Origin: an uncultured Cellulophaga sp.
GTDB lineage: Bacteria; Bacteroidota; Bacteroidia; Flavobacteriales; Flavobacteriaceae
Direction: 5' to 3'
Assembly (NCBI GenBank): GCA_947491225.1
Contig: CANLIE010000013.1
Span: 1-64,000 of the forward strand
DNA length: 64,000 nt
Positions 1-64,000 of the stretch are shown here, piece after piece. A program made the position numbers and the translations under genes. Below the pieces are notes generated by a model, which saw nothing but the letters and a program-made list of their open reading frames with translations, had not been told where the DNA came from and ran no database searches. The number at the start of each line of letters is the position of its first letter. Positions within the stretch are counted from its first letter, which is position 1.

Positions 1-125
1 CATTTATTGCTAATATATTGTTAAATGCTCAAAATCAAAATAATACTAACATATTTCAATTTTTGTCATGTACTTAGTTTCTTGCTATATGTAATATAAA
101 TCATATAACCATTCACAAAATATAA

Positions 126-362
126 TTAGGCAACTTTAGATTTACTACGCTTTGTAGAAAAAGCCAATTCTCTTTTTATCTTAGAATTTTTAAACTTGTA
201 TAAACGTGCTACTTTTTTTTCTTCATTTAAAGCATTCTTCTTTGTTTCAGAAACTTTAACCTCTGTAGAAGTAGTTTCCAATACTAGAGTTGTCTTAGAT
301 TCTTGTGCCTGAGTAAAAGTTCCAATAAAAAGAACAAATAATAAAGTGAATATAGCTTTCAT
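126..362 (-). CDS. Small secreted basic protein, copy 1
   Basis: A 78-residue protein of unknown function. Residues 1 to about 19 form a clear signal peptide (hydrophobic LLFVLFIG core, cleavage after AQA or QAQ). The mature part of about 58 residues is rich in Lys, Ser and Thr and ends in a basic KRSKSKVA tail. It has no cysteine, no domain I recognise and no membrane segment after the signal. It is a tandem duplicate of the gene at 639-875: only 5 of 78 residues differ (positions 15, 17, 26, 49 and 77). A -7-like box TAGCTTTG lies on the minus strand at 384-391. The export signal plus preserved frame in two copies make it a real gene; its role is unknown. Confidence 0.75.
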   Translation of the reverse strand: MKAIFTLLFVLFIGTFTQAQESKTTLVLETTSTEVKVSETKKNALNEEKKVARLYKFKNSKIKRELAFSTKRSKSKVA

Positions 363-383
363 AATAACTTGTTTTGTATACTA

Positions 384-391
384 CAAAGCTA
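384..391 (-). promoter_or_regulatory. Possible -7 box of small-secreted-protein copy 1
   Basis: Reads TAGCTTTG on the minus strand, matching the Bacteroidota -7 consensus TAnnTTTG, about 22 bases ahead of the start codon. A TTG lies 23 bases further upstream (415-417), at the long end of the accepted spacing. The match is short and may be chance. Confidence 0.35.
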
Positions 392-638
392 TATTACACT
401 TAACCCCATATTTCCAATCCTTCGGTTAATACCGCTTATCTATCGGTAGGTGGTTTAGTTCTATATATGATTAAAAATAAAACCTATAAATAAGATATAA
501 CACCAAAATCACTTCATCGATATTTAATGCACTACACCCAAATATCTAAGGTTTTTCTAAAAGTAAAAATTTGAATAATGAAAGTAAAAATTAATATAGT
601 CTGCTATTTTAATAAAGTAATTGTTATCTTATAGCCTA

Positions 639-875
639 TTAAGCTATTTTAGATTTGCTACGTTTTGTAGAAAAAGCCAATTCTCTTTTTATTTTAGAAT
701 TTTTAAACTTGTATAAACGTGCTACTTTAATTTCTTCATTTAAAGCATTCTTCTTTGTTTCAGAAACTTTAACCTCTGTAGAAGTAGTTTCCAATACTGG
801 AGTTGTCTTAGATTCTTGCGCCTGAGCAAAAACTCCGATAAAAAGAACAAATAATAAAGTAAATATAGCTTTCAT
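639..875 (-). CDS. Small secreted basic protein, copy 2
   Basis: Paralogue of the 78-residue protein at 126-362. An in-frame ATG six codons upstream (893) would add MSNKVI, but similarity to copy 1 begins at the ATG at 873-875 and the signal peptide starts there, so that start is preferred. The copies also share the few bases just before the ATG (ATTATG context), while the sequence further upstream differs, so the duplicated unit is essentially gene plus ribosome-binding region. A TAATTTTG -7-like box lies on the minus strand at 965-972. The differences are conservative and no frame is broken, which suggests recent duplication with retention. Function unknown. Confidence 0.75.
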   Translation of the reverse strand: MKAIFTLLFVLFIGVFAQAQESKTTPVLETTSTEVKVSETKKNALNEEIKVARLYKFKNSKIKRELAFSTKRSKSKIA

Positions 876-1050
876 AATAACTTTGTTTGACAATGTAAAA
901 TTAGAACCAACATAACATTGGCTAAATCTAAATCGCTCAAAACACCTTATTTTTCGGTATTTGACAAAATTATTGATGAAGCGTAAAAAAAGACCGACAA
1001 CCGTATTTAATACAAAATTCTCTAATCGAGAGAAAATGTATTACATCTTA

Positions 1051-1722
1051 TTATAAACCTTTAATATGAAGTAACTTTTCTGGGTTTGGACAATTATTAG
1101 CATAATATTCCAAATCTCTATAGGCACAAACTCCTGGATAATCACCACTATATTCTTTTACATCTTTTATTAATTGAAAATGTAAATGTGGTGCATAACC
1201 TATATTCTCTTTTGGAGTTCCTAAAGTAGCCAACACACTTCCTTTATTAAAAACCTTACCTACATATATATTATGTAATGATTCTATAGACAAGTGTCCA
1301 TATAGTGAGTAGAGCAATTGTCCTTTTACATTATGTTTAAGAATTATGGTAGGTCCATAATCACCTTTTACTGCATTATTTTTATAGCTATGCACTTCCC
1401 CATCCAAAGGAACAAGTACTTTTGTGTTCTCCTTAGTCCAAAAATCTACTCCTAAATGGATATTTCTACAATTCTTATCCATTGTTGAAAAATTAGGATT
1501 ATTATAATATAAATTTCGCTTTTCTAAATAACCACCATATGCAACAGTAGCATTATTTTTAATTAAAATAGTATCAATATAAGATTGGCATACATTTACA
1601 TTGGTAATGTCTATCTCATTTAAATCAGGATTTGTAGTAGACAAGTCTATTAACATATAATCTTCTCTTTTTATTGAAGAATCAAGAATGGGTATAAATT
1701 CATTTGAAAATATCTCTATCAT
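1051..1722 (-). CDS. M23 family metallopeptidase
   Basis: A 223-residue LytM/M23 zinc peptidase, the fold that hydrolyses peptide cross-links in peptidoglycan. The C-terminal half carries the zinc motifs: HLGVD (H89, D93), YGHLS with H143, and HLHF with H179 and H181. The intervening sequence (PLDGEVHSY, GPTIILKH) is the usual lysostaphin-type beta core. No signal peptide or membrane segment is visible in the first 85 residues, which is odd for an enzyme acting on the wall; it may be cytoplasmic, exported another way, or act on a non-wall substrate. It is divergent from msrA. Family assignment is secure, substrate is not. Confidence 0.85.
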   Translation of the reverse strand: MIEIFSNEFIPILDSSIKREDYMLIDLSTTNPDLNEIDITNVNVCQSYIDTILIKNNATVAYGGYLEKRNLYYNNPNFSTMDKNCRNIHLGVDFWTKENTKVLVPLDGEVHSYKNNAVKGDYGPTIILKHNVKGQLLYSLYGHLSIESLHNIYVGKVFNKGSVLATLGTPKENIGYAPHLHFQLIKDVKEYSGDYPGVCAYRDLEYYANNCPNPEKLLHIKGL

Positions 1723-1824
1723 ATTTATAACTATTACATTTATTCAAATATAAGTTGCTTTAAAATATTTTTTGATATTTGTGTAAGTATGTATAGCATT
1801 ATAGACTAAAAGAAAAAGATTTTT

Positions 1825-2490
1825 ATGAGAATATTAAAAATGATAGCGGTTGTATTTATAGCACTTACATCTACATCTTGTGCTTCTAAGAGTGAAAATA
1901 AAATAGAATCGTCAAAAGAATCCAAACCAACAATTCAAAATTTAAAAAAATATGAAGTAGCATATTTTGCAAGTGGTTGCTTTTGGTGTGTTGAAGCTAT
2001 TTTTGAAAGTGTAAAAGGTGTAAAAGAGGTTATCTCTGGTTATGCAGGCGGTAAAGAACTTAATCCTACTTATGAACAAGTTAGTAGTGGCTATACAACA
2101 CATGCTGAAGCTGTTGCTGTGTATTATAACCCTAAAGAAGTCCCTTTCAATACATTGGTTAAAGTTTTTTTTGGATCTCATAACCCAACAACGTTAAATA
2201 GACAAGGTCCTGATAAAGGAACTCAGTACAGATCCATAGCTTTTTACAAAAACGAAACAGAAAAAAAAATCATCAATGAATTTATAGATGATTTAGCAAA
2301 AAGTAAAGCTTATAAAAATAAAATAGTCACTGAGGTAGTTCCTTTTACTAAATTCTATGAAGCAGAAGCATATCATCAAGATTATGAAAAAAAACACCCT
2401 GACAACTCATATGTTAGAAATGTCTCCATTCCTCGCCTAAATAAATTCAAGAGTAAATTTCCTGAATTATTGAAGAATAGGACGCATTAA
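1825..2490 (+). CDS. msrA: Peptide-methionine (S)-S-oxide reductase, lipoprotein
   Basis: MsrA reduces the S epimer of methionine sulfoxide in oxidised proteins. The signature GCFWCVEAIF lies at residues 51-60 with catalytic C52, followed by the family's GYAGG and YHQDYEKKHPDN stretches. The N-terminus is a lipoprotein signal (hydrophobic core, then STSC with lipidated C19) and a polar linker to about residue 42, so the enzyme is anchored in the envelope and probably repairs periplasmic or surface proteins. Length of 221 is normal for the family plus this leader. It is a single gene followed by a hairpin terminator at 2519-2546. No MsrB domain is fused. Confidence 0.95.
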   Translation: MRILKMIAVVFIALTSTSCASKSENKIESSKESKPTIQNLKKYEVAYFASGCFWCVEAIFESVKGVKEVISGYAGGKELNPTYEQVSSGYTTHAEAVAVYYNPKEVPFNTLVKVFFGSHNPTTLNRQGPDKGTQYRSIAFYKNETEKKIINEFIDDLAKSKAYKNKIVTEVVPFTKFYEAEAYHQDYEKKHPDNSYVRNVSIPRLNKFKSKFPELLKNRTH

Positions 2491-2518
2491 TAATAGTTTT
2501 TGTTATTTTAATTATATT

Positions 2519-2546
2519 AAATGCAACTTAAAAAAGTTGCATTTTT
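2519..2546 (+). terminator. Rho-independent terminator of msrA
   Basis: Ten-base inverted repeat (aaatgcaact / agttgcattt) with a 6-base A-rich loop, ending in a T run, 28 bases after the msrA stop codon. Confidence 0.75.
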
Positions 2547-2679
2547 AGTCTTAAAAATTATTTCTATAGTTCTTAAAGATAGCTTTCAAAAAATCCTATT
2601 TTATTCCCTCCTTCAAAATAAAGAAGTTTTACAAGAATAGAACTACTATTTTTTTCTCTTATATTAAGCATAAAAACTA

Positions 2680-4104
2680 TTACTTTAAAACAACCTCACT
2701 ATAGCTAGAATTTATATTTATGGATTTCTCTGAACTTTTAGAACCATTATACCCTTTACATATTGTTATATTCTGATTTTGCGTCTTGTTTAGGTTTAGA
2801 TTTGTTGGCAACGTTAATTTAGACGACCTACCTTTAACATATATAGTGTATGACGTTTTAGGCATTATAGTCTCTAATTCTCCATTTTTTACAGAGATGT
2901 CCAAAGTTTCAAAATCAGAAGAGATGTTGTTAATTAAGACACTTCCAAAATCGTTCTTAATAAATGCCTTTTTTAAAAGTTTATCTATTTCCACATTGGA
3001 CGATACTGCACTAAGAGTCAAGTCTTTTACAAACTTAAGTTCTACATTATCAACATAATTGACTTGTAATTCTCCAAAATTCCAGTTATTTACAAATACA
3101 GGTGAATAAGATGCATTAACATACGTTTCTTTACCATCTATGGTAGAAGCTAATAAACTTGCGTATGACAAGTTTGCATTTATATTCTTTGTATTTTCTG
3201 CTAGCTTTACCTTACCATGACGTACATTCATTTTAATAGTAGCAGATTTTGGCATTTTTACCTTTATTGTCTTTTTTACTTTTAAATGTTTATTCTTACC
3301 ATCTGCTGAAAAATAGAAAGTATTAGGAGTAGATATAAGAATTGAATTACCAGAAGAAAAGGTTTTATATTTTAATTTTTCTTTAAGGTTTTTTTCTAAT
3401 ACTTTTTGTCTTTCCATAAGTATTATCTTATTCTTTTTTGCCTCACGCCTTTCTTTTAAGGCATTACGCCTTTGCATATAGGCAACTTTCTTATTTTCTA
3501 GTGCTTCTAATCTTATTTTATCTGCGTTATTCTTCATTTCTTCTGCCCATTTCTTCATTTCTTTCTGGTTTTTAGAGCTCATTTTTTTTTCAAACTCTTT
3601 CTGCCATTTTTGCATATACTTTTTACCCTCTTTAGTATATTTCTCATAATCAAATTGTGGAATATTAAAGCGTTTTAATCTTGAAAAAGAAGCTATGTTT
3701 GATGTATCTAAATCAATGATTATATTTTCAGGGAAATTAGATGTCCTTACACTAATTGGACGAGGAAAGTGAATGTTTGAGTTTGTTGCAAAAAAATTAT
3801 TGCCACCACCAGTAGAAACCTCTACTTTTTTAGAATTTCCAATAATATGCACTTCATTTCTTTTAAAATATTTTTCTGCTTCTTCATTGGACATACCATC
3901 AATCTCAATAACAGCTTCAACTTGTATTACATCCTTATTCCATGTCTCAAATTCTATATCTGCATTACTTATGTTAATACCTAAAATAGCTTCACTCCTA
4001 ACGTTAAATACTTCTTTAAATGTTTTTGATTGTTTTTGAGCAAATGTGCTCATAGAAATTAAGAATATTATGATTCCCAATCTCTTATATAATGATTGTT
4101 TCAT
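2680..4104 (-). CDS. DUF4097-like surface protein with charged helical insert, ECF operon
   Basis: A 474-residue exported protein (signal peptide about 1-22, ending STFAQ). Residues 25-110 and 260-474 look like repeated beta strands of the DUF4097/head-GIN adhesin kind (alternating hydrophobic strands, NVRHGKVKLAENT, ISVKNGELET). Between them, about residues 155-250, is a long Lys/Glu/Arg-rich segment with no proline that should form an extended helix or coiled coil. It is the third gene of the operon sigma factor - anti-sigma-like protein - this gene; its start overlaps the preceding gene by 20 bases. Such proteins often follow ECF sigma/anti-sigma pairs in flavobacteria and may be the envelope output or sensor. 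Function is inference. Confidence 0.8.
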   Translation of the reverse strand: MKQSLYKRLGIIIFLISMSTFAQKQSKTFKEVFNVRSEAILGINISNADIEFETWNKDVIQVEAVIEIDGMSNEEAEKYFKRNEVHIIGNSKKVEVSTGGGNNFFATNSNIHFPRPISVRTSNFPENIIIDLDTSNIASFSRLKRFNIPQFDYEKYTKEGKKYMQKWQKEFEKKMSSKNQKEMKKWAEEMKNNADKIRLEALENKKVAYMQRRNALKERREAKKNKIILMERQKVLEKNLKEKLKYKTFSSGNSILISTPNTFYFSADGKNKHLKVKKTIKVKMPKSATIKMNVRHGKVKLAENTKNINANLSYASLLASTIDGKETYVNASYSPVFVNNWNFGELQVNYVDNVELKFVKDLTLSAVSSNVEIDKLLKKAFIKNDFGSVLINNISSDFETLDISVKNGELETIMPKTSYTIYVKGRSSKLTLPTNLNLNKTQNQNITICKGYNGSKSSEKSININSSYSEVVLK

Positions 4105-4663
4105 TTTTTGTAGATTTTAGTTCGTTTAACTTTGTTCTAAGTTTCTGTAGCAATTGTAATCGTAATTGCAAATTATTAATTAATGCAGAAATTAATTGAT
4201 CATTGGGTCCAATGGTATTTAACTCTTCATTTAATTTTTGATACTCAGTATGTAGTTCAGATAACCTATACATATAACTGTCTACCAATACTTTATTATC
4301 ATTAGAAATATCTAATTGAGATAATTCTAAGTTTATATTTACTTGATAATAATCTTCTATTTTTTTTAAATCTGGAGATAAATTTCCCAATGATATTTTA
4401 TCATCTTCATTTACTGGATTCTCACTATCAACAATAGTCGCCTCTATGTTATCTTCTTTATTTGTTTGATTATAAGTAAACAACCCTACACTTATTAAAA
4501 TAAGAAAACTAGCTGCTATTTTCCAGGAATGCGTATAAGGATTTTTCTGAACTGGTATTGCTTTATTCAACTTGTCCTTAAAACGCTTAGTGTGATCTTT
4601 TTTCATTTTAAGATCTTCACTAGCATTTTCTAATTTAAATAATTTTCTAAGATCCTGTGACAT
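4085..4663 (-). CDS. Membrane anti-sigma factor-like protein
   Basis: A 192-residue single-pass membrane protein. The N-terminal 45 residues are charged and presumably cytoplasmic, a hydrophobic helix spans about residues 47-64 (WKIAASFLILISVGLF), and the rest is an outside domain of predicted helices (YQKLNEELNTIGPNDQ, LQLRLQLLQKLRTKL). It overlaps the ECF sigma gene by 17 bases and the downstream DUF4097-like gene by 20 bases, so all three are translated together. Position and topology make it the probable anti-sigma factor, but it has no zinc-binding HxxxCxxC motif, so it would be a non-ZAS type. Family membership is inferred from context. Confidence 0.75.
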   Translation of the reverse strand: MSQDLRKLFKLENASEDLKMKKDHTKRFKDKLNKAIPVQKNPYTHSWKIAASFLILISVGLFTYNQTNKEDNIEATIVDSENPVNEDDKISLGNLSPDLKKIEDYYQVNINLELSQLDISNDNKVLVDSYMYRLSELHTEYQKLNEELNTIGPNDQLISALINNLQLRLQLLQKLRTKLNELKSTKNETIII

Positions 4664-5189
4664 ATCTTTTATCTTTTAAAAGTTCTTTTAGAAATCCTTT
4701 TCCCCTTAATAGCCGAGTTCTACACGCAGATTCTGTAATATTTAATATTTCTGATGTTTCTTGGTGATCATACCCTTCAATTAAATATAGTTTAACCACA
4801 CAACCATATTTATCTGGCAATTCATCAATCGCAATTTTTATTTGGTTTAATGTAACATTCTCTTCTACTGTCCAATCATCATCTTCTACAATCTTCAGGC
4901 ATTTATCATTCAACTCAATGTGTTTTTCTTTTTTTAATTTTAAAAAATCTAAACTTTTATTAATTACTATTTTTTTTAACCAAGCACCAAAAGTAACATC
5001 TCCTTTAAATTGTTCCATTTTCTGAAATGCATTAATAAATGCTTCTTGTACAACATCTTCTGCATCATCTTCATTTTTTAAAAAACGCATTGCAACTCCA
5101 TACATACCATTACAGTATTGCTTGTAAAGCTGTAATTGCGCTTTACGATTGTTTGCCATACATTTGGTTACAATATCTGATTGAAACAT
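4647..5189 (-). CDS. RNA polymerase ECF sigma-70 factor
   Basis: A 180-residue ECF (RpoE-type) sigma factor with only regions 2 and 4. Region 2 is visible as YCNGMYGVAMRFLKN and DAEDVVQEAFINAFQ (about residues 25-55), region 4 as a helix-turn-helix at about 135-165 (DHQETSEILNITESACRTRL). It should direct polymerase to envelope-stress-type promoters and be held by the membrane protein encoded directly downstream. An ECF-type promoter (TGCAAC, 16 bases, CGTC) lies 41-66 bases upstream, which suggests positive autoregulation. The regulon cannot be known from this window, but a similar site precedes the ABC transporter near 44.2 kb. Confidence 0.92.
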   Translation of the reverse strand: MFQSDIVTKCMANNRKAQLQLYKQYCNGMYGVAMRFLKNEDDAEDVVQEAFINAFQKMEQFKGDVTFGAWLKKIVINKSLDFLKLKKEKHIELNDKCLKIVEDDDWTVEENVTLNQIKIAIDELPDKYGCVVKLYLIEGYDHQETSEILNITESACRTRLLRGKGFLKELLKDKRYVTGS

Positions 5190-5229
5190 TTTAAGCTTCT
5201 GGTGGTTTGGTAATTGTTGTTAGTTAAAA

Positions 5230-5255
5230 GACGATTTAAAAAAACGGATGTTGCA
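5230..5255 (-). promoter_or_regulatory. ECF-type promoter of the sigma/anti-sigma operon
   Basis: On the minus strand the sequence reads TGCAAC (5255-5250), a 16-base spacer, then CGTC (5233-5230) followed by TTTT. The AAC...CGTC architecture is that recognised by group IV (ECF) sigma factors. It is correctly oriented and about 40 bases ahead of the ATG. The inference is autoregulation by the encoded sigma factor. Confidence 0.65.
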
Positions 5256-5402
5256 AAAAATAAAATTATTTTTGTTTTAAATAGGATTTTATATCCCAAT
5301 ACAATATTATTTAAGTACCTATTGACAAGCTAAAGAAATATTTCACTATGGTAATTTAAATATGATTTAGTAACTTAGAAGAAACTAAAAAGCCAACATA
5401 CT

Positions 5403-5963
5403 ATGAAAACCTTAAAATGGATGATAATTACGGTAATAGTTTTAGGACTATTAACCGTTTTTATTGGAATGCCAATGATGAAAGAACAAACTAAAAAACA
5501 TAGTCCAGAAATAACAGCCCGTTATATTGAAAATGGGTATGATTTAAGTGTTGTATATTCTAGTCCATCTAAAAAAGATAGAATTATTTTTGGCAAACTA
5601 GTCCCCTATAACAAAGTATGGAGAACTGGAGCAAATGAGGCAACTACTTTTACAACTACCAATACAATAAAAGTAAAAGGTAAAAAATTACCCTCTGGAA
5701 CGTATTCTTTATGGACAAAACCGAAAGTAAAAAGTTGGGATATAATCTTTAACAAAGAAGTTCCAAACTGGGGAGTTACAATTTTAAGTGGAGGGTCAGA
5801 AACAACAAGAAATCCTAAAAAGGATATTTTTATAATAAATGTACCTATTGAAAACTTAAATGAGGTAATTGAAAATTTTACCATTAATTTTGAAAATAAA
5901 GAACAACTACACTTAACCTTAGCTTGGGACAAAACCAAGGTTAATGTACCCATTAGTAGATAA
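5403..5963 (+). CDS. DUF2911 domain protein, membrane-anchored
   Basis: A 186-residue protein with an N-terminal hydrophobic segment at about 7-25 that acts as an uncleaved anchor or signal, followed by the DUF2911 domain. The family hallmark VWRTGANEATTF is at residues 72-83, then LPSGTYSLWT and WDIIFNKE. The function of DUF2911 is unknown; the domain is common and often multi-copy in Bacteroidota and is predicted to be a periplasmic beta-rich module. The meaB gene begins two bases after this stop codon, so the two are likely co-transcribed, although no functional link is known. Confidence 0.85.
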   Translation: MKTLKWMIITVIVLGLLTVFIGMPMMKEQTKKHSPEITARYIENGYDLSVVYSSPSKKDRIIFGKLVPYNKVWRTGANEATTFTTTNTIKVKGKKLPSGTYSLWTKPKVKSWDIIFNKEVPNWGVTILSGGSETTRNPKKDIFIINVPIENLNEVIENFTINFENKEQLHLTLAWDKTKVNVPISR

Positions 5964-5965
5964 TA

Positions 5966-7012
5966 TTGAGTATATCTAAAAACATAAGTACACAGAGTGC
6001 TTCTAAAATTAAAAGGTTTAGAAAAAAAAAGCCTTCTACAGAAGAATTATTAAAAGGCATTTTTGATAGTGACAAAACAGCGTTAAGTAGAGCCATTACT
6101 TTAGTAGAAAGTACAAATACCTTACATTCTAAACAAGCAAATGAGATTATAGAAAAATGCTTATCAATAAAAAATAAAAGCATAAGAATAGGTATTACGG
6201 GGGTACCTGGTGTAGGAAAAAGTACATTTATTGAACGTTTTGGAAAACAACTTACCAAACAAGGTAAAAAAGTTGCTGTGCTAGCGGTAGACCCTACAAG
6301 TACAATAACAAAAGGTAGTATTTTAGGAGATAAAACTAGAATGGAAGAACTTGTAAAAGATAATAATGCTTTTATTAGACCTTCTCCTTCTGGAGATTCA
6401 TTAGGTGGAGTTGCGCGTAAAACAAGGGAAACTATAATTTTATGTGAAGCTGCTGGCTATGACATTATTTTAATAGAAACTGTTGGCGTAGGACAAAGTG
6501 AAACCGCCGTACATAGTATGGTCGACTTTTTTTTATTGCTAAAGTTAGCTGGTGCTGGTGATGAATTACAAGGTATTAAAAGAGGAATTATGGAAATGGC
6601 AGATGCCATTGTAATAAATAAATCTGATGGAGAAAACATACAGCAAGCAAAAAAAGCACGTATTGAGTTTACAAGAGCTCTACACTTACTCAAAAATAAA
6701 GATAATGGCTGGACTCCTAAAGTATTTGCGTGTTCAGCACTAGAAAATATTGGCATTAAAGAGGTTTGGGAAACCATTGATAATTTTATTAAGTTGCAAA
6801 CTAAAAATGGATTTTTCATAACCAAAAGACAAGAACAAAACAGATATTGGCTATTACAAACCATTGAAAATCAATTAAAACAACTCTTTTATCAAGATAA
6901 GAAGGTTAAAAATCAATTACAAAATTTTATAGACGCCGTAATTAATGATGACATTTCTCCTTTTAGTGCTGCTGAGAAATTATTAGAACTACATAGTACA
7001 CCTAAACGTTAA
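5966..7012 (+). CDS. meaB: Methylmalonyl-CoA mutase-associated GTPase MeaB
   Basis: A 348-residue G3E-family GTPase (MeaB/ArgK) that loads adenosylcobalamin into methylmalonyl-CoA mutase and protects it from inactivation. Walker A GVPGVGKST is at residues 79-87, switch/Walker B ETVGVGQSE near 170, and the guanine-specificity NKSD near 215. The C-terminal dimerisation helices are present, so it is full length. The start is a TTG two bases after the DUF2911 stop; no better in-frame ATG precedes the conserved region. No mutase subunit gene lies in this window, so its partner must be encoded elsewhere. Confidence 0.93.
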   Translation: MSISKNISTQSASKIKRFRKKKPSTEELLKGIFDSDKTALSRAITLVESTNTLHSKQANEIIEKCLSIKNKSIRIGITGVPGVGKSTFIERFGKQLTKQGKKVAVLAVDPTSTITKGSILGDKTRMEELVKDNNAFIRPSPSGDSLGGVARKTRETIILCEAAGYDIILIETVGVGQSETAVHSMVDFFLLLKLAGAGDELQGIKRGIMEMADAIVINKSDGENIQQAKKARIEFTRALHLLKNKDNGWTPKVFACSALENIGIKEVWETIDNFIKLQTKNGFFITKRQEQNRYWLLQTIENQLKQLFYQDKKVKNQLQNFIDAVINDDISPFSAAEKLLELHSTPKR

Positions 7013-7154
7013 CTCTTTGTTATTCTATGCAATTTTATTTAAAGCTACAGTGCACAAGGTTTTACCGTATTTTTAAGGATTTTGGAATGCCTCCCATTTT
7101 TGGCTTCGTTATTAGTTTTAAAACCCTTATATATCAATAATTTAGATAAGTTTT

Positions 7155-7868
7155 ATGAACCACGAGTTTACCATAATTGTACCTGTTTACAACGAGGAAG
7201 ATAATTTACTACGCGTAGAGAAAGAATTGAACAATTATATTAAAATTGCTACTAAGAAAACTAAAGTTCTTTTTGTAAATGATGGTTCTACAGACAATAG
7301 TCAATGCCTTATTGAACAAATCTGTAGCAACAATCTAAATTTCTCATATCTTCTCTTTGAAAAAAACTTCGGTCTTTCTGCTGCAATTAAAGCTGGTTTT
7401 GATGCTGTAGACACAGAATTGGTTGGCTATATAGATTCTGACTTGCAAACTACTCCTGAAGACTTTAATTTACTATTAGAACAAGTCCCAGAATATGATC
7501 TTGTAACTGGTATAAGATCTAGAAGAAAAGACTCCTTTATCAAAAATATATCTTCTACCATTGCAAACGGAATTAGACGTGTTTTTACAAATGATGGTAT
7601 GAATGATACTGGCTGCCCACTTAAAGTAATTAAAACAGATTACGCTAAAAGAATTCCAATGTTTAATGGTCTTCATCGCTTTTTACCTGCAATGATATTA
7701 TTACAAAACGGAAAAATTAAGCAAATACCCATACAACATTTTCCTCGTGTTGCTGGGAAATCTAAATTCAGGGTATGGAATCGTTTAATAAAGCCTTTTA
7801 TGGATTGTTTTGCTTACTTATGGATGAAGCATAACTATATCCATTATACTGTTATAAAAAAAGATTAA
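7155..7868 (+). CDS. Glycosyltransferase family 2 (DPM1/GtrB-like)
   Basis: A 237-residue GT-A enzyme. The nucleotide-binding IIVPVYNEEDNL is at residues 7-18, NDGSTDNS at about 42-49, and the metal-binding DSDLQTTPEDF near 95, an arrangement typical of dolichyl- or undecaprenyl-phosphate mannose/glucose transferases. Unlike GtrB there are no C-terminal transmembrane helices, so it resembles the soluble DPM1 form. The predicted reaction is transfer of a hexose from a nucleotide sugar to a polyprenyl phosphate. It is a lone gene with a hairpin downstream (7945-7990). Family is sure; acceptor and sugar are not. Confidence 0.88.
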   Translation: MNHEFTIIVPVYNEEDNLLRVEKELNNYIKIATKKTKVLFVNDGSTDNSQCLIEQICSNNLNFSYLLFEKNFGLSAAIKAGFDAVDTELVGYIDSDLQTTPEDFNLLLEQVPEYDLVTGIRSRRKDSFIKNISSTIANGIRRVFTNDGMNDTGCPLKVIKTDYAKRIPMFNGLHRFLPAMILLQNGKIKQIPIQHFPRVAGKSKFRVWNRLIKPFMDCFAYLWMKHNYIHYTVIKKD

Positions 7869-7944
7869 AAGTAACCAGCTCTGTGCATTTAAATTCAAAT
7901 GGTTTCCTAAATGTTGGTTTAAGTGCTTTTGAAGAATGAAAAAG

Positions 7945-7990
7945 TGTATCGAGAACTAATTTAATGGTAAAAATTCTTATTCTCGATACA
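7945..7990 (+). terminator. Hairpin terminator after GT2 gene
   Basis: Perfect 11-base inverted repeat tgtatcgagaa / ttctcgataca around a 24-base loop, followed by aaattttattt. The long loop makes it a weaker terminator candidate. It lies 77 bases after the stop codon, between two converging genes. Confidence 0.45.
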
Positions 7991-8057
7991 AATTTTATTT
8001 ATTCCCACTATAAAATTTATTCGAATTGCCAGAATTTTATCAAAATGTGCAACGGGT

Positions 8058-8630
8058 TTATATTTTGAAAATTTTATGCCTTAAAAGATCTTGTAATTTA
8101 TAGAGTAAAAAACCAAATAGACTTCCTATACAAATACCTGTAACTACATCTAACGGATAGTGTACTCCTATGTATATTCTACTATAAGCCACAAAGAATG
8201 CCCATAAAACAAGAAAATAAGAAAGATATTTAAATTTATCTTTCAATAAGTAAATAAAGAAAATTGCGACTGCAAAAGAGTTTGCCGCATGCGCAGAAAA
8301 ATAGCCATATTTACCACCACAACTACTTTTAACTAAACGCATTACCCCTTCTAAATCTGCATTATGACAAGGTCTAAAACGTTGTACACCGTACTTAAAA
8401 AAATTAGCAAACTGATCTGTAATTCCTATTAACACACCAACAGCCCCCAACACCAATATTGTTCTCTTTAGTCCTAATTTTGTATAAGAAAAAAACAATA
8501 GCAAAACATATAGTGGTATAGAATTCAATTTATTTGTAACAAACAACCAAAAACCATCCCAACTTTCATTTCCTAAATTATTTAAAAAAAGAAAAAAATC
8601 CGTATCATATTTTATAATTTCTTCTAGCAT
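8058..8630 (-). CDS. PAP2 family membrane phosphatase
   Basis: A 190-residue integral membrane phosphatase of the PAP2 superfamily. The three active-site motifs are present: K79 to RP (86-87), SAH (112-114, in place of the usual SGH) and SRIYIGVHYPLD with R151, H157 and D161. Five or six hydrophobic helices surround them. The likely substrate is a lipid pyrophosphate or phosphate such as undecaprenyl pyrophosphate (PgpB/BacA-like recycling of the glycan carrier) or a phosphatidate; sequence alone does not decide. It is two bases from the small acidic protein gene upstream, so it sits in an operon with it and the MATE transporter. Confidence 0.9.
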   Translation of the reverse strand: MLEEIIKYDTDFFLFLNNLGNESWDGFWLFVTNKLNSIPLYVLLLFFSYTKLGLKRTILVLGAVGVLIGITDQFANFFKYGVQRFRPCHNADLEGVMRLVKSSCGGKYGYFSAHAANSFAVAIFFIYLLKDKFKYLSYFLVLWAFFVAYSRIYIGVHYPLDVVTGICIGSLFGFLLYKLQDLLRHKIFKI

Positions 8631-8632
8631 AA

Positions 8633-8866
8633 CTATTCTTCGTAACGTGCAACTTCACGGTCATAAAAAGCTGTTGCTTCTACTATTAAGTTTTCAGATT
8701 CAGCAGCAAGTTCTTTTTCATCTTCTTGTGTAAAGTCTTCCAACCATTCTACCTCGTCATCTTCAAGATTAATTATAAATCGAGGATATTCTGTATGTAT
8801 TACAAATATCGCTGTTGGGTAATCTGTATTATCACCCAATAAAAATTTAGGAAACTCCATAATCAT
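8633..8866 (-). CDS. Small acidic protein of unknown function
   Basis: A 77-residue, strongly acidic protein (VEWLEDFTQEDEKELAAES). No signal peptide, membrane segment or recognised domain. Its ATG overlaps the TGA of the upstream MATE gene (ATGA), indicating translational coupling, and the PAP2 gene follows two bases after its stop. A second ATG two codons later is also possible. Its tight embedding in the operon and good coding character make it real; it may be a soluble accessory protein of a Bacteroidota-specific family. I do not recognise it. Confidence 0.75.
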   Translation of the reverse strand: MIMEFPKFLLGDNTDYPTAIFVIHTEYPRFIINLEDDEVEWLEDFTQEDEKELAAESENLIVEATAFYDREVARYEE

Positions 8867-10236
8867 TTATCTATATTAAATATCATTTTTTTGGTCAGCA
8901 TATTAAATCTAATATACAACATAATGGCAGATGCTGTTAAACCTGCTAATAATCCTATCCAAATTCCAGTACTTTTTAAAGGCGTATATAAACCTAGATA
9001 AAAACAAGTTGGAAAGCCTATAAGCCAATAGGCTACAAAAGTTATTGCTGTAGGAACCTTAACATCTTGCATACCACGTAACGCCCCTAAAACAACTACT
9101 TGTAAGCCATCTGAAATCTGAAAAAACGCAGCTACCAATAATAATTCGGCTGCAATAATAATTACTTCGGTATTATCTGCTATATTGGTAAAATCTTTTA
9201 TATCTAAATACATAGTAGGTAACCAATATCTAAAAATAAGGAACAATGCTGCAAAAACAATTTCCAATAGCAGTGTGAGTAAAAATATAGACTGGGCTAT
9301 TCTTCTTAACTCATAATAGTTTTGTAAGCCTTTTTGGTTACCAACCCTTATCATTGCTGCTACACCTAAGCCCATACCCACCATAAATGTCATACTAGAC
9401 AAGTTTAATGCTATTTGGTTGGCTGCTTGTGGGTTTTTACCTAATATACCACTTAACCATATAGCCGCAGTAAAAATGGCTACTTCAAAAAACATTTGTA
9501 ATGCTGACGGAAAACCAAGGTTCATTATCTTTTGCATCACTTTCTTTTCTATCTTTTTAAAATTGAAGCCTGTAACATAATCGTAAAATTTCTTTTTACT
9601 TTTCAATACAAACCAAATTAATACAACCATTAAAACCCTAGAAACCAAAGTACCTATGGCTGCTCCAATAATTCCTAGTTTAGGAAAGCCAAAGGTTCCA
9701 AAAATAAGCAAGTAGTTTAGAAAAATGTTTATGATATTACCAACCAATGTAACATACATTGGGTATTTTGTTTGAGAAAGTCCATCTAAAAATTGTTTAA
9801 AGGCTTGAAAAATAACCAGAGGCACCAATGAAAAAGCAACTAAATCTAAATACGGAATTGCCAACTCTACAACTTCAGTTGGCTGCTTCATCATATACAT
9901 CAAAGGCTTCCCTAATAAAATAAGTCCAAAAAGAAATAATCCCAAAACAGTGCAAAGAACCACCCCATGTTTAAGTGCACTTTTAGCATCTTTTATAGTA
10001 CCTGAACTGTCTGCCTCAGCAACCAAAGGGGTAATAGCGGTAGAAAATCCAATACCTAAAGACATAGCTATAAATACAAAACTATTACCTAAAGAAACAG
10101 CTGCCAATTCTGCCGTACCCAATTGCCCAACCATTATGTTATCTGCAAAACCAACAAAGGTGTGCCCCAATAAACCTAATATGACAGGAAAAGAAAGTTT
10201 AAGGTTATATCTAAATTCTTTTATGTATTGTTTCAA
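8863..10236 (-). CDS. MATE family multidrug/sodium antiporter
   Basis: A 457-residue inner-membrane exporter of the MATE (NorM/DinF) family, which expels cationic drugs or metabolites in exchange for Na+ or H+. Twelve hydrophobic helices are readable in two homologous halves; the opening VILGLLGHTFVGFADNIMVGQLGTAEL and the mid-protein PSALQMFFEVAIF region are characteristic. Length is normal. It begins the operon MATE - small acidic protein - PAP2 phosphatase, the first two overlapping by ATGA. Drug specificity cannot be told from sequence; a lipid-linked or peptide substrate is possible given the phosphatase neighbour. Confidence 0.93.
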   Translation of the reverse strand: MKQYIKEFRYNLKLSFPVILGLLGHTFVGFADNIMVGQLGTAELAAVSLGNSFVFIAMSLGIGFSTAITPLVAEADSSGTIKDAKSALKHGVVLCTVLGLFLFGLILLGKPLMYMMKQPTEVVELAIPYLDLVAFSLVPLVIFQAFKQFLDGLSQTKYPMYVTLVGNIINIFLNYLLIFGTFGFPKLGIIGAAIGTLVSRVLMVVLIWFVLKSKKKFYDYVTGFNFKKIEKKVMQKIMNLGFPSALQMFFEVAIFTAAIWLSGILGKNPQAANQIALNLSSMTFMVGMGLGVAAMIRVGNQKGLQNYYELRRIAQSIFLLTLLLEIVFAALFLIFRYWLPTMYLDIKDFTNIADNTEVIIIAAELLLVAAFFQISDGLQVVVLGALRGMQDVKVPTAITFVAYWLIGFPTCFYLGLYTPLKSTGIWIGLLAGLTASAIMLYIRFNMLTKKMIFNIDK

Positions 10237-10275
10237 TTTCCTTATTCGTTATATGTTTGTCATATGTAATACAAT

Positions 10276-11052
10276 CTATTTCTGCTTTTTAGCTTCTTCC
10301 CAATACATATCCATTTCTGAAAGTGTCATTTCACCAAGTGGTTTTCCCATTTCCTTGGCTTTACTCTCCAAGTATTGAAATCTATTTATGAATTTTTTAT
10401 TTGTACGTTCTAAAGCATCTTCTGGATTTACTTTTAAAAATCTGGCATAATTAATTATTGAGAACAAAACATCACCAAATTCAGATTCTATTTTATCGTG
10501 GTTATTGGCATTTATCTCTTCTTGTAATTCTGCTAGCTCTTCTTGTACTTTTTCAAAAACTTGTTGTGGCTCTTCCCAGTCAAAACCTACAGCAGCAACT
10601 TTATCTTGTATTCTACTTGCCTTAACCAATGCAGGTAAGCTTTTAGGAACTCCTTCTAATACGCTTATTTTACCTTCTTTTAGTTTTAATTTTTCCCAAT
10701 TTTGCTTTACTTCTTCTTCATCTTTAACTTTTATATCACTATAAATATGTGGGTGGCGGTGTATTAACTTGTCACATATTTCATTAGCGACATCAGCAAT
10801 GTCAAAACCATTGGTTTCACTTCCTATTTTAGAATAAAAAATGATATGAAGTAATAAATCTCCCAGTTCTTTTTTAACTTCTACTAAATCATTATCTAAA
10901 ATGGCATCTCCTAATTCATATGTTTCTTCAATAGTTAAATGACGTAGGGTTTGCATAGTTTGCTTCTTATCCCAAGGACATTCTGTACGCAGTTCATCCA
11001 TAATAGTCAACAACCTATCTATTGCCTGTAATTGATCTTTTCTTGAGTTCAT
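10276..11052 (-). CDS. mazG: Nucleoside triphosphate pyrophosphohydrolase MazG
   Basis: A 258-residue house-cleaning enzyme that hydrolyses (d)NTPs, including aberrant ones, to NMP and PPi. Two tandem MazG domains are visible: the first with CPWDKKQTMQTLRHLTIEETYE (from about residue 20) and EVKKELGDLLLH, the second with ELAELQEEI and ESEFGDVLFSIINYAR (about 170-200). Metal-binding Glu/Asp residues of EExxE-12-28-ExxD are kept in both. Length matches E. coli MazG (263). A TACTTTTG -7-like box is on the minus strand at 11068-11075. It is followed after 40 bases by the MATE operon. Confidence 0.95.
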   Translation of the reverse strand: MNSRKDQLQAIDRLLTIMDELRTECPWDKKQTMQTLRHLTIEETYELGDAILDNDLVEVKKELGDLLLHIIFYSKIGSETNGFDIADVANEICDKLIHRHPHIYSDIKVKDEEEVKQNWEKLKLKEGKISVLEGVPKSLPALVKASRIQDKVAAVGFDWEEPQQVFEKVQEELAELQEEINANNHDKIESEFGDVLFSIINYARFLKVNPEDALERTNKKFINRFQYLESKAKEMGKPLGEMTLSEMDMYWEEAKKQK

Positions 11053-11067
11053 CTAAAAAAGTTTTGG

Positions 11068-11075
11068 CAAAAGTA
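11068..11075 (-). promoter_or_regulatory. Possible -7 box of mazG
   Basis: TACTTTTG on the minus strand, matching TAnnTTTG, 16 bases ahead of the mazG start codon. No clear TTG -33 element at proper spacing is visible. Confidence 0.4.
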
Positions 11076-11223
11076 CAAAGACCAAATGTTTAGATTAGCA
11101 GGAAACTGTAGTATTTTAAAAAAAGTAAAAAAACAGCGTTTGGTATATCTAATTTTTCATATTCAAAATGAATAAAAATTGCATTTTAACAAGTTTAATA
11201 GAACTATTGAAGCTAAGTTTTTT

Positions 11224-11445
11224 TTATTTATTCTCCTCTAACATTCTTAAATACAACTGCTCTACTTTGGTACGAGCCCAAGGTGTTCTTCTTAAAAATG
11301 TTAGACTAGATTTTATTGTCGGGTTGTGGGTAAAGCAGCGTATACTTATAGAATTGCCCATATACTCCCATCCATAAAAATCAACTAGCTCATCTATTAT
11401 CTGAGCTAGTTTAACTCCGTGTAATGGGTCATTAGACATATCCAT
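11224..11445 (-). CDS. VF530/DUF2132 family DNA-binding-like protein
   Basis: A 73-residue protein of the VF530 (DUF2132) family. Diagnostic stretches are DPLHGVKLAQIIDELVDFYGW near the N-terminus and RCFTHNPTIKSSLTFLRRTPWAR in the middle. The family has a small helical fold and has been annotated as DNA-binding from its structure; its cellular role is not established. The start may be M1 or M3 (MDMSNDPLHG). The gene ends close to mazG and starts five bases after the stop of rhlE, so it may be read through from the helicase gene. Confidence 0.88.
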   Translation of the reverse strand: MDMSNDPLHGVKLAQIIDELVDFYGWEYMGNSISIRCFTHNPTIKSSLTFLRRTPWARTKVEQLYLRMLEENK

Positions 11446-11450
11446 TTTAT

Positions 11451-12728
11451 TTAGCTTCTAGTATCACTAGACCTTTTATTAATGTTGTGTTTAGGTCTAC
11501 GATTTTTATTATTATTCCTACTAGAATTTCCTTTAGGTTTGCTACGAAATTGATTGTTACGTTGTCCTTGCTTTATTGGAGCTGTTGAAGCATTAGGGTC
11601 AGGTTCAAAACCTTCAACAATTTCAACAGGAATTTTCATTCCTATTAATTTCTGAATATCACGTAAATAAGAAGTTTCATCTGCACTAACTAAGGAAATA
11701 GCTTCTCCACTAGCTCCTGCCCTGCCAGTTCTACCAATACGGTGTACATAATCTTCAGATACGTTTGGTAATTCAAAATTTATAACATGTGGTAATAATG
11801 GTATGTCTAAACCTCTAGCAGCTATATCCGTAGCAACTAAAACTCTAACACTTCCACTTTTAAAACCGGCTAAAGCTTTAGTTCTTGCTCCTTGACTTTT
11901 ATTTCCATGTATTGCAGCTGCTGTTATACCAGCAGAAATCATTTTTTTACACAAATTATTAGCACCATGTTTAGTCCTTGTAAATACTAAGACTTGCTGC
12001 CATTTACCTTCTGATATTAGCTTAATGACTAAACCTGTTTTTTTTCCTTTTGCAACTCTGTAAACTTTTTGTTGAATAACTTCTACCGCGGTATTTTCAG
12101 GTGTAGCTTCAACCTGTACCGGATTCCTTAAAAAACCCTGTGCTAATTTTTTAATATCCTTTGAAAATGTTGCAGAAAACATTAAGTTTTGCCTTTTTTC
12201 AGGCATCAATTTCATTACACGTTCGATATCGCGTAAAAAGCCCATATCCAACATTCTATCCGCTTCATCCAAAACAAATATTTCTACTTTGTCTAATGAT
12301 AAAAATCGTTGATTATGAAGATCTAGTAAACGTCCTGGTGTTGCCACTAAAACGTCCATTCCTCTTTTTAAATTTGCTATTTGTGGTTTTTGATTAACAC
12401 CACCAAATATAACGGCAGAACGCAAATCCAAAAACTCACTATATTCTTTTACATTTGCATAAACTTGAGCTGCTAATTCTCTAGTTGGCGTTAAAACCAA
12501 AGCACGAACTGGTCTGTTTCTTAATGAATTACCTTGTGATAATATGTGTAATAAAGGTAAGGTAAAACCAGCAGTTTTTCCTGTTCCTGTTTGTGCTGAA
12601 GCAAGTACATCTTTACCTTCCAAAACTAATGGAATGGCTTTTTCTTGTATGGGAGATGGATTAATATATCCTTTTTTATCGATTGCTTTTAATAAGGCAC
12701 TGGACAGACCTAATTTTTTAAATGCCAT
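11451..12728 (-). CDS. rhlE: DEAD-box RNA helicase, RhlE type
   Basis: A 425-residue ATP-dependent RNA helicase. All motifs are present: Q motif ([10 protein letters not shown], 24-33), motif I AQTGTGKT (45-52), PTRELA (81-86), DEAD (154-157), SAT (185-187), and in the second RecA domain ARGLD and HRIGRTGR. The opening FKKLGLS and the overall order place it with RhlE, which works in ribosome assembly and RNA turnover. The last about 45 residues are a basic Asn/Arg/Lys/Ser-rich tail ([17 protein letters not shown]) that typically anchors RNA. A TACTTTTG -7-like box is on the minus strand at 12782-12789, leaving a leader of about 45 bases. Confidence 0.95.
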
Positions 12729-12781
12729 AAATTATAGTTAATAAACAAGGTTTTTTAAAACTTCACCCTTGTATTTAACCA

Positions 12782-12789
12782 CAAAAGTA
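12782..12789 (-). promoter_or_regulatory. Possible -7 box of rhlE
   Basis: TACTTTTG on the minus strand, a full match to TAnnTTTG, 53 bases before the rhlE start codon. No convincing -33 TTG is visible. The remainder of the 287-base gap 12729-13015 is AT-rich with no ORF or stable hairpin that I can see. Confidence 0.4.
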
Positions 12790-13015
12790 AGGCTTATTTA
12801 TGGTTATAACATTCTTTTTAAAAAGTTCATAACAACCACAGTGCTCTCTACTCATTTATTATATTTACATTTTAGAAATCCATTGATAAAATGAGAGCCA
12901 TTTGGTCATAAAGCAATAAAAGAAGATTTGTAGCGAATATTAGATGTTACTTATCGAAAAGTATTAACTTTTATCAATTTTCAATTTATATTGACATTAT
13001 ATACATTTAAGGAGT

Positions 13016-13660
13016 ATGAAAATTTTATTATCTGTAATTTTGCTTGTTTCATTTTATGGAAACGCTCAAAATTCTACTCGTTTTTCCGATGAAATAAAAC
13101 AACTACAAGAAAAATATAAAGAAAACTTGAGTGACTCCTTAAAAAATATCGTATTTGCAGGAAGTTCAAGTATAAAATTATGGAAAAGCTTAAAAAAAGA
13201 ATTTCCTAATCACAACATAATAAACTCAGGATTTGGAGGTTCTACAGCTGCAGACTTATTGTATTATACCAATGAATTAATAACGAGATATAATCCTAAA
13301 AAAGTTTTTATTTATGAAGGTGACAATGATATTGCAGCAAGAAAGAATAGTAATACCGTGATAATAGAAATATCTAAAATCATTGAAAAAATAAAACTAG
13401 CCAACCATAATACTAAAGTTGTGTTAATAGCAGTAAAGCCTAGTATAGCAAGATGGAACTTTAAAAAAGACTATAAAAAATTAAACCGAAAAATGAAAAG
13501 ACTTGCTAAAAAAGATTCATTAATTGAATTTGCGGATGTTTGGAAACCAATGCTAAATGGCAGAAAAGTAAAATCAGATATTTTTAAAAAAGATAAGCTG
13601 CATATGAATGCTAAAGGTTATAGAATTTGGTATCAAGTGATTAAAAAATATATAAATTAG
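13016..13660 (+). CDS. Secreted SGNH/GDSL hydrolase
   Basis: A 214-residue exported esterase-type hydrolase. A signal peptide covers about residues 1-17 (SFYGNA). The SGNH blocks are visible: block I FAGSSSIKLW with nucleophile in 48-52, block II glycine in NSGFGGST (about 71-77), block III GDND (102-105) and block V DKLHM with D193 and H196. Such enzymes deacetylate glycans or cleave lipid and acyl esters. The start is preceded by AAGGAG at 13009-13014, an unusually good Shine-Dalgarno for this phylum. The GH20 hexosaminidase gene starts 10 bases downstream, so the pair may act together on acetylated amino-sugar polymers; this is inference. Confidence 0.9.
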   Translation: MKILLSVILLVSFYGNAQNSTRFSDEIKQLQEKYKENLSDSLKNIVFAGSSSIKLWKSLKKEFPNHNIINSGFGGSTAADLLYYTNELITRYNPKKVFIYEGDNDIAARKNSNTVIIEISKIIEKIKLANHNTKVVLIAVKPSIARWNFKKDYKKLNRKMKRLAKKDSLIEFADVWKPMLNGRKVKSDIFKKDKLHMNAKGYRIWYQVIKKYIN

Positions 13661-13670
13661 CTAATATTAA

Positions 13671-15254
13671 ATGAGGAACTCTATTTTATTTAGAACACTA
13701 ATTGCACTAATAAGCATAACAATAATTATTGCTTGCCAAGAAAAAAAGAAAATAATTAATTTTCCTAAAACTGATTTAACATCTGAAAATCTAGTGCCAT
13801 TACCCCTTAAAATAACACCTACAAACAGTGCATTTGGATTGGATAAAAATACTGCAATATTCACATCTAACGATGCCGATTTTGAAAAAGTAGGGACATT
13901 TTTAGCCAATAAAATCAAAACAAAAATAGATTTAGATGTCCCTGTTAATACCCTTACGGAAAATGTAGCATCTAAAGTCATTTACATTAATAAAACTGAA
14001 AATCTGGAACTAGATAATATTGAAGCTTATCAAATGTATATTTCTCAAGATTCCGTTATCATAAATGCTAAAACAGCCGCTGGTGCTTTTAGGGGTATAC
14101 AAACATTAAGGCAAATTATTCCTGAAGAAAGCAATGACACTCTTACGGAACACAAAATGTGGTTAATACCTACTGGAAAAATAATAGATCAACCAAATTT
14201 TGAATATAGAGGTGCAATGCTAGATGTAGCAAGACATTTTTTTAGTGTTGACGATGTTAAAAAATACATTGACATTTTGGCTTATTACAAATTTAATGCC
14301 TTACACTTACACCTGACTGACGATCAAGGCTGGCGTATAGAAATAAAATCATGGCCAAAACTTACAGAAATAGGAGCTAGTACAGAAGTTGGCGGTGGAT
14401 CAGGCGGCTTTTACACACAAGAAGACTACAAAGATATTGTTGACTATGCTGCTGAAAGGCATATGATTATAATTCCTGAAGTTGATATGCCTGGACATAC
14501 TAATGCTGCATCTGTTGCCTACCCACAACTTAATGGAAACGGTAAAACTCCTAAAGTGTATACAGGAACACATGTGGGGTTTAGTACTTTTGACACCAAT
14601 AAAGATATAGTATATGCTTTTGTTGACGATGTAGTTAGGGAAATATCTGCAATAACACCTGGTCCCTATTTTCATCTTGGAGGAGATGAAAGCCATGTTA
14701 CCAAGAAAAAAGATTTTAACTATTTTATAGAAAGAGTATCTAAAATAGTTGAAGGACACGGAAAAATTCCTATAGGATGGGATGAGATAGCACATGCAGA
14801 TGTTAGCAAATCTACTGTAGTACAATTTTGGAGCAATGAAAAAAATGCAGCCATAGCTGTAGAAAAAGGAATGAAGCTTATTCTCTCTCCTGCTAAAAGA
14901 ACTTATTTAGATATGCAATATGATACGCTTTCTAAATACGGTTTACACTGGGCTGCTTATATCCCTGTTGATTCTGCCTATGTTTGGACCCCTGAAACAT
15001 ATGTAGAAGGTTTAGCCAAAGAAAACATCTTAGGTATTGAGGCACCCTTATGGTCAGAAACTATTAGTAATATTGAAGAATTGGAATATTTAGCATTTCC
15101 AAGGGTAATTGGACACGCAGAATTAAACTGGACCATTAAAGAAAATAGAAACTGGGATAGTTACAAAGTAAGATTGGCAAATCAAGCCTCTTATTTAGAT
15201 CGTATGAATGTGAAGTACTATCCGAGCAAATTAATAGATTGGAAAAAAAAGTGA
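13671..15254 (+). CDS. Beta-N-acetylhexosaminidase, GH20, lipoprotein
   Basis: A 527-residue GH20 enzyme that removes terminal beta-GlcNAc/GalNAc from chitooligosaccharides, glycans or wall fragments. The N-terminus is a lipoprotein signal (TIIIAC, lipidated C22). A GH20b alpha/beta domain covers about 40-165, then the catalytic TIM barrel: FEYRGAMLDVARHFF, HLHLTDDQGWRIEIK and the catalytic Asp-Glu pair in HLGGDESH (D339, E340). The substrate-assisted mechanism needs both and both are present. Normal length. It lies 10 bases downstream of the SGNH hydrolase gene in a probable two-gene unit. Surface-anchored glycan degradation is the likely role; the polymer is unknown. Confidence 0.95.
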   Translation: MRNSILFRTLIALISITIIIACQEKKKIINFPKTDLTSENLVPLPLKITPTNSAFGLDKNTAIFTSNDADFEKVGTFLANKIKTKIDLDVPVNTLTENVASKVIYINKTENLELDNIEAYQMYISQDSVIINAKTAAGAFRGIQTLRQIIPEESNDTLTEHKMWLIPTGKIIDQPNFEYRGAMLDVARHFFSVDDVKKYIDILAYYKFNALHLHLTDDQGWRIEIKSWPKLTEIGASTEVGGGSGGFYTQEDYKDIVDYAAERHMIIIPEVDMPGHTNAASVAYPQLNGNGKTPKVYTGTHVGFSTFDTNKDIVYAFVDDVVREISAITPGPYFHLGGDESHVTKKKDFNYFIERVSKIVEGHGKIPIGWDEIAHADVSKSTVVQFWSNEKNAAIAVEKGMKLILSPAKRTYLDMQYDTLSKYGLHWAAYIPVDSAYVWTPETYVEGLAKENILGIEAPLWSETISNIEELEYLAFPRVIGHAELNWTIKENRNWDSYKVRLANQASYLDRMNVKYYPSKLIDWKKK

Positions 15255-15310
15255 ACACACTTATGAACCTATTTTAAAAGATTAATATTTTTCACTTTAT
15301 ACAATAAGTT

Positions 15311-15358
15311 AATAATGTATAGGTTATACTAAAATATATAAGCAACCCATACATTATT
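15311..15358 (+). repeat. Inverted repeat before the LURP-one gene
   Basis: aataatgtataggtt at 15311-15325 is repeated inverted as aacccatacattatt at 15344-15358 (14 of 15 pairs) around an 18-base loop. It ends five bases before the next ATG and starts 57 bases after the GH20 stop. It could terminate the GH20 transcript, bind a dimeric regulator, or block the start codon region; there is no T run after it, which argues against a simple terminator. Confidence 0.5.
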
Positions 15359-15363
15359 AATTT

Positions 15364-15960
15364 ATGCAAAACATTCAATTCCCAGTTACTTTTCAATTTA
15401 AAATATCATCATTTTCTAACGATTTTACAGCTACAGATGTCAATGGTAAGACCATTGCTTATGTAAAACAAAAAATGTTTAAACTTAAAGAAGACATTAA
15501 AATTTATAATGACGAATCTAAAACTAAAGTAAATTACAACATTAAAGCAGATAGGTGGTTAGATTTTTCTGCAGCTTATGCCATGTATGATGAAAATGGC
15601 AAGGAATTTGGAAAAGTGGCGCGAAAGGGTTGGAGGTCTATTTGGAAAGCGCATTATAACATTATAGACGAACATCAAAAATTACAATACAGCATAAGCG
15701 AAGAAAACCCTTGGATAAAAGTATTTGATTCTATGTTGGGAGAAATTCCAATTTTAAATTTCTTTACAGGATACTTATTCAATCCGTCATATATGGTTAA
15801 AGACAACCAAGGTAAAGCGATTATTAAATTAAAAAAGACAGCTTCATTTTTTGGCAGAAATTTTGAATTAAGCAAACAAGGTGAAATGGATAATGATGAC
15901 GATGATAGAATTATGCTTGGATTAATGATGATGATTTTACTAGAGCGGCGAAGAGGATAA
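15364..15960 (+). CDS. LURP-one-related (tubby-like) protein
   Basis: A 198-residue protein resembling the LURP-one/scramblase-like beta-barrel fold: strand pairs such as FSNDFTATDVNGKTIAYVKQKMF, then KEDIKIYNDES and FGKVARKGWRS and YMVKDNQGKAIIKLKK. No signal peptide. The C-terminus is unusual: an acidic patch (EMDNDDDDR), a short hydrophobic helix (IMLGLMMMILL) and a basic end ERRRG, which could be a tail anchor. In eukaryotes such domains bind membrane phosphoinositides or act as scramblases; the bacterial role is unknown. A 49-base palindromic terminator follows immediately. Confidence 0.75.
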   Translation: MQNIQFPVTFQFKISSFSNDFTATDVNGKTIAYVKQKMFKLKEDIKIYNDESKTKVNYNIKADRWLDFSAAYAMYDENGKEFGKVARKGWRSIWKAHYNIIDEHQKLQYSISEENPWIKVFDSMLGEIPILNFFTGYLFNPSYMVKDNQGKAIIKLKKTASFFGRNFELSKQGEMDNDDDDRIMLGLMMMILLERRRG

Positions 15961-16009
15961 TATAAACTTAAAAAGGCTTGCAATAATTGCAAGCCTTTTT
16001 AAGTTTATA
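15961..16009. terminator. Bidirectional terminator, 49-base palindrome
   Basis: Perfect 24-base arms (tataaacttaaaaaggcttg... and its complement) around one base at 15985. A-rich and T-rich flanks sit inside the arms, so it can terminate from both sides: the LURP-one gene (+) and the DUF5606 gene (-), which converge here. Confidence 0.85.
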
Positions 16010-16063
16010 TTATTATTAATTTTTAATTAATCGTTCTAAATACAAAACACATTTAGAAAAGTT

Positions 16064-16480
16064 TTATTCTTCTTCTGAAGACTCTTCTGGTGCAGTAAAA
16101 TCAGTAATACCATGTTCATGCAATAGATTATACCATTGTACTACTTTTTTAATGTCACTTACATATACCCTATCCTCATCATAGTTAGGTAGTACCTCAA
16201 AAAAATACTCTTCTAATTTTAATTTATCATCCTTATGCGCAACAGATGTCTTTCCGCCGTTTTCTTTTGTTTGGATTTTAGAAAATACTTCCCTTAACGG
16301 AATCTCTTCTTCCAACGTATATATTGCAATTTCAGAAAGAACACTAACATTGGTACGCATATTAACCGTACTCCTTTTTCCATCAATTAAAGATTCTGCA
16401 ACAAAACCTGTACGTGTTTGGGTTACTAATTTATGTAATCCTGGTTTTCCAGAAATGGATAAAATTTTATCTAAACTCAT
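16064..16480 (-). CDS. DUF5606 family protein
   Basis: A 138-residue protein that I recognise as DUF5606, a family confined to Bacteroidota: it opens with LDKILSISGKPGLHKLVTQT and continues GFVAESLIDGKR, then PLREVFSKI and a conserved VLPNYDEDRVYVSDIKKVVQWYNLL. The end is acidic (APEESSEEE). Cytoplasmic, no membrane segment. No function is established. It follows the deformylase gene by 58 bases on the same strand, and with ruvX upstream the three may form one housekeeping transcript (ruvX-def-DUF5606), ending at the palindromic terminator. Confidence 0.88.
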   Translation of the reverse strand: MSLDKILSISGKPGLHKLVTQTRTGFVAESLIDGKRSTVNMRTNVSVLSEIAIYTLEEEIPLREVFSKIQTKENGGKTSVAHKDDKLKLEEYFFEVLPNYDEDRVYVSDIKKVVQWYNLLHEHGITDFTAPEESSEEE

Positions 16481-16538
16481 TTTTTATTTTATAAATCTTG
16501 TACAAATATTATATTTTTTAAACCGATATAAAAGAATT

Positions 16539-17129
16539 CTATCTTCCTTTTTTTAATTCAGGAAAACGCATTCTATATTCAATTCTAATTTTTCCTTTAG
16601 ATATATTGCTTAGTCTATTTTTTAGCAATCTTTTCTTTAATGAAGAAAGTTTATCCGTGAACAGTATTCCTTCTATATGATCATACTCATGCTGAATTAC
16701 CCTAGCCAATAAACCATCATATGTTTCTGTATGCTCCTTAAACTTCTCATCTAAATACGTAATAGTTATTATTTCTTTCCTAGATACATCTTCTCTAATA
16801 TCAGGAATACTTAAACAGCCTTCATTAAAAACCCACTCATTACCTGTTTCATTAGTTATTTTTGCATTAATGAAAACCTTTTTAAATCCGTTTAAAGCTT
16901 TTTGTTCTTTAGCAGACAAGTCTTCATCATCAGAAAAAGGTGTTGTATCTACTAAAAAAATACGTATTGGCAAACCTATTTGTGGTGCTGCTAACCCTAC
17001 ACCATTTGCATTATACATAGTTTCCCACATATTTTCAATCAATTCCTTTAGCTTAGGGTGTTCGCTATTAATATCTTTAGCTACCTTCCTTAGTACAGGG
17101 TCGCCATATGCTGTTATTGGTAAAATCAT
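16539..17129 (-). CDS. def: Peptide deformylase
   Basis: A 196-residue Fe/Zn metalloenzyme that removes the formyl group from nascent proteins. The three motifs are complete: GVGLAAPQIG (43-52), EGCLSIP with metal-ligand C105, and QHEYDHIEG with H147, E148 and H151. A 10-residue acidic insertion (PFSDDEDLSAKEQK, about 64-78) is typical of Bacteroidota deformylases. Full length; start ATG at 17129. It lies 24 bases downstream of ruvX on the same strand. Confidence 0.96.
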   Translation of the reverse strand: MILPITAYGDPVLRKVAKDINSEHPKLKELIENMWETMYNANGVGLAAPQIGLPIRIFLVDTTPFSDDEDLSAKEQKALNGFKKVFINAKITNETGNEWVFNEGCLSIPDIREDVSRKEIITITYLDEKFKEHTETYDGLLARVIQHEYDHIEGILFTDKLSSLKKRLLKNRLSNISKGKIRIEYRMRFPELKKGR

Positions 17130-17153
17130 AGTATAACTTGCTATTGTATTCTT

Positions 17154-17564
17154 CTATTTTCTATTTAAATATGATTGCAAAATAATTGTAGCACTTATTT
17201 CATCAACCAAAGCTTTATTTCTTCTTTGCTTTTTGTTTAATCCACTATCTATCATTGTCTGAAATGCCATTTTAGAAGTAAAACGCTCATCTTCTCTCTC
17301 TATAAGAATTTCTGGAAATACCTTTTTCAATTTTTCTAAAAAAGGAGCTATTAAGACTTCTGACTCAGATGCGGAGTTATCCATTTGTTTAGGCTCACCC
17401 ACTACAATTTTTTCAACATTCTCCTTTACAATATAATCTTTTAAAAAAGCTATCAATTCTTTTGTCAAAACAGTCGTAAGTCCAGATGCAATAATCTGCA
17501 GATTATCTGTAACAGCTATACCTGTTCTAACCCTACCAAAGTCCAATGCAACTATTCTTCCCAA
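17154..17564 (-). CDS. ruvX: RuvX/YqgF Holliday-junction resolvase-like protein
   Basis: A 136-residue RNase H-fold protein (YqgF). Seen: ALDFGRVRTGIAVTD at the N-terminus with the metal-binding Asp, VVGEPKQMDNS in the middle (the usual VVGLP position), and EREDERFTSKMA before the C-terminal helix ending with VDEISATIILQSYL. The family is implicated in 16S rRNA 5'-end maturation and in Holliday-junction processing. Normal length. It is the first gene of the ruvX-def-DUF5606 run. Confidence 0.93.
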   Translation of the reverse strand: MGRIVALDFGRVRTGIAVTDNLQIIASGLTTVLTKELIAFLKDYIVKENVEKIVVGEPKQMDNSASESEVLIAPFLEKLKKVFPEILIEREDERFTSKMAFQTMIDSGLNKKQRRNKALVDEISATIILQSYLNRK

Positions 17565-17638
17565 ACTGTTTTTTTGACAAAAATAATATATAAATTGTTA
17601 TATGTTTACTTTTCGTTAAATTATTAAGCATTTGCTAT

Positions 17639-17646
17639 TATCTTTG
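17639..17646 (+). promoter_or_regulatory. Possible -7 box of dapD
   Basis: TATCTTTG matches TAnnTTTG and lies 20 bases before the dapD ATG, which would leave a leader of about a dozen bases. The position 19 bases upstream reads TTCG rather than TTTG, so the -33 element is degenerate. Confidence 0.45.
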
Positions 17647-17665
17647 CTAAAATAGATTATAAAAA

Positions 17666-18481
17666 ATGAAAGAATTACAGAAAACCATAGAAACAGCTTG
17701 GGAAAACCGAGATTTTTTAAAAGAAAAAGAAACGCAAAAAGCAATAAGAGAAGTAATTGATCTTATTGATAATGGAAAATTAAGATGTGCAGAACCAACG
17801 TCAAATGGTTGGCAGATAAATGAGTGGGTAAAAAAAGCAGTGGTTCTTTATTTTCCAATTCAAAAAATGGAAACTTTAGAAGCTGGTATTTTTGAGTACC
17901 ATGATAAGATGCCACTTAAGAGAGGGTATGCAGAAAAAGGCATACGGGTAGTTCCTAACGCTGTAGCAAGACATGGGGCTTACATTTCTCCTGGTACTAT
18001 ATTAATGCCTAGTTATGTTAACATTGGAGCTTATGTAGATGAAGGAACAATGGTAGACACTTGGGCTACAGTGGGTAGTTGTGCTCAAATAGGGAAAAAC
18101 GTACATTTAAGTGGCGGTGTTGGTATTGGTGGTGTTTTAGAACCCTTGCAAGCTTCTCCTGTGATTATTGAAGATGGTGCATTTATTGGCTCTAGGTGTA
18201 TTGTTGTAGAAGGTGTGAGAATAGAAAAAGAAGCAGTTTTAGGTGCCAATGTTGTGCTAACAATGAGTACAAAAATCATTGATGTAACTGGTGATAAGCC
18301 TATTGAAATGAAAGGTAGAGTTCCTGCTAGGTCTGTTGTAATTCCTGGTAGCTACACCAAAAAATTTGCGGCAGGTGAATACAATGTACCTTGTGCTTTA
18401 ATTATTGGAAAACGTAAAGAAAGTACAAACAAAAAAACATCTTTAAATGATGCCTTACGTGAATATGACGTGGCTGTTTAA
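17666..18481 (+). CDS. dapD: Tetrahydrodipicolinate N-succinyltransferase
   Basis: A 271-residue left-handed beta-helix acyltransferase of the lysine/diaminopimelate pathway; it succinylates tetrahydrodipicolinate from succinyl-CoA. An N-terminal helical domain (1-100) precedes the hexapeptide repeats (ISPGTILMPSYVNIGAYVDEGTMVDTWATVGSCAQIGKNVHLSGGVGIGG split across about 105-165). The C-terminal arm ends NDALREYDVAV. Normal length. LysA, the last step, is encoded at 54.0 kb in the same window but far away. Single gene converging on the GT-D-like gene. Confidence 0.96.
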   Translation: MKELQKTIETAWENRDFLKEKETQKAIREVIDLIDNGKLRCAEPTSNGWQINEWVKKAVVLYFPIQKMETLEAGIFEYHDKMPLKRGYAEKGIRVVPNAVARHGAYISPGTILMPSYVNIGAYVDEGTMVDTWATVGSCAQIGKNVHLSGGVGIGGVLEPLQASPVIIEDGAFIGSRCIVVEGVRIEKEAVLGANVVLTMSTKIIDVTGDKPIEMKGRVPARSVVIPGSYTKKFAAGEYNVPCALIIGKRKESTNKKTSLNDALREYDVAV

Positions 18482-18485
18482 AAAC

Positions 18486-18501
18486 CAAATTACGTAATTT
18501 G
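18486..18501. terminator. Possible small bidirectional terminator
   Basis: Perfect 16-base palindrome caaattacgtaatttg between convergent dapD and the GT-D-like gene, overlapping the latter's stop codon. On the minus strand it is followed by ggttttt. Short arms, so stability is low. Confidence 0.4.
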
Positions 18502-19374
18502 ATTTCTAAAATAGAATTTAATATCCTTTCTTAAAAAGAGAAATCTTTTTTGAAAGGATAATTTTTCTCTATCCTTTTTATCTAAAACTTTACGTACTTT
18601 ATTTCCTTGTAACCTTATCCAAGTTCTAGATACCTTATACTCTACAGCATCTACAATAGATCCAAAATCTATTACTTTACAGGCGACCTCTTTATTCCAT
18701 AAACGCAAAGCAATTGCATTAGATGTACTACCAGCAGATGGTATTACTAAATCTACCTTATTTGCATTTTCTTCTACTTTAGGCCACCATTCATTTATAG
18801 TTTCATAAGCATGTTTTGCAGGTATTTTTACGTAATAATCTATTTTTCCGTATAATTTTTCTGCTATTTCTTTTTCAGTAGAACCAATAAACATTTTTTT
18901 TAATGGTCTTACATATTCATCTAAAAAAGCTTTAAGTTCTCTTGGCTTAAAAACTGCCATACATTGAAAAATACAAGGGTTTTCAAAAATAACATCATCT
19001 GAAAAGTTTTTTTCTTTCATTATATGTATCATTTCATCTTGCCAGGAGAAGTTTTTATAAATTCCGCTTGCATGAAATTCATCATATGGGTAATTTATAG
19101 GACAAGCTATTAAATATTCATCATCCTTAATCCTAAAAGAAGATTCTAACTCAGCATCTAAACCAGCATTATATACATAATTCCTATGGTCTTTACGCAT
19201 TAAAGTTACAAACTCACCATCGCCATATCTCACAAAAAACAACCGTTTATGTTTTGCCATCTTCTCTTTTAAAAAATCAAAAGATTCCTGAATACCTTTA
19301 GTACGTATGGCATTTGATACATTTTTTGGTTCTCTAAAAAACAATTTATGGAAATAATACTTTAGTGGTTTCAT
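18490..19374 (-). CDS. GT-D fold glycosyltransferase-like protein
   Basis: About 294 residues from the ATG at 19374 (an upstream ATG at 19398 adds a short hydrophobic stretch and is less likely). The core resembles GT-D/DUF1792 transferases: FFVRYGDGEFVTLM near residue 50, NAGLDAELESSF, then IFIGSTEKEIAEKL, and VIPSAGSTSNAIALRLWNKEV near 215-235, followed by VIDFGSIVDAVE. GT-D enzymes transfer a sugar (glucose in the known Dgt1-type case) to protein-linked or surface glycans. The gene opens the glycan cluster but points away from its neighbours. A -7-like TACATTTG is at 19396-19403 on the minus strand. Assignment by motif resemblance only. Confidence 0.65.
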   Translation of the reverse strand: MKPLKYYFHKLFFREPKNVSNAIRTKGIQESFDFLKEKMAKHKRLFFVRYGDGEFVTLMRKDHRNYVYNAGLDAELESSFRIKDDEYLIACPINYPYDEFHASGIYKNFSWQDEMIHIMKEKNFSDDVIFENPCIFQCMAVFKPRELKAFLDEYVRPLKKMFIGSTEKEIAEKLYGKIDYYVKIPAKHAYETINEWWPKVEENANKVDLVIPSAGSTSNAIALRLWNKEVACKVIDFGSIVDAVEYKVSRTWIRLQGNKVRKVLDKKDREKLSFQKRFLFLRKDIKFYFRNQIT

Positions 19375-19459
19375 AATATTCAAAAAAATGAAAAACAAAT
19401 GTATTAATTTATAAATCTAAATGTGATGGGTAATATGTATTTTTGAAAAAATATTTAAT

Positions 19460-20494
19460 GTGAACATTGCTATTATTGAAGTTTCAGAATCTCATGAAGA
19501 ATGTATTTATAGCCAAGTTTCTTTTTTAAAAGATGCTGGGCATAATATAGACTTATTTATACACCCTAAAATAAAATCACAAATTAATGATTATGTACAC
19601 TTAATAAAAAACATTACTATTATTGATTTTGAAACGCCTTCTTTGTTTCATAGATTAAAGCTTCAACAACGTTTATTTAATAATTTAAAAAAATATGACC
19701 GCATTGTTTTTAATACGGCAAGCTCTTCTAAAACAGTTAGAAATTTATGTGTTTTATTAAAATTCTCAAAAGTGGAATGCATTGGTATATTACACAATGT
19801 AAAAAAACTGGAAAAGAGCTTTACACAACGTATAATATCCTACAAAATAAAAAAATACTTTGTTTTAAATGATTTTCTAAAATTGAACAAAAAACCAAAA
19901 AATATAAAAATTGAAAGTTTCTATCCCATTTTTTTTCCAAAATATGATAAAGATAATACTATTAAAAAAGAACATATTTGGATTACTATACCAGGTAGAA
20001 TTTATTTTGACAAAAGAGACTACCACTCATTATTAGATATGCTGGAGAATCAAAAAATTCCAACTGAATTAAAATTTATAATTCTAGGCAATATAAATAC
20101 CAAAGATGGTTCTAACTTTATGGAATCTATTTTGAACAAAGGGTTAAAAAATCATTTTATGTTTTTTCAAGAACATATTTTAAATCGAGATTTTTACAAT
20201 TATATAGATAAATCTGATTATATTATGCCTCTTTTACAAAAAGAAGGGAAAAACTATTTGCAATACAAAATTACAGGAGCTTTTAATCTAGCATTTGCCT
20301 TTAAAAAAAGGCTCTTTTGTGAAAAAGATTTTAATTGTATTCCTGATTTAAAACAAAATGGTATTTTTTATACTGAAGAAAATTTCATCAGCTCTTTGCA
20401 TAAAGTTTTACATAAAGAAAAGAATGAAATTTATAAAGACAAAAAGTGGAGTTATACATACCAGAAGAACAGATACATTAACTTTATAGAATAG
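19460..20494 (+). CDS. GT-B type glycosyltransferase, divergent
   Basis: A 344-residue protein with a GT-B layout: an N-terminal Rossmann half (MNIAIIEVSESHEECIYSQVSFLKDAGH) and a C-terminal half with TIPGRIYFDKRDYHSLLDML and a donor-site-like YIMPLLQKEGKNYLQYKITG near 265-285. The usual EX7E motif of GT4 is not evident, so it is a distant member. The start is GTG (19460), because the overlapping ATG two bases earlier is followed at once by a stop; a TATTTTTG -7-like box is at 19438-19445. Its 3' end overlaps the opposing GT2 gene by 11 bases. Probably assembles a surface glycan; sugar unknown. Confidence 0.65.
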   Translation: MNIAIIEVSESHEECIYSQVSFLKDAGHNIDLFIHPKIKSQINDYVHLIKNITIIDFETPSLFHRLKLQQRLFNNLKKYDRIVFNTASSSKTVRNLCVLLKFSKVECIGILHNVKKLEKSFTQRIISYKIKKYFVLNDFLKLNKKPKNIKIESFYPIFFPKYDKDNTIKKEHIWITIPGRIYFDKRDYHSLLDMLENQKIPTELKFIILGNINTKDGSNFMESILNKGLKNHFMFFQEHILNRDFYNYIDKSDYIMPLLQKEGKNYLQYKITGAFNLAFAFKKRLFCEKDFNCIPDLKQNGIFYTEENFISSLHKVLHKEKNEIYKDKKWSYTYQKNRYINFIE

Positions 20495-21257
20495 TATTAT
20501 ACTCTCTCCTTTTGTTTTCATTATATAGCTTATAATACTTTAAAAAAAAGTAGAAATAACAAAAAATTGCTAAATAAAACCCTCTAAACCCATCTAAAAA
20601 CCCCAATCTAAAAATATACATTTTAACAAACTGAAATATTGGAGCAAAAAAGACTTTAAACAAAGATATTCTCTTCTTGGTATCTGCATTACTTTTAGCA
20701 ATATTAGTTGTGTATGAATTCATTTTAGCAACATGATCTTCTAAATTTTTGTATGTATAATGATTTATAGGAGCTTTTATATGGCCAATGCTTTGAGTGG
20801 TTTCCCAATAAGCATGTACATATTTTTCTTTAATATGACCTGAGTTTTTTTTAAATAAAATTCTTTTTGTTGTTGCGCTCCATCCACCAAAATGAATGGG
20901 TTTATTAAGCACATAGCTAACCATTCTAACTTTATAAACATTAAATTGGTTATTATTCTTATATACTATATCCTTTATAACTGTTTTTAACTTATCTGAG
21001 ACTACTTCATCTGCATCTATAAGCAATATCCATTCTCCTTTGCACTTATTAATAACAGATTGCTTTTGCAAACCATCACCTTTCCAATCTTCACTATAAA
21101 ATCTAACCTTTGAATACTTTGTTGATATTAATTTAGTATCATCAGTAGAATTTGAATCAACAATAACAACTTCATCTACAAAATCATGAATTGCCTCTAA
21201 TGTTCTTTTAATATTAAAAGCTTCGTTATATGTTATAATTGCAACAGATAATTTCAT
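20484..21257 (-). CDS. WaaE/KdtX-like family 2 glycosyltransferase
   Basis: A 257-residue GT2 enzyme of the type that adds a hexose to the LPS inner core (WaaE/KdtX). Seen: SVAIITYNEAFNIKRTLEAI (4-23 region), VIVDSNSTDDT, GDGLQKQSVINKCKGEWILLIDADE with the DxD, and FGGWSATTKRILFKKNSG. The C-terminal signature FVKMYIFRLGFLDGFRGFYLAIF, membrane-associated, is shared with the C-terminal half of the fusion protein at 24.3-26.2 kb, so the two are paralogues. It is divergent from the next GT4 gene. Confidence 0.85.
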   Translation of the reverse strand: MKLSVAIITYNEAFNIKRTLEAIHDFVDEVVIVDSNSTDDTKLISTKYSKVRFYSEDWKGDGLQKQSVINKCKGEWILLIDADEVVSDKLKTVIKDIVYKNNNQFNVYKVRMVSYVLNKPIHFGGWSATTKRILFKKNSGHIKEKYVHAYWETTQSIGHIKAPINHYTYKNLEDHVAKMNSYTTNIAKSNADTKKRISLFKVFFAPIFQFVKMYIFRLGFLDGFRGFYLAIFCYFYFFLKYYKLYNENKRREYNTIL

Positions 21258-21436
21258 TATATCTTTTTAGTTAAAACGAAGGTAATATAAAACAATAGAG
21301 TATATATTATACTAAATACAAAATTTAATCAATAAAGTCTACAGATAGTATATTTATAAAAAATACTTAAGTTTCATTAATTCATAGGTGTTTTTTTTAA
21401 ATTACCTTTGATGTATATATAAACATTAAAATAGAA

Positions 21437-22552
21437 ATGAAGATAGGTTTTGATGCTAAAAGAATTTTCCATAACGATACAGGGTTAGGAAATTATGGAA
21501 GAGATTTAATTAGGATTCTATGCCAACATACACCAGTTAAAAAACTTATCTTATACAATACAAAACTTCCAAAAAAGCATAAAGTATACAATTCTCCTAA
21601 AATTAGTATAGAATATCCTAAATCATGGTTTTGGAAAAAATTATCATCTATTTGGAGGATTAGTGCAGTAAAAAACCAGATAGCGAAAGACAAACTTTCC
21701 TTATATCATGGCCTTACAGGTGAAATACCTTTTGGGCTATCTAAAAAGAACATACCAAGTATTGTTACTATTCATGATTTAATTTTTATTAGTCACCCAC
21801 AATACTACTCTGCCATTAATAGATATATATATACTATTAAATTTAAGTATGCAGTAAAAAATGCAGATAAAATCATTGCAATTAGTGAACAAACGAAACG
21901 AGATATTTTAAAATATTCTAATGTTAATGAAGAAAAAATAGCTGTTGTTTATCAAGGGTGTAATGTTGCATATAAAAAGGAGTATGATTTTTCTGCAAAG
22001 GATAAAGTGAAAAAAAAATACAACTTACCAGAAGAGTTTATCTTAAATGTAGGCACAATACAAGAGCGTAAAAATGCTTTGCTAATTGTAAAAGCGATAA
22101 GAGGTACTTCTAAACAATTGGTTTTAATTGGTAATGAAGAGGCTTATGCTCAAAAAATAAGACTATATATACAAAAACATGAACTTAGAAAACAAGTGCA
22201 TTTTTTAAAAAATGTAGAACTAGAAGAATTATCCATAATTTACCAATTAGCAACAGTGTTTTGTTATCCCTCTTTGTGCGAAGGTTTTGGAATACCTATT
22301 ATAGAAGCATTATATAGTAAAACACCTGTAATTACAACAAAAGGAAATTGTTTTCCTGAAGCTGGTGGACCAGATTCTATTTATATTAAAATTAATGATG
22401 AAGATGATTTACGTAAAAAAATAAACAATCTATTCGCTAACTCAGATCTAAGACAGAGTATTGCAGAAAAAGGCTTAGTTTATGCGCAACGTTTTAATGA
22501 TGATGTGACTGCAAAAAATTTATATAACGTATATAAATCTCTCATCAGATGA
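21437..22552 (+). CDS. Glycosyltransferase family 4
   Basis: A 371-residue GT-B enzyme of family GT4. N-terminal acceptor half opens MKIGFDAKRIFHNDTGLGNYGRDL, typical of mannosyl/rhamnosyltransferases such as WbaZ/MtfB-type. The C-terminal half contains FILNVGTIQERKN (donor-binding start, about 198-210) and the EX7E motif in CEGFGIPIIEALY (about 280-292). Starts at ATG 21437; its stop overlaps the next GT4 start (ATGA at 22549), indicating coupling. Role: extension of an LPS or capsule oligosaccharide with a retaining linkage. Confidence 0.9.
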   Translation: MKIGFDAKRIFHNDTGLGNYGRDLIRILCQHTPVKKLILYNTKLPKKHKVYNSPKISIEYPKSWFWKKLSSIWRISAVKNQIAKDKLSLYHGLTGEIPFGLSKKNIPSIVTIHDLIFISHPQYYSAINRYIYTIKFKYAVKNADKIIAISEQTKRDILKYSNVNEEKIAVVYQGCNVAYKKEYDFSAKDKVKKKYNLPEEFILNVGTIQERKNALLIVKAIRGTSKQLVLIGNEEAYAQKIRLYIQKHELRKQVHFLKNVELEELSIIYQLATVFCYPSLCEGFGIPIIEALYSKTPVITTKGNCFPEAGGPDSIYIKINDEDDLRKKINNLFANSDLRQSIAEKGLVYAQRFNDDVTAKNLYNVYKSLIR

Positions 22553-23634
22553 AAAGAATTTGTTTTATAAACAGTGTTAAAACATGGGGAGGTGGAGAAA
22601 AATGGCATTTTGAAGCTAGTACATATATGCATAAAAAAGGCTATGATGTTTTAGTAATTACTAACAAAAAAAGTGAACTTTACAACAAATTAAAAAACAC
22701 AAATATTACTTCTGTTGGCATTAAAATAAATAATTTTAGTTTTCTAAATCCATTTAAAATCAATACATTAAAAAAAATATTAAAACAACATAATATAGAT
22801 ACCATTGTCATTAATCTTTCTGAAGATTTAAAATTAGGAGGATTAGCTTCAAAAAGAGCTGGTGTAAAGAAAATAATATACCGTAGAGGTAGCGCTATAC
22901 CCATAAAAAACAGTTTCCTAAATAGATATTATTTTAAAAACATAGTCACAGATATTATAGCAAATTCTGAAGCTACCAAACGTACAGTTTTAGAAAATAA
23001 CAATAAACTATTCCCTATTGAAAAAATAAAAGTTATTTACAACGCCATAGATTGTAAAAAACACTCAAAAACATCTCCTCCCTACTATCAAAAAACAGAT
23101 AACAACCATATAAGAATAATTAGTCTAGGTAGGCTAGAATATGAAAAAAATCATAAGTTTTTAATTTATCTATCTAAAGAATTAAAAGAAAGAAACATAA
23201 AACATAAAATTCTTGTTGGAGGAGAAGGCTCATTAAAAGAGAGCTTAATAGAGCAGTCTAAAAAACTTAAAGTAGATAAAGAGATTAGTTTTCTAGGTTT
23301 CATAGATAATCCAAAAGAATTATTACAAAGTGCAGATATATTTATACACCCGTCTTTATGGGAAGGGTTTGGTTATGTATTAGCAGAAGCATCACTATAC
23401 AAAAAACCTGTGATTGCTTTTAACACCACAAGTATTCCAGAAATAATAGTGCATAAAAAAAGTGGATTTGTCGTAGAGCCAAATAATATAAAAAAAGTTG
23501 CTAACGTAATAGAACTTTTAGCATCTAATAAAAAGCTTAGAGATGATTTGGGTTTGTATGGTCATAATTTTGTGACTGAAAATTTTGACAGTTCAATCAT
23601 ATATAAACAAATGGAAGATTATTTAATTAGTTAA
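22549..23634 (+). CDS. Glycosyltransferase family 4
   Basis: A 361-residue GT4 enzyme. The N-terminal half has the glycine-rich VKTWGGGEKWHFEAS, the C-terminal half RIISLGRLEYEKNHKFLI (about 190-207), then KILVGGEGSLKESL and the EX7E motif in WEGFGYVLAEASLY (about 272-285). No membrane segments. It overlaps the preceding gene by four bases and is followed after 31 bases by the nucleotidyltransferase gene. It resembles LPS core heptosyl/glucosyltransferases of the WaaG class, but the donor cannot be read from sequence. Confidence 0.9.
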   Translation: MKRICFINSVKTWGGGEKWHFEASTYMHKKGYDVLVITNKKSELYNKLKNTNITSVGIKINNFSFLNPFKINTLKKILKQHNIDTIVINLSEDLKLGGLASKRAGVKKIIYRRGSAIPIKNSFLNRYYFKNIVTDIIANSEATKRTVLENNNKLFPIEKIKVIYNAIDCKKHSKTSPPYYQKTDNNHIRIISLGRLEYEKNHKFLIYLSKELKERNIKHKILVGGEGSLKESLIEQSKKLKVDKEISFLGFIDNPKELLQSADIFIHPSLWEGFGYVLAEASLYKKPVIAFNTTSIPEIIVHKKSGFVVEPNNIKKVANVIELLASNKKLRDDLGLYGHNFVTENFDSSIIYKQMEDYLIS

Positions 23635-23665
23635 TATAATACCCCCAATAAATTAACCATATAAA

Positions 23666-24352
23666 ATGAAAATAGTAATACTTGCAGCAGGAATTGGCTC
23701 TAGATTAGGAAATCCTTTTCCAAAACCCCTAACAAAATTAAATAATGGAAAAAGCATTATGCAAATGCAAATAGAAAATTTGTGCACTGTTTTTAATGTT
23801 AATGATATTAGTATAGTTGTAGGTTTCAAAAAGGATTTAATCATGGAACGTTTTCCTGAAGTTAATTATATTTATAATCCATTTTTTGATTGTACCAATA
23901 CTTCAAAAAGCTTGCTACGCGCATTAATAAAAAATAGAGAACAATCTGTACTTTGGCTAAATGGTGATGTAGTTTTTGATGCAAAATTGCTAAAAACTTT
24001 GCTTCCATACATAAAAAAAGAAAAGTCGTTTGTAGCAGTAAATACTAGCTGTGTAGCAGAAGAAGAAGTTAAATACACTCTGGAGAAAGGATATATTAAT
24101 AAACTCTCTAAGACAGTCAAAAATGGATTAGGAGAAGCTGTAGGTATAAACTTCATATCACAAAAAGATAACACAACATACATTAAACGTTTAAAAGAAT
24201 GCGATGATAATGACTATTTTGAGAAAGGATTAGAGCTTGCCATTGAAAAAGATAATTTAAACATAAAAGCAGTAGATATATCTAAATACAACTGTTTAGA
24301 AGTAGATTTTAAAGAAGATTTAGAAAACGCCAACACGCTATTTTATAAATGA
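23666..24352 (+). CDS. LicC-like nucleotidyltransferase
   Basis: A 228-residue NTP-transferase that activates a phosphorylated small molecule as an NDP derivative. Seen: IVILAAGIGSRLG (nucleotide loop, residues 3-15), PFPKPLTKLNNGKSIMQ, NPFFDCTNTSKSLLRAL (about 72-88, the LicC/phosphocholine cytidylyltransferase-like segment), NGDVVFD (metal Asp near 100), EAVGINFIS and the final LEVDFKEDLENA. LicC and relatives make CDP-choline; sugar-phosphate relatives make CDP- or UDP-sugars. The next gene overlaps by four bases and encodes a CDP-glycerol-type transferase, so it may supply that enzyme's donor. The substrate is inferred from that context. Confidence 0.8.
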   Translation: MKIVILAAGIGSRLGNPFPKPLTKLNNGKSIMQMQIENLCTVFNVNDISIVVGFKKDLIMERFPEVNYIYNPFFDCTNTSKSLLRALIKNREQSVLWLNGDVVFDAKLLKTLLPYIKKEKSFVAVNTSCVAEEEVKYTLEKGYINKLSKTVKNGLGEAVGINFISQKDNTTYIKRLKECDDNDYFEKGLELAIEKDNLNIKAVDISKYNCLEVDFKEDLENANTLFYK

Positions 24353-26166
24353 AAGTAATTTTATTTTGTCAAAACGCTTATGCTTTTGGTATCCTAAATC
24401 CTATTAAAAAAGTTTTAGTAGAAAAGGGAGACAATTTCTTATGGTATATAGACACTAAACTTATTTCTGTTTTCCCGTATAAACAAGATAATCATACTGT
24501 AAGAATTGCAGATTTACAAGCTTATAAAAGTGATATTATTTTTGTTCCAGGTAATGAAGTTCCGTATTACCTTAGAGGTCTAAAAGTGCAAATATTTCAT
24601 GGGCTGGCTGGTGAAAAAAAAGGACATTTTAGAATTAGGCATTATTTTGATTTATACTTTACACAAGGTCCTTATTTTACCAAACGTTTTTTAGAATTCA
24701 AGGAAAAATACAAAAACTTTGATGTTATAGAGACTGGCTGGCCTAAATTAGATGTCTATGGACAAGAAAAAGGTACATATTCTTCTGAAAAAATAGAGCT
24801 TTTAAAAAAATACAACAGTAAAAAAATAATATTATACGCACCTACTTTTTCACCTAGTTTAACTTCTGCTCCATTTTTAATAAACGAAATTAGAAAATTA
24901 GCAAAAAACACCACTTATTTAATACTTATTAAATTTCACGATTTAATGAGTAAAAGCTTAATTGAATCATACAAAAAATTAGCTGTTGAGGTAAATAATA
25001 TTCTTTTTATTGAAGAAAAAAACATTATTAAGTACTTATTGTTGGCAGATTTAATGATTAGCGATACGTCATCTGTAATATATGAATTTCTACTTTTAGA
25101 TAAACCAGTAATTACGTTTAAAAACATTAACAATAAAATATTTTGGGACAATTCAATTTCATATGATAATCTAAGTTTAAAAATTAAAGACAACTTAAAA
25201 AATGACCCTTTTGCAACTGAAAGAAATTATATAAATAAACAATATCACCCCTATACAGATGGCAAATCTGCATATAGAATGGTTAAGGCTGCTAAAAATT
25301 ATATTTCTAAGAACGGTGTTCCTAATGAAAGAAAATTACCAGTAGATAGAATATTGAAAATAAATAATTTATTTGGCAAATCAATTACCAGCCTTTTTAC
25401 AGATAAAAAAGAGCAGAAGTTAAGTGCTTTAGTCATAACTTATAATGAGATTAGAAATATTGAAGCTCTTATAGAGAATTTAAAATTTGCTGATGAAATT
25501 ATTATTGTAGACTCATTCAGTACAGATGGGACTGTTGAGAAAATTAAACAATATTCCAATATAAAACTCATTCAAAGACCCTTTAAAAATTATACTGATC
25601 AAAAAGCATATACACTTGATTTAGCTTCTAATAAATGGGTTTTATTCTTAGATGCCGATGAAAGAATTCCAGATGCTTTGCAACATGAAATATTAGCTGT
25701 TATAAATAACAAAAACCATACAACTGTTGCATTTAAAGTATACAGAGTTTTTATGTTTAAAAATAAAATACTTCGTTTTTGTGGTTGGCAAAATGATAAA
25801 AACTATAGACTATTCAATAAAGAAAAAGTCAGCTTTTCCACAAAAAGAATTGTACATGAAACGTTAAATGTTAATGGAAAATCCTCAATACTAAAAAACA
25901 AACTCATACATTATGCTTACTATGATTATAACATCTACAAAGAGAAAAGAATTAAATATGAGCAATTAAAAGCTAAAGAAGATTTTGAGCAAAACAAAAC
26001 AGCCACCCCATATCACTTATATTTAAAACCATTAGGTAAGTTTATAGAACACTATATAGTTAAATTAGGATTTTTAGACGGAAAAAAAGGTATAACCATT
26101 AGCTATCTTTATGCATTGGCAACTAAAGAGCGTTATAAAAAATTAAAACAGTTACGTAATGACTAA
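24349..26166 (+). CDS. Fusion: CDP-glycerol-type phosphotransferase + WaaE-like GT2
   Basis: A 605-residue two-domain enzyme. Residues 1 to about 325 resemble CDP-glycerol/ribitol glycerophosphotransferases (TagB/TagF): KVQIFHGLAGEKKG near 80-92, ILYAPTFSPS near 163, LIKFHDLMSK near 195, and LLLADLMISDTSSVIYEFLLLDKPV near 230-255, including the conserved SD-S-V-YE motif. After a short linker, residues about 362-605 are a GT2 domain: ALVITYNEIRNIEAL, IIVDSFSTDGT, LFLDADERIPDAL and the WaaE-type end GKFIEHYIVKLGFLDGKKG. It would transfer a polyol phosphate and a sugar during core or capsule assembly. Overlaps both neighbours; the GT2 half is paralogous to the gene at 20.5 kb. Confidence 0.85.
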   Translation: MKVILFCQNAYAFGILNPIKKVLVEKGDNFLWYIDTKLISVFPYKQDNHTVRIADLQAYKSDIIFVPGNEVPYYLRGLKVQIFHGLAGEKKGHFRIRHYFDLYFTQGPYFTKRFLEFKEKYKNFDVIETGWPKLDVYGQEKGTYSSEKIELLKKYNSKKIILYAPTFSPSLTSAPFLINEIRKLAKNTTYLILIKFHDLMSKSLIESYKKLAVEVNNILFIEEKNIIKYLLLADLMISDTSSVIYEFLLLDKPVITFKNINNKIFWDNSISYDNLSLKIKDNLKNDPFATERNYINKQYHPYTDGKSAYRMVKAAKNYISKNGVPNERKLPVDRILKINNLFGKSITSLFTDKKEQKLSALVITYNEIRNIEALIENLKFADEIIIVDSFSTDGTVEKIKQYSNIKLIQRPFKNYTDQKAYTLDLASNKWVLFLDADERIPDALQHEILAVINNKNHTTVAFKVYRVFMFKNKILRFCGWQNDKNYRLFNKEKVSFSTKRIVHETLNVNGKSSILKNKLIHYAYYDYNIYKEKRIKYEQLKAKEDFEQNKTATPYHLYLKPLGKFIEHYIVKLGFLDGKKGITISYLYALATKERYKKLKQLRND

Positions 26167-26749
26167 CAAACCTGATACACACAGCAATTTCTCTTCGGAA
26201 ATCAATAAGTGTATTGAAATTTTAAATGCAGGTGGAATCATATTATACCCCACAGATACTGTATGGGGCATAGGTTGTGATGCTACCAATGAAAATGCTG
26301 TAAACAAAATATATAAACTAAAGAAAAGAAACAACACCAAAACAATGATATGTCTTGTTGCTAATGATTTTATGTTGGAAAAACATGTAGCGAAAATTCC
26401 AGAAGTAGCTTATGATATTATTGATATCGCGGAAAAACCAACCACCATAGTATATGACAACCCTAAAGGTATTGCCAAAAATTTAATTGCAGAAGATAAT
26501 AGCTTGGCAATTAGAGTTGCCTCAGATAAATTTTGTCAATATCTAATCCAAAAGTTCAAGAACCCCATTGTATCTACTTCTGCAAATCTAGCAGGACAAC
26601 CAACGCCCAAAAGTTATAAAGAAATAAGCACAGAGATTTTAAAAGGTGTAGACTATGCCGTAAATTTGCAGCGTAACGAGCAAAAGGACACTCCTTCATC
26701 CATTATTAAGCTTAGCAATAATGGTATTGTAAAGGTTATTCGTAAATAA
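26159..26749 (+). CDS. tsaC: L-threonylcarbamoyladenylate synthase
   Basis: A 196-residue YrdC/Sua5-family enzyme that makes threonylcarbamoyl-AMP from threonine, bicarbonate and ATP for the t6A37 modification of ANN-decoding tRNAs. Seen: GGIILYPTDTVWGIGCDATNENAV (about 25-48), IYKLKKRNNTKTMICLV, LAIRVASDKFC and PIVSTSANLAGQPTP. It is the short TsaC form without the Sua5 domain. Its start overlaps the end of the fusion glycosyltransferase by eight bases, linking a core tRNA gene to the glycan operon's transcript. Confidence 0.95.
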   Translation: MTNKPDTHSNFSSEINKCIEILNAGGIILYPTDTVWGIGCDATNENAVNKIYKLKKRNNTKTMICLVANDFMLEKHVAKIPEVAYDIIDIAEKPTTIVYDNPKGIAKNLIAEDNSLAIRVASDKFCQYLIQKFKNPIVSTSANLAGQPTPKSYKEISTEILKGVDYAVNLQRNEQKDTPSSIIKLSNNGIVKVIRK

Positions 26750-26752
26750 AAA

Positions 26753-28177
26753 ATGACGCAAAAAAACTACAAAGACGCAATTATAAATCCTGTTTTTTCA
26801 ATTATAGCAGAAGCTGCAACAGAACTTAATGTAGATTGTTATGTAATTGGGGGTTTTGTACGTGATTTTTTATTAAAAAGAGGAACTCCTACCGATATTG
26901 ATATTGTAGCTGTTGGTAGCGGTATAGAACTAGCACAAAAAGTAGCACAAAAGCTTCCAAACTTACCAAAAGTATTTGTTTTTAAAAACTTTGGAACTGC
27001 TATGCTTAAGTATGATGAAATGGAACTAGAATTTGTAGGAGCACGTAAAGAAAGTTACCACAGGGACAGTAGAAAACCTATTGTAGAAGATGGTTCTTTA
27101 GAGGACGATCAAAACAGGCGGGATTTTACCATAAATGCTATGGCAATCTCTTTAAATAAATCTAATTATGGTGAGTTATTAGATCCTTTTAATGGTATAA
27201 ATGATTTACAAAATAAAATTATTAAAACCCCATTAGAGCCAAGCATTACATATTCTGATGATCCTTTACGAATGATGAGAGCTATTCGTTTTGCAACACA
27301 ACTACAATTTAACATCAATGAAGATTCATTTTCATCAATTATAAAAAATAAAGACAGAATAAAGATTATTTCCAAAGAAAGGATAGTTGATGAATTGCAT
27401 AAAATAATTGCAAGTAAAAAACCCTCTATAGGTCTTGCTTTATTACACAAAGCTGAACTTCTTCCTTATATTTTACCCGAATTAAATGCTTTACAAGGTA
27501 TTGAAGAAATTGAAGGTCAAAAACACAAAGATAATTTCTGGCATACATTAGAAGTAGTGGACAACATCTCTATACATACTGAAAATTTATGGTTACGTTG
27601 GGCTGCCCTCTTGCATGACATTGGTAAAGCCCCGACCAAAAAATTTCATAAAAAAATTGGATGGACGTTTCATGGGCATGAATTTGTTGGCTCAAAAATG
27701 GTTTACAAACTATTTAAACGCTTACGAATGCCGTTAAATGACAAAATGAAATATGTACAAAAAATGGTATTGATGAGTTCTAGACCAATAGTTTTATCTG
27801 AAGATTTTGTGACAGACTCTGCCGTTCGTCGTTTAATATTTGATGCAGGTGAAAACATAGATGATTTAATGACACTGTGTGAAGCAGACATAACTACGAA
27901 AAACCCTATTAAACAAAGAAAGTATCACAATAATTTTAAGCTGGTACGTCAAAAAATAATAGAAGTAGAAGAAAGAGATCATATCCGTAACTTTCAGCCT
28001 CCTATAAGTGGAGAAGAAATTATGAAAATTTTCAATTTAAAACCTTCAAAAGAAATAGGCATTCTTAAAGAAGCCATAAAAGAAGCCATTTTAGAAGGTA
28101 CCATACCCAATGAGTATGATGCAGCTTATGATTTTATGCATCAAAAAGGAAAAGAAATGGGTTTAAAAAATAGCTAA
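26753..28177 (+). CDS. cca: CCA tRNA nucleotidyltransferase with HD domain
   Basis: A 474-residue class II nucleotidyltransferase that adds or repairs the CCA end of tRNAs. Seen: [25 protein letters not shown] (31-55; catalytic D48 and D50), [12 protein letters not shown] (motif B, about 124-135), [16 protein letters not shown] (motif C/D, about 165-180) and an HD domain with [14 protein letters not shown] near 285. The HD domain and length are standard for Bacteroidota CCA enzymes. It starts four bases after tsaC, so the two tRNA genes form a unit. Confidence 0.95.
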
Positions 28178-28238
28178 AGGTTTCTTTTTTTCTCAAAAAA
28201 AGAGCCCTGATTTGTTATATTATATAATACATTGATGG

Positions 28239-29264
28239 ATGCATAAAACATTTATAAAAACAGCTAAAATATCACTTATCCTTGTTTATCTAGTCATTAT
28301 TGCAGGAGCTGTGGTTAGAATGACAGGCAGTGGTATGGGCTGTCCAGATTGGCCAAAATGTTTTGGTCAATACATACCCCCTACCAATATATCTGAACTT
28401 CAATGGCAACCCAATACTACTTTTAAAAAAGGAGAAGTAATTATCATTGATAAAACACTACAAGTAGCAAACAAAGATTTAACCACAACAGTATCTTTTA
28501 ACAAAGGTAATTGGGATACTTACACAAAACATAATTACGCAATTTTTAATCCAGTACATACATGGATTGAATACATAAATCGTCTCTTTGGTGCTCTTGC
28601 TGGTTTGGCAACATTTATACTGGCTTTATTTTCCATAAAATATTGGAAAAAGAAAAAAATAGTAACGCTACTATCTTGGTTTATAGTTTTTGCAATGGGA
28701 TTTCAGGCTTGGCTTGGAGCCACAGTTGTTTACTCTGTATTAAACCCTATAAAAATAACCATACATATGGTTATGGCTTTGGCCATTGTTGCTATGCTGC
28801 TCTATCTCATTTTTATTGCGCAAAAACAAACAACCAAAATCATAAAAAGTAATACAACCTACTGGTTAATACTTTTTACATTATTGCTAACTCTTATACA
28901 AGTGGTTTTTGGAACACAAGTAAGACAAATAGTAGATGAGCAAATAAATTTAGTAGGAGAAACTTCAAAAAATTTGTGGTTAGAGAATGTAGGAACAACA
29001 TTTTACATTCACCGTTCATTTTCTATTTTAATTGTTATCTTAAATACTTATTTATTTTTCCATATTTCTAAATTAAAATTAGAATTATCAAAGATAAAAT
29101 GGGTTTTAGTACTTCTCTTTTTAGAGATAGCTACTGGTATTGCAATGAATTATTTAGATTTTCCGTTTGGAAGTCAATCGCTTCACATTGTTATTGCTTC
29201 AATTCTTTTTGGTGTTCAATTTTATATGGTTTTAGAAGTATTAAATACTTCTAAAAAGAATTAA
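28239..29264 (+). CDS. ctaA: Heme A synthase, COX15/CtaA family
   Basis: A 341-residue integral membrane protein that oxidises heme O to heme A for aa3-type cytochrome oxidase. Eight hydrophobic helices are readable. Diagnostic stretches: VVRMTGSGMGCPDWPKCFGQYIPP near residues 26-48, HTWIEYINRLFGALAGLA (heme-ligand His and E-x-x-N-R) near 107-124, KITIHMVMAL near 173, and FYIHRSFSILIV near 255. The pair of halves with conserved His residues is complete. It is a single gene; a short poly-T/poly-A hairpin-like run precedes it at 28182-28204. Confidence 0.95.
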   Translation: MHKTFIKTAKISLILVYLVIIAGAVVRMTGSGMGCPDWPKCFGQYIPPTNISELQWQPNTTFKKGEVIIIDKTLQVANKDLTTTVSFNKGNWDTYTKHNYAIFNPVHTWIEYINRLFGALAGLATFILALFSIKYWKKKKIVTLLSWFIVFAMGFQAWLGATVVYSVLNPIKITIHMVMALAIVAMLLYLIFIAQKQTTKIIKSNTTYWLILFTLLLTLIQVVFGTQVRQIVDEQINLVGETSKNLWLENVGTTFYIHRSFSILIVILNTYLFFHISKLKLELSKIKWVLVLLFLEIATGIAMNYLDFPFGSQSLHIVIASILFGVQFYMVLEVLNTSKKN

Positions 29265-29271
29265 ATCTTTG

Positions 29272-29279
29272 TAACTTTG
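29272..29279 (+). promoter_or_regulatory. -7 box before the pRiA4b ORF-3-like gene
   Basis: TAACTTTG, a full TAnnTTTG match, 24 bases before the ATG at 29304. It overlaps a possible TTG start at 29277, which argues that translation begins at the ATG. No -33 TTG at proper spacing is obvious. Confidence 0.45.
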
Positions 29280-29303
29280 CAAACCCGCAATATTAAAAAA
29301 GAA

Positions 29304-29801
29304 ATGGTTTATAAAATTAGAATTATCCTAGATGCAAAGGATGATGTTTTCCGAGATATTGAAATTGAAGACAATAATACCTTGGAAGATTTTCATAATA
29401 CAATAACACAAGCATTTGGCTTTTTAGGTAGTGAAATGGCTTCGTTTTACACTTGTGATGAAGACTGGAATCAAGACCAAGAAATTGCTCTTTTTGATAT
29501 GAGTGAAGACGGTTCTGATGTTAAATTAATGAACGAAGTATTTTTAGAAAATATACTTACAGAAAAAAATCCTAAACTAATTTATGTATATGATTTTTTA
29601 AATATGTGGACCTTCTTTGTAGAACTTGCGGATATTGTTGACAAAGAAGATGGATACTCTTACCCTAATGTATTGTTTAGTTATGGAGAATTACCAGAAA
29701 GTCCTCCGGATAAAAATTTTGAAGCCGGTGATACTTCTATGGATTTAAATGATTCCCTAGATAGTTATGATGATTTGGATTTTGATGAAAACTGGAACTA
29801 A
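29304..29801 (+). CDS. pRiA4b ORF-3-like family protein
   Basis: About 165 residues from ATG 29304. It matches the plasmid pRiA4b ORF-3-like (TnpR-passenger) fold: VYKIRIILDAKDDVFRDIEIED at the start, LEDFHNTITQAFGF, ASFYTCDEDWNQDQEI, then LIYVYDFLNMWTFFVELADI, the usual Y-D-F-x-x-x-W motif. The C-terminus is a long acidic tail (MDLNDSLDSYDDLDFDEN). The in-frame TTG nine codons upstream lies in a -7 promoter box and is not used here. Despite the family name this is not part of a mobile element; the domain is widespread in chromosomes and its function is unknown. Confidence 0.85.
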   Translation: MVYKIRIILDAKDDVFRDIEIEDNNTLEDFHNTITQAFGFLGSEMASFYTCDEDWNQDQEIALFDMSEDGSDVKLMNEVFLENILTEKNPKLIYVYDFLNMWTFFVELADIVDKEDGYSYPNVLFSYGELPESPPDKNFEAGDTSMDLNDSLDSYDDLDFDENWN

Positions 29802-29860
29802 TCTACAGTAACCCATTTTATCAACACAAGTATTTAGTTTTAACTTTTTAACTCAATTAA

Positions 29861-30919
29861 ATGATTAATTTATATTCAACTCAAATAGAAAGTATTTCCA
29901 TACATCGTGTAGGTAATAAAAATAAAGGAGAAGGCGCTTTTTTATCAAATCAATCATATACCTTAAATGATGAAACTACAGGTTTATTAAAAGAATATTT
30001 TTTTAAGCCATTTAGGGAGAAAGAAGAAAATTATTTTAAGTTTACCAATGAAGTTGACCTTGAGTTCAATGAAATTTATAGACAAGCAGTAGCAATTTTT
30101 GATGCTCCAGAAAGTTGTCATACAAATTCAAAGAAAATAGCGACACATTTATTTGAGCAATCCAATCATCCACACATAAAAAGTGGAGAACTCTATGTTA
30201 CCTATTTAGCAGATGTATTATTAGACAATAAAAAAACAGATGCAATTGGAATATTCAAAAGCGAGCTTAAACAAGATTTCCTTCAACTTAATGAAAATGG
30301 AGAAAATATAGATATTGACATTCTACAAGGTATAAACGTAAACAAATTAGATAAAGGATGTTTAATTTTTAACACTAATAAAGAAGAAGGTTATAAGGTT
30401 CTTTCTGTTGATAATAATCGTTATGATGCAAAATATTGGTTAGAAAACTTTTTAGGTGTTGATGCTTTAGCAGATGAAACTTTTTATACCAAAAACTACT
30501 TAAAATTCTGTCAAAACTTTGCTAAAGATGTTGTTTTACCTGCTGAGGATAAACAACAAGAAGTTCTTTTTATGAACAAGGCCGTAAATCATTTTGCAAA
30601 AAATGATGCTTTTGAAGAATCAGAATTTTTAAATAATGTAATTGAAAACCCGGCACTTATTCCTGAATTTAAACATTATAAAGCAGAAAAGGGTCCAAAG
30701 TATAGTGTAGAAGATGTATCTAATTTTAATATAGCTAATAAAGCGGTTTCTGATGCGCGTAAAAAAATAAAAAACGTGATTAATTTAGATACCAACATAC
30801 AAATAAAAATGGATTTTATAAACCCAGAATCAGCTGAAAAATTTGTTGAAAAAGGATGGGATGAAGAACGCCAAATGTATTATTATTTGGTATATTTTAA
30901 TAAAGAAAACAAAAGTTAA
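29861..30919 (+). CDS. Nucleoid-associated protein (NdpA/YejK-like)
   Basis: A 352-residue cytoplasmic protein of the 37-kDa nucleoid-associated family (PF04245). Seen: an N-terminal IESISIHRVGNKNKGEG, FKFTNEVDLEFNEIYRQAVAIF, then SGELYVTYLADVLLDNKKTDAIGIFKSE near 110-138, and a C-terminal helical part ending EKGWDEERQMYYYLVYFNKENK. E. coli YejK binds the nucleoid; the molecular role in Bacteroidota is not known. Normal length, single gene, preceded by AT-rich sequence. The 225 bases after it (30920-31144) hold only the inverted repeat at 31044-31125. Confidence 0.88.
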   Translation: MINLYSTQIESISIHRVGNKNKGEGAFLSNQSYTLNDETTGLLKEYFFKPFREKEENYFKFTNEVDLEFNEIYRQAVAIFDAPESCHTNSKKIATHLFEQSNHPHIKSGELYVTYLADVLLDNKKTDAIGIFKSELKQDFLQLNENGENIDIDILQGINVNKLDKGCLIFNTNKEEGYKVLSVDNNRYDAKYWLENFLGVDALADETFYTKNYLKFCQNFAKDVVLPAEDKQQEVLFMNKAVNHFAKNDAFEESEFLNNVIENPALIPEFKHYKAEKGPKYSVEDVSNFNIANKAVSDARKKIKNVINLDTNIQIKMDFINPESAEKFVEKGWDEERQMYYYLVYFNKENKS

Positions 30920-31043
30920 GTAAGAGTAATTTTTGTATCAACATATTTTAAGACGATACAATTGATTACAATTTCTTAGTTAAATTCAAACATTTTATTT
31001 TCAATATTTCTACTCACATAATTTTACCATTCTAGCAAAAAAA

Positions 31044-31125
31044 GACTGCTTAAAAGTCAAAGTTTTATCTTACTCACTACAAAATTAGTGACAGAATATC
31101 ACTTTTATAACTTTTAAAGACAGTC
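31044..31125 (-). repeat. Imperfect long-loop inverted repeat after NHL gene
   Basis: gactgcttaaaagt near 31044 pairs imperfectly with acttttaaagacagtc near 31110-31125. The same structure, in better form, follows the truncated NHL copy (37077-37147). On the minus strand it lies 20 bases beyond the stop codon of the NHL lipoprotein gene and may be its terminator or a duplicated flank. Confidence 0.5.
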
Positions 31126-31144
31126 CTAATTTACTTTAGCTATC

Positions 31145-32719
31145 TTATTCTTGTGTTATTTTACGTATTCTATTATTATTTTTATCAGTTACATATATGT
31201 TATTTTCAGCATCCACAGTTATGCCGCTTAAAATATTAAACTTTGCATCCATTCCCAAACCATTAGCAAAACCTTCTGTACTGCCTGCCAAAGTATTTAC
31301 CACTCCTTTTGGAGTTATCTTACGTATTCTATGATTATCAGTTACATACAAATTTCCTTGTTTATCTATTGCTATTTTGTTAAGGTTAGCAAATACTGCA
31401 TCAGCTCCAGTTTCATCTTTTAGTTCTGATAAAGTACTTACAACACCGCTTGGGGTAATTTTACGTATTTTATTATAATCTGTTACATACAGATTACCTT
31501 GAACATCTATGGCAATACTTTTTATATTATTAAACTTAGCATTAGCCCCTGTACCATCTTCAGTACCTGATGTACTACCCGCTAAGGTACTTACTTCACC
31601 ATTAGGTGTAATCTTACGTATTTTATAATTACCAGAATCTACTACATAGACATTGCCTTCGTTATCTACGACTATATCAGCAAGATTATTAAATTGTGCT
31701 GCTGTTCCCGTACCATTTGCAAAACCTTTCGTACTACCAGCTAAGGTACTCACTACTCCATTAGGTGTAACCTTACGTACTCTATGATTACCATAATCTG
31801 AAACATATATATTACCCTGTATATCAACGGCTACTTCGCTTGCACTAAAAAAACGTGCATTACTTCCAGTACCGTCTTCAGAACCTATTACATCTGGATT
31901 ACCTGCAAGGGTACTTACAACTCTATTAGACGTTATTTTACGTACTGTATGAGATGCTACACTTAAACTATACAATGTTCCTTCACTATTTACAGCCATT
32001 CCTTTAGGGTAAAAAAATGCAGCATTAGTTCCTATCCCATCAATATAATCTCTTGCTCCACTACCTGCAAACGTACTAACTTGTACATCACTAATAAGAT
32101 AGGTAAATTCTGGACCTATAAGGGTTTTACCATCATTAACTACCTTTACTTCTCCTGTAAAGGAACGTGCTGGTACTACTGCCGTAATTGCTGTGGCTGT
32201 AACAGACTTTACTTCTGCTGGCATATTATTAAAATAGACTTCTGTTGCTCCTTCTACCAAAAAATTGGTGCCACTTATTGTTACTATAGTTGTTTTTGGA
32301 CCGTTTGTTGGACTTATATTACTAATAACTGGTACTTCTGTAGTTACTATTACTGTATAGTTTACCTTACTATCATCTTCTGCTGTTACTGCATAAGTAA
32401 TTGGGGATGAAAAATCATTAGCACCAGTAGGGCTTACATTTGCTTTTTCTGATAAACCTATTGTTGGTATTAATGCAGTGACCACTGTATTTCTAGGTAA
32501 CGTAGCTGTAATAGTTTTAGCTTCTTCATCTATTACAGCAGTAATATCTTCTGACAAAAACGTATTATCTGTTTTTGAAAAAATAAAGCTTGTTATTTTT
32601 TTCTCACTACTCAATACATCCCCATTGTCATCACTGGAACAATTAGTCATAACAAACACTAGTATAAACAAAAATCCCGTTCTTAATGTTGTTTTTAATA
32701 ATCTTTTTTGTAATTGCAT
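31145..32719 (-). CDS. IPT/TIG and NHL-repeat lipoprotein
   Basis: A 524-residue surface-type lipoprotein (signal ending VMTNC, lipidated C27, then SSDDNGD). Order: a DUF5018-like beta domain (about 40-125, KKITSFIFSK ... YTVIVT), one IPT/TIG Ig-like domain (130-210, ISPTNGPKTTIVTISGTNF), then six NHL-type propeller repeats of about 50 residues (pattern GVVSTLAGSTxGxxDGTGxxAxFNxxxxIAVDxQGNLYVTDxxNxRIRKITP). One repeat (about 405-440, SELKDETGADAVFANL) lacks the usual AGS. Such proteins bind ligands through the beta-propeller; the target is unknown. A 5'-truncated copy lies at 37179-37625. Confidence 0.9.
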   Translation of the reverse strand: MQLQKRLLKTTLRTGFLFILVFVMTNCSSDDNGDVLSSEKKITSFIFSKTDNTFLSEDITAVIDEEAKTITATLPRNTVVTALIPTIGLSEKANVSPTGANDFSSPITYAVTAEDDSKVNYTVIVTTEVPVISNISPTNGPKTTIVTISGTNFLVEGATEVYFNNMPAEVKSVTATAITAVVPARSFTGEVKVVNDGKTLIGPEFTYLISDVQVSTFAGSGARDYIDGIGTNAAFFYPKGMAVNSEGTLYSLSVASHTVRKITSNRVVSTLAGNPDVIGSEDGTGSNARFFSASEVAVDIQGNIYVSDYGNHRVRKVTPNGVVSTLAGSTKGFANGTGTAAQFNNLADIVVDNEGNVYVVDSGNYKIRKITPNGEVSTLAGSTSGTEDGTGANAKFNNIKSIAIDVQGNLYVTDYNKIRKITPSGVVSTLSELKDETGADAVFANLNKIAIDKQGNLYVTDNHRIRKITPKGVVNTLAGSTEGFANGLGMDAKFNILSGITVDAENNIYVTDKNNNRIRKITQE

Positions 32720-32942
32720 AAAACCTATTTTAATAATTAATTTAAATATACGTCGTAAACTACTTTTTAGTTTTCCTCTAATTTCTTCTAAAAAAATAGA
32801 ATATCCTTAACATTGAACGTGTTAAAAAGAGTTTTTTAATGTGTTAAATTATTATCAACATATTAATATTATTCATTTGAACTATTAGTAAATAACAGTT
32901 ATAAATAGCTAAATATTTTTTCTATAAAAAACTATAAAACGT

Positions 32943-35066
32943 TTACTTTTTTGAATTTATTTTTTCTCCTTTATGATTATATTTCCCTTTTTTATAAGTA
33001 TAATATTCTCCTTCTTTTGCATCATGTTTAGCAGAATAACTATAAACATTATCAGGAAAAATGAAGATAATCTTATTCTCTTCGTTAATTAACACTGTTT
33101 TTCCTAAGCCTTTATCATCTACATAACTAACCATAGAAGAACCACCAATAAAATGGTTCGCTTCTTTATATAGCATAGGAATTACCAATGTCCCTTTTGT
33201 ATTTATAAAACCATACTTACCTGTTGCTTTATCTTTAACGATGGCTAACCCATTAGAAAATGATTTTACATCTCTGTAAGGTGTTAAATCAATATTTTCT
33301 TCTTGTCCTTTTCTATTAATGAATAAATAATTATGATCTTTTTTAGCACGATCGATTTTCTTATCTACAAGTAATAAATTGTCTTTGCCAAAACTATGAT
33401 TATCAGGGAAATTACTGTAAGGTAATTTATTGGTTTTTATTCCGTTTTTATCATATATGTCAAAATATCTATAATAGTACTCTTTTTTACCTTCATGAAA
33501 TGTGGTGGTATACCCAATTCCCTTAGGCTTTTCTAGTATCTTTTTTAAGTAACTAACAAGTATTAAATCACCATCAAGGATAACTTGTTGAAAATTACCT
33601 TTTATTATTTTTTTGTGATCCGAAAAACGAAATATTTCATAAAAATGGGTATGGCCATCTATATAAACATTTGAGGCATAAAAATTAGCGTTTGCATCTA
33701 TGCCTCTCTTAGCAGGAGTTAGAATTATTTTTGATGTTTTTAAATCTACCAATCCTTTTTCCATATTATGATATGGATTTGCGCAAATTTCAAGATATTG
33801 ATCATTGTAAATCTTTTTCGACATTACATAGTACGGTACAGGAAATAGTGTTTTTTTCTCTTTATCTAAAAAGTGTAATTTTCTCTTATCTCCAATAGTA
33901 ACATTGTAATAATTGTCAATAATACTTTTGGTAATACGAGGATAGTTTGGAGGCACAACCCAGTTGCCATCTTTATTTACAAATCCATATTTGTCATTTT
34001 TAATCGCAATTTCTACTCCATTTATATATTCACTGGAATTGGTAATATAAAAAGTTTTCTTTTTGTTAGCAATAATTGGGCTAAAATAAATATGGACTTT
34101 TTCTATTTCACCAGCATAAGTGTTAAAGTATGTAACTACTGGTGTTTTGTTTTCAATTATTTTTTCATGAGGTTGGTTCGTGTACATATACGCTGCCAAA
34201 TCTTTCTTGCTAGCTATCTTTTTTGACTCAATTTTTTGAATCACTGTACTTATAAACAAACTCATTTCTTTTAAATATTCTTCTTGAGGTTTAATAGTAG
34301 ACTGAGATTTAAAGTTACTTTTTTTCCATAAAGCTTTACCAGAAGCATCAACAGCCTCTATGTATAAAATAGTATTAGATACTAACGAGTCTATTTCAAT
34401 TTCAACCTCATTCTTTTTTATAAAGGATAGTTTTATTTTATCATCTTTTGATTTCCAATTTTTATTACTTAGTGATACCTTGTTATAGTTCTTTACATAT
34501 TGATATTCGAATGTTACTAGAGCACTATCAACTTTTCTTAAATTATGAGTAAAAAAATATGCTTCTTTAGAATTAACATCCTGCTCTTTACCATCAAAAA
34601 AGCATAACTTATTTATCATAAACTTTGTATCACTAAGCTCAATATTTTCATAAGGTTTAGGATAATATTTTAATTCATAGGGAAACCGAAAAGATATTAC
34701 GGAAGTATCATTTATTATTTCTTGATACAATCGAATATCTTTTTTTGAATCTTCAAAATTATTAAAAACAGAATCTCCTTTTATTATTGAGAAGTTAGAA
34801 ATGTGTTTTGTTTCAACACCAGTAGCTGGTCCTCCAGAAATTCTTAAAGAAGAAAGCGTTTGCATTTCTTGAAGTTTACTTTTAAACTCTATTAGTTCTT
34901 CTTTTATTTCTGATAAGTTTTTATTTGTGAATGAATTTTCAATAGCTTCCTTACTTCTTTCTTGAGCTACTAAATCAGTTTTTAGAATAGTATTGAAAAT
35001 AATAATACAGTATAAAAAATATTTCATTTTATATCTAATGCAGAAAAATTGTTTTAAATAGGTCAT
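32943..35066 (-). CDS. WG-repeat exported protein
   Basis: A 707-residue protein of unknown function. An N-terminal hydrophobic segment after a short basic lead (about 14-33, ending DLVAQ) suggests export; the first Met may instead be M14 (MKYFLYC). The C-terminal half contains WG-type beta repeats: KYGFVNKDGNWVVPPNYPRIT (about 358-377) and KYGFINTKGTLVIPMLYKEA (about 630-650), with degenerate ones between. The N-terminal half has a short coiled coil (LSEIKEELIEFKSKLQEMQ) and beta-rich sequence. WG proteins are common envelope proteins in Bacteroidota. It lies between two lipoprotein genes on the same strand. Confidence 0.8.
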   Translation of the reverse strand: MTYLKQFFCIRYKMKYFLYCIIIFNTILKTDLVAQERSKEAIENSFTNKNLSEIKEELIEFKSKLQEMQTLSSLRISGGPATGVETKHISNFSIIKGDSVFNNFEDSKKDIRLYQEIINDTSVISFRFPYELKYYPKPYENIELSDTKFMINKLCFFDGKEQDVNSKEAYFFTHNLRKVDSALVTFEYQYVKNYNKVSLSNKNWKSKDDKIKLSFIKKNEVEIEIDSLVSNTILYIEAVDASGKALWKKSNFKSQSTIKPQEEYLKEMSLFISTVIQKIESKKIASKKDLAAYMYTNQPHEKIIENKTPVVTYFNTYAGEIEKVHIYFSPIIANKKKTFYITNSSEYINGVEIAIKNDKYGFVNKDGNWVVPPNYPRITKSIIDNYYNVTIGDKRKLHFLDKEKKTLFPVPYYVMSKKIYNDQYLEICANPYHNMEKGLVDLKTSKIILTPAKRGIDANANFYASNVYIDGHTHFYEIFRFSDHKKIIKGNFQQVILDGDLILVSYLKKILEKPKGIGYTTTFHEGKKEYYYRYFDIYDKNGIKTNKLPYSNFPDNHSFGKDNLLLVDKKIDRAKKDHNYLFINRKGQEENIDLTPYRDVKSFSNGLAIVKDKATGKYGFINTKGTLVIPMLYKEANHFIGGSSMVSYVDDKGLGKTVLINEENKIIFIFPDNVYSYSAKHDAKEGEYYTYKKGKYNHKGEKINSKK

Positions 35067-35134
35067 TACATTATTAGTTTCATAGTGTTTAGTATAAGTA
35101 AGTTTTTTGTTTGTGACAAACTAACTAAGTTTAC

Positions 35135-37003
35135 TTAATCTACTACTACATTGCCTTCTTCAATAATATTAGTAGAATTTATTTTTTCAATACTAGTATT
35201 CATCTTACTGTTTTTAATGGTAAGATTTTTAGAGTCTTTTATGTGTACTTTAAAATTTTTAGAACTAGTATAAAATTCACAATTATCAAATGTTAATAGA
35301 TTTGTTTCCCCTTTAATAGTACTATTAATACCTCTTAAGTTTAATGGTCTATTGGTTACTTTAATGTATTCTTTTTCTATATTAACATTTTCAACTATCG
35401 AATTAGGAAAAGCATTTATACCATAACTTACCTTGAGATCACTTACATATTCATTTTCATAAACATTACTATTACTTACATCTCCTAAACTTAATCCTGT
35501 AACACAATTAATTGTTTTATTCTTATATATTGCATTATTAGTACCGCCTAAAGTGATTCCATTTCTATAGCCCGTAATGGTGTTTTCTGTAATGGTAAAA
35601 TGATGATTAAGTTCATTTCCTCCTCTTGTATAGGAATTTACATTTATTCCAAAAGTTATATTTGGGTCACGAGCTTCGAAAGTGTTTTTTTGTATTAAAA
35701 CAGTGTTAGATGCAAAAGTACCTACCCATTTGTCAAAATAATTTTCTAAAATATCAACATTACTAGCAGTATAAACAACTATATCCCCTGCTTCATTACC
35801 TTTAAACTTACTTCTTTTTATCGTAATATTCTCTATTTTATTAATTTCATTGATTGTTCCATTGTCATTAACATATCGTAAGGCTTCAAGATCAATTCCG
35901 TATCTTGGAGCAGTGCCAGAGCTACTGAAAATTTTGCTTCCATTGGCATCGTAGACTTGTTCTCCTTTACCTGTATCTGTAACTTCACAATTATCTATAA
36001 TAACTCCATTTGCATCTATAACAGAAATTCCATTACGTCTTGATTCTATTATTCGAGAATTCTTAATAGTTATTTTTTCACTAGTTCTGTTTCCGTTAAC
36101 TAATAATCCATCAGGAGTTCTTATCGTTTTAGAATGGATAATAATACCATCTCCAGATGCATTTTTTATAGTTACATTATCTACAGTGCTATTATGGGTA
36201 CCAATAATCCATATTAAAAAACCATAACCATGATCATCTCTTTTAACTCCTGCAATATCATTTATAGGACTATAGTTATGCTCCCAACGATCACCAATTA
36301 AGTTACCCCCACTTATCGTACTATTATCAGTTACATAAGTTGTTAATAAAGAATAAGAAGGAAAATGAGTGGGCTGCACTCTTAAAAAAGTGTCATCATT
36401 CATTTTAAAATGAAAATCTGAAGGGATTCTAATGGATCTTTCTGAATGGTATACTCTGTTTATTTTATTGGCTTCTACATTAAAATAAGCATCTATTTTA
36501 CCTAACTCAAAAACAGTCCCTTCCAATCGTTTAACCATTTCAATTGACTTATTAATGTTTTTTCTATTTGTTAAAGAAATTTCTTTTGTGGTCTTGCCTT
36601 CTACAACATCCCATCTAACTGTATAAAACTTAAATGTAGAACTCTTTAGTTTTACAGCTCCTTCTATCTCTAGTTTTGAATTTAAAAGCCGTCCATCTAT
36701 AGTATTATTATCACCCGTAAATACTAATTTACCATTAACTATATCTCCTTTGCCAAAATCTAACTTTACACTTTCTGGTAAGGTGATGGTTTCTCCTTTA
36801 AGATCCCATACACAATCTATTACTTTTGTGGAATTAGCCGTTATTGTAGATAGATCAAAATTACAAGGTGTGCTTATTGTATTTTCTGGATTTTCTGAAT
36901 CTACTAAATTAGGAAAGTCATCATTATCATTACAGGAAATAAAAAATACAATACTAAATAATGAGCAAAGTAAGCTGCTTGTTAAAACTTTATACGTTTT
37001 CAT
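35135..37003 (-). CDS. Right-handed beta-helix lipoprotein
   Basis: A 622-residue lipoprotein (signal ending FFISC, lipidated C24, then NDNDDFP). After an N-terminal domain with FDLSTITANSTKVIDC, most of the protein is a parallel beta-helix: repeated turns of about 20-24 residues with N/I ladders, e.g. STVDNVTIKNASGDGIIIHS, ITIKNSRIIESRRNGISVI and NNAIYKNKTINCVTGLSLGDVSNSNVY (across about 265-510). This is the fold of pectate lyases, alginate epimerases and phage-tail glycosidases, but I see no catalytic motif that would pick one. A carbohydrate-active or adhesive surface role is likely. It sits between the WG protein and the NHL fragment. Confidence 0.85.
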   Translation of the reverse strand: MKTYKVLTSSLLCSLFSIVFFISCNDNDDFPNLVDSENPENTISTPCNFDLSTITANSTKVIDCVWDLKGETITLPESVKLDFGKGDIVNGKLVFTGDNNTIDGRLLNSKLEIEGAVKLKSSTFKFYTVRWDVVEGKTTKEISLTNRKNINKSIEMVKRLEGTVFELGKIDAYFNVEANKINRVYHSERSIRIPSDFHFKMNDDTFLRVQPTHFPSYSLLTTYVTDNSTISGGNLIGDRWEHNYSPINDIAGVKRDDHGYGFLIWIIGTHNSTVDNVTIKNASGDGIIIHSKTIRTPDGLLVNGNRTSEKITIKNSRIIESRRNGISVIDANGVIIDNCEVTDTGKGEQVYDANGSKIFSSSGTAPRYGIDLEALRYVNDNGTINEINKIENITIKRSKFKGNEAGDIVVYTASNVDILENYFDKWVGTFASNTVLIQKNTFEARDPNITFGINVNSYTRGGNELNHHFTITENTITGYRNGITLGGTNNAIYKNKTINCVTGLSLGDVSNSNVYENEYVSDLKVSYGINAFPNSIVENVNIEKEYIKVTNRPLNLRGINSTIKGETNLLTFDNCEFYTSSKNFKVHIKDSKNLTIKNSKMNTSIEKINSTNIIEEGNVVVD

Positions 37004-37076
37004 AATAATAAGATTTTAAGGGTGTTTTTACTGTTTTATATAAAAGGGTCAAACATATTAATCTGGTCTATGTAAA

Positions 37077-37147
37077 ACTGTCTTAAAAGTTAACGTTTCA
37101 TCTTACTCAATTGAAAATCAGAGTTCTTTTATAACTTTTAAGACAGT
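37077..37147 (-). repeat. 15-base inverted repeat after NHL fragment
   Basis: actgtcttaaaagtt (37077-37091) and aacttttaagacagt (37133-37147) are perfect complements separated by 41 bases. The equivalent region after the full NHL gene (31044-31125) is homologous. It could terminate minus-strand transcription or mark the end of a duplicated segment. Confidence 0.6.
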
Positions 37148-37178
37148 CCCTAATCTATTGTTAATTATCTATCTAATT

Positions 37179-37625
37179 TTATTCTTGTGTTATTTTACGT
37201 ATTCTATTATTTGCTGAGTCCGCTACATATACATTGCCTTGAATATCTACATCCATACCTGTTGGAAAAAAAAACTTTGCATCAACGCCAGGACCATCTA
37301 CATAACCTTCTGTACTTCCTGCAAAATCACTTACAATACCCCCTGACGTTATCTTGCGTATTCTTTCTTTATCTCTTACATATAGGTTTCCTTGGACATC
37401 TATAGCTATTGTTGTTAGACTTTCAAATACCGCATCAGTTCCTGTTGCATCTTTAAGCCCTTTTAAAGTACTTACTTCACCACTTGGCGTTATTTCACGT
37501 ATTTTATGATTGCCATAGTCATAATCTGTCACATACAAATTACCCTGAGCTCCTACTACTATTCCAAAGGGCCAGGTAAATTGTGAATCTGTTCCCGTAC
37601 CATCTGCATTACCTTTAGTACTTCC
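37179..37625 (-). pseudogene. 5'-truncated NHL-repeat gene fragment
   Basis: The frame encodes about 148 residues that align without gaps to the last three and a half repeats of the lipoprotein at 31145-32719, including its odd KGLKDATGTDAVFESL unit and the identical end NNRIRKITQE. Similarity begins at GSTKGNADGTG (37625); upstream the frame hits TAA at 37644-37646. There is no signal peptide, no lipobox and no good start codon (a TTG at 37538 is inside a repeat). The 3' flank is also similar to that of the full gene. This is a partial duplicate or the remains of a second full gene, not a working lipoprotein. Confidence 0.85.
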
Positions 37626-37680
37626 ATAATGGAGGGATAAGCATTACTATTTAAAGTTACAGTCCTCTATAAAAACAAAC

Positions 37681-37700
37681 TCTCAAAACATGTTTTGAGA
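37681..37700. repeat. 20-base palindrome, copy A
   Basis: tctcaaaaca/tgttttgaga, a perfect palindrome 28 bases beyond the end of the head-GIN gene. On the minus strand it is followed by gtttgttttt, so it can be that gene's terminator. It differs by one base from the palindrome at 41699-41718. Confidence 0.7.
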
Positions 37701-37727
37701 ATTGTTATCAAGAAAGAAACGGTTTTA

Positions 37728-38537
37728 TTAATTAACACGTATCAATTCTCCGGAACCATTAATGGCTTTAGTTACTTCTGGATTTCCTTTGTAAGAAACA
37801 TCACCTGATCCGTTAATAGCAACATCCAAATCATTTATGACATGTATTTCACAGTTGCCACTTCCGTTAGACTTAACAACATAACCTTCTGACTTAGCAA
37901 AAAAGCCTTTATAATTACCAGAACCATTTATTTTTATTTCAGCAGTTTTTAAGGATGAAAAATCAACAGAGTCATCAAAAATAATATCTCCGCTCCCACC
38001 AATTTTTGAAGTAATATTTGCTACACTTGAAAAATTAGCCCCCTTAAAAATAATATTTCCGCTGCCAATTGTAGTAGCTATAACGGTCTTTGTATCTTTA
38101 AAAGATTTTAATGCAATATTTGCAGATCCCAAACTTTCTATTTCAAGACTTTCTTGATTTATAAAATCATTAACCTCTATTGTACCAGAACCAGCTGAAC
38201 CAACTGCTCCTAAATCTTTAACTATAATAGTAATCTCTAATTTATAATCTTTAACACATTCATCATTTCCTCTATTTATTACCCAACTATTATCTATAAT
38301 TTGTCTTTTTAAAAGCTTAATAATATTTGAATCTCCTTTTACAGAAACAGATTGTGTATCTCCCTGAGATATGTTTATTTTAGCATCTATATAAGAATAC
38401 ACTTTACTAAATTCTTCTAATTTAAAAGATTCTGTAATAATTTCTCCATTCCCTTTTATACAATCCTCTTTAGTACAAGAAGAAAAAGTTAGTACTACTA
38501 CTATTAATGCTAATGCTATTTTTTTAATTGATTTCAT
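37728..38537 (-). CDS. Head-GIN (DUF2807) domain lipoprotein
   Basis: A 269-residue lipoprotein (signal ending LTFSSC, lipidated C21). The rest is the DUF2807 'head GIN' domain: it starts KGNGEIITESFKLEEFSKVYSY and continues as short beta repeats rich in G-S-G and G-N (VGSAGSGTIEVNDF, SLGSANIALKSF, IGSGNIIFKGA, INGSGNYKG, SNGSGNCEI, INGSGDVSY). The repeats form a beta-solenoid like bacterial adhesins. Function is unproven. It is the last gene of a likely transcript TonB receptor - barrel protein - head-GIN, and a palindromic terminator follows. Confidence 0.9.
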   Translation of the reverse strand: MKSIKKIALALIVVVLTFSSCTKEDCIKGNGEIITESFKLEEFSKVYSYIDAKINISQGDTQSVSVKGDSNIIKLLKRQIIDNSWVINRGNDECVKDYKLEITIIVKDLGAVGSAGSGTIEVNDFINQESLEIESLGSANIALKSFKDTKTVIATTIGSGNIIFKGANFSSVANITSKIGGSGDIIFDDSVDFSSLKTAEIKINGSGNYKGFFAKSEGYVVKSNGSGNCEIHVINDLDVAINGSGDVSYKGNPEVTKAINGSGELIRVN

Positions 38538-38597
38538 TTTTTTGTTTTATATTAATATTGAACTCATCTTGACATATTCTTTTAACAGAAGTTTTAT

Positions 38598-39197
38598 TTA
38601 AAACTCTTTTCTTAACCCAAAAAAATAATTTACCGTTGTAGATAGGTAAATAGGAGGAGTTACAGTGACGCCACCAACTAAGCTCCAATCATCTTTAAAT
38701 TCATATTCTATACCAGTATCTATGGGTAGATAAAACTTCCAAAACGAATTTGTATGTTTCCCATCTTGATACCACAATACGTAACTAGGTCCAATATTAG
38801 CTTGAAGAAGAAGATTAAACTTATTAATAATTTTTGCTCTTCCCCCAATGGTCAAAAAAATAGAAGGGATATGCGCTTTAATATCAGCATCTGGCTCCCA
38901 TATATTTGCGCTATAAGTACCTTCCAAAACTCTTAAACTATACTGTAACCTACCGCCTATTAAAAAAGAAATTTTTTCATTTCCTAACCTTCTACCATAC
39001 TCAATATCAAACATAGCTCCTCCTAAAAAATCATGTTCATCACGATCCAATACGTTTTTATCAAGTGCCTTGTACCGCCCAGTAACATACCCAACTCTCG
39101 TTTGTATGTATGATTGAGCCACTAACTGATTTGTCCAAAAAACGGCGCAAAAAAGAAAAGTGATTACGCCAATTCTTATTTTTCTTATTTGATACAT
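38598..39197 (-). CDS. Outer-membrane beta-barrel protein
   Basis: About 199 residues from the ATG at 39197; an upstream ATG at 39278 would put 27 polar residues before the signal peptide and is rejected. Signal peptide about 1-25 (IGVITFLFCAVFWTNQLVAQ region). The mature part has alternating amphipathic strands ending in an aromatic (YIQTRVGYVTGRY, FLIGGRLQYSL, LLLQANIGPSYVLWYQ, WSLVGGVTVTPPIY) and a terminal FFGLRKEF, typical of small outer-membrane barrels. No specific family recognised. It lies between the TonB receptor and head-GIN lipoprotein genes and is probably co-expressed. Confidence 0.75.
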   Translation of the reverse strand: MYQIRKIRIGVITFLFCAVFWTNQLVAQSYIQTRVGYVTGRYKALDKNVLDRDEHDFLGGAMFDIEYGRRLGNEKISFLIGGRLQYSLRVLEGTYSANIWEPDADIKAHIPSIFLTIGGRAKIINKFNLLLQANIGPSYVLWYQDGKHTNSFWKFYLPIDTGIEYEFKDDWSLVGGVTVTPPIYLSTTVNYFFGLRKEF

Positions 39198-39298
39198 TCT
39201 TGTCTTTTTACTATTAGTTTGCTCAGATTCAACTGAACATTTAAGCTTTTTTATATGTGCATATATTGAAATTATCATCGTTATCTATGGGATTTGTA

Positions 39299-41647
39299 TT
39301 AAAATTCTATTCTATAGTTAAATATGGGTACTAATCCTAATTGAAAATCAGTTTCAATCATTCTAGTGTTTGGGTTAAAAAATTGAGTATCTACATTATC
39401 TCTAAGTGTAAGATTTTGAATATCTAAAGAAAAAATATGTGCAACTTTTGGTCTATTTATACGGTAATACACACTCATATCTAAACGAAAATAGTCTTTG
39501 AACCTGATTGTATTTCTCTCTTTGTGCACTAGTGTTATATTACCGGATTGGTCAAATTCATCTAAATCTATTGGCGTACCTCGTTTTCCTCCATTTAAAA
39601 GTAATTTAGCGTTGGTTCCTATGATATTGTTTTTTGTTTTCCCTACAGAAAACTCTTTACCACCAACGGCATTAAACGTATATTTAAAATTATATCGACT
39701 ATTATACCAATCACCATCAGCAGCTTTGTATTTAGAATCAAACAATGAAGTGGTGGTTAAAAAGTAATATTGTTGGGAAAAAAACTTTTCAAAAGTAAGT
39801 TCTACACCGTAATTTTTTGCCTTTCCAGTATCCGTTAAGGCTATATTTAAAAACTCTCCATTGATAAAAGATGATGTACTATTTGGGTCTAATGCAATTG
39901 CCACTTTATTAATGTCTTGATAGTAGGCTTCAATTTTAATGTGCCCTTTTTTGATAATGCGCCAGTCGTAACCAAGAATGTAATGGGTTGCCTGCATTAA
40001 ATCTAATTCTTTGTTAGGGAAGTTAGCCGTGCCTTGGTTGCCTACTTTGGAAAAATATTGATTTAAAGGCATTCTTCTAGAATGTATTCCTATACCTGCA
40101 CTAAGTGTATGCTTAGGGTTTATTTTATAGGTTAGTCCTGCACGGGGTTCTATCACAAAATCTTTGTTTATGGAAAAATATGTGCCATGAACCCCAAGCG
40201 TTGAGGATAGTTTTTCATTAAACCTGTATTTTGCTTGAGCAAAGAATTGTGCCATATTTCCGTTTCCTTCTTCCCCTACCTGAACAACCTTAGTTCCATT
40301 AGTTTCACGATCGCTTGTTATATCATAGTTTAAATAACTTAAAATGGCTCCTGTTTTTAGAGTGGTTTTTGGATTGAATTTATGTGTAAGATTTAAATTA
40401 AAACGCAATGCACTGTTTTTTAATAAATCCCTATCAATCAATATATCGTTGTTATTAGGATTTGTTTCAACAGACTCATAATTACTTTTGTTACCAGAAT
40501 ATGACAATGCAATTTTTAAAGTACTTTTATCACTTATAAAATGCTGCATATTAACACCACTCATATATGTTTTAGAATCAAAAAAATCATCTTCTATTAA
40601 ATTAGTTCTAATTTTGTTAGGTTTCTCATCGCTTTCGCTAATACCTCCAATACCCCAAAACGATAGTTTTGTTTTACTACCCATAGGTAAGTTTACCTTA
40701 AAAGACAAATCTTGGTATTTAGGAACGCTATTATCTGTAACCTCAACAACTTTATTAAGAAGTGTTAAGGTAGAATACCTATAGTTAACAAGGTATGAGC
40801 CTTTGTAGTTTTTACTAAAAGGACCTTCTAAAGATATGTCAGCACCTAGAACACCAAACTGAAAAGCATATTCACCTTTATCCGTATTTCCGTTACGCAA
40901 ATTAATATCAAAAACTCCAGATAAAGCATTGCCGTACTCTGCAGGAAAAGCTCCAGTAAAAAAATCTGATTTCCCTAACATATTGGTACTTATCATACCT
41001 ACTGAGCCAGCAGAATAACCTTCCTCAGAAAAATGGTTGGGTTCTGGCACCTCAACACCTTCAACTCTCCATAATAATTGGTTGGGTGCATTACCGCGTA
41101 TGATAATTTCATTGGTAGCATCATCAGAATTGGTTACACCTGCAAAAGATAGAGCCATTCTACTTGGATCACTGACACTAGCTGGAAAACGTTTTGTTTC
41201 TGCTACACTAAAAGAACGCGCACTTACCGTTGCAAGCTTATTGTTTGGGTTTACATTGTCTTTTGATGCAATGACCACCACCTCTTTGAGTTGATTTAAA
41301 GATTCTAGCAAACTAATGGTTAGGTCAATTTCTTTCGCAGAACCTACAAGTACTTCAGATATAAATGCTTCTTCATAGCCTAAAAAACTACATAATAATG
41401 ATTGCCTCCCAACTGGTACGCTTTCTAATTTAAAAAAACCGTCAAAGTCGGTAATTGTGCCTTTTAAAGGGTCGCTGTTTAAAAGTGTTATAGTTGCTCC
41501 AGATAATGGTCTTCCTGTAGCAGCGTCCAAAACCTTACCTTTTATAGTCTGTGTTAATGTTTGTGCATTGGCACAAAGTGTAAAGAATACAAATACTTTA
41601 AATAAATGATTCTTAATTAATGATTGTTTTTTGATAGATAATTTCAT
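39299..41647 (-). CDS. TonB-dependent receptor with carboxypeptidase-like domain
   Basis: A 782-residue outer-membrane receptor. Signal peptide about 1-28 (ending CANA). Residues 30-120 are a CarboxypepD_reg domain (IKGKVLDAATGRPLSGATITLL, FDGFFKLESVPVG), then a plug domain (about 140-240, NEIIIRGNAPNQLLWRVEGVEVPEPNHF) and a 22-strand barrel ending VPIFNYRIEF. There is no SusD-like partner, so this is not a classical glycan utilisation pair; the FhuA/Oar-like CarboxypepD form can import metals, peptides or other ligands. A membrane AraC-type regulator lies just upstream and a palindrome sits 52-71 bases before the start. Ligand unknown. Confidence 0.92.
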   Translation of the reverse strand: MKLSIKKQSLIKNHLFKVFVFFTLCANAQTLTQTIKGKVLDAATGRPLSGATITLLNSDPLKGTITDFDGFFKLESVPVGRQSLLCSFLGYEEAFISEVLVGSAKEIDLTISLLESLNQLKEVVVIASKDNVNPNNKLATVSARSFSVAETKRFPASVSDPSRMALSFAGVTNSDDATNEIIIRGNAPNQLLWRVEGVEVPEPNHFSEEGYSAGSVGMISTNMLGKSDFFTGAFPAEYGNALSGVFDINLRNGNTDKGEYAFQFGVLGADISLEGPFSKNYKGSYLVNYRYSTLTLLNKVVEVTDNSVPKYQDLSFKVNLPMGSKTKLSFWGIGGISESDEKPNKIRTNLIEDDFFDSKTYMSGVNMQHFISDKSTLKIALSYSGNKSNYESVETNPNNNDILIDRDLLKNSALRFNLNLTHKFNPKTTLKTGAILSYLNYDITSDRETNGTKVVQVGEEGNGNMAQFFAQAKYRFNEKLSSTLGVHGTYFSINKDFVIEPRAGLTYKINPKHTLSAGIGIHSRRMPLNQYFSKVGNQGTANFPNKELDLMQATHYILGYDWRIIKKGHIKIEAYYQDINKVAIALDPNSTSSFINGEFLNIALTDTGKAKNYGVELTFEKFFSQQYYFLTTTSLFDSKYKAADGDWYNSRYNFKYTFNAVGGKEFSVGKTKNNIIGTNAKLLLNGGKRGTPIDLDEFDQSGNITLVHKERNTIRFKDYFRLDMSVYYRINRPKVAHIFSLDIQNLTLRDNVDTQFFNPNTRMIETDFQLGLVPIFNYRIEF

Positions 41648-41698
41648 TCTTTATTATGTTTTTCACAGCAAAGAAGGGGCTTATTTAGTATACTACGT

Positions 41699-41718
41699 TC
41701 TCAAAACGTGTTTTGAGA
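41699..41718. repeat. 20-base palindrome, copy B
   Basis: tctcaaaacgtgttttgaga, 9-base complementary arms around a gt centre, 52 bases ahead of the TonB receptor start and 18 beyond the AraC gene stop. It differs by one base from copy A at 37681-37700. There is no T run on the minus-strand side, so an operator or attenuator is as likely as a terminator. Confidence 0.65.
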
Positions 41719-41735
41719 GTAAAAAAACAGGCTAT

Positions 41736-42869
41736 TTAAGATTTATTTATATGTTCTATATATTCTTTGGGGGACATTCCCGTGTCCTTTTTAAAAATTC
41801 TATAAAAACTAGCTTCTGAATTAAAACCGCATTCTAAAGCTATTCCTAAGATAGACATACGCTTTAAATCCTTATGGTTTAAGTTTAATTTTACCTCCTT
41901 TATACGATATTCATTAATAAGGTCTCTAAAACTTTTTTGAAATGTATTATTTATGGCTTTGGAAAGATTTCTCTGTGGAATTTCAAGTGATTTTGATAAC
42001 TCTTGAATGGTAATGATAGGGTTTAGAAATACCTTGTCATTTTGTAATGCTTTTTCAAGAATTTCTATGATTTCCAATTCTTTCTCTTTTGACAATTCTA
42101 TTCTATTTAAATTATCATCAGAAATTTTTATTTCCTCTATTTGATAATGTGGTTGTTGATATCCCACAAAACCCAAATAGTAAATTAAAAAAGAAATAAA
42201 AAGCGTGTATATATCCCAATGAATAACATAACTTTCCCTAAAATTAAAGACAAGATCTAACATTAAATTAAACAGTAAAAAAATACCCAATGTTACAAAT
42301 AAAATAAAAATATTTTTCAACCAATTAAAATCAGGAAAAGCATTATCAGATGTTGTGTTGTCTAGACATACTCTATATTCTTTTAATTTTATATATCCAA
42401 AGAACAAATAAATAGTCATTGAAATTAGCACTAAATATTCTTCTAAATCTTTTATCTCATCAAACCATAATTTATTAGCTATAAGGTCTTTTTGCTCTAG
42501 TACTGAGATGTTAATCATAGAAAAATATACAAAAAAAGCATAGCCTTGAGATAGTATAAAAGGGATAAAGTGTATGGAATAACTTCTTTTTAGCCTAAAC
42601 TTTGGGCTAATCATAGAAACAACATAAAAATAAATTAATGGTGGTATAACCAACTCAGCACCATTTGGGAAGTATCTAAAAAATTGTGTGTCCCACAAAT
42701 GCAATGTATGTAAAAGAATTTTGGTACTTACAAGGCAAAAGGCTATCAATGCTAGTCCTAAAAATTTATTGCTTCTTGGGTTCTTATTGGAAAATAAAAG
42801 TAGTATCCCTGTTACAACTCCTTGTGTGATACCTATTATAATTAATAAATCGAATAACGAAAACTGCAT
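41736..42869 (-). CDS. Membrane-bound AraC family regulator
   Basis: A 377-residue protein with seven hydrophobic helices in the N-terminal 225 residues (LLIIIGITQGVVTGILLLF, FLGLALIAFCLVST, LVIPPLIYFYVVSM, and others) and a C-terminal AraC DNA-binding domain at about 275-375: SLEIPQRNLSKAINNTFQKSFRDLINEYRI then ILGIALECGFNSEASFYRIFKKDTGMSPKEY split across two helix-turn-helix units. This layout is common in Bacteroidota, where a membrane sensor is joined directly to the DNA-binding domain. It precedes the TonB receptor gene by 88 bases and is a candidate for its regulator. Signal unknown. Confidence 0.9.
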   Translation of the reverse strand: MQFSLFDLLIIIGITQGVVTGILLLFSNKNPRSNKFLGLALIAFCLVSTKILLHTLHLWDTQFFRYFPNGAELVIPPLIYFYVVSMISPKFRLKRSYSIHFIPFILSQGYAFFVYFSMINISVLEQKDLIANKLWFDEIKDLEEYLVLISMTIYLFFGYIKLKEYRVCLDNTTSDNAFPDFNWLKNIFILFVTLGIFLLFNLMLDLVFNFRESYVIHWDIYTLFISFLIYYLGFVGYQQPHYQIEEIKISDDNLNRIELSKEKELEIIEILEKALQNDKVFLNPIITIQELSKSLEIPQRNLSKAINNTFQKSFRDLINEYRIKEVKLNLNHKDLKRMSILGIALECGFNSEASFYRIFKKDTGMSPKEYIEHINKS

Positions 42870-42990
42870 TTTCTAGTAGGGTTATTAGCTATCGCAAACA
42901 AATTAAAAACAGATCTAATTAATTTAAATGAAATAAACGCAATGTTATGATAACAAATTAAGTCATCAAATCTAATTAAATATATTACTT

Positions 42991-44073
42991 TTAAACTTTA
43001 ATATTGCTATCTAGTATCTGTTTCATACTAACATCTTCATAATTTCTTTTTACAAAATCCAATGTCAAGTCCAATACACTACCCATTGTCTTGCATTTTT
43101 TAAATTGTGAATCTAAAGTAAGTCCGTATATATATTCTCTTAACATTTTAATATTCTCAAGAGTAGAAATTTCATCTTTCTTACAGATACTTCTAAGCTT
43201 TTTTATTCTATTGCTAGAACTAATTATCCTTTTAGCTACTATGGATCGTTCTTCTAACTTATATTGATCCACGGAACTAACAAGCAACTTATTTTTTACT
43301 AGTTCAACCATTTGATAGTTTTCCTTAAAAAATTGGGGTCTGTATACATTTAACTTACCTTCATAACATTGCTGATCAAAATCTATTGCTCTTATACGAT
43401 AAACAACATGGTCAAAGTCATGCACGGGTACTATAACATAATTATACGAACGCATATCACCCAATAGCCGAATCATACAGCGCTCATTAAACTTAACAAA
43501 TTCTTTTGCCAATTGTGACTTTTCAGATTCTGAACATTTTGGAAGCATATCTTTTATAAAAATATCACCTGGTATACCCGCTATGTGCTCTTCTATTAAA
43601 GTATCCTTGTATACTAAAAAATTAAGATTGTAAGGAGATAACATATGCTCTAACTCTAGACCATATATTCTGGATGCATCTGTTTTCTTTATATAAAAAT
43701 AAGTAAAATTGTCATTAAGAATATTACGCACTTTTATCCTAAAAGGCTTAGAGTTACCAAATGTACAAAAATCTACAGCATCTATATTTAAGTATTGTAT
43801 AATATTATCACTTCCATCGGAAAGCAAAATAGAGTATACCTTTTTTAAGCTTAAATCTATCTCTGCCCTTTCAAATTCTGAATAATAAACACGTACCCAC
43901 AATGTATCTTTATCCCCTGAATCATAAACTACAACAGATCCTGAAAATCTCAATAAATCATCATAAAAAATAGGGATTTCAATTTTTCTATTATATTCTT
44001 TCAAATAATTATCTAAATGATTACTTACTGGATAAGCAGGCTTTTTTTTAGACATTAATCTTTCATTTTCCAT
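42991..44073 (-). CDS. Uncharacterised protein with kinase-like signatures
   Basis: A 360-residue cytoplasmic protein that I do not recognise as a named family. A kinase-like pattern can be read: FYIKKTDASRIYGLELEHML (about 126-144: candidate beta3 Lys129/130 and alphaC Glu140 or 142), LIEEHIAGIPGD (159-170, hinge-like), GDMRSYNYVIV (205-215, like the GDxxxxN catalytic loop of aminoglycoside-phosphotransferase-type kinases) and RAIDFDQQ (228-235, like the IDFD/DFG metal-binding motif). N-terminal 100 residues are beta-rich and unassigned. M1 or M7 could be the start. It stands alone, divergent from the ABC operon. The kinase reading is my inference. Confidence 0.6.
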   Translation of the reverse strand: MENERLMSKKKPAYPVSNHLDNYLKEYNRKIEIPIFYDDLLRFSGSVVVYDSGDKDTLWVRVYYSEFERAEIDLSLKKVYSILLSDGSDNIIQYLNIDAVDFCTFGNSKPFRIKVRNILNDNFTYFYIKKTDASRIYGLELEHMLSPYNLNFLVYKDTLIEEHIAGIPGDIFIKDMLPKCSESEKSQLAKEFVKFNERCMIRLLGDMRSYNYVIVPVHDFDHVVYRIRAIDFDQQCYEGKLNVYRPQFFKENYQMVELVKNKLLVSSVDQYKLEERSIVAKRIISSSNRIKKLRSICKKDEISTLENIKMLREYIYGLTLDSQFKKCKTMGSVLDLTLDFVKRNYEDVSMKQILDSNIKV

Positions 44074-44215
44074 ATATCATTTTATTACAAAGTAAACATT
44101 TAGTTTAAAATAAAAAGCAAATACTAATCTTTTATACATTTATATGTATTTATAACTTCTTTAAGGACATTTTATAACTCACATTTATTTACAGCAGAAG
44201 TAATGTATAGTTTTT

Positions 44216-44241
44216 TGTAACAAAAACAACGGTAGATCGTC
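44216..44241 (+). promoter_or_regulatory. ECF-type promoter of the ABC transporter operon
   Basis: TGTAAC (44216-44221), 16-base spacer, CGTC (44238-44241) followed by TT. Same architecture and same spacing as the site before the ECF sigma operon at 5230-5255. The -10 element ends two bases before the ATG at 44244, so transcription should start inside that codon region, which favours a TTG start at 44274 for the ABC protein. Confidence 0.6.
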
Positions 44242-44273
44242 TTATGAAAAACAATCATAAAACCACCTACATT

Positions 44274-45176
44274 TTGGAAACTATTCTTACTGTAAAAAAC
44301 CTCACTAAAAAATTCGGCTATTTAACAGCTGTGAAAGACCTTTCTTTTACCATAGAAAAAGGAAATGTTTATGGCATTTTAGGACCTAACGGAAGTGGTA
44401 AATCTACTACTTTAGGTATAGTTCTTAACGTTGTAAACAAAACATCTGGGGACTTTAATTGGTTTAATGGTAATACTAACACTCACCAAGCACTAAAAAA
44501 AGTTGGAGCCATAATAGAACGTCCAAATTTTTATCCATATATGACTGCGATACAAAACCTAAAATTGGTTTGTAAAATAAAAGAGGTCAGTGATGAAAAA
44601 ATAGAAGAAAAACTAGAACTAGTAGGGCTGTTAGAAAGGAAGAATAGTAAATTTAAAACCTACTCTTTAGGTATGAAGCAACGTCTAGCAATTGCTTCTG
44701 CCCTTTTAAATGACCCTGAAATTTTAATATTAGACGAACCTACAAATGGATTAGACCCACAAGGAATTCATCAAATAAGAGAAATCATAAAAAAAATAGC
44801 AGCGCAAGGAACTACTATCTTATTAGCATCTCACTTATTAGATGAAGTTGAAAAAGTTTGTAGTCATGTTGTTATTTTAAGAAAAGGAGAAAAACTATAC
44901 TCTGGGCGTGTTGATGGTATGCTGGCAAGCTATGGTTTCTTTGAATTAAAAACCGATGAAACTGATATTTTAAAAAAATTCTTAGAAAACAATGATGATT
45001 TTGATTCATTTAAAGAAGAGAATGGCACAATAACTGGTTTTCCAAATAAAGAAATAAGTGCAAAAGAATTAAACAAGGAACTGTTTAGTAACGGTATTAT
45101 TCTATCTCATTTGGTTAAGCGAAAAGAGAGTCTAGAAGAACAATTCTTAGAACTTACCAAAAACCAATCTAACTAA
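44274..45176 (+). CDS. ABC transporter ATP-binding protein
   Basis: About 300 residues, the ATPase of an ABC-2-type exporter. Walker A GILGPNGSGKST (numbering from the TTG start, about 38-49), Q-loop region, signature motif YSLGMKQRLAIASALL, Walker B ILILDEPTNGLDPQG and the switch His in LLASHLLDEVEKV are all present. The start is uncertain: ATG 44244 adds MKNNHKTTYI but falls at the transcription start predicted from the ECF-type promoter, whereas a TTG at 44274 gives the family-typical METILTVKNLTKKFG. The permease gene follows after 25 bases. Substrate unknown; homologues are lumped with bacitracin/lantibiotic-type or lipid exporters. Confidence 0.9.
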   Translation: METILTVKNLTKKFGYLTAVKDLSFTIEKGNVYGILGPNGSGKSTTLGIVLNVVNKTSGDFNWFNGNTNTHQALKKVGAIIERPNFYPYMTAIQNLKLVCKIKEVSDEKIEEKLELVGLLERKNSKFKTYSLGMKQRLAIASALLNDPEILILDEPTNGLDPQGIHQIREIIKKIAAQGTTILLASHLLDEVEKVCSHVVILRKGEKLYSGRVDGMLASYGFFELKTDETDILKKFLENNDDFDSFKEENGTITGFPNKEISAKELNKELFSNGIILSHLVKRKESLEEQFLELTKNQSN

Positions 45177-45201
45177 AACATCAACAAAAAACACAAAAAT
45201 T

Positions 45202-46035
45202 ATGTTTCGCTTACTACAGATAGAATTTATAAAATTATGGAATAATAGGTCTAGTAAAATATTAATACTGTCCTACTTTATACTAATGATACTTATTGCG
45301 GGTGTTTCTATGATAAAAATAGACTTTGGCCCTCTAAAATTTAACATCGCTGATATTGGTATTTTTAATTTCCCTTATATCTGGCACTTTAACACCTTTG
45401 TTGCCGCTTTTTTAAAACTGTTTTTGGCCATTGTAATTGTATCTATGATTGCTAATGAATATAGTAATAAAACTATAAAACAAAACTTAATTGATGGGCT
45501 GTCTAAAAAAGAATTTATTCTTTCTAAATTTTTAACCATTGGTGTGTTTGCATTAGCTTCTACTATATTTATATTTTTGATTTCATTAATTCTAGGATTA
45601 CTTTATTCTGATTACAATGAAGTCTCCATCATCTTTTCTGACTTAGAATATTTAGCTGCCTATTTTGTAAAGCTTATTGGCTTTTTCGCTTTCTGCTTTT
45701 TTGCTGGTGTATTGGTAAAACGTTCTGCATTTGCCTTAGGTTTTCTTTTTATATGGTTCATAGGAGCAGAAATTATTCCATACACATACTTAGCATCTAA
45801 ATTTTCTAAAGAAGTAGCAGATTCCGTTTCTAGATTTTTTCCTTTTGGATCTATGTGGAGTACAATAACAGAGCCTTTTAGTAGATTAAGTGTTATAAAA
45901 TCTGCAGCACAACAAGTTGGTGAGGATATTTCAAGAGATTATAGTGTGCAACCTTTACAATTGATTATTGTCTTATGCTGGACTGCTATTTTTATATATT
46001 TATCCTATGCATTATTAAAAAAACGAGATTTATAG
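45202..46035 (+). CDS. ABC-2 type permease
   Basis: A 277-residue membrane permease with six hydrophobic segments (ILILSYFILMILIAGVSM, FNTFVAAFLKLFLAIVIVSMIANEYSN, FALASTIFIFLISLILGLLY, LIGFFAFCFFAGVLV, FALGFLFIWFIGAEII, LQLIIVLCWTAIFIYLSYALL). The stretch IANEYSNKTIKQNLIDGLSKKEFILSK split over two lines is typical of ABC-2 permeases paired with BcrA-like ATPases. It forms a two-gene exporter with the preceding ATPase gene and ends with LLKKRDL. Substrate unknown; control by an ECF sigma factor would suggest an envelope-stress role. Confidence 0.88.
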   Translation: MFRLLQIEFIKLWNNRSSKILILSYFILMILIAGVSMIKIDFGPLKFNIADIGIFNFPYIWHFNTFVAAFLKLFLAIVIVSMIANEYSNKTIKQNLIDGLSKKEFILSKFLTIGVFALASTIFIFLISLILGLLYSDYNEVSIIFSDLEYLAAYFVKLIGFFAFCFFAGVLVKRSAFALGFLFIWFIGAEIIPYTYLASKFSKEVADSVSRFFPFGSMWSTITEPFSRLSVIKSAAQQVGEDISRDYSVQPLQLIIVLCWTAIFIYLSYALLKKRDL

Positions 46036-46065
46036 TTATCTTGAAGCGTTTTAGAGAGCGCTTTT

Positions 46066-48804
46066 ATGAAATTACTTATCAAATTAATTATATTGGCAAT
46101 ACTATTACCAACGCTAGCTTTTAGTTAAAGTGAAGCATCAAATTGGTACTTTGGAGAAGGAGCTGGCATTCATTTTAATAATGATGGAAGTGTCACTGCT
46201 GTTACTGACGGAAGATTAAATACTAAGGAAGGCTGTGCCACAATTTCTGATAGTAATGGAAACTTACTATTCTATACTGATGGTATAACAGTATATACTA
46301 GTACGCATACAGTAATGCAAAATGGGGTTGGGTTATATGGCGATCCCTCTAGTTCTCAATCCGCATTAATTGTTCCCAATCAGAAAGACACCAATTTATT
46401 TTATATATTCACTGTGGATACATCTGTAGGAGAAGGAGATCCAGATTATGGCTTAAATTATTCCGTTGTAGATATTTCACAGAATGCTGGGGCTGGAGCC
46501 GTGATTCAAAAAAATAAAAATCTATTAGCTAATTGTTCTGAAAAAATAACCGCTGTTTTAAAAGATTGTTTTGAAAAATCTGTTTGGGTAATTGCATATG
46601 CCACAGAAAACGGGACAGATGGCCCTTTTAACACATATCATGCGTATGAAGTTAACGATAATGGAGTTATAACTACAGCAGTTAAAACCACCTTTAATAC
46701 TCTTATTGATGACCAAAGAGGTTACTTAAAATTATCTGCTGACGGAACAAAAATGGCAGCTGCACACGTTAGCAATGGTCTGTTTTTATATGATTTTGAT
46801 GCAAATACTGGTATGTTTTCCAATTAACAAAGAATAAATGTTTCAGCAGTGAACAAAGACCCATATGGCTTAGAGTTCTCACCAAACAATAAACTATTAT
46901 ACGTACATACATTTAATTCTCAACAAGGTCTCACAGTTGAATCGTCTAATTTATTACAATACGATATTACTGCTTCTAATATTTCTGACTCAGAAATTAT
47001 ATTGGATGATAGTAACATATACAGAGGTGCATTACAACTGGGAGAAAATGGTAAAATATATAGGACAATTGCCAAATCTTATCAAGAAGGGAGCCAATAC
47101 TTAGGAGTAATTAATAACCCTAATCAAATAGGTATTGCTGCTGACTATCAACATAACGCAATTTACTTACGAGGAAAATATGCTACTCAAGGATTACCTC
47201 CTTTTATTCAATCTTTCTTTGCCAAAACAAATTTAGTAAAAAATACAGATGGTACAACCAGTCCTAATTTAGCAGTTTGTGAAACCTCTCCATTCATATT
47301 AGAAACAGAAGAAATACCTGGAGCAACATACAATTGGTCACATAACGGAACCACCATAATTAATCCTAGTCATACACTTACCATTACACAAGCCAATTTA
47401 GCAGATGCAGGAAAATATATTTTAGAAGTCATACCCGCAGACCCTTCTGAATGTCCTATAATTGGTGAGGCTCAAATTACAGTAAATGAATTACCTATTG
47501 CCAATAGCACCACACTAGTTCAATGCGATATAGATTCTGGCACTACTAATGCCTCTACTGATGGGTTCACAAGATTTAATTTAGAACAAGCTAGTTTTGA
47601 TATTTCCAATGGTATAACTGAAAATATTGTTGCCTTTTATGAAACACAATTAGATAGAGATAACAACAATCCCATTACCAACACTATTGGCTTCGTAAAT
47701 ACTATCACTACTAATCAAACCCTATATACTAGTGTAACCAATGCTAATGGTTGTATTTCTTATGCAGAACTCTATTTAAATGTACAATCCACAACTGCTA
47801 GTCTACCAAGTAGAAAGCCTTATTATTCTTGTGATATTGATGCCTCTGATGATATACAAACTGGTATTTTCAATTTAGATGCAATTAAAGCAAACGATTA
47901 TCCTGGCTTAGATGTTACTTTTTATACAACTAAAGAAGATGCTTCTTTAGAATTAAACGCAGTATCTGGCACTAATTATATCACTGAAACCATTATTCTT
48001 TATGCTAGACTGGAAGCATCCAATCAATGCCAAGGAATAGAAGAAATTAATCTTAACGTGCAACAAATCCCTGTTGTTACTATTCAAGATGAATATTATT
48101 TATGTACGGACAATCCTATATTGGATATCACTGCAAAAAATGGGTTTGATAGCTATCAATGGTTCAAAATTGAAGATAATGGAACAGAAAATTTAATTTC
48201 TAATACCATAAATATTTCTATTACTACCATTGGCAATTATAGATTAGAACTAGGGTATAGTTACAATAGTGGCACCCAAAACTGTACCAATAGTAAAGAA
48301 TTTATAGTAACACCGTCTAATATTGCTAAAATAACTAACGTAGAAGTTAAAGATATACGCAAAAATAACTCCATAACAATTCTAGTATCTGGTGATGGTG
48401 ATTATGAATACGCCATAAATGATAGTACTGGATCATATCAAGATAGTAATGTCTTTGATGGTGTACCCATAGGTATTTTAGATGTTTACGTTAGAGATAA
48501 AAAAGGGTGCGGAACAACGCCTCCATATAAGGTTTCTGTAATAGGTTATCCTAAAATGTTTACTCCAAATGGAGACAATATAAATGAGACTTGGCAAATT
48601 AATGGTATTAATGAACAATTTCAAGCAAATAGTAACATATATATCTTTGATAGGTATGGAGCATTAATTACAAAAATAACACCTACTTCTAATGGTTGGG
48701 ATGTCACTTTTAACGGAAAACCCGTACCTGAGTCTGATTATTGGTTTAGAGCTAAATTAGAAGATGGCAGAGATTTTAGCGGACATTTTTCCTTAAAACG
48801 TTAA
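46066..48804 (+). pseudogene. Type IX-secreted (type B) protein with two in-frame TAA stops
   Basis: One frame of 912 codons runs from ATG 46066 to TAA 48804 but is broken by TAA at 46126-46128 and at 46825-46827. Reading through both gives a normal product: signal peptide (MKLLIKLIILAILLPTLAFS), then SEASNWYFGEGAGIHFNNDG, the usual start of this flavobacterial family, a beta-propeller-like N-terminal domain (to about 400), Ig-like/PKD-type units and a gliding-motility C-terminal (type B) sorting domain from MFTPNGDNINETW to GRDFSGHFSLKR. Both TAA codons could derive from CAA by one change; the first follows FS exactly where homologues have Gln. Nonsense decay, assembly error or recoding are possible. 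Confidence 0.85.
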
Positions 48805-48934
48805 ATGTTTTGTAAAAATAAAACAATAGCATACACTCTAAACAGTTATCCAAAGTAAATACAATACAGATATAAGCATTCAAAAACATATATTATTTGT
48901 GTGCTTTTATATTCGTATTTGTTACTTTTAATCT

Positions 48935-50920
48935 ATGAAATTTAAAATAGTATCAGAGTTTGAGCCTACAGGTGATCAACCTCTAGCAATTAAGGAATTA
49001 GTCAAAGGCGTTAATGAAGGAGAAAAATACCAAACCTTACTAGGAGTAACAGGTTCCGGGAAAACATTTACAGTAGCCAATGTTGTAGAGAACTTACAAC
49101 GACCAACTTTAGTACTTGCCCATAACAAAACACTGGCAGCTCAATTATATTCTGAATTTAAACAATTTTTTCCCGACAATGCCGTGGAATATTTTGTTTC
49201 TTACTATGATTATTACCAACCAGAAGCCTATATACCCACAACAGGTACATTCATAGAAAAAGATTTATCTATTAATGAAGATATAGAAAAATTGCGTTTA
49301 AGTGCTACTTCTTCCCTGCTCTCTGGTCGTAGAGATGTTTTAGTTGTGGCATCTGTATCCTGTTTGTATGGTATTGGTAACCCCATCGAGTTTCAGAAAA
49401 ATGTGATTTCTATTAAAAAGGATCAAATTATATCAAGAACAAAATTCTTGCATCAATTAGTGCAAAGTTTGTATTCCAGAACCACAGCCGATTTTAGAAA
49501 TGGTAATTTTAGGGTAAAAGGAGATGTTGTTGACGTTTTTCCTAGTTATGCAGACCACGCTTTTAGAATTCATTTTTTTGGAGATGAGATTGAAGAAATT
49601 GAAGCTTTTGACCCTATGCACAATAAAGTCTTAGAAATCTATGAAAATTTAAACATATACCCAGCAAATATGTTTGTAACATCTCCTGACATATTACAGA
49701 ATGCCATTCATCAAATACAAGATGATATGGTAAAACAAGTTGATTATTTTAAAGAAATAGGAAAACACCTAGAAGCCAAACGCTTAGAAGAACGTACCAG
49801 TTTTGACTTGGAAATGATACGTGAATTAGGGTATTGTTCTGGCATAGAAAACTATTCAAGATATTTAGATGGTAGAGAAGCTGGTACACGTCCATTCTGT
49901 TTGCTAGATTATTTTCCTGAAGATTACTTAATGATAATTGATGAAAGTCATGTAACCATTCCGCAAGTACATGCGATGTATGGAGGCGATAGGAGTAGAA
50001 AAGAAAATTTGGTAGAATATGGTTTTAGATTACCTGCTGCTATGGATAACAGACCCCTAAAGTTTGAAGAATTTAAAATGATACAAAGCCAAACAATACA
50101 TGTTAGTGCTACACCTGCTGATTATGAATTACAACTAAGTCAAGGTGTGTATGTAGAGCAAGTTATTAGACCCACTGGTTTACTAGACCCTATAATTGAA
50201 GTAAGACCAAGCTTAAACCAAATAGATGATTTGGTTGAAGAGATACACCTACGCATAGAAAAAGATGAACGTGTATTGGTTACTACCCTTACCAAACGTA
50301 TGGCAGAAGAGTTAGCAAAATACCTAGATAGGATTAGTGTTAGAAGCCGTTACATTCATAGCGACGTAGACACCTTGGAACGTGTAGAGATAATGCAAGA
50401 CCTTAGGAAGGGTCTTTTTGATGTACTTATAGGCGTAAACCTTTTAAGAGAAGGTTTAGATTTACCAGAAGTCTCTTTGGTTGCCATATTAGATGCAGAT
50501 AAAGAAGGGTTCTTAAGAAGTACCCGCTCATTGACGCAGACTGTAGGAAGAGCTGCAAGAAACTTAAATGGAAAAGCCATAATGTATGCTGATAAAATAA
50601 CTGCCAGTATGCAAAAAACAATAGATGAGACAAACTACAGGAGAGAAAGACAAATTAATTATAATACAAAACACAACATTACCCCTAAGGCATTAAACAA
50701 AAACCTAGATAGTGTTCTTTCTAAAAATTCTGTATCCACTTATCATTTTGAAAAAGAAGAAATGAGAGCTGCTGAACCAGACTTGAATTATCTTACCGTT
50801 GACCAAAAAGAAAAAATGATTAAAGAAAAACGAAAAATGATGGAAAAAGCTGCCAAGGAGTTAGATTTTATGCAAGCAGCAAAACTAAGGGATGAGATTA
50901 AAGTATTACAAGAAAAATAA
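48935..50920 (+). CDS. uvrB: Excinuclease ABC subunit B
   Basis: A 661-residue UvrB, the damage-verifying helicase of nucleotide excision repair that receives DNA from UvrA and recruits UvrC. Walker A GVTGSGKT (37-44), the beta-hairpin YYDYYQPEAYIP (about 90-101), DEXX-box DESH, helicase motif V/VI (GLDLPEVSLVAILDADKEG, QTVGRAARN) and a C-terminal UVR domain (KMIKEKRKMMEKAAKELDFMQAAKLRDEI, split in two lines) are present. Full length. A hairpin terminator follows at 50924-50951. Confidence 0.97.
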   Translation: MKFKIVSEFEPTGDQPLAIKELVKGVNEGEKYQTLLGVTGSGKTFTVANVVENLQRPTLVLAHNKTLAAQLYSEFKQFFPDNAVEYFVSYYDYYQPEAYIPTTGTFIEKDLSINEDIEKLRLSATSSLLSGRRDVLVVASVSCLYGIGNPIEFQKNVISIKKDQIISRTKFLHQLVQSLYSRTTADFRNGNFRVKGDVVDVFPSYADHAFRIHFFGDEIEEIEAFDPMHNKVLEIYENLNIYPANMFVTSPDILQNAIHQIQDDMVKQVDYFKEIGKHLEAKRLEERTSFDLEMIRELGYCSGIENYSRYLDGREAGTRPFCLLDYFPEDYLMIIDESHVTIPQVHAMYGGDRSRKENLVEYGFRLPAAMDNRPLKFEEFKMIQSQTIHVSATPADYELQLSQGVYVEQVIRPTGLLDPIIEVRPSLNQIDDLVEEIHLRIEKDERVLVTTLTKRMAEELAKYLDRISVRSRYIHSDVDTLERVEIMQDLRKGLFDVLIGVNLLREGLDLPEVSLVAILDADKEGFLRSTRSLTQTVGRAARNLNGKAIMYADKITASMQKTIDETNYRRERQINYNTKHNITPKALNKNLDSVLSKNSVSTYHFEKEEMRAAEPDLNYLTVDQKEKMIKEKRKMMEKAAKELDFMQAAKLRDEIKVLQEK

Positions 50921-50923
50921 AAT

Positions 50924-50951
50924 GTGCCTTAAGAAATTACGCTTAAGGCAC
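50924..50951 (+). terminator. Rho-independent terminator of uvrB
   Basis: gtgccttaag / cttaaggcac, a perfect 10-base stem with an 8-base loop, followed by ttt, starting four bases after the uvrB stop. Confidence 0.85.
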
Positions 50952-51023
50952 TTTACAAACCAACTAACTAAACCAACCATCATTTTGTGTTAAATTCACA
51001 AAACAATATTTTAAATTCCTTTT

Positions 51024-51446
51024 TTAAGATACCTCCAATAACCTCTTTGGTTTTGGCAAAGCTTCTTCTTTTTTAGGAAGTGTAAATTTTAAAATTCCAT
51101 TATCATAACCAGCTTCTATAGTGGCGTCATTAATAGTATCTGGCAAACTAAATGTTCTCTTAAAACCTTTTATATTATATTCCTTTAAAGAATATTTGCT
51201 TTTAGCTTCTGTATCCTTTTCTTCATCGGTAACAGAAACAGTTAATATGTTTTTGTCTATTTCTATTTTAAACTCATCTTTATTTCTTCCTGGAACCATC
51301 AATTCCAACGTAAAGTCTTTTTCGTCTTCCTTAATGTTTACTGGGGGATAAGAATTACTTTCTGACTCTAAACCTCCATACCAATCCGTATTTAAAATTT
51401 CACTTAACAAAGAAGGAAACACACTATTTCTTTTTATTAAATTCAT
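51024..51446 (-). CDS. Hsp20/alpha-crystallin small heat-shock protein
   Basis: A 140-residue ATP-independent holdase. The alpha-crystallin domain spans about 35-125: PPVNIKEDEKDFTLELMVPGRNKDEFKIEIDKNILTVS (in parts) and YDNGILKFTLPKKE. The A-x-x-x-N-G-x-L motif appears as AGYDNGIL. N-terminal arm is short (NSVFPSLLSEILNTDWYGG) and the C-terminal tail PKPKRLLEVS is brief, without a clear I-x-I motif. Family members usually respond to heat or stationary phase; no regulatory site was identified in the 215-base gap upstream. Confidence 0.93.
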   Translation of the reverse strand: MNLIKRNSVFPSLLSEILNTDWYGGLESESNSYPPVNIKEDEKDFTLELMVPGRNKDEFKIEIDKNILTVSVTDEEKDTEAKSKYSLKEYNIKGFKRTFSLPDTINDATIEAGYDNGILKFTLPKKEEALPKPKRLLEVS

Positions 51447-51661
51447 AACTAATTGTTTTTTTATTAAACTTTATTTCTTGTCATTGCATAATTCAAATGC
51501 TATACCAATTTTAAAAAGTGTCAATTTGTCATATTTTATACTTAAACAAAAGACAAAAAGTCTGTTTTTTTATTATTAATAAACAAATGATAGTAAAACT
51601 AGCCAAAATATGTTGAAAAGTTCTAAAGTATAATTAAGTAGTAAATAGAAAATAAAGTTAG

Positions 51662-52066
51662 TTATATTGTGCTTTTTAAAGTGTTCTCTATTACAGATAA
51701 AGGTACCTCTTTATTAGGATAATTATGCATTATGGATAATACCTGCTGTATAGATGAAGAAGAAAGCCCCATACTAATACCTAAGCTATGCAATTTGTGT
51801 ATCTCTAAAATTGACCGTTTTTTGTCCACATTCATCAATTTAGCCAGATTATAAAAATGTTTAATAGTTTCCTTTCTTGTCTTAGGTAAATCTCTTTTTA
51901 TATTAGAATCAAAAAGAGAGTTAAAAACCACTGTATCCACACCCATATCCTCAGCTATATCTAACAAGAAATCATATTCAGATGCTACCAAACCATCAAC
52001 TTTTGCAAAGTCAATTAAATCTAATAAGATGCTTAGCTTTTTTAAATAATTGGTTTGTAGAGACAT
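51662..52066 (-). CDS. TerB-like helical protein
   Basis: A 134-residue all-helical protein resembling the TerB/DjlA N-terminal fold: KKLSILLDLIDFAKVDGLVASEYDFLLDIAEDMGV (in two helices, about 9-43) with the acidic residues (D, E, D) that in TerB bind metal, then ETIKHFYNLAKLMNVDKKRS. No membrane segment. TerB domains occur in tellurite-resistance and stress operons, but here it is a single gene and no other ter gene is near, so tellurite resistance should not be assumed. Confidence 0.72.
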   Translation of the reverse strand: MSLQTNYLKKLSILLDLIDFAKVDGLVASEYDFLLDIAEDMGVDTVVFNSLFDSNIKRDLPKTRKETIKHFYNLAKLMNVDKKRSILEIHKLHSLGISMGLSSSSIQQVLSIMHNYPNKEVPLSVIENTLKSTI

Positions 52067-52174
52067 AGATAATAAATTATTAGCAATATAGTTCTATTTT
52101 TTAAATAATAGAAAAGTTATTTTTTGAAAATTGTATAAATATTACCTGTTTATATATCAATAACATATTTATAG

Positions 52175-52182
52175 TAACTTTG
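52175..52182 (+). promoter_or_regulatory. Possible -7 box of the DUF1456 gene
   Basis: TAACTTTG, a full TAnnTTTG match, 17 bases before the ATG at 52199. The -33 region has no TTG at the expected spacing. Confidence 0.45.
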
Positions 52183-52198
52183 TAATAAATTTAAATTT

Positions 52199-52573
52199 AT
52201 GACCAACAATGATATTCTAAAAAAATTAAGAGTTGCTTTAATGTTAAGAGATGATGATATTGTTGATATATTGAAGTTGGTTGATTTTAAAGTTTCAACA
52301 AGTGAGCTTGGCGCCTTTTTTAGAAAAGAAGACCACCCTAAATATATGGAATGCGGAGATCAAATTTTACGTAATTTTTTAAATGGACTTGTAATTTATT
52401 TACGCGGAACTAAAGATAACCCAACAACGCCAGCAGATGCATTAGCAAAAAAAAGTAAATCTACAACACCAAATAGAAAATTATACTCAAGTAGTAAGCC
52501 TAAGCCAGTGTATAAAGATAAAAGTAAAGTTCCAGATCTTAGTTATGTGAAGTACAAAAACAAAAAGAAGTAA
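52199..52573 (+). CDS. DUF1456 family protein
   Basis: A 124-residue member of DUF1456 (E. coli YehS-like): NNDILKKLRVALMLRDDDIVDILKL (about 3-28), then VSTSELGAFFRKEDHPKYMECGDQILRNFLNGLVIYLRG (in parts). The family usually carries two such repeats; the second here is only partly kept and is replaced by a basic Lys/Ser/Pro-rich tail (RKLYSSSKPKPVYKDKSKV). Such basic tails suggest nucleic-acid contact. Function unknown. A strong palindromic terminator lies between it and convergent sucC. Confidence 0.88.
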   Translation: MTNNDILKKLRVALMLRDDDIVDILKLVDFKVSTSELGAFFRKEDHPKYMECGDQILRNFLNGLVIYLRGTKDNPTTPADALAKKSKSTTPNRKLYSSSKPKPVYKDKSKVPDLSYVKYKNKKK

Positions 52574-52584
52574 TTTTTAATATA

Positions 52585-52616
52585 AAAAAGGGACAATCAT
52601 ATGATTGTCCCTTTTT
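52585..52616. terminator. Bidirectional terminator, 32-base palindrome
   Basis: aaaaagggacaatcat and its exact complement atgattgtcccttttt, with A tract on one side and T tract on the other. It serves both the DUF1456 gene (+) and sucC (-), which converge here. Confidence 0.88.
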
Positions 52617-52640
52617 AGTATATAATCTTTTTTACAGCTT

Positions 52641-53831
52641 TTATGCCAAAACCTGTTTTACTTTATCCGCAGCTTCTTGAAATTGTACAGCAGACTGTAC
52701 ATCCAAACCAGAATTATCAATTAATTCTTTAGCTATATCTGCATTTGTACCTTGTAAACGTACAATAATAGGCACATTTATGGTTCCCATATTCTTGTAC
52801 GCATCTATAACTCCTTGTGCAACACGGTCACAACGTACTATACCTCCAAAAATATTAATTAAAATGGCCTTAACAGCTGGGTCTTTTAATATAATTTTAA
52901 AAGCAGCTTCTACACGAGCAGCATCAGCAGTACCACCTACATCCAAAAAGTTAGCTGGCTCACCACCTGCTTGCTTAATTAAATCCATTGTTGCCATTGC
53001 AAGACCAGCACCATTAACCATACAACCAACATTACCATCTAAATCCACATAGTTTAAACCTAAGGCACCTGCTTCTACCTCTATTGGATTTTCCTCACGC
53101 AAATCTCTCATTTCTGCGTATTGTTTTCTTCTATATAAAGCATTATCATCTATAGATACTTTTGCATCTACAGCCATTATTTTATTATCTGATGTTTTTA
53201 ATACTGGGTTAATCTCAAACATACTAGAATCACTCTCAGCATAAGCTTTATATAAAGAAGCAACAAACTTTGTCATTTCCTTAAAGGCAAGACCAGACAA
53301 ACCTAAATTAAAGGCAATTTTACGTGCTTGAAAACCTAATAAACCTGTTCCAGGATCTATTTCTTCAGTAAAAATTAAATCTGGAGTGTTTGCAGCAACT
53401 TCTTCTATATCCATACCGCCTTCAGTAGAATACATAATCATATTTCTACCTGTAGCTCTGTTTAATAGTACAGACATATAAAATTCTGATGTTTCACTTT
53501 CACCTGGATAATAAACATCTTCAGCAACTAATACTTGATGAACTTTTTTACCTTCAGCAGAAGTTTGCGGAGTAATTAGGTTCATGCCAATAATGTTACC
53601 TGCCAATTCTTCTACTTCATTTAAGTTTTTAGCAAGTTTAACTCCCCCACCTTTTCCTCTACCACCTGCGTGCACTTGCGCCTTAATTACGTGCCAACCA
53701 GTTCCAGTTTCAACCGTAAGTTGTTTTGCAGCAGCTACTGCCTCTTTTGCATTATGTGCCACAATTCCGCGTTGAATACGTACTCCAAAGCTTGATAAAA
53801 TCTCTTTTCCTTGATATTCGTGAAGGTTCAT
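52641..53831 (-). CDS. sucC: Succinyl-CoA synthetase beta subunit
   Basis: A 396-residue ADP-forming succinate-CoA ligase beta subunit of the TCA cycle; it binds the nucleotide and performs substrate-level phosphorylation together with SucD. The start is ATG 53831 (MNLHEYQGKEIL), the universal beginning of the family; an upstream ATG at 53879 adds 16 unrelated residues and is rejected. ATP-grasp features KAQVHAGGRGKGGGVKLA (about 47-64), FEINPV and NIFGGIVRCDRVA are present. sucD is not adjacent in this window, as in many Bacteroidota. Confidence 0.97.
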   Translation of the reverse strand: MNLHEYQGKEILSSFGVRIQRGIVAHNAKEAVAAAKQLTVETGTGWHVIKAQVHAGGRGKGGGVKLAKNLNEVEELAGNIIGMNLITPQTSAEGKKVHQVLVAEDVYYPGESETSEFYMSVLLNRATGRNMIMYSTEGGMDIEEVAANTPDLIFTEEIDPGTGLLGFQARKIAFNLGLSGLAFKEMTKFVASLYKAYAESDSSMFEINPVLKTSDNKIMAVDAKVSIDDNALYRRKQYAEMRDLREENPIEVEAGALGLNYVDLDGNVGCMVNGAGLAMATMDLIKQAGGEPANFLDVGGTADAARVEAAFKIILKDPAVKAILINIFGGIVRCDRVAQGVIDAYKNMGTINVPIIVRLQGTNADIAKELIDNSGLDVQSAVQFQEAADKVKQVLA

Positions 53832-53984
53832 ATATAATAGATATTTTGTTCTTGCACAAAAATAAGAAACCAAGGGCATTTTCGCTAATTAATTTTAGAT
53901 TAGCTTTGCATTAACTATAAACACTAAATTCGATTGTTATATTTATAACAATTTGTTATTTTTTAATATGTTTATACTTAAATT

Positions 53985-54015
53985 TTTGCAGTTATAATTA
54001 AGTATCATAGTTTTG
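53985..54015 (+). promoter_or_regulatory. Bacteroidota-type promoter of lysA
   Basis: TTTG (53985-53988), a 19-base spacer, then TAGTTTTG (54008-54015): both elements of the TTTG-N19-TAnnTTTG consensus at optimal spacing, 18 bases ahead of the lysA ATG. Confidence 0.75.
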
Positions 54016-54033
54016 TAGAAAAAATAATATAAT

Positions 54034-55275
54034 ATGCAAGCATCCGATTTATTGAATATTGCTAAAACATACGGTGATTCTGTTTATGTATATGATTCGG
54101 AAAAAATAATTTCCCAGTATAAAAGATTAACCAATGCCTTTAAAGGTGTAAAAAAAATAAAATTAAACTATGCCGCAAAGGCTCTTTCTAATATTACAAT
54201 ATTAAGGCTTATGAACTCCTTAGGGAGTGGTTTAGATACTGTTTCTATTCAAGAAGTTGAATTAGGACTTTTGGCTGGTTTTAAACCTGAGTCTATAATT
54301 TTTACTCCAAATGGCGTTTCATTGGAAGAAATTGAGGAAGCAGCAGCTTTAGGAGTTCGTATTAATATAGATAACTTATCTATTCTTGAACAATTTGGAA
54401 GTAAACATCCAAATACACCTGTGTGCATTAGAATAAATCCTCATGTTATGGCTGGTGGCAATTCTAATATCTCAGTTGGTCATATAGATTCTAAATTTGG
54501 TATTAGTATACATCAAATTCCGCACCTACTTCGCATAGTTGAGCTTACCAAAATGAATATTAATGGTATACATATGCATACTGGTAGTGATATTTTAGAT
54601 ATTGACGTTTTTCTATATGCTTCAGAAATTTTATTTGAAACTGCTAAAAGCTTTAAAAATTTAGAATTTATTGATTTTGGTAGTGGGTTTAAAGTTCCGT
54701 ATAAAGAAGGTGATATAGAAACCAATATTGAAGAATTAGGTAAAAAATTAAGCTCAAAATTTAATTCATTTTGCAAAGAATATGGCAAAGAATTAACCTT
54801 AGCATTTGAGCCTGGTAAGTTTTTAGTAAGTGAGTCTGGTTTCTTTTTAGCAAAAGTAAATGTTGTTAAGCAAACAACTTCTACAGTATTTGCTAGTGTA
54901 GACTCTGGTTTTAATCATCTCATAAGACCAATGTTATATGGTTCCTATCATAAAATTGTAAATATATCCAATACAAAAGGTAGAGAACGCTATTACTCTG
55001 TTGTTGGATATATATGTGAAACAGATACTTTTGCCAACAATAGAAGAATAAATGAAATATCTGAAGGGGATATACTTTGTTTTCATAACGCAGGTGCTTA
55101 CTGCTTTACAATGGCGAGTAATTACAACTCAAGATTTAGACCGCCTGAGGTTTTATGGCACAATGGAAAGGCTATTTTAATAAGAGAACGCGAAACTTTT
55201 GACGATCTTATTAGAAACCAAATAGATATAAAAGATTTATTTGAAACAAATAAAAAGGTTGCCTTAGTAAAATAA
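54034..55275 (+). CDS. lysA: Diaminopimelate decarboxylase
   Basis: A 413-residue PLP enzyme of fold type III, converting meso-diaminopimelate to lysine. The PLP lysine is K49 in KLNYAAKALSN. Other conserved parts: IRINPHVMAGGNSNISVGHIDSKFGI (in parts, about 130-156), IHMHTGSDI, DFGSGFKVPY and EPGKFLV, CETDTFANNR near 327 (substrate Cys-Glu) and HNAGAYCFTMASNYNSR near 350. The gene stands alone behind a well-formed promoter and is followed by a hairpin at 55292-55337. DapD, four steps earlier in the succinylase branch, is at 17.7 kb. Confidence 0.95.
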   Translation: MQASDLLNIAKTYGDSVYVYDSEKIISQYKRLTNAFKGVKKIKLNYAAKALSNITILRLMNSLGSGLDTVSIQEVELGLLAGFKPESIIFTPNGVSLEEIEEAAALGVRINIDNLSILEQFGSKHPNTPVCIRINPHVMAGGNSNISVGHIDSKFGISIHQIPHLLRIVELTKMNINGIHMHTGSDILDIDVFLYASEILFETAKSFKNLEFIDFGSGFKVPYKEGDIETNIEELGKKLSSKFNSFCKEYGKELTLAFEPGKFLVSESGFFLAKVNVVKQTTSTVFASVDSGFNHLIRPMLYGSYHKIVNISNTKGRERYYSVVGYICETDTFANNRRINEISEGDILCFHNAGAYCFTMASNYNSRFRPPEVLWHNGKAILIRERETFDDLIRNQIDIKDLFETNKKVALVK

Positions 55276-55291
55276 TTTACAATCAATTTCG

Positions 55292-55337
55292 TTAGTTTAA
55301 GTACACGCTGAAGAGTAATAGTGTGTACTTAAACTAA
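55292..55337 (+). terminator. Hairpin after lysA, touching the next start codon
   Basis: Perfect 15-base stem ttagtttaagtacac / gtgtacttaaactaa with a 16-base loop. Its right arm ends on the A of an ATG at 55337, so that ATG would be partly buried; this favours the ATG at 55349 as the real start of the next gene. No T run follows the stem, so it may be an attenuator rather than a simple terminator. Confidence 0.6.
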
Positions 55338-55348
55338 TGAATTATACT

Positions 55349-55861
55349 ATGATTAAGAACATATTTATTTTCTGTATATTACTATATAGTTTAACTATGA
55401 ACGCTCAAAAAGTAAATTGGTTAAGCTGGGAAAAAGCCATAGAATTATCTAAAACAGATAAAGAACCTAAAAAAATGTTCATTGATGTATATACAGATTG
55501 GTGTGGTTGGTGCAAAAAAATGGATACAGATACTTTTCAAAATCCTAAGGTTTCAGCCTATATGGTAAAAAATTACTATATGGTAAAACTGGATGGTGAA
55601 CGCAAAGAACCACTGGAATACAAAGGAAAAACTTATAAATATGTTGCATCTGGAAGAAGAGGATACCATGAGTTTGCAGCTGCTTTAATGCAAGGCAGAA
55701 TGAGTTATCCAACAACCATTTTCTTGGATGAAAAACAACAAATGCTTTCTCCTGTTCCAGGATATCAAAAGCCTGAACCCTTTTTAAAAATAGCTAAATA
55801 TTTTGGGGAAAACATACACAAAACTAAAAAATGGGCAGAATACGATTCTAGTAGTGAATAA
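55349..55861 (+). CDS. Exported thioredoxin-like protein
   Basis: About 170 residues from ATG 55349 (the ATG at 55337 lies in the preceding hairpin). Signal peptide ends near MNAQ. The thioredoxin fold has TDWCGWCKKMDTDTF, with redox cysteines C56 and C59 in the longer numbering, and cis-Pro in MSYPTTIFLD. This WCGWCK-MDxxTF form is the DUF255/thioredoxin_7 type found in periplasmic disulfide-handling or DsbD-linked proteins. A linker (KVAYMVKNYYMVKLDGE) is typical. Probable role: periplasmic disulfide reduction or isomerisation; partner unknown. Confidence 0.88.
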   Translation: MIKNIFIFCILLYSLTMNAQKVNWLSWEKAIELSKTDKEPKKMFIDVYTDWCGWCKKMDTDTFQNPKVSAYMVKNYYMVKLDGERKEPLEYKGKTYKYVASGRRGYHEFAAALMQGRMSYPTTIFLDEKQQMLSPVPGYQKPEPFLKIAKYFGENIHKTKKWAEYDSSSE

Positions 55862-55878
55862 GTTATAACCATTTTCTT

Positions 55879-56682
55879 CTATTTTTTTAAGACATAAAGA
55901 TTTGCTTTCTTCCTATATACAAATAAATAATTCATAAAAGCTGCTATAGTCCCTCCTAACAATGGAGATAATATATACACCGTAAAAAAACCATAATTCA
56001 CTGTAGGAAAAGCAGCAGATTGCCAGCCAGCTATATAGGCTACCAAACGGGGTGCAAAATCTCTTGCTGGATTAAGACCTGCCTGAGTAAAAGGAGCAAC
56101 AATACATATTATAATTGTAACCGTTAAACCTATTAAAACAGGAGTTAAATTATTAATTTGATCTTTACGTTCCGTTAATCTGTATATTACAAAAACTAAT
56201 ATAAATGTTCCAAAACCTTCCATAAAACAAGCTAAAAATAAATCAACCTTTACATTATTTTCAAAACTTGGATTGGGAAAGAATTCACCAAACATCATCG
56301 CAGATTTATAAGACTCCTTTGTGCCTCTTACTATATCATTAGCACCTTCATATATCACAATAGCATCATTAAAAGCAATATAAATAAATGAAGCTGCCAA
56401 AAAAGCACCTAAAAATTGACTAAAAATATAAAAAGGTAATTTTTTAATGCTTAAATTCTTAGAAACGTACATAGCAAGGCTAACCGCTGGGTTTAAATGA
56501 GCGGGACAAATATTTCTTGTTGTAAAAATTGCAATAGAAACTGCAAATCCCCATACTAATGCCACTTCTAAAAGACTTCCAAAACCATTAAATAAAACAG
56601 CAACAGCCACAGCGCCACAACCAAAAAACACAAGGATAAAAGTCCCTATGAACTCACCTAAATACTCTTTAAAATGTTTCAT
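55879..56682 (-). CDS. Aquaglyceroporin, probable arsenite channel
   Basis: A 267-residue MIP-family channel with six membrane helices. First NPA at residues 64-66 (AHLNPAVSLA) and second at 204-206 (GLNPARDFAPR); the Asp after the second NPAR is the GlpF/aquaglyceroporin hallmark. It is directly downstream (no gap) of an arsenate-reductase-type gene in an arsR operon. No ArsB or ACR3 pump gene is present nearby, so the channel is the likely exit for arsenite, as with AqpS of Sinorhizobium meliloti. Glycerol uptake is the alternative. The arsenic role is from context plus family knowledge. Confidence 0.85.
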   Translation of the reverse strand: MKHFKEYLGEFIGTFILVFFGCGAVAVAVLFNGFGSLLEVALVWGFAVSIAIFTTRNICPAHLNPAVSLAMYVSKNLSIKKLPFYIFSQFLGAFLAASFIYIAFNDAIVIYEGANDIVRGTKESYKSAMMFGEFFPNPSFENNVKVDLFLACFMEGFGTFILVFVIYRLTERKDQINNLTPVLIGLTVTIIICIVAPFTQAGLNPARDFAPRLVAYIAGWQSAAFPTVNYGFFTVYILSPLLGGTIAAFMNYLFVYRKKANLYVLKK

Positions 56683-57282
56683 TTACTTTGCTTGAGAAAA
56701 AACATAAAACATTTCCGACGCTATTTGCAAGCTTCTTTCTTGATATTTTTCAGCCTGTTGGGCAGTATTATCAAACACCTTAGGATCTTCATATGTAATT
56801 GGTATGCGTTTTTCTGCTCCAGTTATGAACGGACAACCTTCATCTGCTTGTGAACAAGTCATTATTGCCGCAAATTCTGATGTAGGATTAAAATTATCAT
56901 CATATTTTTTTGAAAAACAGACTACTGGATGCTCATTATTTGAATACTTTATACTATATATAGGATTATTGCCATTTGAAATCACATCTATTTTAAAGCC
57001 TGTGTTTTCTAATGTTTTAGCTACCATAGAAAATAGAGCTGTAGCTTCTGTTCCTCCAGAGTAACAAAAAACATTCTTAATATTAAAATAGTGAGCCATA
57101 GTCTGTGCCCAAACTTGAGATAAATGACTTCTTCTAGAATTATGCGTACAAATAAAATTTAAACGTATTTCTTGTTTATCTTTTACTTTTGACTGAATAT
57201 AGTTTACTAATGGTTGTAATGTTGCTTTACGATAGTCTTTAATTTCTAATTCTTTAATTTTATCAAATCCTAATATCATCAT
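56683..57282 (-). CDS. LMW-phosphatase-type arsenate reductase
   Basis: A 199-residue protein with the low-molecular-weight tyrosine-phosphatase fold. The P-loop CTHNSRR (C45 to R51, CX5R) follows a 40-residue extension; two more cysteines, C143 and C150 (TCSQADEGCP), have the same seven-residue spacing as C82 and C89 of thioredoxin-coupled ArsC from Staphylococcus aureus; a D-P acid motif is D166. So the three-cysteine relay of arsenate reduction is present. It lies between the DUF6428 gene and the aquaglyceroporin gene and would feed arsenite to that channel. An ordinary phosphatase is the less likely alternative. Confidence 0.85.
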   Translation of the reverse strand: MMILGFDKIKELEIKDYRKATLQPLVNYIQSKVKDKQEIRLNFICTHNSRRSHLSQVWAQTMAHYFNIKNVFCYSGGTEATALFSMVAKTLENTGFKIDVISNGNNPIYSIKYSNNEHPVVCFSKKYDDNFNPTSEFAAIMTCSQADEGCPFITGAEKRIPITYEDPKVFDNTAQQAEKYQERSLQIASEMFYVFSQAK

Positions 57283-57304
57283 ATATTATTTATCTATTTT
57301 ACTA

Positions 57305-57775
57305 TTAACAACAACCAGAATTTGGATTGCAACTATTCCCTGAGACTTGTATTGTGTCAAATTTTACTTTTTTCTTTTCAACTGGAATTCCACATTTATC
57401 TTTTGCCAAACAATCTGTAAGTTTAGTCGTTAGTAAAAAGTTGGTTCCATCAAAATCTAATCCATATTTACCAATAGTATCTCCTTGGTACTCTACTTCT
57501 ACCTCTAAATCTGGAATATCTAAAACCTTCTCAGATAACTCAATTATGTTTACCAATTTTTCTGGATGTAATCTATGATTATAATCATTTTCATTCCATA
57601 ACTGGAAACTAACAACTTCTTCATTTCTAACCGTACCACCACAATCAATAAAGTTTTTAGTTACTTTACCAACTTCAGTTATATGAAAATGACTTGGCAC
57701 TAAATCTCCATTTGGTAATTGAAATGCTATTTTCTCTAAGTTTTTTAAATTTAATTTTACTTCTGATAATTTCAT
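57305..57775 (-). CDS. DUF6428 family protein, arsenic operon
   Basis: A 156-residue protein of DUF6428, seen mostly in Bacteroidota arsR operons. Characteristic: LPNGDLVPSHFHITEVG (about 20-36) and FIDCGGTVRNEEVVSFQLWNENDYNHRLHP (about 42-72). The C-terminus is Cys-rich: CLAKDKCGIP, then GNSCNPNSGCC at the very end, a plausible binding site for arsenite or another thiophilic metalloid. It is the second gene after arsR (26 bases) and 22 bases before the arsenate reductase. Molecular function unknown; a metalloid chaperone is my inference. Confidence 0.85.
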   Translation of the reverse strand: MKLSEVKLNLKNLEKIAFQLPNGDLVPSHFHITEVGKVTKNFIDCGGTVRNEEVVSFQLWNENDYNHRLHPEKLVNIIELSEKVLDIPDLEVEVEYQGDTIGKYGLDFDGTNFLLTTKLTDCLAKDKCGIPVEKKKVKFDTIQVSGNSCNPNSGCC

Positions 57776-57801
57776 ACTAATTATTTTAAATTAATTATTG
57801 T

Positions 57802-58134
57802 CTAACAACAACTGTTATTTATTTCTAAATCTTGATTTAAAAACTTGTTCATTACGGCTTTCATTTTTGTCCAGTTTTCTAAGTCTATGCAATAACAAAC
57901 ACTAGTACCTTCTATACTACCTTTTATTAACCCTAATAACTTTAATTCTTTTAAATGCTGAGAAATGGTTGGTTGCGCCAAACCAATTACCTCAACTAAA
58001 TCGCCACAAATACAAGTATTAATTTTAAATAAGTGTTGAAGAATAGCTACTCTAGCTGGGTGACTAAAAGCTTTAGCAAACAACGCTATTTTATTTTGTT
58101 TTTCTGTAAATATTTCTGTTTTAGCTAAACCCAT
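57802..58134 (-). CDS. arsR: ArsR/SmtB family arsenic-responsive repressor
   Basis: A 110-residue winged-helix repressor. The core is KAFSHPARVAILQHLFKINTCICGDLVEVIGLAQPTISQHLKELKLLGLI in successive helices, with the recognition helix near 51-66. Candidate As(III) ligands: C41 and C43 in CIC at the start of the sensor helix, and a C-terminal CC (109-110). It heads the operon arsR - DUF6428 - arsenate reductase - aquaglyceroporin. Just upstream, TTATTGCA is directly repeated at 58134-58141 and 58147-58154, with the first overlapping the start; these may be part of its operator. Confidence 0.92.
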   Translation of the reverse strand: MGLAKTEIFTEKQNKIALFAKAFSHPARVAILQHLFKINTCICGDLVEVIGLAQPTISQHLKELKLLGLIKGSIEGTSVCYCIDLENWTKMKAVMNKFLNQDLEINNSCC

Positions 58135-58197
58135 TATTGCATTTGTTTATTGCAATATTACGATTAATAAAAATATAAATAAAGATTAAACATAAAA

Positions 58198-58230
58198 AAT
58201 GCAGCAAAATTTTTAAAATTTTGCTGCATT
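58198..58230. terminator. Bidirectional terminator, 33-base palindrome
   Basis: aatgcagcaaaatttt, one-base loop, and the exact complement aaaattttgctgcatt. It lies 27 bases beyond the guaB stop and 64 bases before arsR on the same strand, so it separates guaB transcription from the arsenic operon. Confidence 0.82.
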
Positions 58231-58256
58231 ACTTGCTATATATTATACCTCCAAAA

Positions 58257-59729
58257 CTATCTGCTATAGTTAGGAGATTCTTTAGTGATAGTAACGTCAT
58301 GCGGGTGGCTTTCATTAATACCACTTGCTGTGATTTTTACAAATTTACCTGTCTCTTTTAATGTCTCTATATCTTTAGCACCACAATACCCCATACCTGC
58401 TCGTAAACCACCAACAAATTGATGTATGCTTTCAAACAAATCTCCTTTGTAAGGAACTCTACCTACTATACCTTCAGGTACTAATTTTTTAATATCATCT
58501 TCTACATCTTGAAAATAACGATCCTTACTACCCTGTTTCATTGCTTCAACAGAGCCCATTCCTCTATAAGATTTAAACTTTCTACCTTCATAGATAATGG
58601 TTTCTCCTGGCGACTCTTTTGTTCCTGCCAGTAAAGAACCTAACATAACCGTATCTGCACCAGCAGCAATTGCTTTTGGTATGTCTCCTGTATATCTAAT
58701 TCCACCATCTGCAATAACAGGCACCCCACTTCCTTTTATAGCTGCGGCAACTTCTAATACAGCAGAAAATTGTGGAAACCCAACACCTGCGACAACTCTT
58801 GTAGTACAAATAGAGCCAGGTCCAATACCAACCTTTACTGCATCTGCACCAGCTTCAACTAAAAACTTTGCAGCTTCTGCTGTGGCTATGTTACCTGCTA
58901 TAACTTCTAGTTTAGGAAACTTCTTTTTTACTTTCTTTAAAACGTTTACAATATTTATATGATGACCATGTGCGGTATCTATAACCACTGCGTCTACACC
59001 TGCATTCACCAAAGCTTCTGCACGCTCAACAGCGTCGGCAGTGACACCAAGTGCTGCTGCAACCCTTAATCTACCATAGGTATCTTTATTTGCTATTGGT
59101 TTTTGCGTAAGTTTAGTTATGTCTCTAAACGTAATTAACCCCACCAACTTGTTTTCTTTATCTACAACAGGTAGTTTTTCTATTTTGTTTTCTTGTAAAA
59201 TATCTTCAGCTTGTGCTAATGAAGTACCTTCGGCAACTGTTACAAGATTCTTTGAAGTCATAACTTCCGAAATTGGTCTATTGTTGTTTTTCTCAAAACG
59301 AAGGTCTCTATTGGTTACTATACCAATTAGTTTTCCTTCTCCATCAACAATAGGAATTCCTCCAATACTGTATTCCTTCATATTTGCCTTGGCATCTTTA
59401 ACTAAAGCATCAAGGGGTAATGTTACTGGGTCAATGATCATACCACTTTCAGCACGTTTTACTTTACGGACCTTAGCTGCCTGAGCTTCTATAGTCATAT
59501 TTTTATGCAAGACCCCTATACCTCCTTCTTGAGCCATAGCTATTGCCATACGAGACTCAGTAACTGTATCCATTGCAGCTGATACAATTGGTACATTTAT
59601 GGTAATATTTCTTGTGAATTTTGATTGAATTTTTACTTCTCTAGGAAGTACTTCTGAAAAAGCAGGAACTAAGAGTACGTCATCATAAGTAAGACCTTCT
59701 CCAACAATTTTATTTAGGTGAGCTTGCAT
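58257..59729 (-). CDS. guaB: Inosine-5'-monophosphate dehydrogenase
   Basis: A 490-residue NAD-dependent enzyme that converts IMP to XMP, the rate-limiting step of GMP synthesis. TIM-barrel catalytic part with [11 protein letters not shown] (catalytic C308) and the flap [14 protein letters not shown]; two CBS domains lie between barrel strands at about 95-215 ([33 protein letters not shown]). Full length. A TATATTTG -7-like box on the minus strand (59754-59761) lies 24 bases ahead of the start codon. Confidence 0.97.
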
Positions 59730-59753
59730 AGCAATTTAAGGATTAATTGCGTG

Positions 59754-59761
59754 CAAATATA
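59754..59761 (-). promoter_or_regulatory. -7 box of guaB
   Basis: TATATTTG on the minus strand, a full TAnnTTTG match 24 bases before the guaB ATG. No TTG at the standard -33 spacing. The remaining bases to 60019 are AT-rich with no ORF, RNA or stable hairpin that I can see. Confidence 0.5.
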
Positions 59762-60019
59762 CAATATTTATTAGTTATTTTTTATTTCCTTCATTACAAA
59801 CCTAATAATAGCAGCAATAAACTTCTTGAATTGCATTTTAATTATAATTCCAAACTAACTTTAGTCTTTTGAAAATGACTTGTATACATCTACTTCTCTC
59901 TTTAATTTTTCAAGATTAATTATAAAAGGAAGTTTTTACTTAGCTTTTGAAGTAAATTCATAATAGAATTAATATTAATTATCATTCTAAAAACAGATAT
60001 TAACCTATATATGAAAAAT

Positions 60020-60517
60020 TTAATGCAAATTTTTATTTTTAAACAGTTGTAGTAAAACTATTATAACTGACAACGAGTAAGTAAGCGTCATAAGTGCTCC
60101 CGAAAAGACAATAACATACTTCATCCATAAAATGCCTGACCATAATAAATAAATACCTCCAAAGGTTAAAAGAACAGAAACAAAGGGCTCTATTGTTAAA
60201 AATAGTTTAATCTTTTTAGGTAATTTAGTCAACCAAACTAGACTGCCCAACAGAAAAAAAATAAAGGACATTGAAAGTATATGTGTATGTACTGTGGTAA
60301 GCATCTCTCGCTCACTCTTTTTAAATTTCATTATTTCTGCATCTTCATCTTCCTCATTACCTAAGTAATTCTCTACTATTTTATTGGGATTAGACGTACT
60401 TGTTTCGTTTACAAATAAGAGACCGGTATAAAAACCTATAGACAATACAACAATAAAGGCAGCAATAAATATTTTTATTTCAGGAGGAAATGTACTTAAA
60501 AAGCCGTTATACTTCAT
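60020..60517 (-). CDS. Four-helix membrane protein next to FMN-binding gene
   Basis: A 165-residue integral membrane protein with four hydrophobic helices (about 15-35, 79-97, 105-126, 132-158) and an acidic periplasmic-type loop (GNEEDEDAE, about 53-61) between the first two. H77 and H79 (TTVHTHIL) sit at the start of helix 2 and could ligate heme, but this is speculative. No named family recognised. Its ATG overlaps the stop of the FMN-binding gene by one base (TAATG), so the two are translated together and probably form one membrane redox unit. Confidence 0.78.
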   Translation of the reverse strand: MKYNGFLSTFPPEIKIFIAAFIVVLSIGFYTGLLFVNETSTSNPNKIVENYLGNEEDEDAEIMKFKKSEREMLTTVHTHILSMSFIFFLLGSLVWLTKLPKKIKLFLTIEPFVSVLLTFGGIYLLWSGILWMKYVIVFSGALMTLTYSLSVIIVLLQLFKNKNLH

Positions 60518-61053
60518 TACAAAATTTTGTTCTCTTGAAGTATTCCTATGGTCTGTAATAAATTATCCATTGCATTGGTCATTGACCGTACAGAGATGGT
60601 AGCCCCAGATATGGCATCTATATTAGTATTCATATTTACACGATCCTTACCCGTTTTTCCTATAAATTGTTTCAACCATCTATTACTACCTATTTCCCCA
60701 CCATACTCTTCCCTGTATATCAACACCTTAGAACTAACTATTTCTACTTTTTCATTAAATATAACCAAATAATCAAACTTGGCTGTTTTACTAGATGCTT
60801 TATCTATAAAAGCATACCCTAATAAAGTTTCATTCACATATAGACTATAAAAATTATCTGAAGTTATTTTGGTCGGCAGTTTATTATTAACCTCCTTTGA
60901 AACTAGAACAGACTTTAATTCAAAATTCTCAACATTAAACACTTTATGCACTTCTTTTTTTACCTTTTTTTTCAGGGTTGATGATAGCCCAAATCCAAAC
61001 AAGGCAAAAGAAAAAACTATGATAGTTACAGTAATTAACCTATTAAATCTCAT
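60517..61053 (-). CDS. FMN-binding domain protein (RnfG/NqrC-like)
   Basis: A 178-residue protein with an N-terminal membrane anchor (about 6-25) and an outside FMN-binding domain. The flavinylation motif DAISGATISVRSMTNAM is at about 148-164, where the Thr of SGAT is the usual site for covalent FMN attached by ApbE. GEIGSNRWLKQFIGKTG precedes it as in NqrC/RnfG. It is downstream of the porin gene (101 bases, with a hairpin between) and overlaps the four-helix protein. Likely an extracytoplasmic electron carrier; donor and acceptor are unknown. Confidence 0.88.
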   Translation of the reverse strand: MRFNRLITVTIIVFSFALFGFGLSSTLKKKVKKEVHKVFNVENFELKSVLVSKEVNNKLPTKITSDNFYSLYVNETLLGYAFIDKASSKTAKFDYLVIFNEKVEIVSSKVLIYREEYGGEIGSNRWLKQFIGKTGKDRVNMNTNIDAISGATISVRSMTNAMDNLLQTIGILQENKIL

Positions 61054-61095
61054 AAGACAAATGTACTAATTTAGAATCATTTTTAATAAAAAATA

Positions 61096-61130
61096 AGGCT
61101 ATCTAAAAAAATATTTTTTTTAGATAGCCT
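61096..61130 (-). terminator. Terminator of the porin gene
   Basis: aggctatctaaaaaaa / tttttttagatagcct, stem of about 16 pairs around a 2-base loop, with the T run on the minus-strand exit side being the inner arm. It lies 25 bases beyond the porin stop codon and before the FMN-binding gene. Confidence 0.75.
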
Positions 61131-61154
61131 ATTACTTATAGCATTCATTATATT

Positions 61155-62333
61155 TTAGAACCAAACACCAATTCCAAAATTAAGTCTATTATCTACACTA
61201 TCTCCTCTACGCGCATCATCTCTAAACTGATAATCTGCTTTTAAAACAACTCCAGGAGCAATATGATAAGACAGTCCAGATGTAATATCAGTTCTATTAT
61301 ATGCATCATTACGAACCAAGGTTCCAGCAGTTTTATTGTGTGTATCATACTGCTCATACCTTGTAAAAACAAATAATTTTTGCTCATTGGCAATAGGTAA
61401 TAAATTATAGGCTCCTTCTACATAAAATCCTTGCATTGCACTACCTAAATCTTTAGCTGTAGCAGTATTGTATTTTTCTGTATCTGACAAAGATGCGTGT
61501 ATAAATTGCCCTCTAGCAGTAAATCTTTGGTATGCGTAACGAGCATCTAAACCAACCATTGAAATTCCAATATTAGCCCCATCTAAATGCTCTATATCAT
61601 CCTCTGCTTGCGTTTTACCAAAATAACCAGACAAACCTAAACGTAGACCTGGAAGTCCGTAATATTCCAATTTCGTTGAAAAAGTAGGACTATCAACTGT
61701 GGATTTAATACCTTTTTGCCTACCCTTTCTTAAACCGTCTTTTCCTCTTAAAACACCTGTTAAACCTCCAGAACCATCAGAAGAAGTAGATTTGAATCCG
61801 TTAAAAACATAAACCTGATATCCTAAAGAAGCTGAGTTAATTTTACCACTAACACCTACTCCTATTTCTCTCCAAGTAGTTGGCACAATTGCTGCATCCA
61901 TAGCTGGACGTTCTACTCCATTAAATGTAGTAGGCTCATGATACTCATTTACAATACCCATAGGTATTAGCATTAAACCACCTCTTACATTTGTATTGTT
62001 AGCAACACTATAGTTTACAAAAGCTTGCTCTACAAACACTTCCTCTACGTGTTCAAATTCAATTTCAGTAAAGAATTGTGCCTTATCATTAAATCTATAC
62101 CCAAGTAATAATACTAAACGTTGAATATCTATCTCTCCATTATTACCCTCTTCTTGATTGTATAGTATTTCACCATAAGCACCAACGGTTACAGCAGAAC
62201 CATAATTACCAGATAATATTCGTTGAGCTGAATTTAATTGTTTTTGAGGATCTAATGTAATTGAATCCTTTGCAGTTTGTCCTATTGCATTTAAAGCAAA
62301 ACAGATTGCTATAATTGAAGTAATTTTTTTCAT
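61155..62333 (-). CDS. Outer-membrane porin, OprO/OprP-like
   Basis: A 392-residue porin. Signal peptide about 1-18 (CFALNAIGQ). The mature protein is a beta-barrel: YGEILYNQEEG, LVLLLGYRFNDKAQFFTEIEFEHVEE, NVRGGLMLIPMGIVNEYHEPTTFNGVERP (a conserved loop of this family), IGVGVSGKINSASLGYQVYVFNGF, and a C-terminal LNFGIGVWF with the terminal Phe used for BAM recognition. Often annotated as phosphate-selective porin; ion selectivity cannot be deduced. A promoter of the TTTG-N18-TAnnTTTG form precedes it. The FMN-binding and membrane genes follow. Confidence 0.88.
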   Translation of the reverse strand: MKKITSIIAICFALNAIGQTAKDSITLDPQKQLNSAQRILSGNYGSAVTVGAYGEILYNQEEGNNGEIDIQRLVLLLGYRFNDKAQFFTEIEFEHVEEVFVEQAFVNYSVANNTNVRGGLMLIPMGIVNEYHEPTTFNGVERPAMDAAIVPTTWREIGVGVSGKINSASLGYQVYVFNGFKSTSSDGSGGLTGVLRGKDGLRKGRQKGIKSTVDSPTFSTKLEYYGLPGLRLGLSGYFGKTQAEDDIEHLDGANIGISMVGLDARYAYQRFTARGQFIHASLSDTEKYNTATAKDLGSAMQGFYVEGAYNLLPIANEQKLFVFTRYEQYDTHNKTAGTLVRNDAYNRTDITSGLSYHIAPGVVLKADYQFRDDARRGDSVDNRLNFGIGVWF

Positions 62334-62386
62334 TTCAAATTTGTTTTTATTTAGATTAATTATGTCTAATCAATTTTTCAGGGCGC

Positions 62387-62416
62387 AAATATAAAACTGA
62401 AAAACAGTTTATCAAA
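62387..62416 (-). promoter_or_regulatory. Bacteroidota-type promoter of the porin gene
   Basis: On the minus strand TTTG (62416-62413), an 18-base spacer and TATATTTG (62394-62387). Both elements match the consensus; the leader to the ATG is about 50 bases. Confidence 0.7.
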
Positions 62417-62467
62417 AATTATTTGTATTGAATCTAAATAAAATGAAGAAGACGAATTAAGACTATA

Positions 62468-63334
62468 TTAATGATATTTTAAAAATAAATTTGAAGCACT
62501 ATTATATGCAGCTTCAAATGCCATCCAGTTAACATTTGTATCAACTTTTTTGGTTGTAAAATAAGATAACATTTTTTCCGTGGGCATATTACCTGTAAGT
62601 TCATCCTTAGCCATTGGACAACCTCCAAAACCTTGTATTGCACCATCAAATCTCCTACAACCTGCTTTATAAGCCGCCTCTACTTTTTCGTGCCATTTGG
62701 TTGGTGTGGTATGCAAATGGGCACCAAACTCTATTTGTGGATATTTAGGAATTAAATTAGAAAAAAGGTAATCTATTACTTCTGGTGTAGAGGTTCCAAC
62801 TGTATCAGACAATGATAAGATATGTACTCCCATTGTAGATAATTTTTCTGTCCATTCTCCAACTATTTCAACATTCCAAGGGTCTCCATAAGGATTACCA
62901 AACCCCATAGAGATATATGTAACCACTTTCTTATTAGAAATATCTGCAATATTCAAAATCTCTTGTAACGTCTCTACTGATTGTGTGATTGTTTTATGCG
63001 TGTTACGCATTTGAAAATTTTCTGAAATAGAAAATGGATACCCTAAGTAATCTATCTCTGAATGTTTACTAGCATCTTCTGCACCTCGTATGTTAGCAAC
63101 TATGGCTAAAAGCTTACTTTTAGTGATTGATAAATCTAGTTTAGATAAAACTTTTGCTGTATCTACCATCTGAGGAATTGCTCTTGGTGACACAAAACTT
63201 CCAAAATCCAAAGTATTAAAACCACAGTTCAATAAAGATTGAATGTATTTTATCTTTAATTCTGTAGGAATAAATTCTTTTATTCCTTGCATAGCATCCC
63301 TAGGACATTCTATAATTTTAACCTTATTGGACAT
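62468..63334 (-). CDS. mvaB: Hydroxymethylglutaryl-CoA lyase
   Basis: A 288-residue TIM-barrel lyase that cleaves HMG-CoA to acetyl-CoA and acetoacetate, the last step of leucine degradation. The N-terminal ECPRDAMQGI corresponds to the family's EVGPRDGLQ metal-substrate loop (with G replaced by A); GFGNPYGDPW, LSDTVGTSTPEV, EFGAHLHTTPT (metal His pair) and the signature GAIQGFGGCPMAKDELTGN with the catalytic Cys follow. Length is close to the usual 295-300. It follows the LysE-type exporter gene by 30 bases, so they may be co-transcribed. Confidence 0.9.
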   Translation of the reverse strand: MSNKVKIIECPRDAMQGIKEFIPTELKIKYIQSLLNCGFNTLDFGSFVSPRAIPQMVDTAKVLSKLDLSITKSKLLAIVANIRGAEDASKHSEIDYLGYPFSISENFQMRNTHKTITQSVETLQEILNIADISNKKVVTYISMGFGNPYGDPWNVEIVGEWTEKLSTMGVHILSLSDTVGTSTPEVIDYLFSNLIPKYPQIEFGAHLHTTPTKWHEKVEAAYKAGCRRFDGAIQGFGGCPMAKDELTGNMPTEKMLSYFTTKKVDTNVNWMAFEAAYNSASNLFLKYH

Positions 63335-63364
63335 AAATGCAGTTTAATATCTTCAAAATTACCA

Positions 63365-63991
63365 TTATTTATCCGATAATAAGATATAAATTCCTAATCC
63401 GATAAATACAATTATCTGCAACCATTTAAAAAAACCTCCAACATTTGAGCTTTTGGTGAGATAGTTAGATATAGAACCAGCCAATAAAGCAATTGACCCA
63501 AAAACCACAAAAGAAACTAATATAAAAAGAAACCCTAAAACATAAAATTGAGTAACTATACTCAATTCTTCACTAAATAAAAACCCTGGGAAAAAAGCCA
63601 AAAAAAACAAAGCTACTTTTGGATTTAATACATTCATAACAAAACCTTGTTTAAAAAGAGAAAACATACTTTTTTGAGGAGCCTTCTTATCAGATATTAT
63701 AAGACTAGCATCACTTCTAAACACTTTATATGCTATGTAAAACAAATAGATTGCCCCGAAAACCTTAATTATTAAAAACAAATTATCATTTGTTCTTATT
63801 ATTGCAGATACACCAAATGCCAACAGCGATGTATGCACCAAACAACCTGTCATTAAACCTGACACTGTTGCCAAACCATATTTTTTACCGTTGACTAGAC
63901 TTTGAACAAGCACATAAATATTATCTGGCCCTGGAAAGATTGCCAATACTACTGTTGCAGAAATAAAAGCGTATAAAATATCGTAATTCAA
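63365..63991 (-). CDS. LysE/RhtB family amino-acid exporter
   Basis: A 208-residue inner-membrane exporter with six helices. The family hallmark FPGPDNIYVLVQSLVNGKKYGLATVSGLMTGCLVHTSLLAFG (in parts, residues 20-60) is clear, as is NVLNPKVALFFLAFFPGF near 120-137. LysE/RhtB proteins expel amino acids or analogues. Upstream of HMG-CoA lyase it might export leucine-related metabolites, but that is only context. The start codon lies nine bases from the window edge, so its promoter is outside the window. Confidence 0.9.
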   Translation of the reverse strand: MNYDILYAFISATVVLAIFPGPDNIYVLVQSLVNGKKYGLATVSGLMTGCLVHTSLLAFGVSAIIRTNDNLFLIIKVFGAIYLFYIAYKVFRSDASLIISDKKAPQKSMFSLFKQGFVMNVLNPKVALFFLAFFPGFLFSEELSIVTQFYVLGFLFILVSFVVFGSIALLAGSISNYLTKSSNVGGFFKWLQIIVFIGLGIYILLSDK

Positions 63992-64000
63992 TTTATCTTA

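Follow-up and report, generated by a model that had tools for sequence, protein, structure and literature searches.

A TagF-like domain fused to a GT2 glycosyltransferase and coupled to a LicC-fold nucleotidyltransferase: a candidate module for phosphodiester decoration of the lipopolysaccharide core in Flavobacteriaceae

Fusions of a TagF-like domain with a glycosyltransferase (GT) in Gram-negative bacteria are established as capsule polymerases, in Actinobacillus and Neisseria (PMC5974469). A protein encoded by an uncultured marine Cellulophaga sp. shares with the polymerases Cps1B, Cps3D, Cps7D and Bcs3 (PMC5974469) the presence of both domains in one Gram-negative chain and the two catalytic histidines, and Cps3D is among its best matches of solved structure. 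Nevertheless, it differs from them in several respects. In the capsule polymerases the TagF-like domain is either preceded by a GT-A domain or followed by a GT-B domain, whereas here it is followed by a GT-A domain of family GT2. The capsule polymerases mostly contain a TPR-rich domain and serve group 2 capsules; the present protein has no TPR, is 605 residues long and is encoded in an islet of probable lipopolysaccharide (LPS)-core type. It also has relatives in which the two domains are split. The fusion is a short variant of the TagF-like and GT combination in another domain order, and no earlier description of it was found in the open-access subset of the literature.

Compared with the wall teichoic acid polymerases TarL and TagF, the N-terminal domain (N) has the same PF04464 GT-B fold, the same FHG and KxH histidines and the same SD-x-SS motif. 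It lacks their N-terminal extension, no polymer is expected as its product, and the predicted source of its donor is not TagD or TarI but an enzyme of the LicC fold. That enzyme, here called NTP, resembles LicC, PntC, IPCT and CpgD (PMC6697681, PMC12275187) in fold, in the GxG(S/T)R-x5-PK motif and in the metal-binding Asp, but it has Asn99 in place of PntC Glu104 and its partner is a PF04464 transferase, not LicD. A further likeness is to the lipooligosaccharide (LOS) clusters of Bacteroides, of the BT3362-BT3380 type, in the GT9 and Kdo-kinase genes, which are the two used to find those clusters (PMC5850320), and in the many glycosyltransferases. A cluster of this make-up in Bacteroides finegoldii holds a homologue of N, but with no fusion and with a TagD-type cytidylyltransferase.

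The window analyzed is a stretch of 64,000 nucleotides (contig CANLIE010000013.1, assembly GCA_947491225.1). As the sequence-only reading had it, a 605-residue ORF (24349..26166, + strand) begins within the end of a 228-residue ORF, and the two share the four bases ATGA. Its assignment of the two halves of the fusion and of the upstream gene also held at the level of a TagF-like domain, a GT2 domain and a LicC-fold nucleotidyltransferase. Pfam places PF04464 at residues 110–312 (E = 7.9e-18; bit score 65, with the curated cut-off at 22.1) and PF00535 at residues 359–476 (E = 3.1e-17), and the AlphaFold model has a mean pLDDT of 89.6. Residues 1–323 (24349..25317, + strand) form a domain of the GT-B phosphotransferase fold and the PF04464/TagF family by Pfam, profile and structure comparison. 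They superpose on TagF with Z = 20.7 (rmsd 4.5 over 310 residues, VIA-align) and on TarL with Z = 20.0 (rmsd 4.2 over 292 residues). A linker of approximately residues 324–352 (25318..25404, + strand), evident in the alignment, evolves fast, with the highest dN among the segments compared. The remainder, approximately residues 353–605 (25405..26163, + strand), is a GT2 domain of the GT-A fold, assigned at the level of the general GT2 family and fold; starting at residue 351 or 353 and ending at 575–593, it superposes on the GT2 enzymes SunS and ThuS with Z of 19–20. Its DxD-type metal and nucleotide motif, D435-A436-D437 (25651..25659, + strand), is intact and invariant in 42/42 fused homologues. 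This set, and that of 93 N homologues used below, includes a few sequences counted twice, once per collection. Wherever dS was estimable, dN/dS is about 0.05–0.15 in both domains, which are under strong purifying selection. Chance similarity is excluded by the scores, the folds and the conserved residues.

The closest named relatives of the window are C. fucicola and C. omnivescoria, and the fusion was found in 10 of 17 other Cellulophaga genomes at 57–76% identity. A scan of bacterial genomes for the N domain gave 80 loci in named assemblies. In 34 of these, from Cellulophaga, Arenibacter, Maribacter, Muriicola, Croceitalea and others, N is fused to GT2. An assembly artefact is excluded because the full-length fusion recurs in independent assemblies, both in the other genomes of the genus and at these 34 loci. 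The other 46, from Lutibacter, Flavobacterium, Winogradskyella, Salinimicrobium, Christiangramia and others, encode N on its own, as a protein of about 345 residues. Fusion is therefore not needed for function. All 13 Arenibacter loci examined carry the fusion; A. certesii is not among them. Of 395 genomes sampled evenly across the order, 10 have a close homologue of N. N is widespread but patchy, and its pair with NTP is widespread in Flavobacteriaceae.

NTP (23666..24352, + strand), the proposed donor-making enzyme, is a nucleotidyltransferase of PF12804 (E = 4.8e-15) with the LicC/PntC/IPCT fold, and its structure model has a mean pLDDT of 91.9. It lies directly upstream of N in 77 of the 80 loci, mostly at a spacing of −4 to +11 bp, and two of the three exceptions sit at contig ends. 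Within Cellulophaga, NTP accompanies N in 10/10 testable genomes and a remote relative of N in one more (G013), and the other six have neither gene (Fisher p = 0.0006, phylogeny ignored). Across the 395 genomes of the order it occurs in seven, each time adjoining N. N without NTP was seen in L122, in two metagenome-assembled genomes that are about 60% complete and in G037, where TagD takes its place. A remote relative of N (about 30% identity) occupies the same slot without NTP; the family may therefore include enzymes that use another donor.

Partners on both sides of this pair have been exchanged. In Solidesulfovibrio carbinolicus a homologue of NTP (49%) shares four bases with a canonical PF04464 gene (E = 2.1e-51), whose identity to N is only 25%. 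Conversely, the B. finegoldii homologue of N, 45% identical over its full length, belongs to the same run of genes as a TagD-type cytidylyltransferase, and its cluster also holds a Kdo kinase, a GT9 gene and an AepZ-like aminotransferase. Profile comparison detects no relation between NTP and this TagD-type enzyme, as expected for two folds. In G037 the N homologue (52%) is near a glycerol-3-phosphate cytidylyltransferase that scores above the NCBIfam cut-off, and LicD is present too. The partners of NTP thus include two divergent PF04464 proteins, and those of N include cytidylyltransferases that belong to two unrelated folds. This two-way exchange is the strongest argument for a CDP-activated donor of N, and both swaps also point to a phosphotransferase. 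Some islets contain both systems: a parallel LicD gene accompanies the TagD-type gene in 26 of 27 loci, which leaves NTP for N.

By fold alone, N cannot be separated from the epimerases: UDP-GlcNAc 2-epimerases superpose on it with Z of about 22, level with TagF, and PF02350 also matches the fusion (E = 2.1e-7). N might accordingly have lost phosphotransfer and now act as an ordinary glycosyltransferase of the GT-B/epimerase superfamily, supplied by NTP with a nucleotide sugar, a reading with which the remote relative serving the same slot without NTP would agree. The sequence profile and the histidines were used instead to separate the two. Profile searches prefer TarL (E = 3.2e-17) and Cps3D (E = 5.4e-12) by many orders of magnitude over the best UDP-GlcNAc 2-epimerase (E = 5.1e-4). 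His84 (24598..24600, + strand) aligns with the FHG histidine of a canonical PF04464 protein and His197 (24937..24939, + strand), in a KFH motif, with the KxH histidine of this protein and of TarL. Both are histidine in 93/93 N homologues, and both matter in TagF enzymes (PMC5974469). One difference is Ser168, where TarL has Arg after APTF. By these sequence criteria N is nearer to the phosphotransferases than to the epimerases of the same fold, and its pairing with cytidylyltransferases of two unrelated folds also speaks against an ordinary glycosyltransferase, which we regard as unlikely. The architecture that defines the capsule polymerases would in turn allow N to be a TagF-like polymerase that makes a teichoic-acid-like capsule. 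The different domain order, the missing TPR-rich domain, the splitting of the two domains in close relatives and the LPS-core-type neighborhood of those relatives make such a role highly improbable.

If N is a phosphotransferase, the nature of the group it transfers depends on the product of NTP. Among solved structures, profile comparison places NTP nearest to PntC (E = 6.5e-8) and LicC (E = 1.3e-5); by structure PntC is best (Z = 25.1), followed by LicC (Z = 23.9, rmsd 2.3 over 215 residues) and IPCT (Z = 22.9). Together with the AepZ-like aminotransferase that adjoins the Bacteroides homologue of N, these matches would suit a true LicC or PntC and hence a decoration with phosphocholine, phosphoethanolamine or aminoethylphosphonate. 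The motif G9-x-G11-S12-R13-x5-P19-K20, invariant in 42 sequences, fits GxG(S/T)R-X(4-8)-PK. Asn99 is likewise invariant in the 42 and aligns with Glu104 of Tde-PntC, the residue that contacts the substrate amine (PMC6697681). No licA or true licD was found near NTP, the window's islet has no choline kinase, transporter or LicD, and LicD stays below the cut-off genome-wide. The genome has no genuine PEP mutase, its sole PF13714 protein over the cut-off lacking the EDK-X5-NS motif, so a phosphonate donor is disfavored; this group of substituents is improbable as a whole. TagD is excluded as a donor source in the window's genome, which gives no TIGR01518 match. On these grounds the CDP-polyol or CDP-choline donor of the sequence-only reading must be called unproven. 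NTP has an Arg/Lys/Asp triad like that of the CpgD family (R13, K20 and D101); CpgD is a cytidylyltransferase for 2- or 3-phosphoglycerate and provides the comparison for a phosphoglycerate donor (PMC12275187). As NTP is accompanied by neither a kinase nor a dehydrogenase, its substrate may well be a common metabolite such as glycerol phosphate or phosphoglycerate, or a sugar phosphate. Known core chemistry hints at both kinds of donor by analogy, since a monosaccharide is linked by phosphodiester in the core of Arenibacter certesii (PMC3210612) and glyceric acid in that of Shewanella pacifica (PMC4052302). A sugar-phosphate donor would be a sub-case of the preferred model: NTP would produce a nucleotide sugar and N would act as a hexose-1-phosphate transferase, so that the core would receive a sugar through a phosphodiester. 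The Arenibacter structure is in line with it, as are the TagF-like domains of capsule polymerases, whose transferred groups include both glycerol phosphate and hexose phosphate (PMC5974469). In addition, NTP weakly matches sugar-phosphate nucleotidyltransferases and shares with one of solved structure its invariant Asn99-Gly-Asp. Weighed against the small non-sugar substrates of PntC and LicC and the TagD-type partners of N homologues in other lineages, this sub-case is possible but on balance doubtful.

The module lies in an islet between dapD (17666..18481, + strand; named from homologues) and sua5-pcnB that is variable in its glycosyltransferase content. The right boundary is formed by sua5/yrdC (26159..26749, + strand) and a pcnB-like gene (26753..28177, + strand), both recognized by Pfam and synteny. 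Among the 80 N loci, dapD is the boundary in 72 and sua5 or pcnB in 71. Pfam assigns to the window's islet a GT-D-fold glycosyltransferase of PF08759 (18490..19398, − strand), a GT2 (20484..21257, − strand) and two GT4 genes, of which the first (21437..22552, + strand) and the second (22549..23634, + strand) precede NTP. The islet also encodes a 344-residue protein with no Pfam match (19460..20494, + strand), whose orthologues lie in the corresponding islet of two sister species. The relatives' islets contain a Kdo/WaaP-kinase homologue in 27/80 loci and GT9 heptosyltransferase-like genes in 17/80, next to LicD (31/80), TagD-type cytidylyltransferases (27/80), Stealth proteins (8/80) and pyruvyl transferases. 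As Kdo-kinase and heptosyltransferase genes are often found there, the LPS core is the likeliest target. In the window's own islet Pfam finds neither Kdo kinase nor GT9, the whole genome has no PF06293 match, and its one GT9 lies outside the islet; the assignment for Cellulophaga therefore rests on synteny. The LPS-core assignment is thus strong at the level of the family but indirect within Cellulophaga. With regard to the phosphate-linked decoration of core or capsule first proposed from the sequence, the relatives' neighborhood supports an LPS-core setting; the particular donor was not substantiated. The open-access literature searched gave no report of phage-resistant Cellulophaga mutants in this islet.

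The preferred reading, to which we give a probability of about 0.7, is that two genes form a module which decorates the LPS core through phosphodiesters, the transferase having been fused to a neighboring core glycosyltransferase. NTP would produce a CDP- (or NDP-) activated donor from CTP, the presumed nucleotide, and either a sugar phosphate or a small phosphorylated compound. With His84 and His197 as putative catalytic residues, the N domain is predicted to take the phosphoryl group and its substituent from this donor and attach them to a hydroxyl on the growing core. The C-terminal GT2 domain would add a sugar to the same oligosaccharide. The fusion probably serves to keep two consecutive or adjacent steps of core building together, without being required for them. 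The observations here are the folds, the conserved catalytic residues, the genetic coupling of NTP and N and the relatives' core-type neighborhood, whereas the activity, the donor and the acceptor are deduced.

The fused GT2 domain was placed by comparison and tree building. The islet's separate GT2 gene at 20484, called paralogous in the sequence-only reading, is not a close paralogue: the two are only about 30% identical and fall in remote clades. In four other Cellulophaga genomes the orthologous GT2 domain is instead fused to a GT4 that corresponds to the window's stand-alone second GT4 gene (22549..23634). This GT2–GT4 fusion of sister species was not visible to the sequence-only reading. 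In the tree, fused GT2 domains of both kinds group together, away from stand-alone GT2 genes, and the GT4-fused domains fall in two places. Approximately unbiased (AU) tests rejected a single clade of GT4-fused domains (p = 0.03) and likewise a single clade of N-fused domains (p = 0.03). On this phylogeny, the fused GT2 lineage has exchanged N and GT4 at least twice. One genome with the GT4–GT2 form (G015) matches the window on both sides, and the segment from NTP to the end of N is missing. An in-frame deletion in a window-like ancestor is therefore a simple route, the direction of which is not proven. Elsewhere, related GT2 domains have a GT9 or a second GT2 as their fusion partner. The recurrence of such fusions suggests that the partners work on a common oligosaccharide, and a change of partner probably remodels the bacterial surface.

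A broader view, which we put forward tentatively and at somewhat less than even odds, is that the LPS core of Flavobacteriaceae is built by interchangeable fusion enzymes. One GT2 lineage would swap its TagF-like and GT4 partners, and related GT2 domains would have joined GT9 or GT2. The TagF-like version would add a phosphodiester substituent that has not been described, fed by NTP as a new cytidylyltransferase subfamily. If the proposal is true, the module offers a genetic handle on core decorations that marine Bacteroidota attach by phosphodiester; their chemistry is known, as in A. certesii, and the literature searched gave no gene assigned to them. NTP would become a named subfamily of cytidylyltransferases whose donor could be found by one assay. 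Moreover, the swapping of fused domains at this islet may alter the chemistry of the cell surface, which would bear on phage receptors and on the evolution of LPS.

The TagF/TarL-like PF04464 domain of the fusion protein (domain N; residues 1-323, window 24349-26166) was found at L157, L158 and L122 with the gene for NTP, the 228-aa nucleotidyltransferase proposed to make its activated donor (window 23666-24352), missing. Two of the three genomes are incomplete MAGs and the third is a single-cell genome, and the missing gene could reflect either loss of NTP or genome incompleteness, the two being indistinguishable. A homologue of NTP (54%) is encoded on a 202 kb IMG/VR contig classed as viral (L173:4989-5705). 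No PF04464 gene was seen within 5 kb of it, and a Cas3-like gene, as judged by eye, lies nearby.

On the Solidesulfovibrio magneticus plasmid pDMC1 (L178:5778-10209), the NTP gene adjoins a PF04464 gene and is truncated beside a Tn3 family transposase; an intact copy is present on the sister plasmid in S. carbinolicus. The LOS-type cluster of Bacteroides finegoldii (L177:6446-12468) contains a row of genes for an LTA-synthase-like protein, a Kdo kinase, a homologue of N, an AepZ-like aminotransferase and a TagD-type cytidylyltransferase.

Many N-bearing islets, the variable glycosyltransferase stretches between dapD and sua5-pcnB, carry HAD-like, LicD and TagD-type genes as a module (for example, L067:4199-5812), and in 26 of 27 loci LicD and the TagD-type gene occur as a pair. 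At L059:1511-4516, a GT2-GT2 fusion adjoins SDR-like and IspD/TarI-like genes, a pair suggestive of CDP-ribitol synthesis. A 344-aa islet protein (window 19460-20494), for which two sister species have islet counterparts conserved at 52-55%, had no Pfam match and is possibly an undescribed glycosyltransferase.

In many Flavobacteriaceae, the islet slot of N is occupied by a second PF04464-like family (L161-L169; for example, L163:7700-8776) with about 30% identity to N. Both histidines are retained among its aligned members and the NTP gene is absent from the islets that hold it. The donor of this family may differ from that of N.
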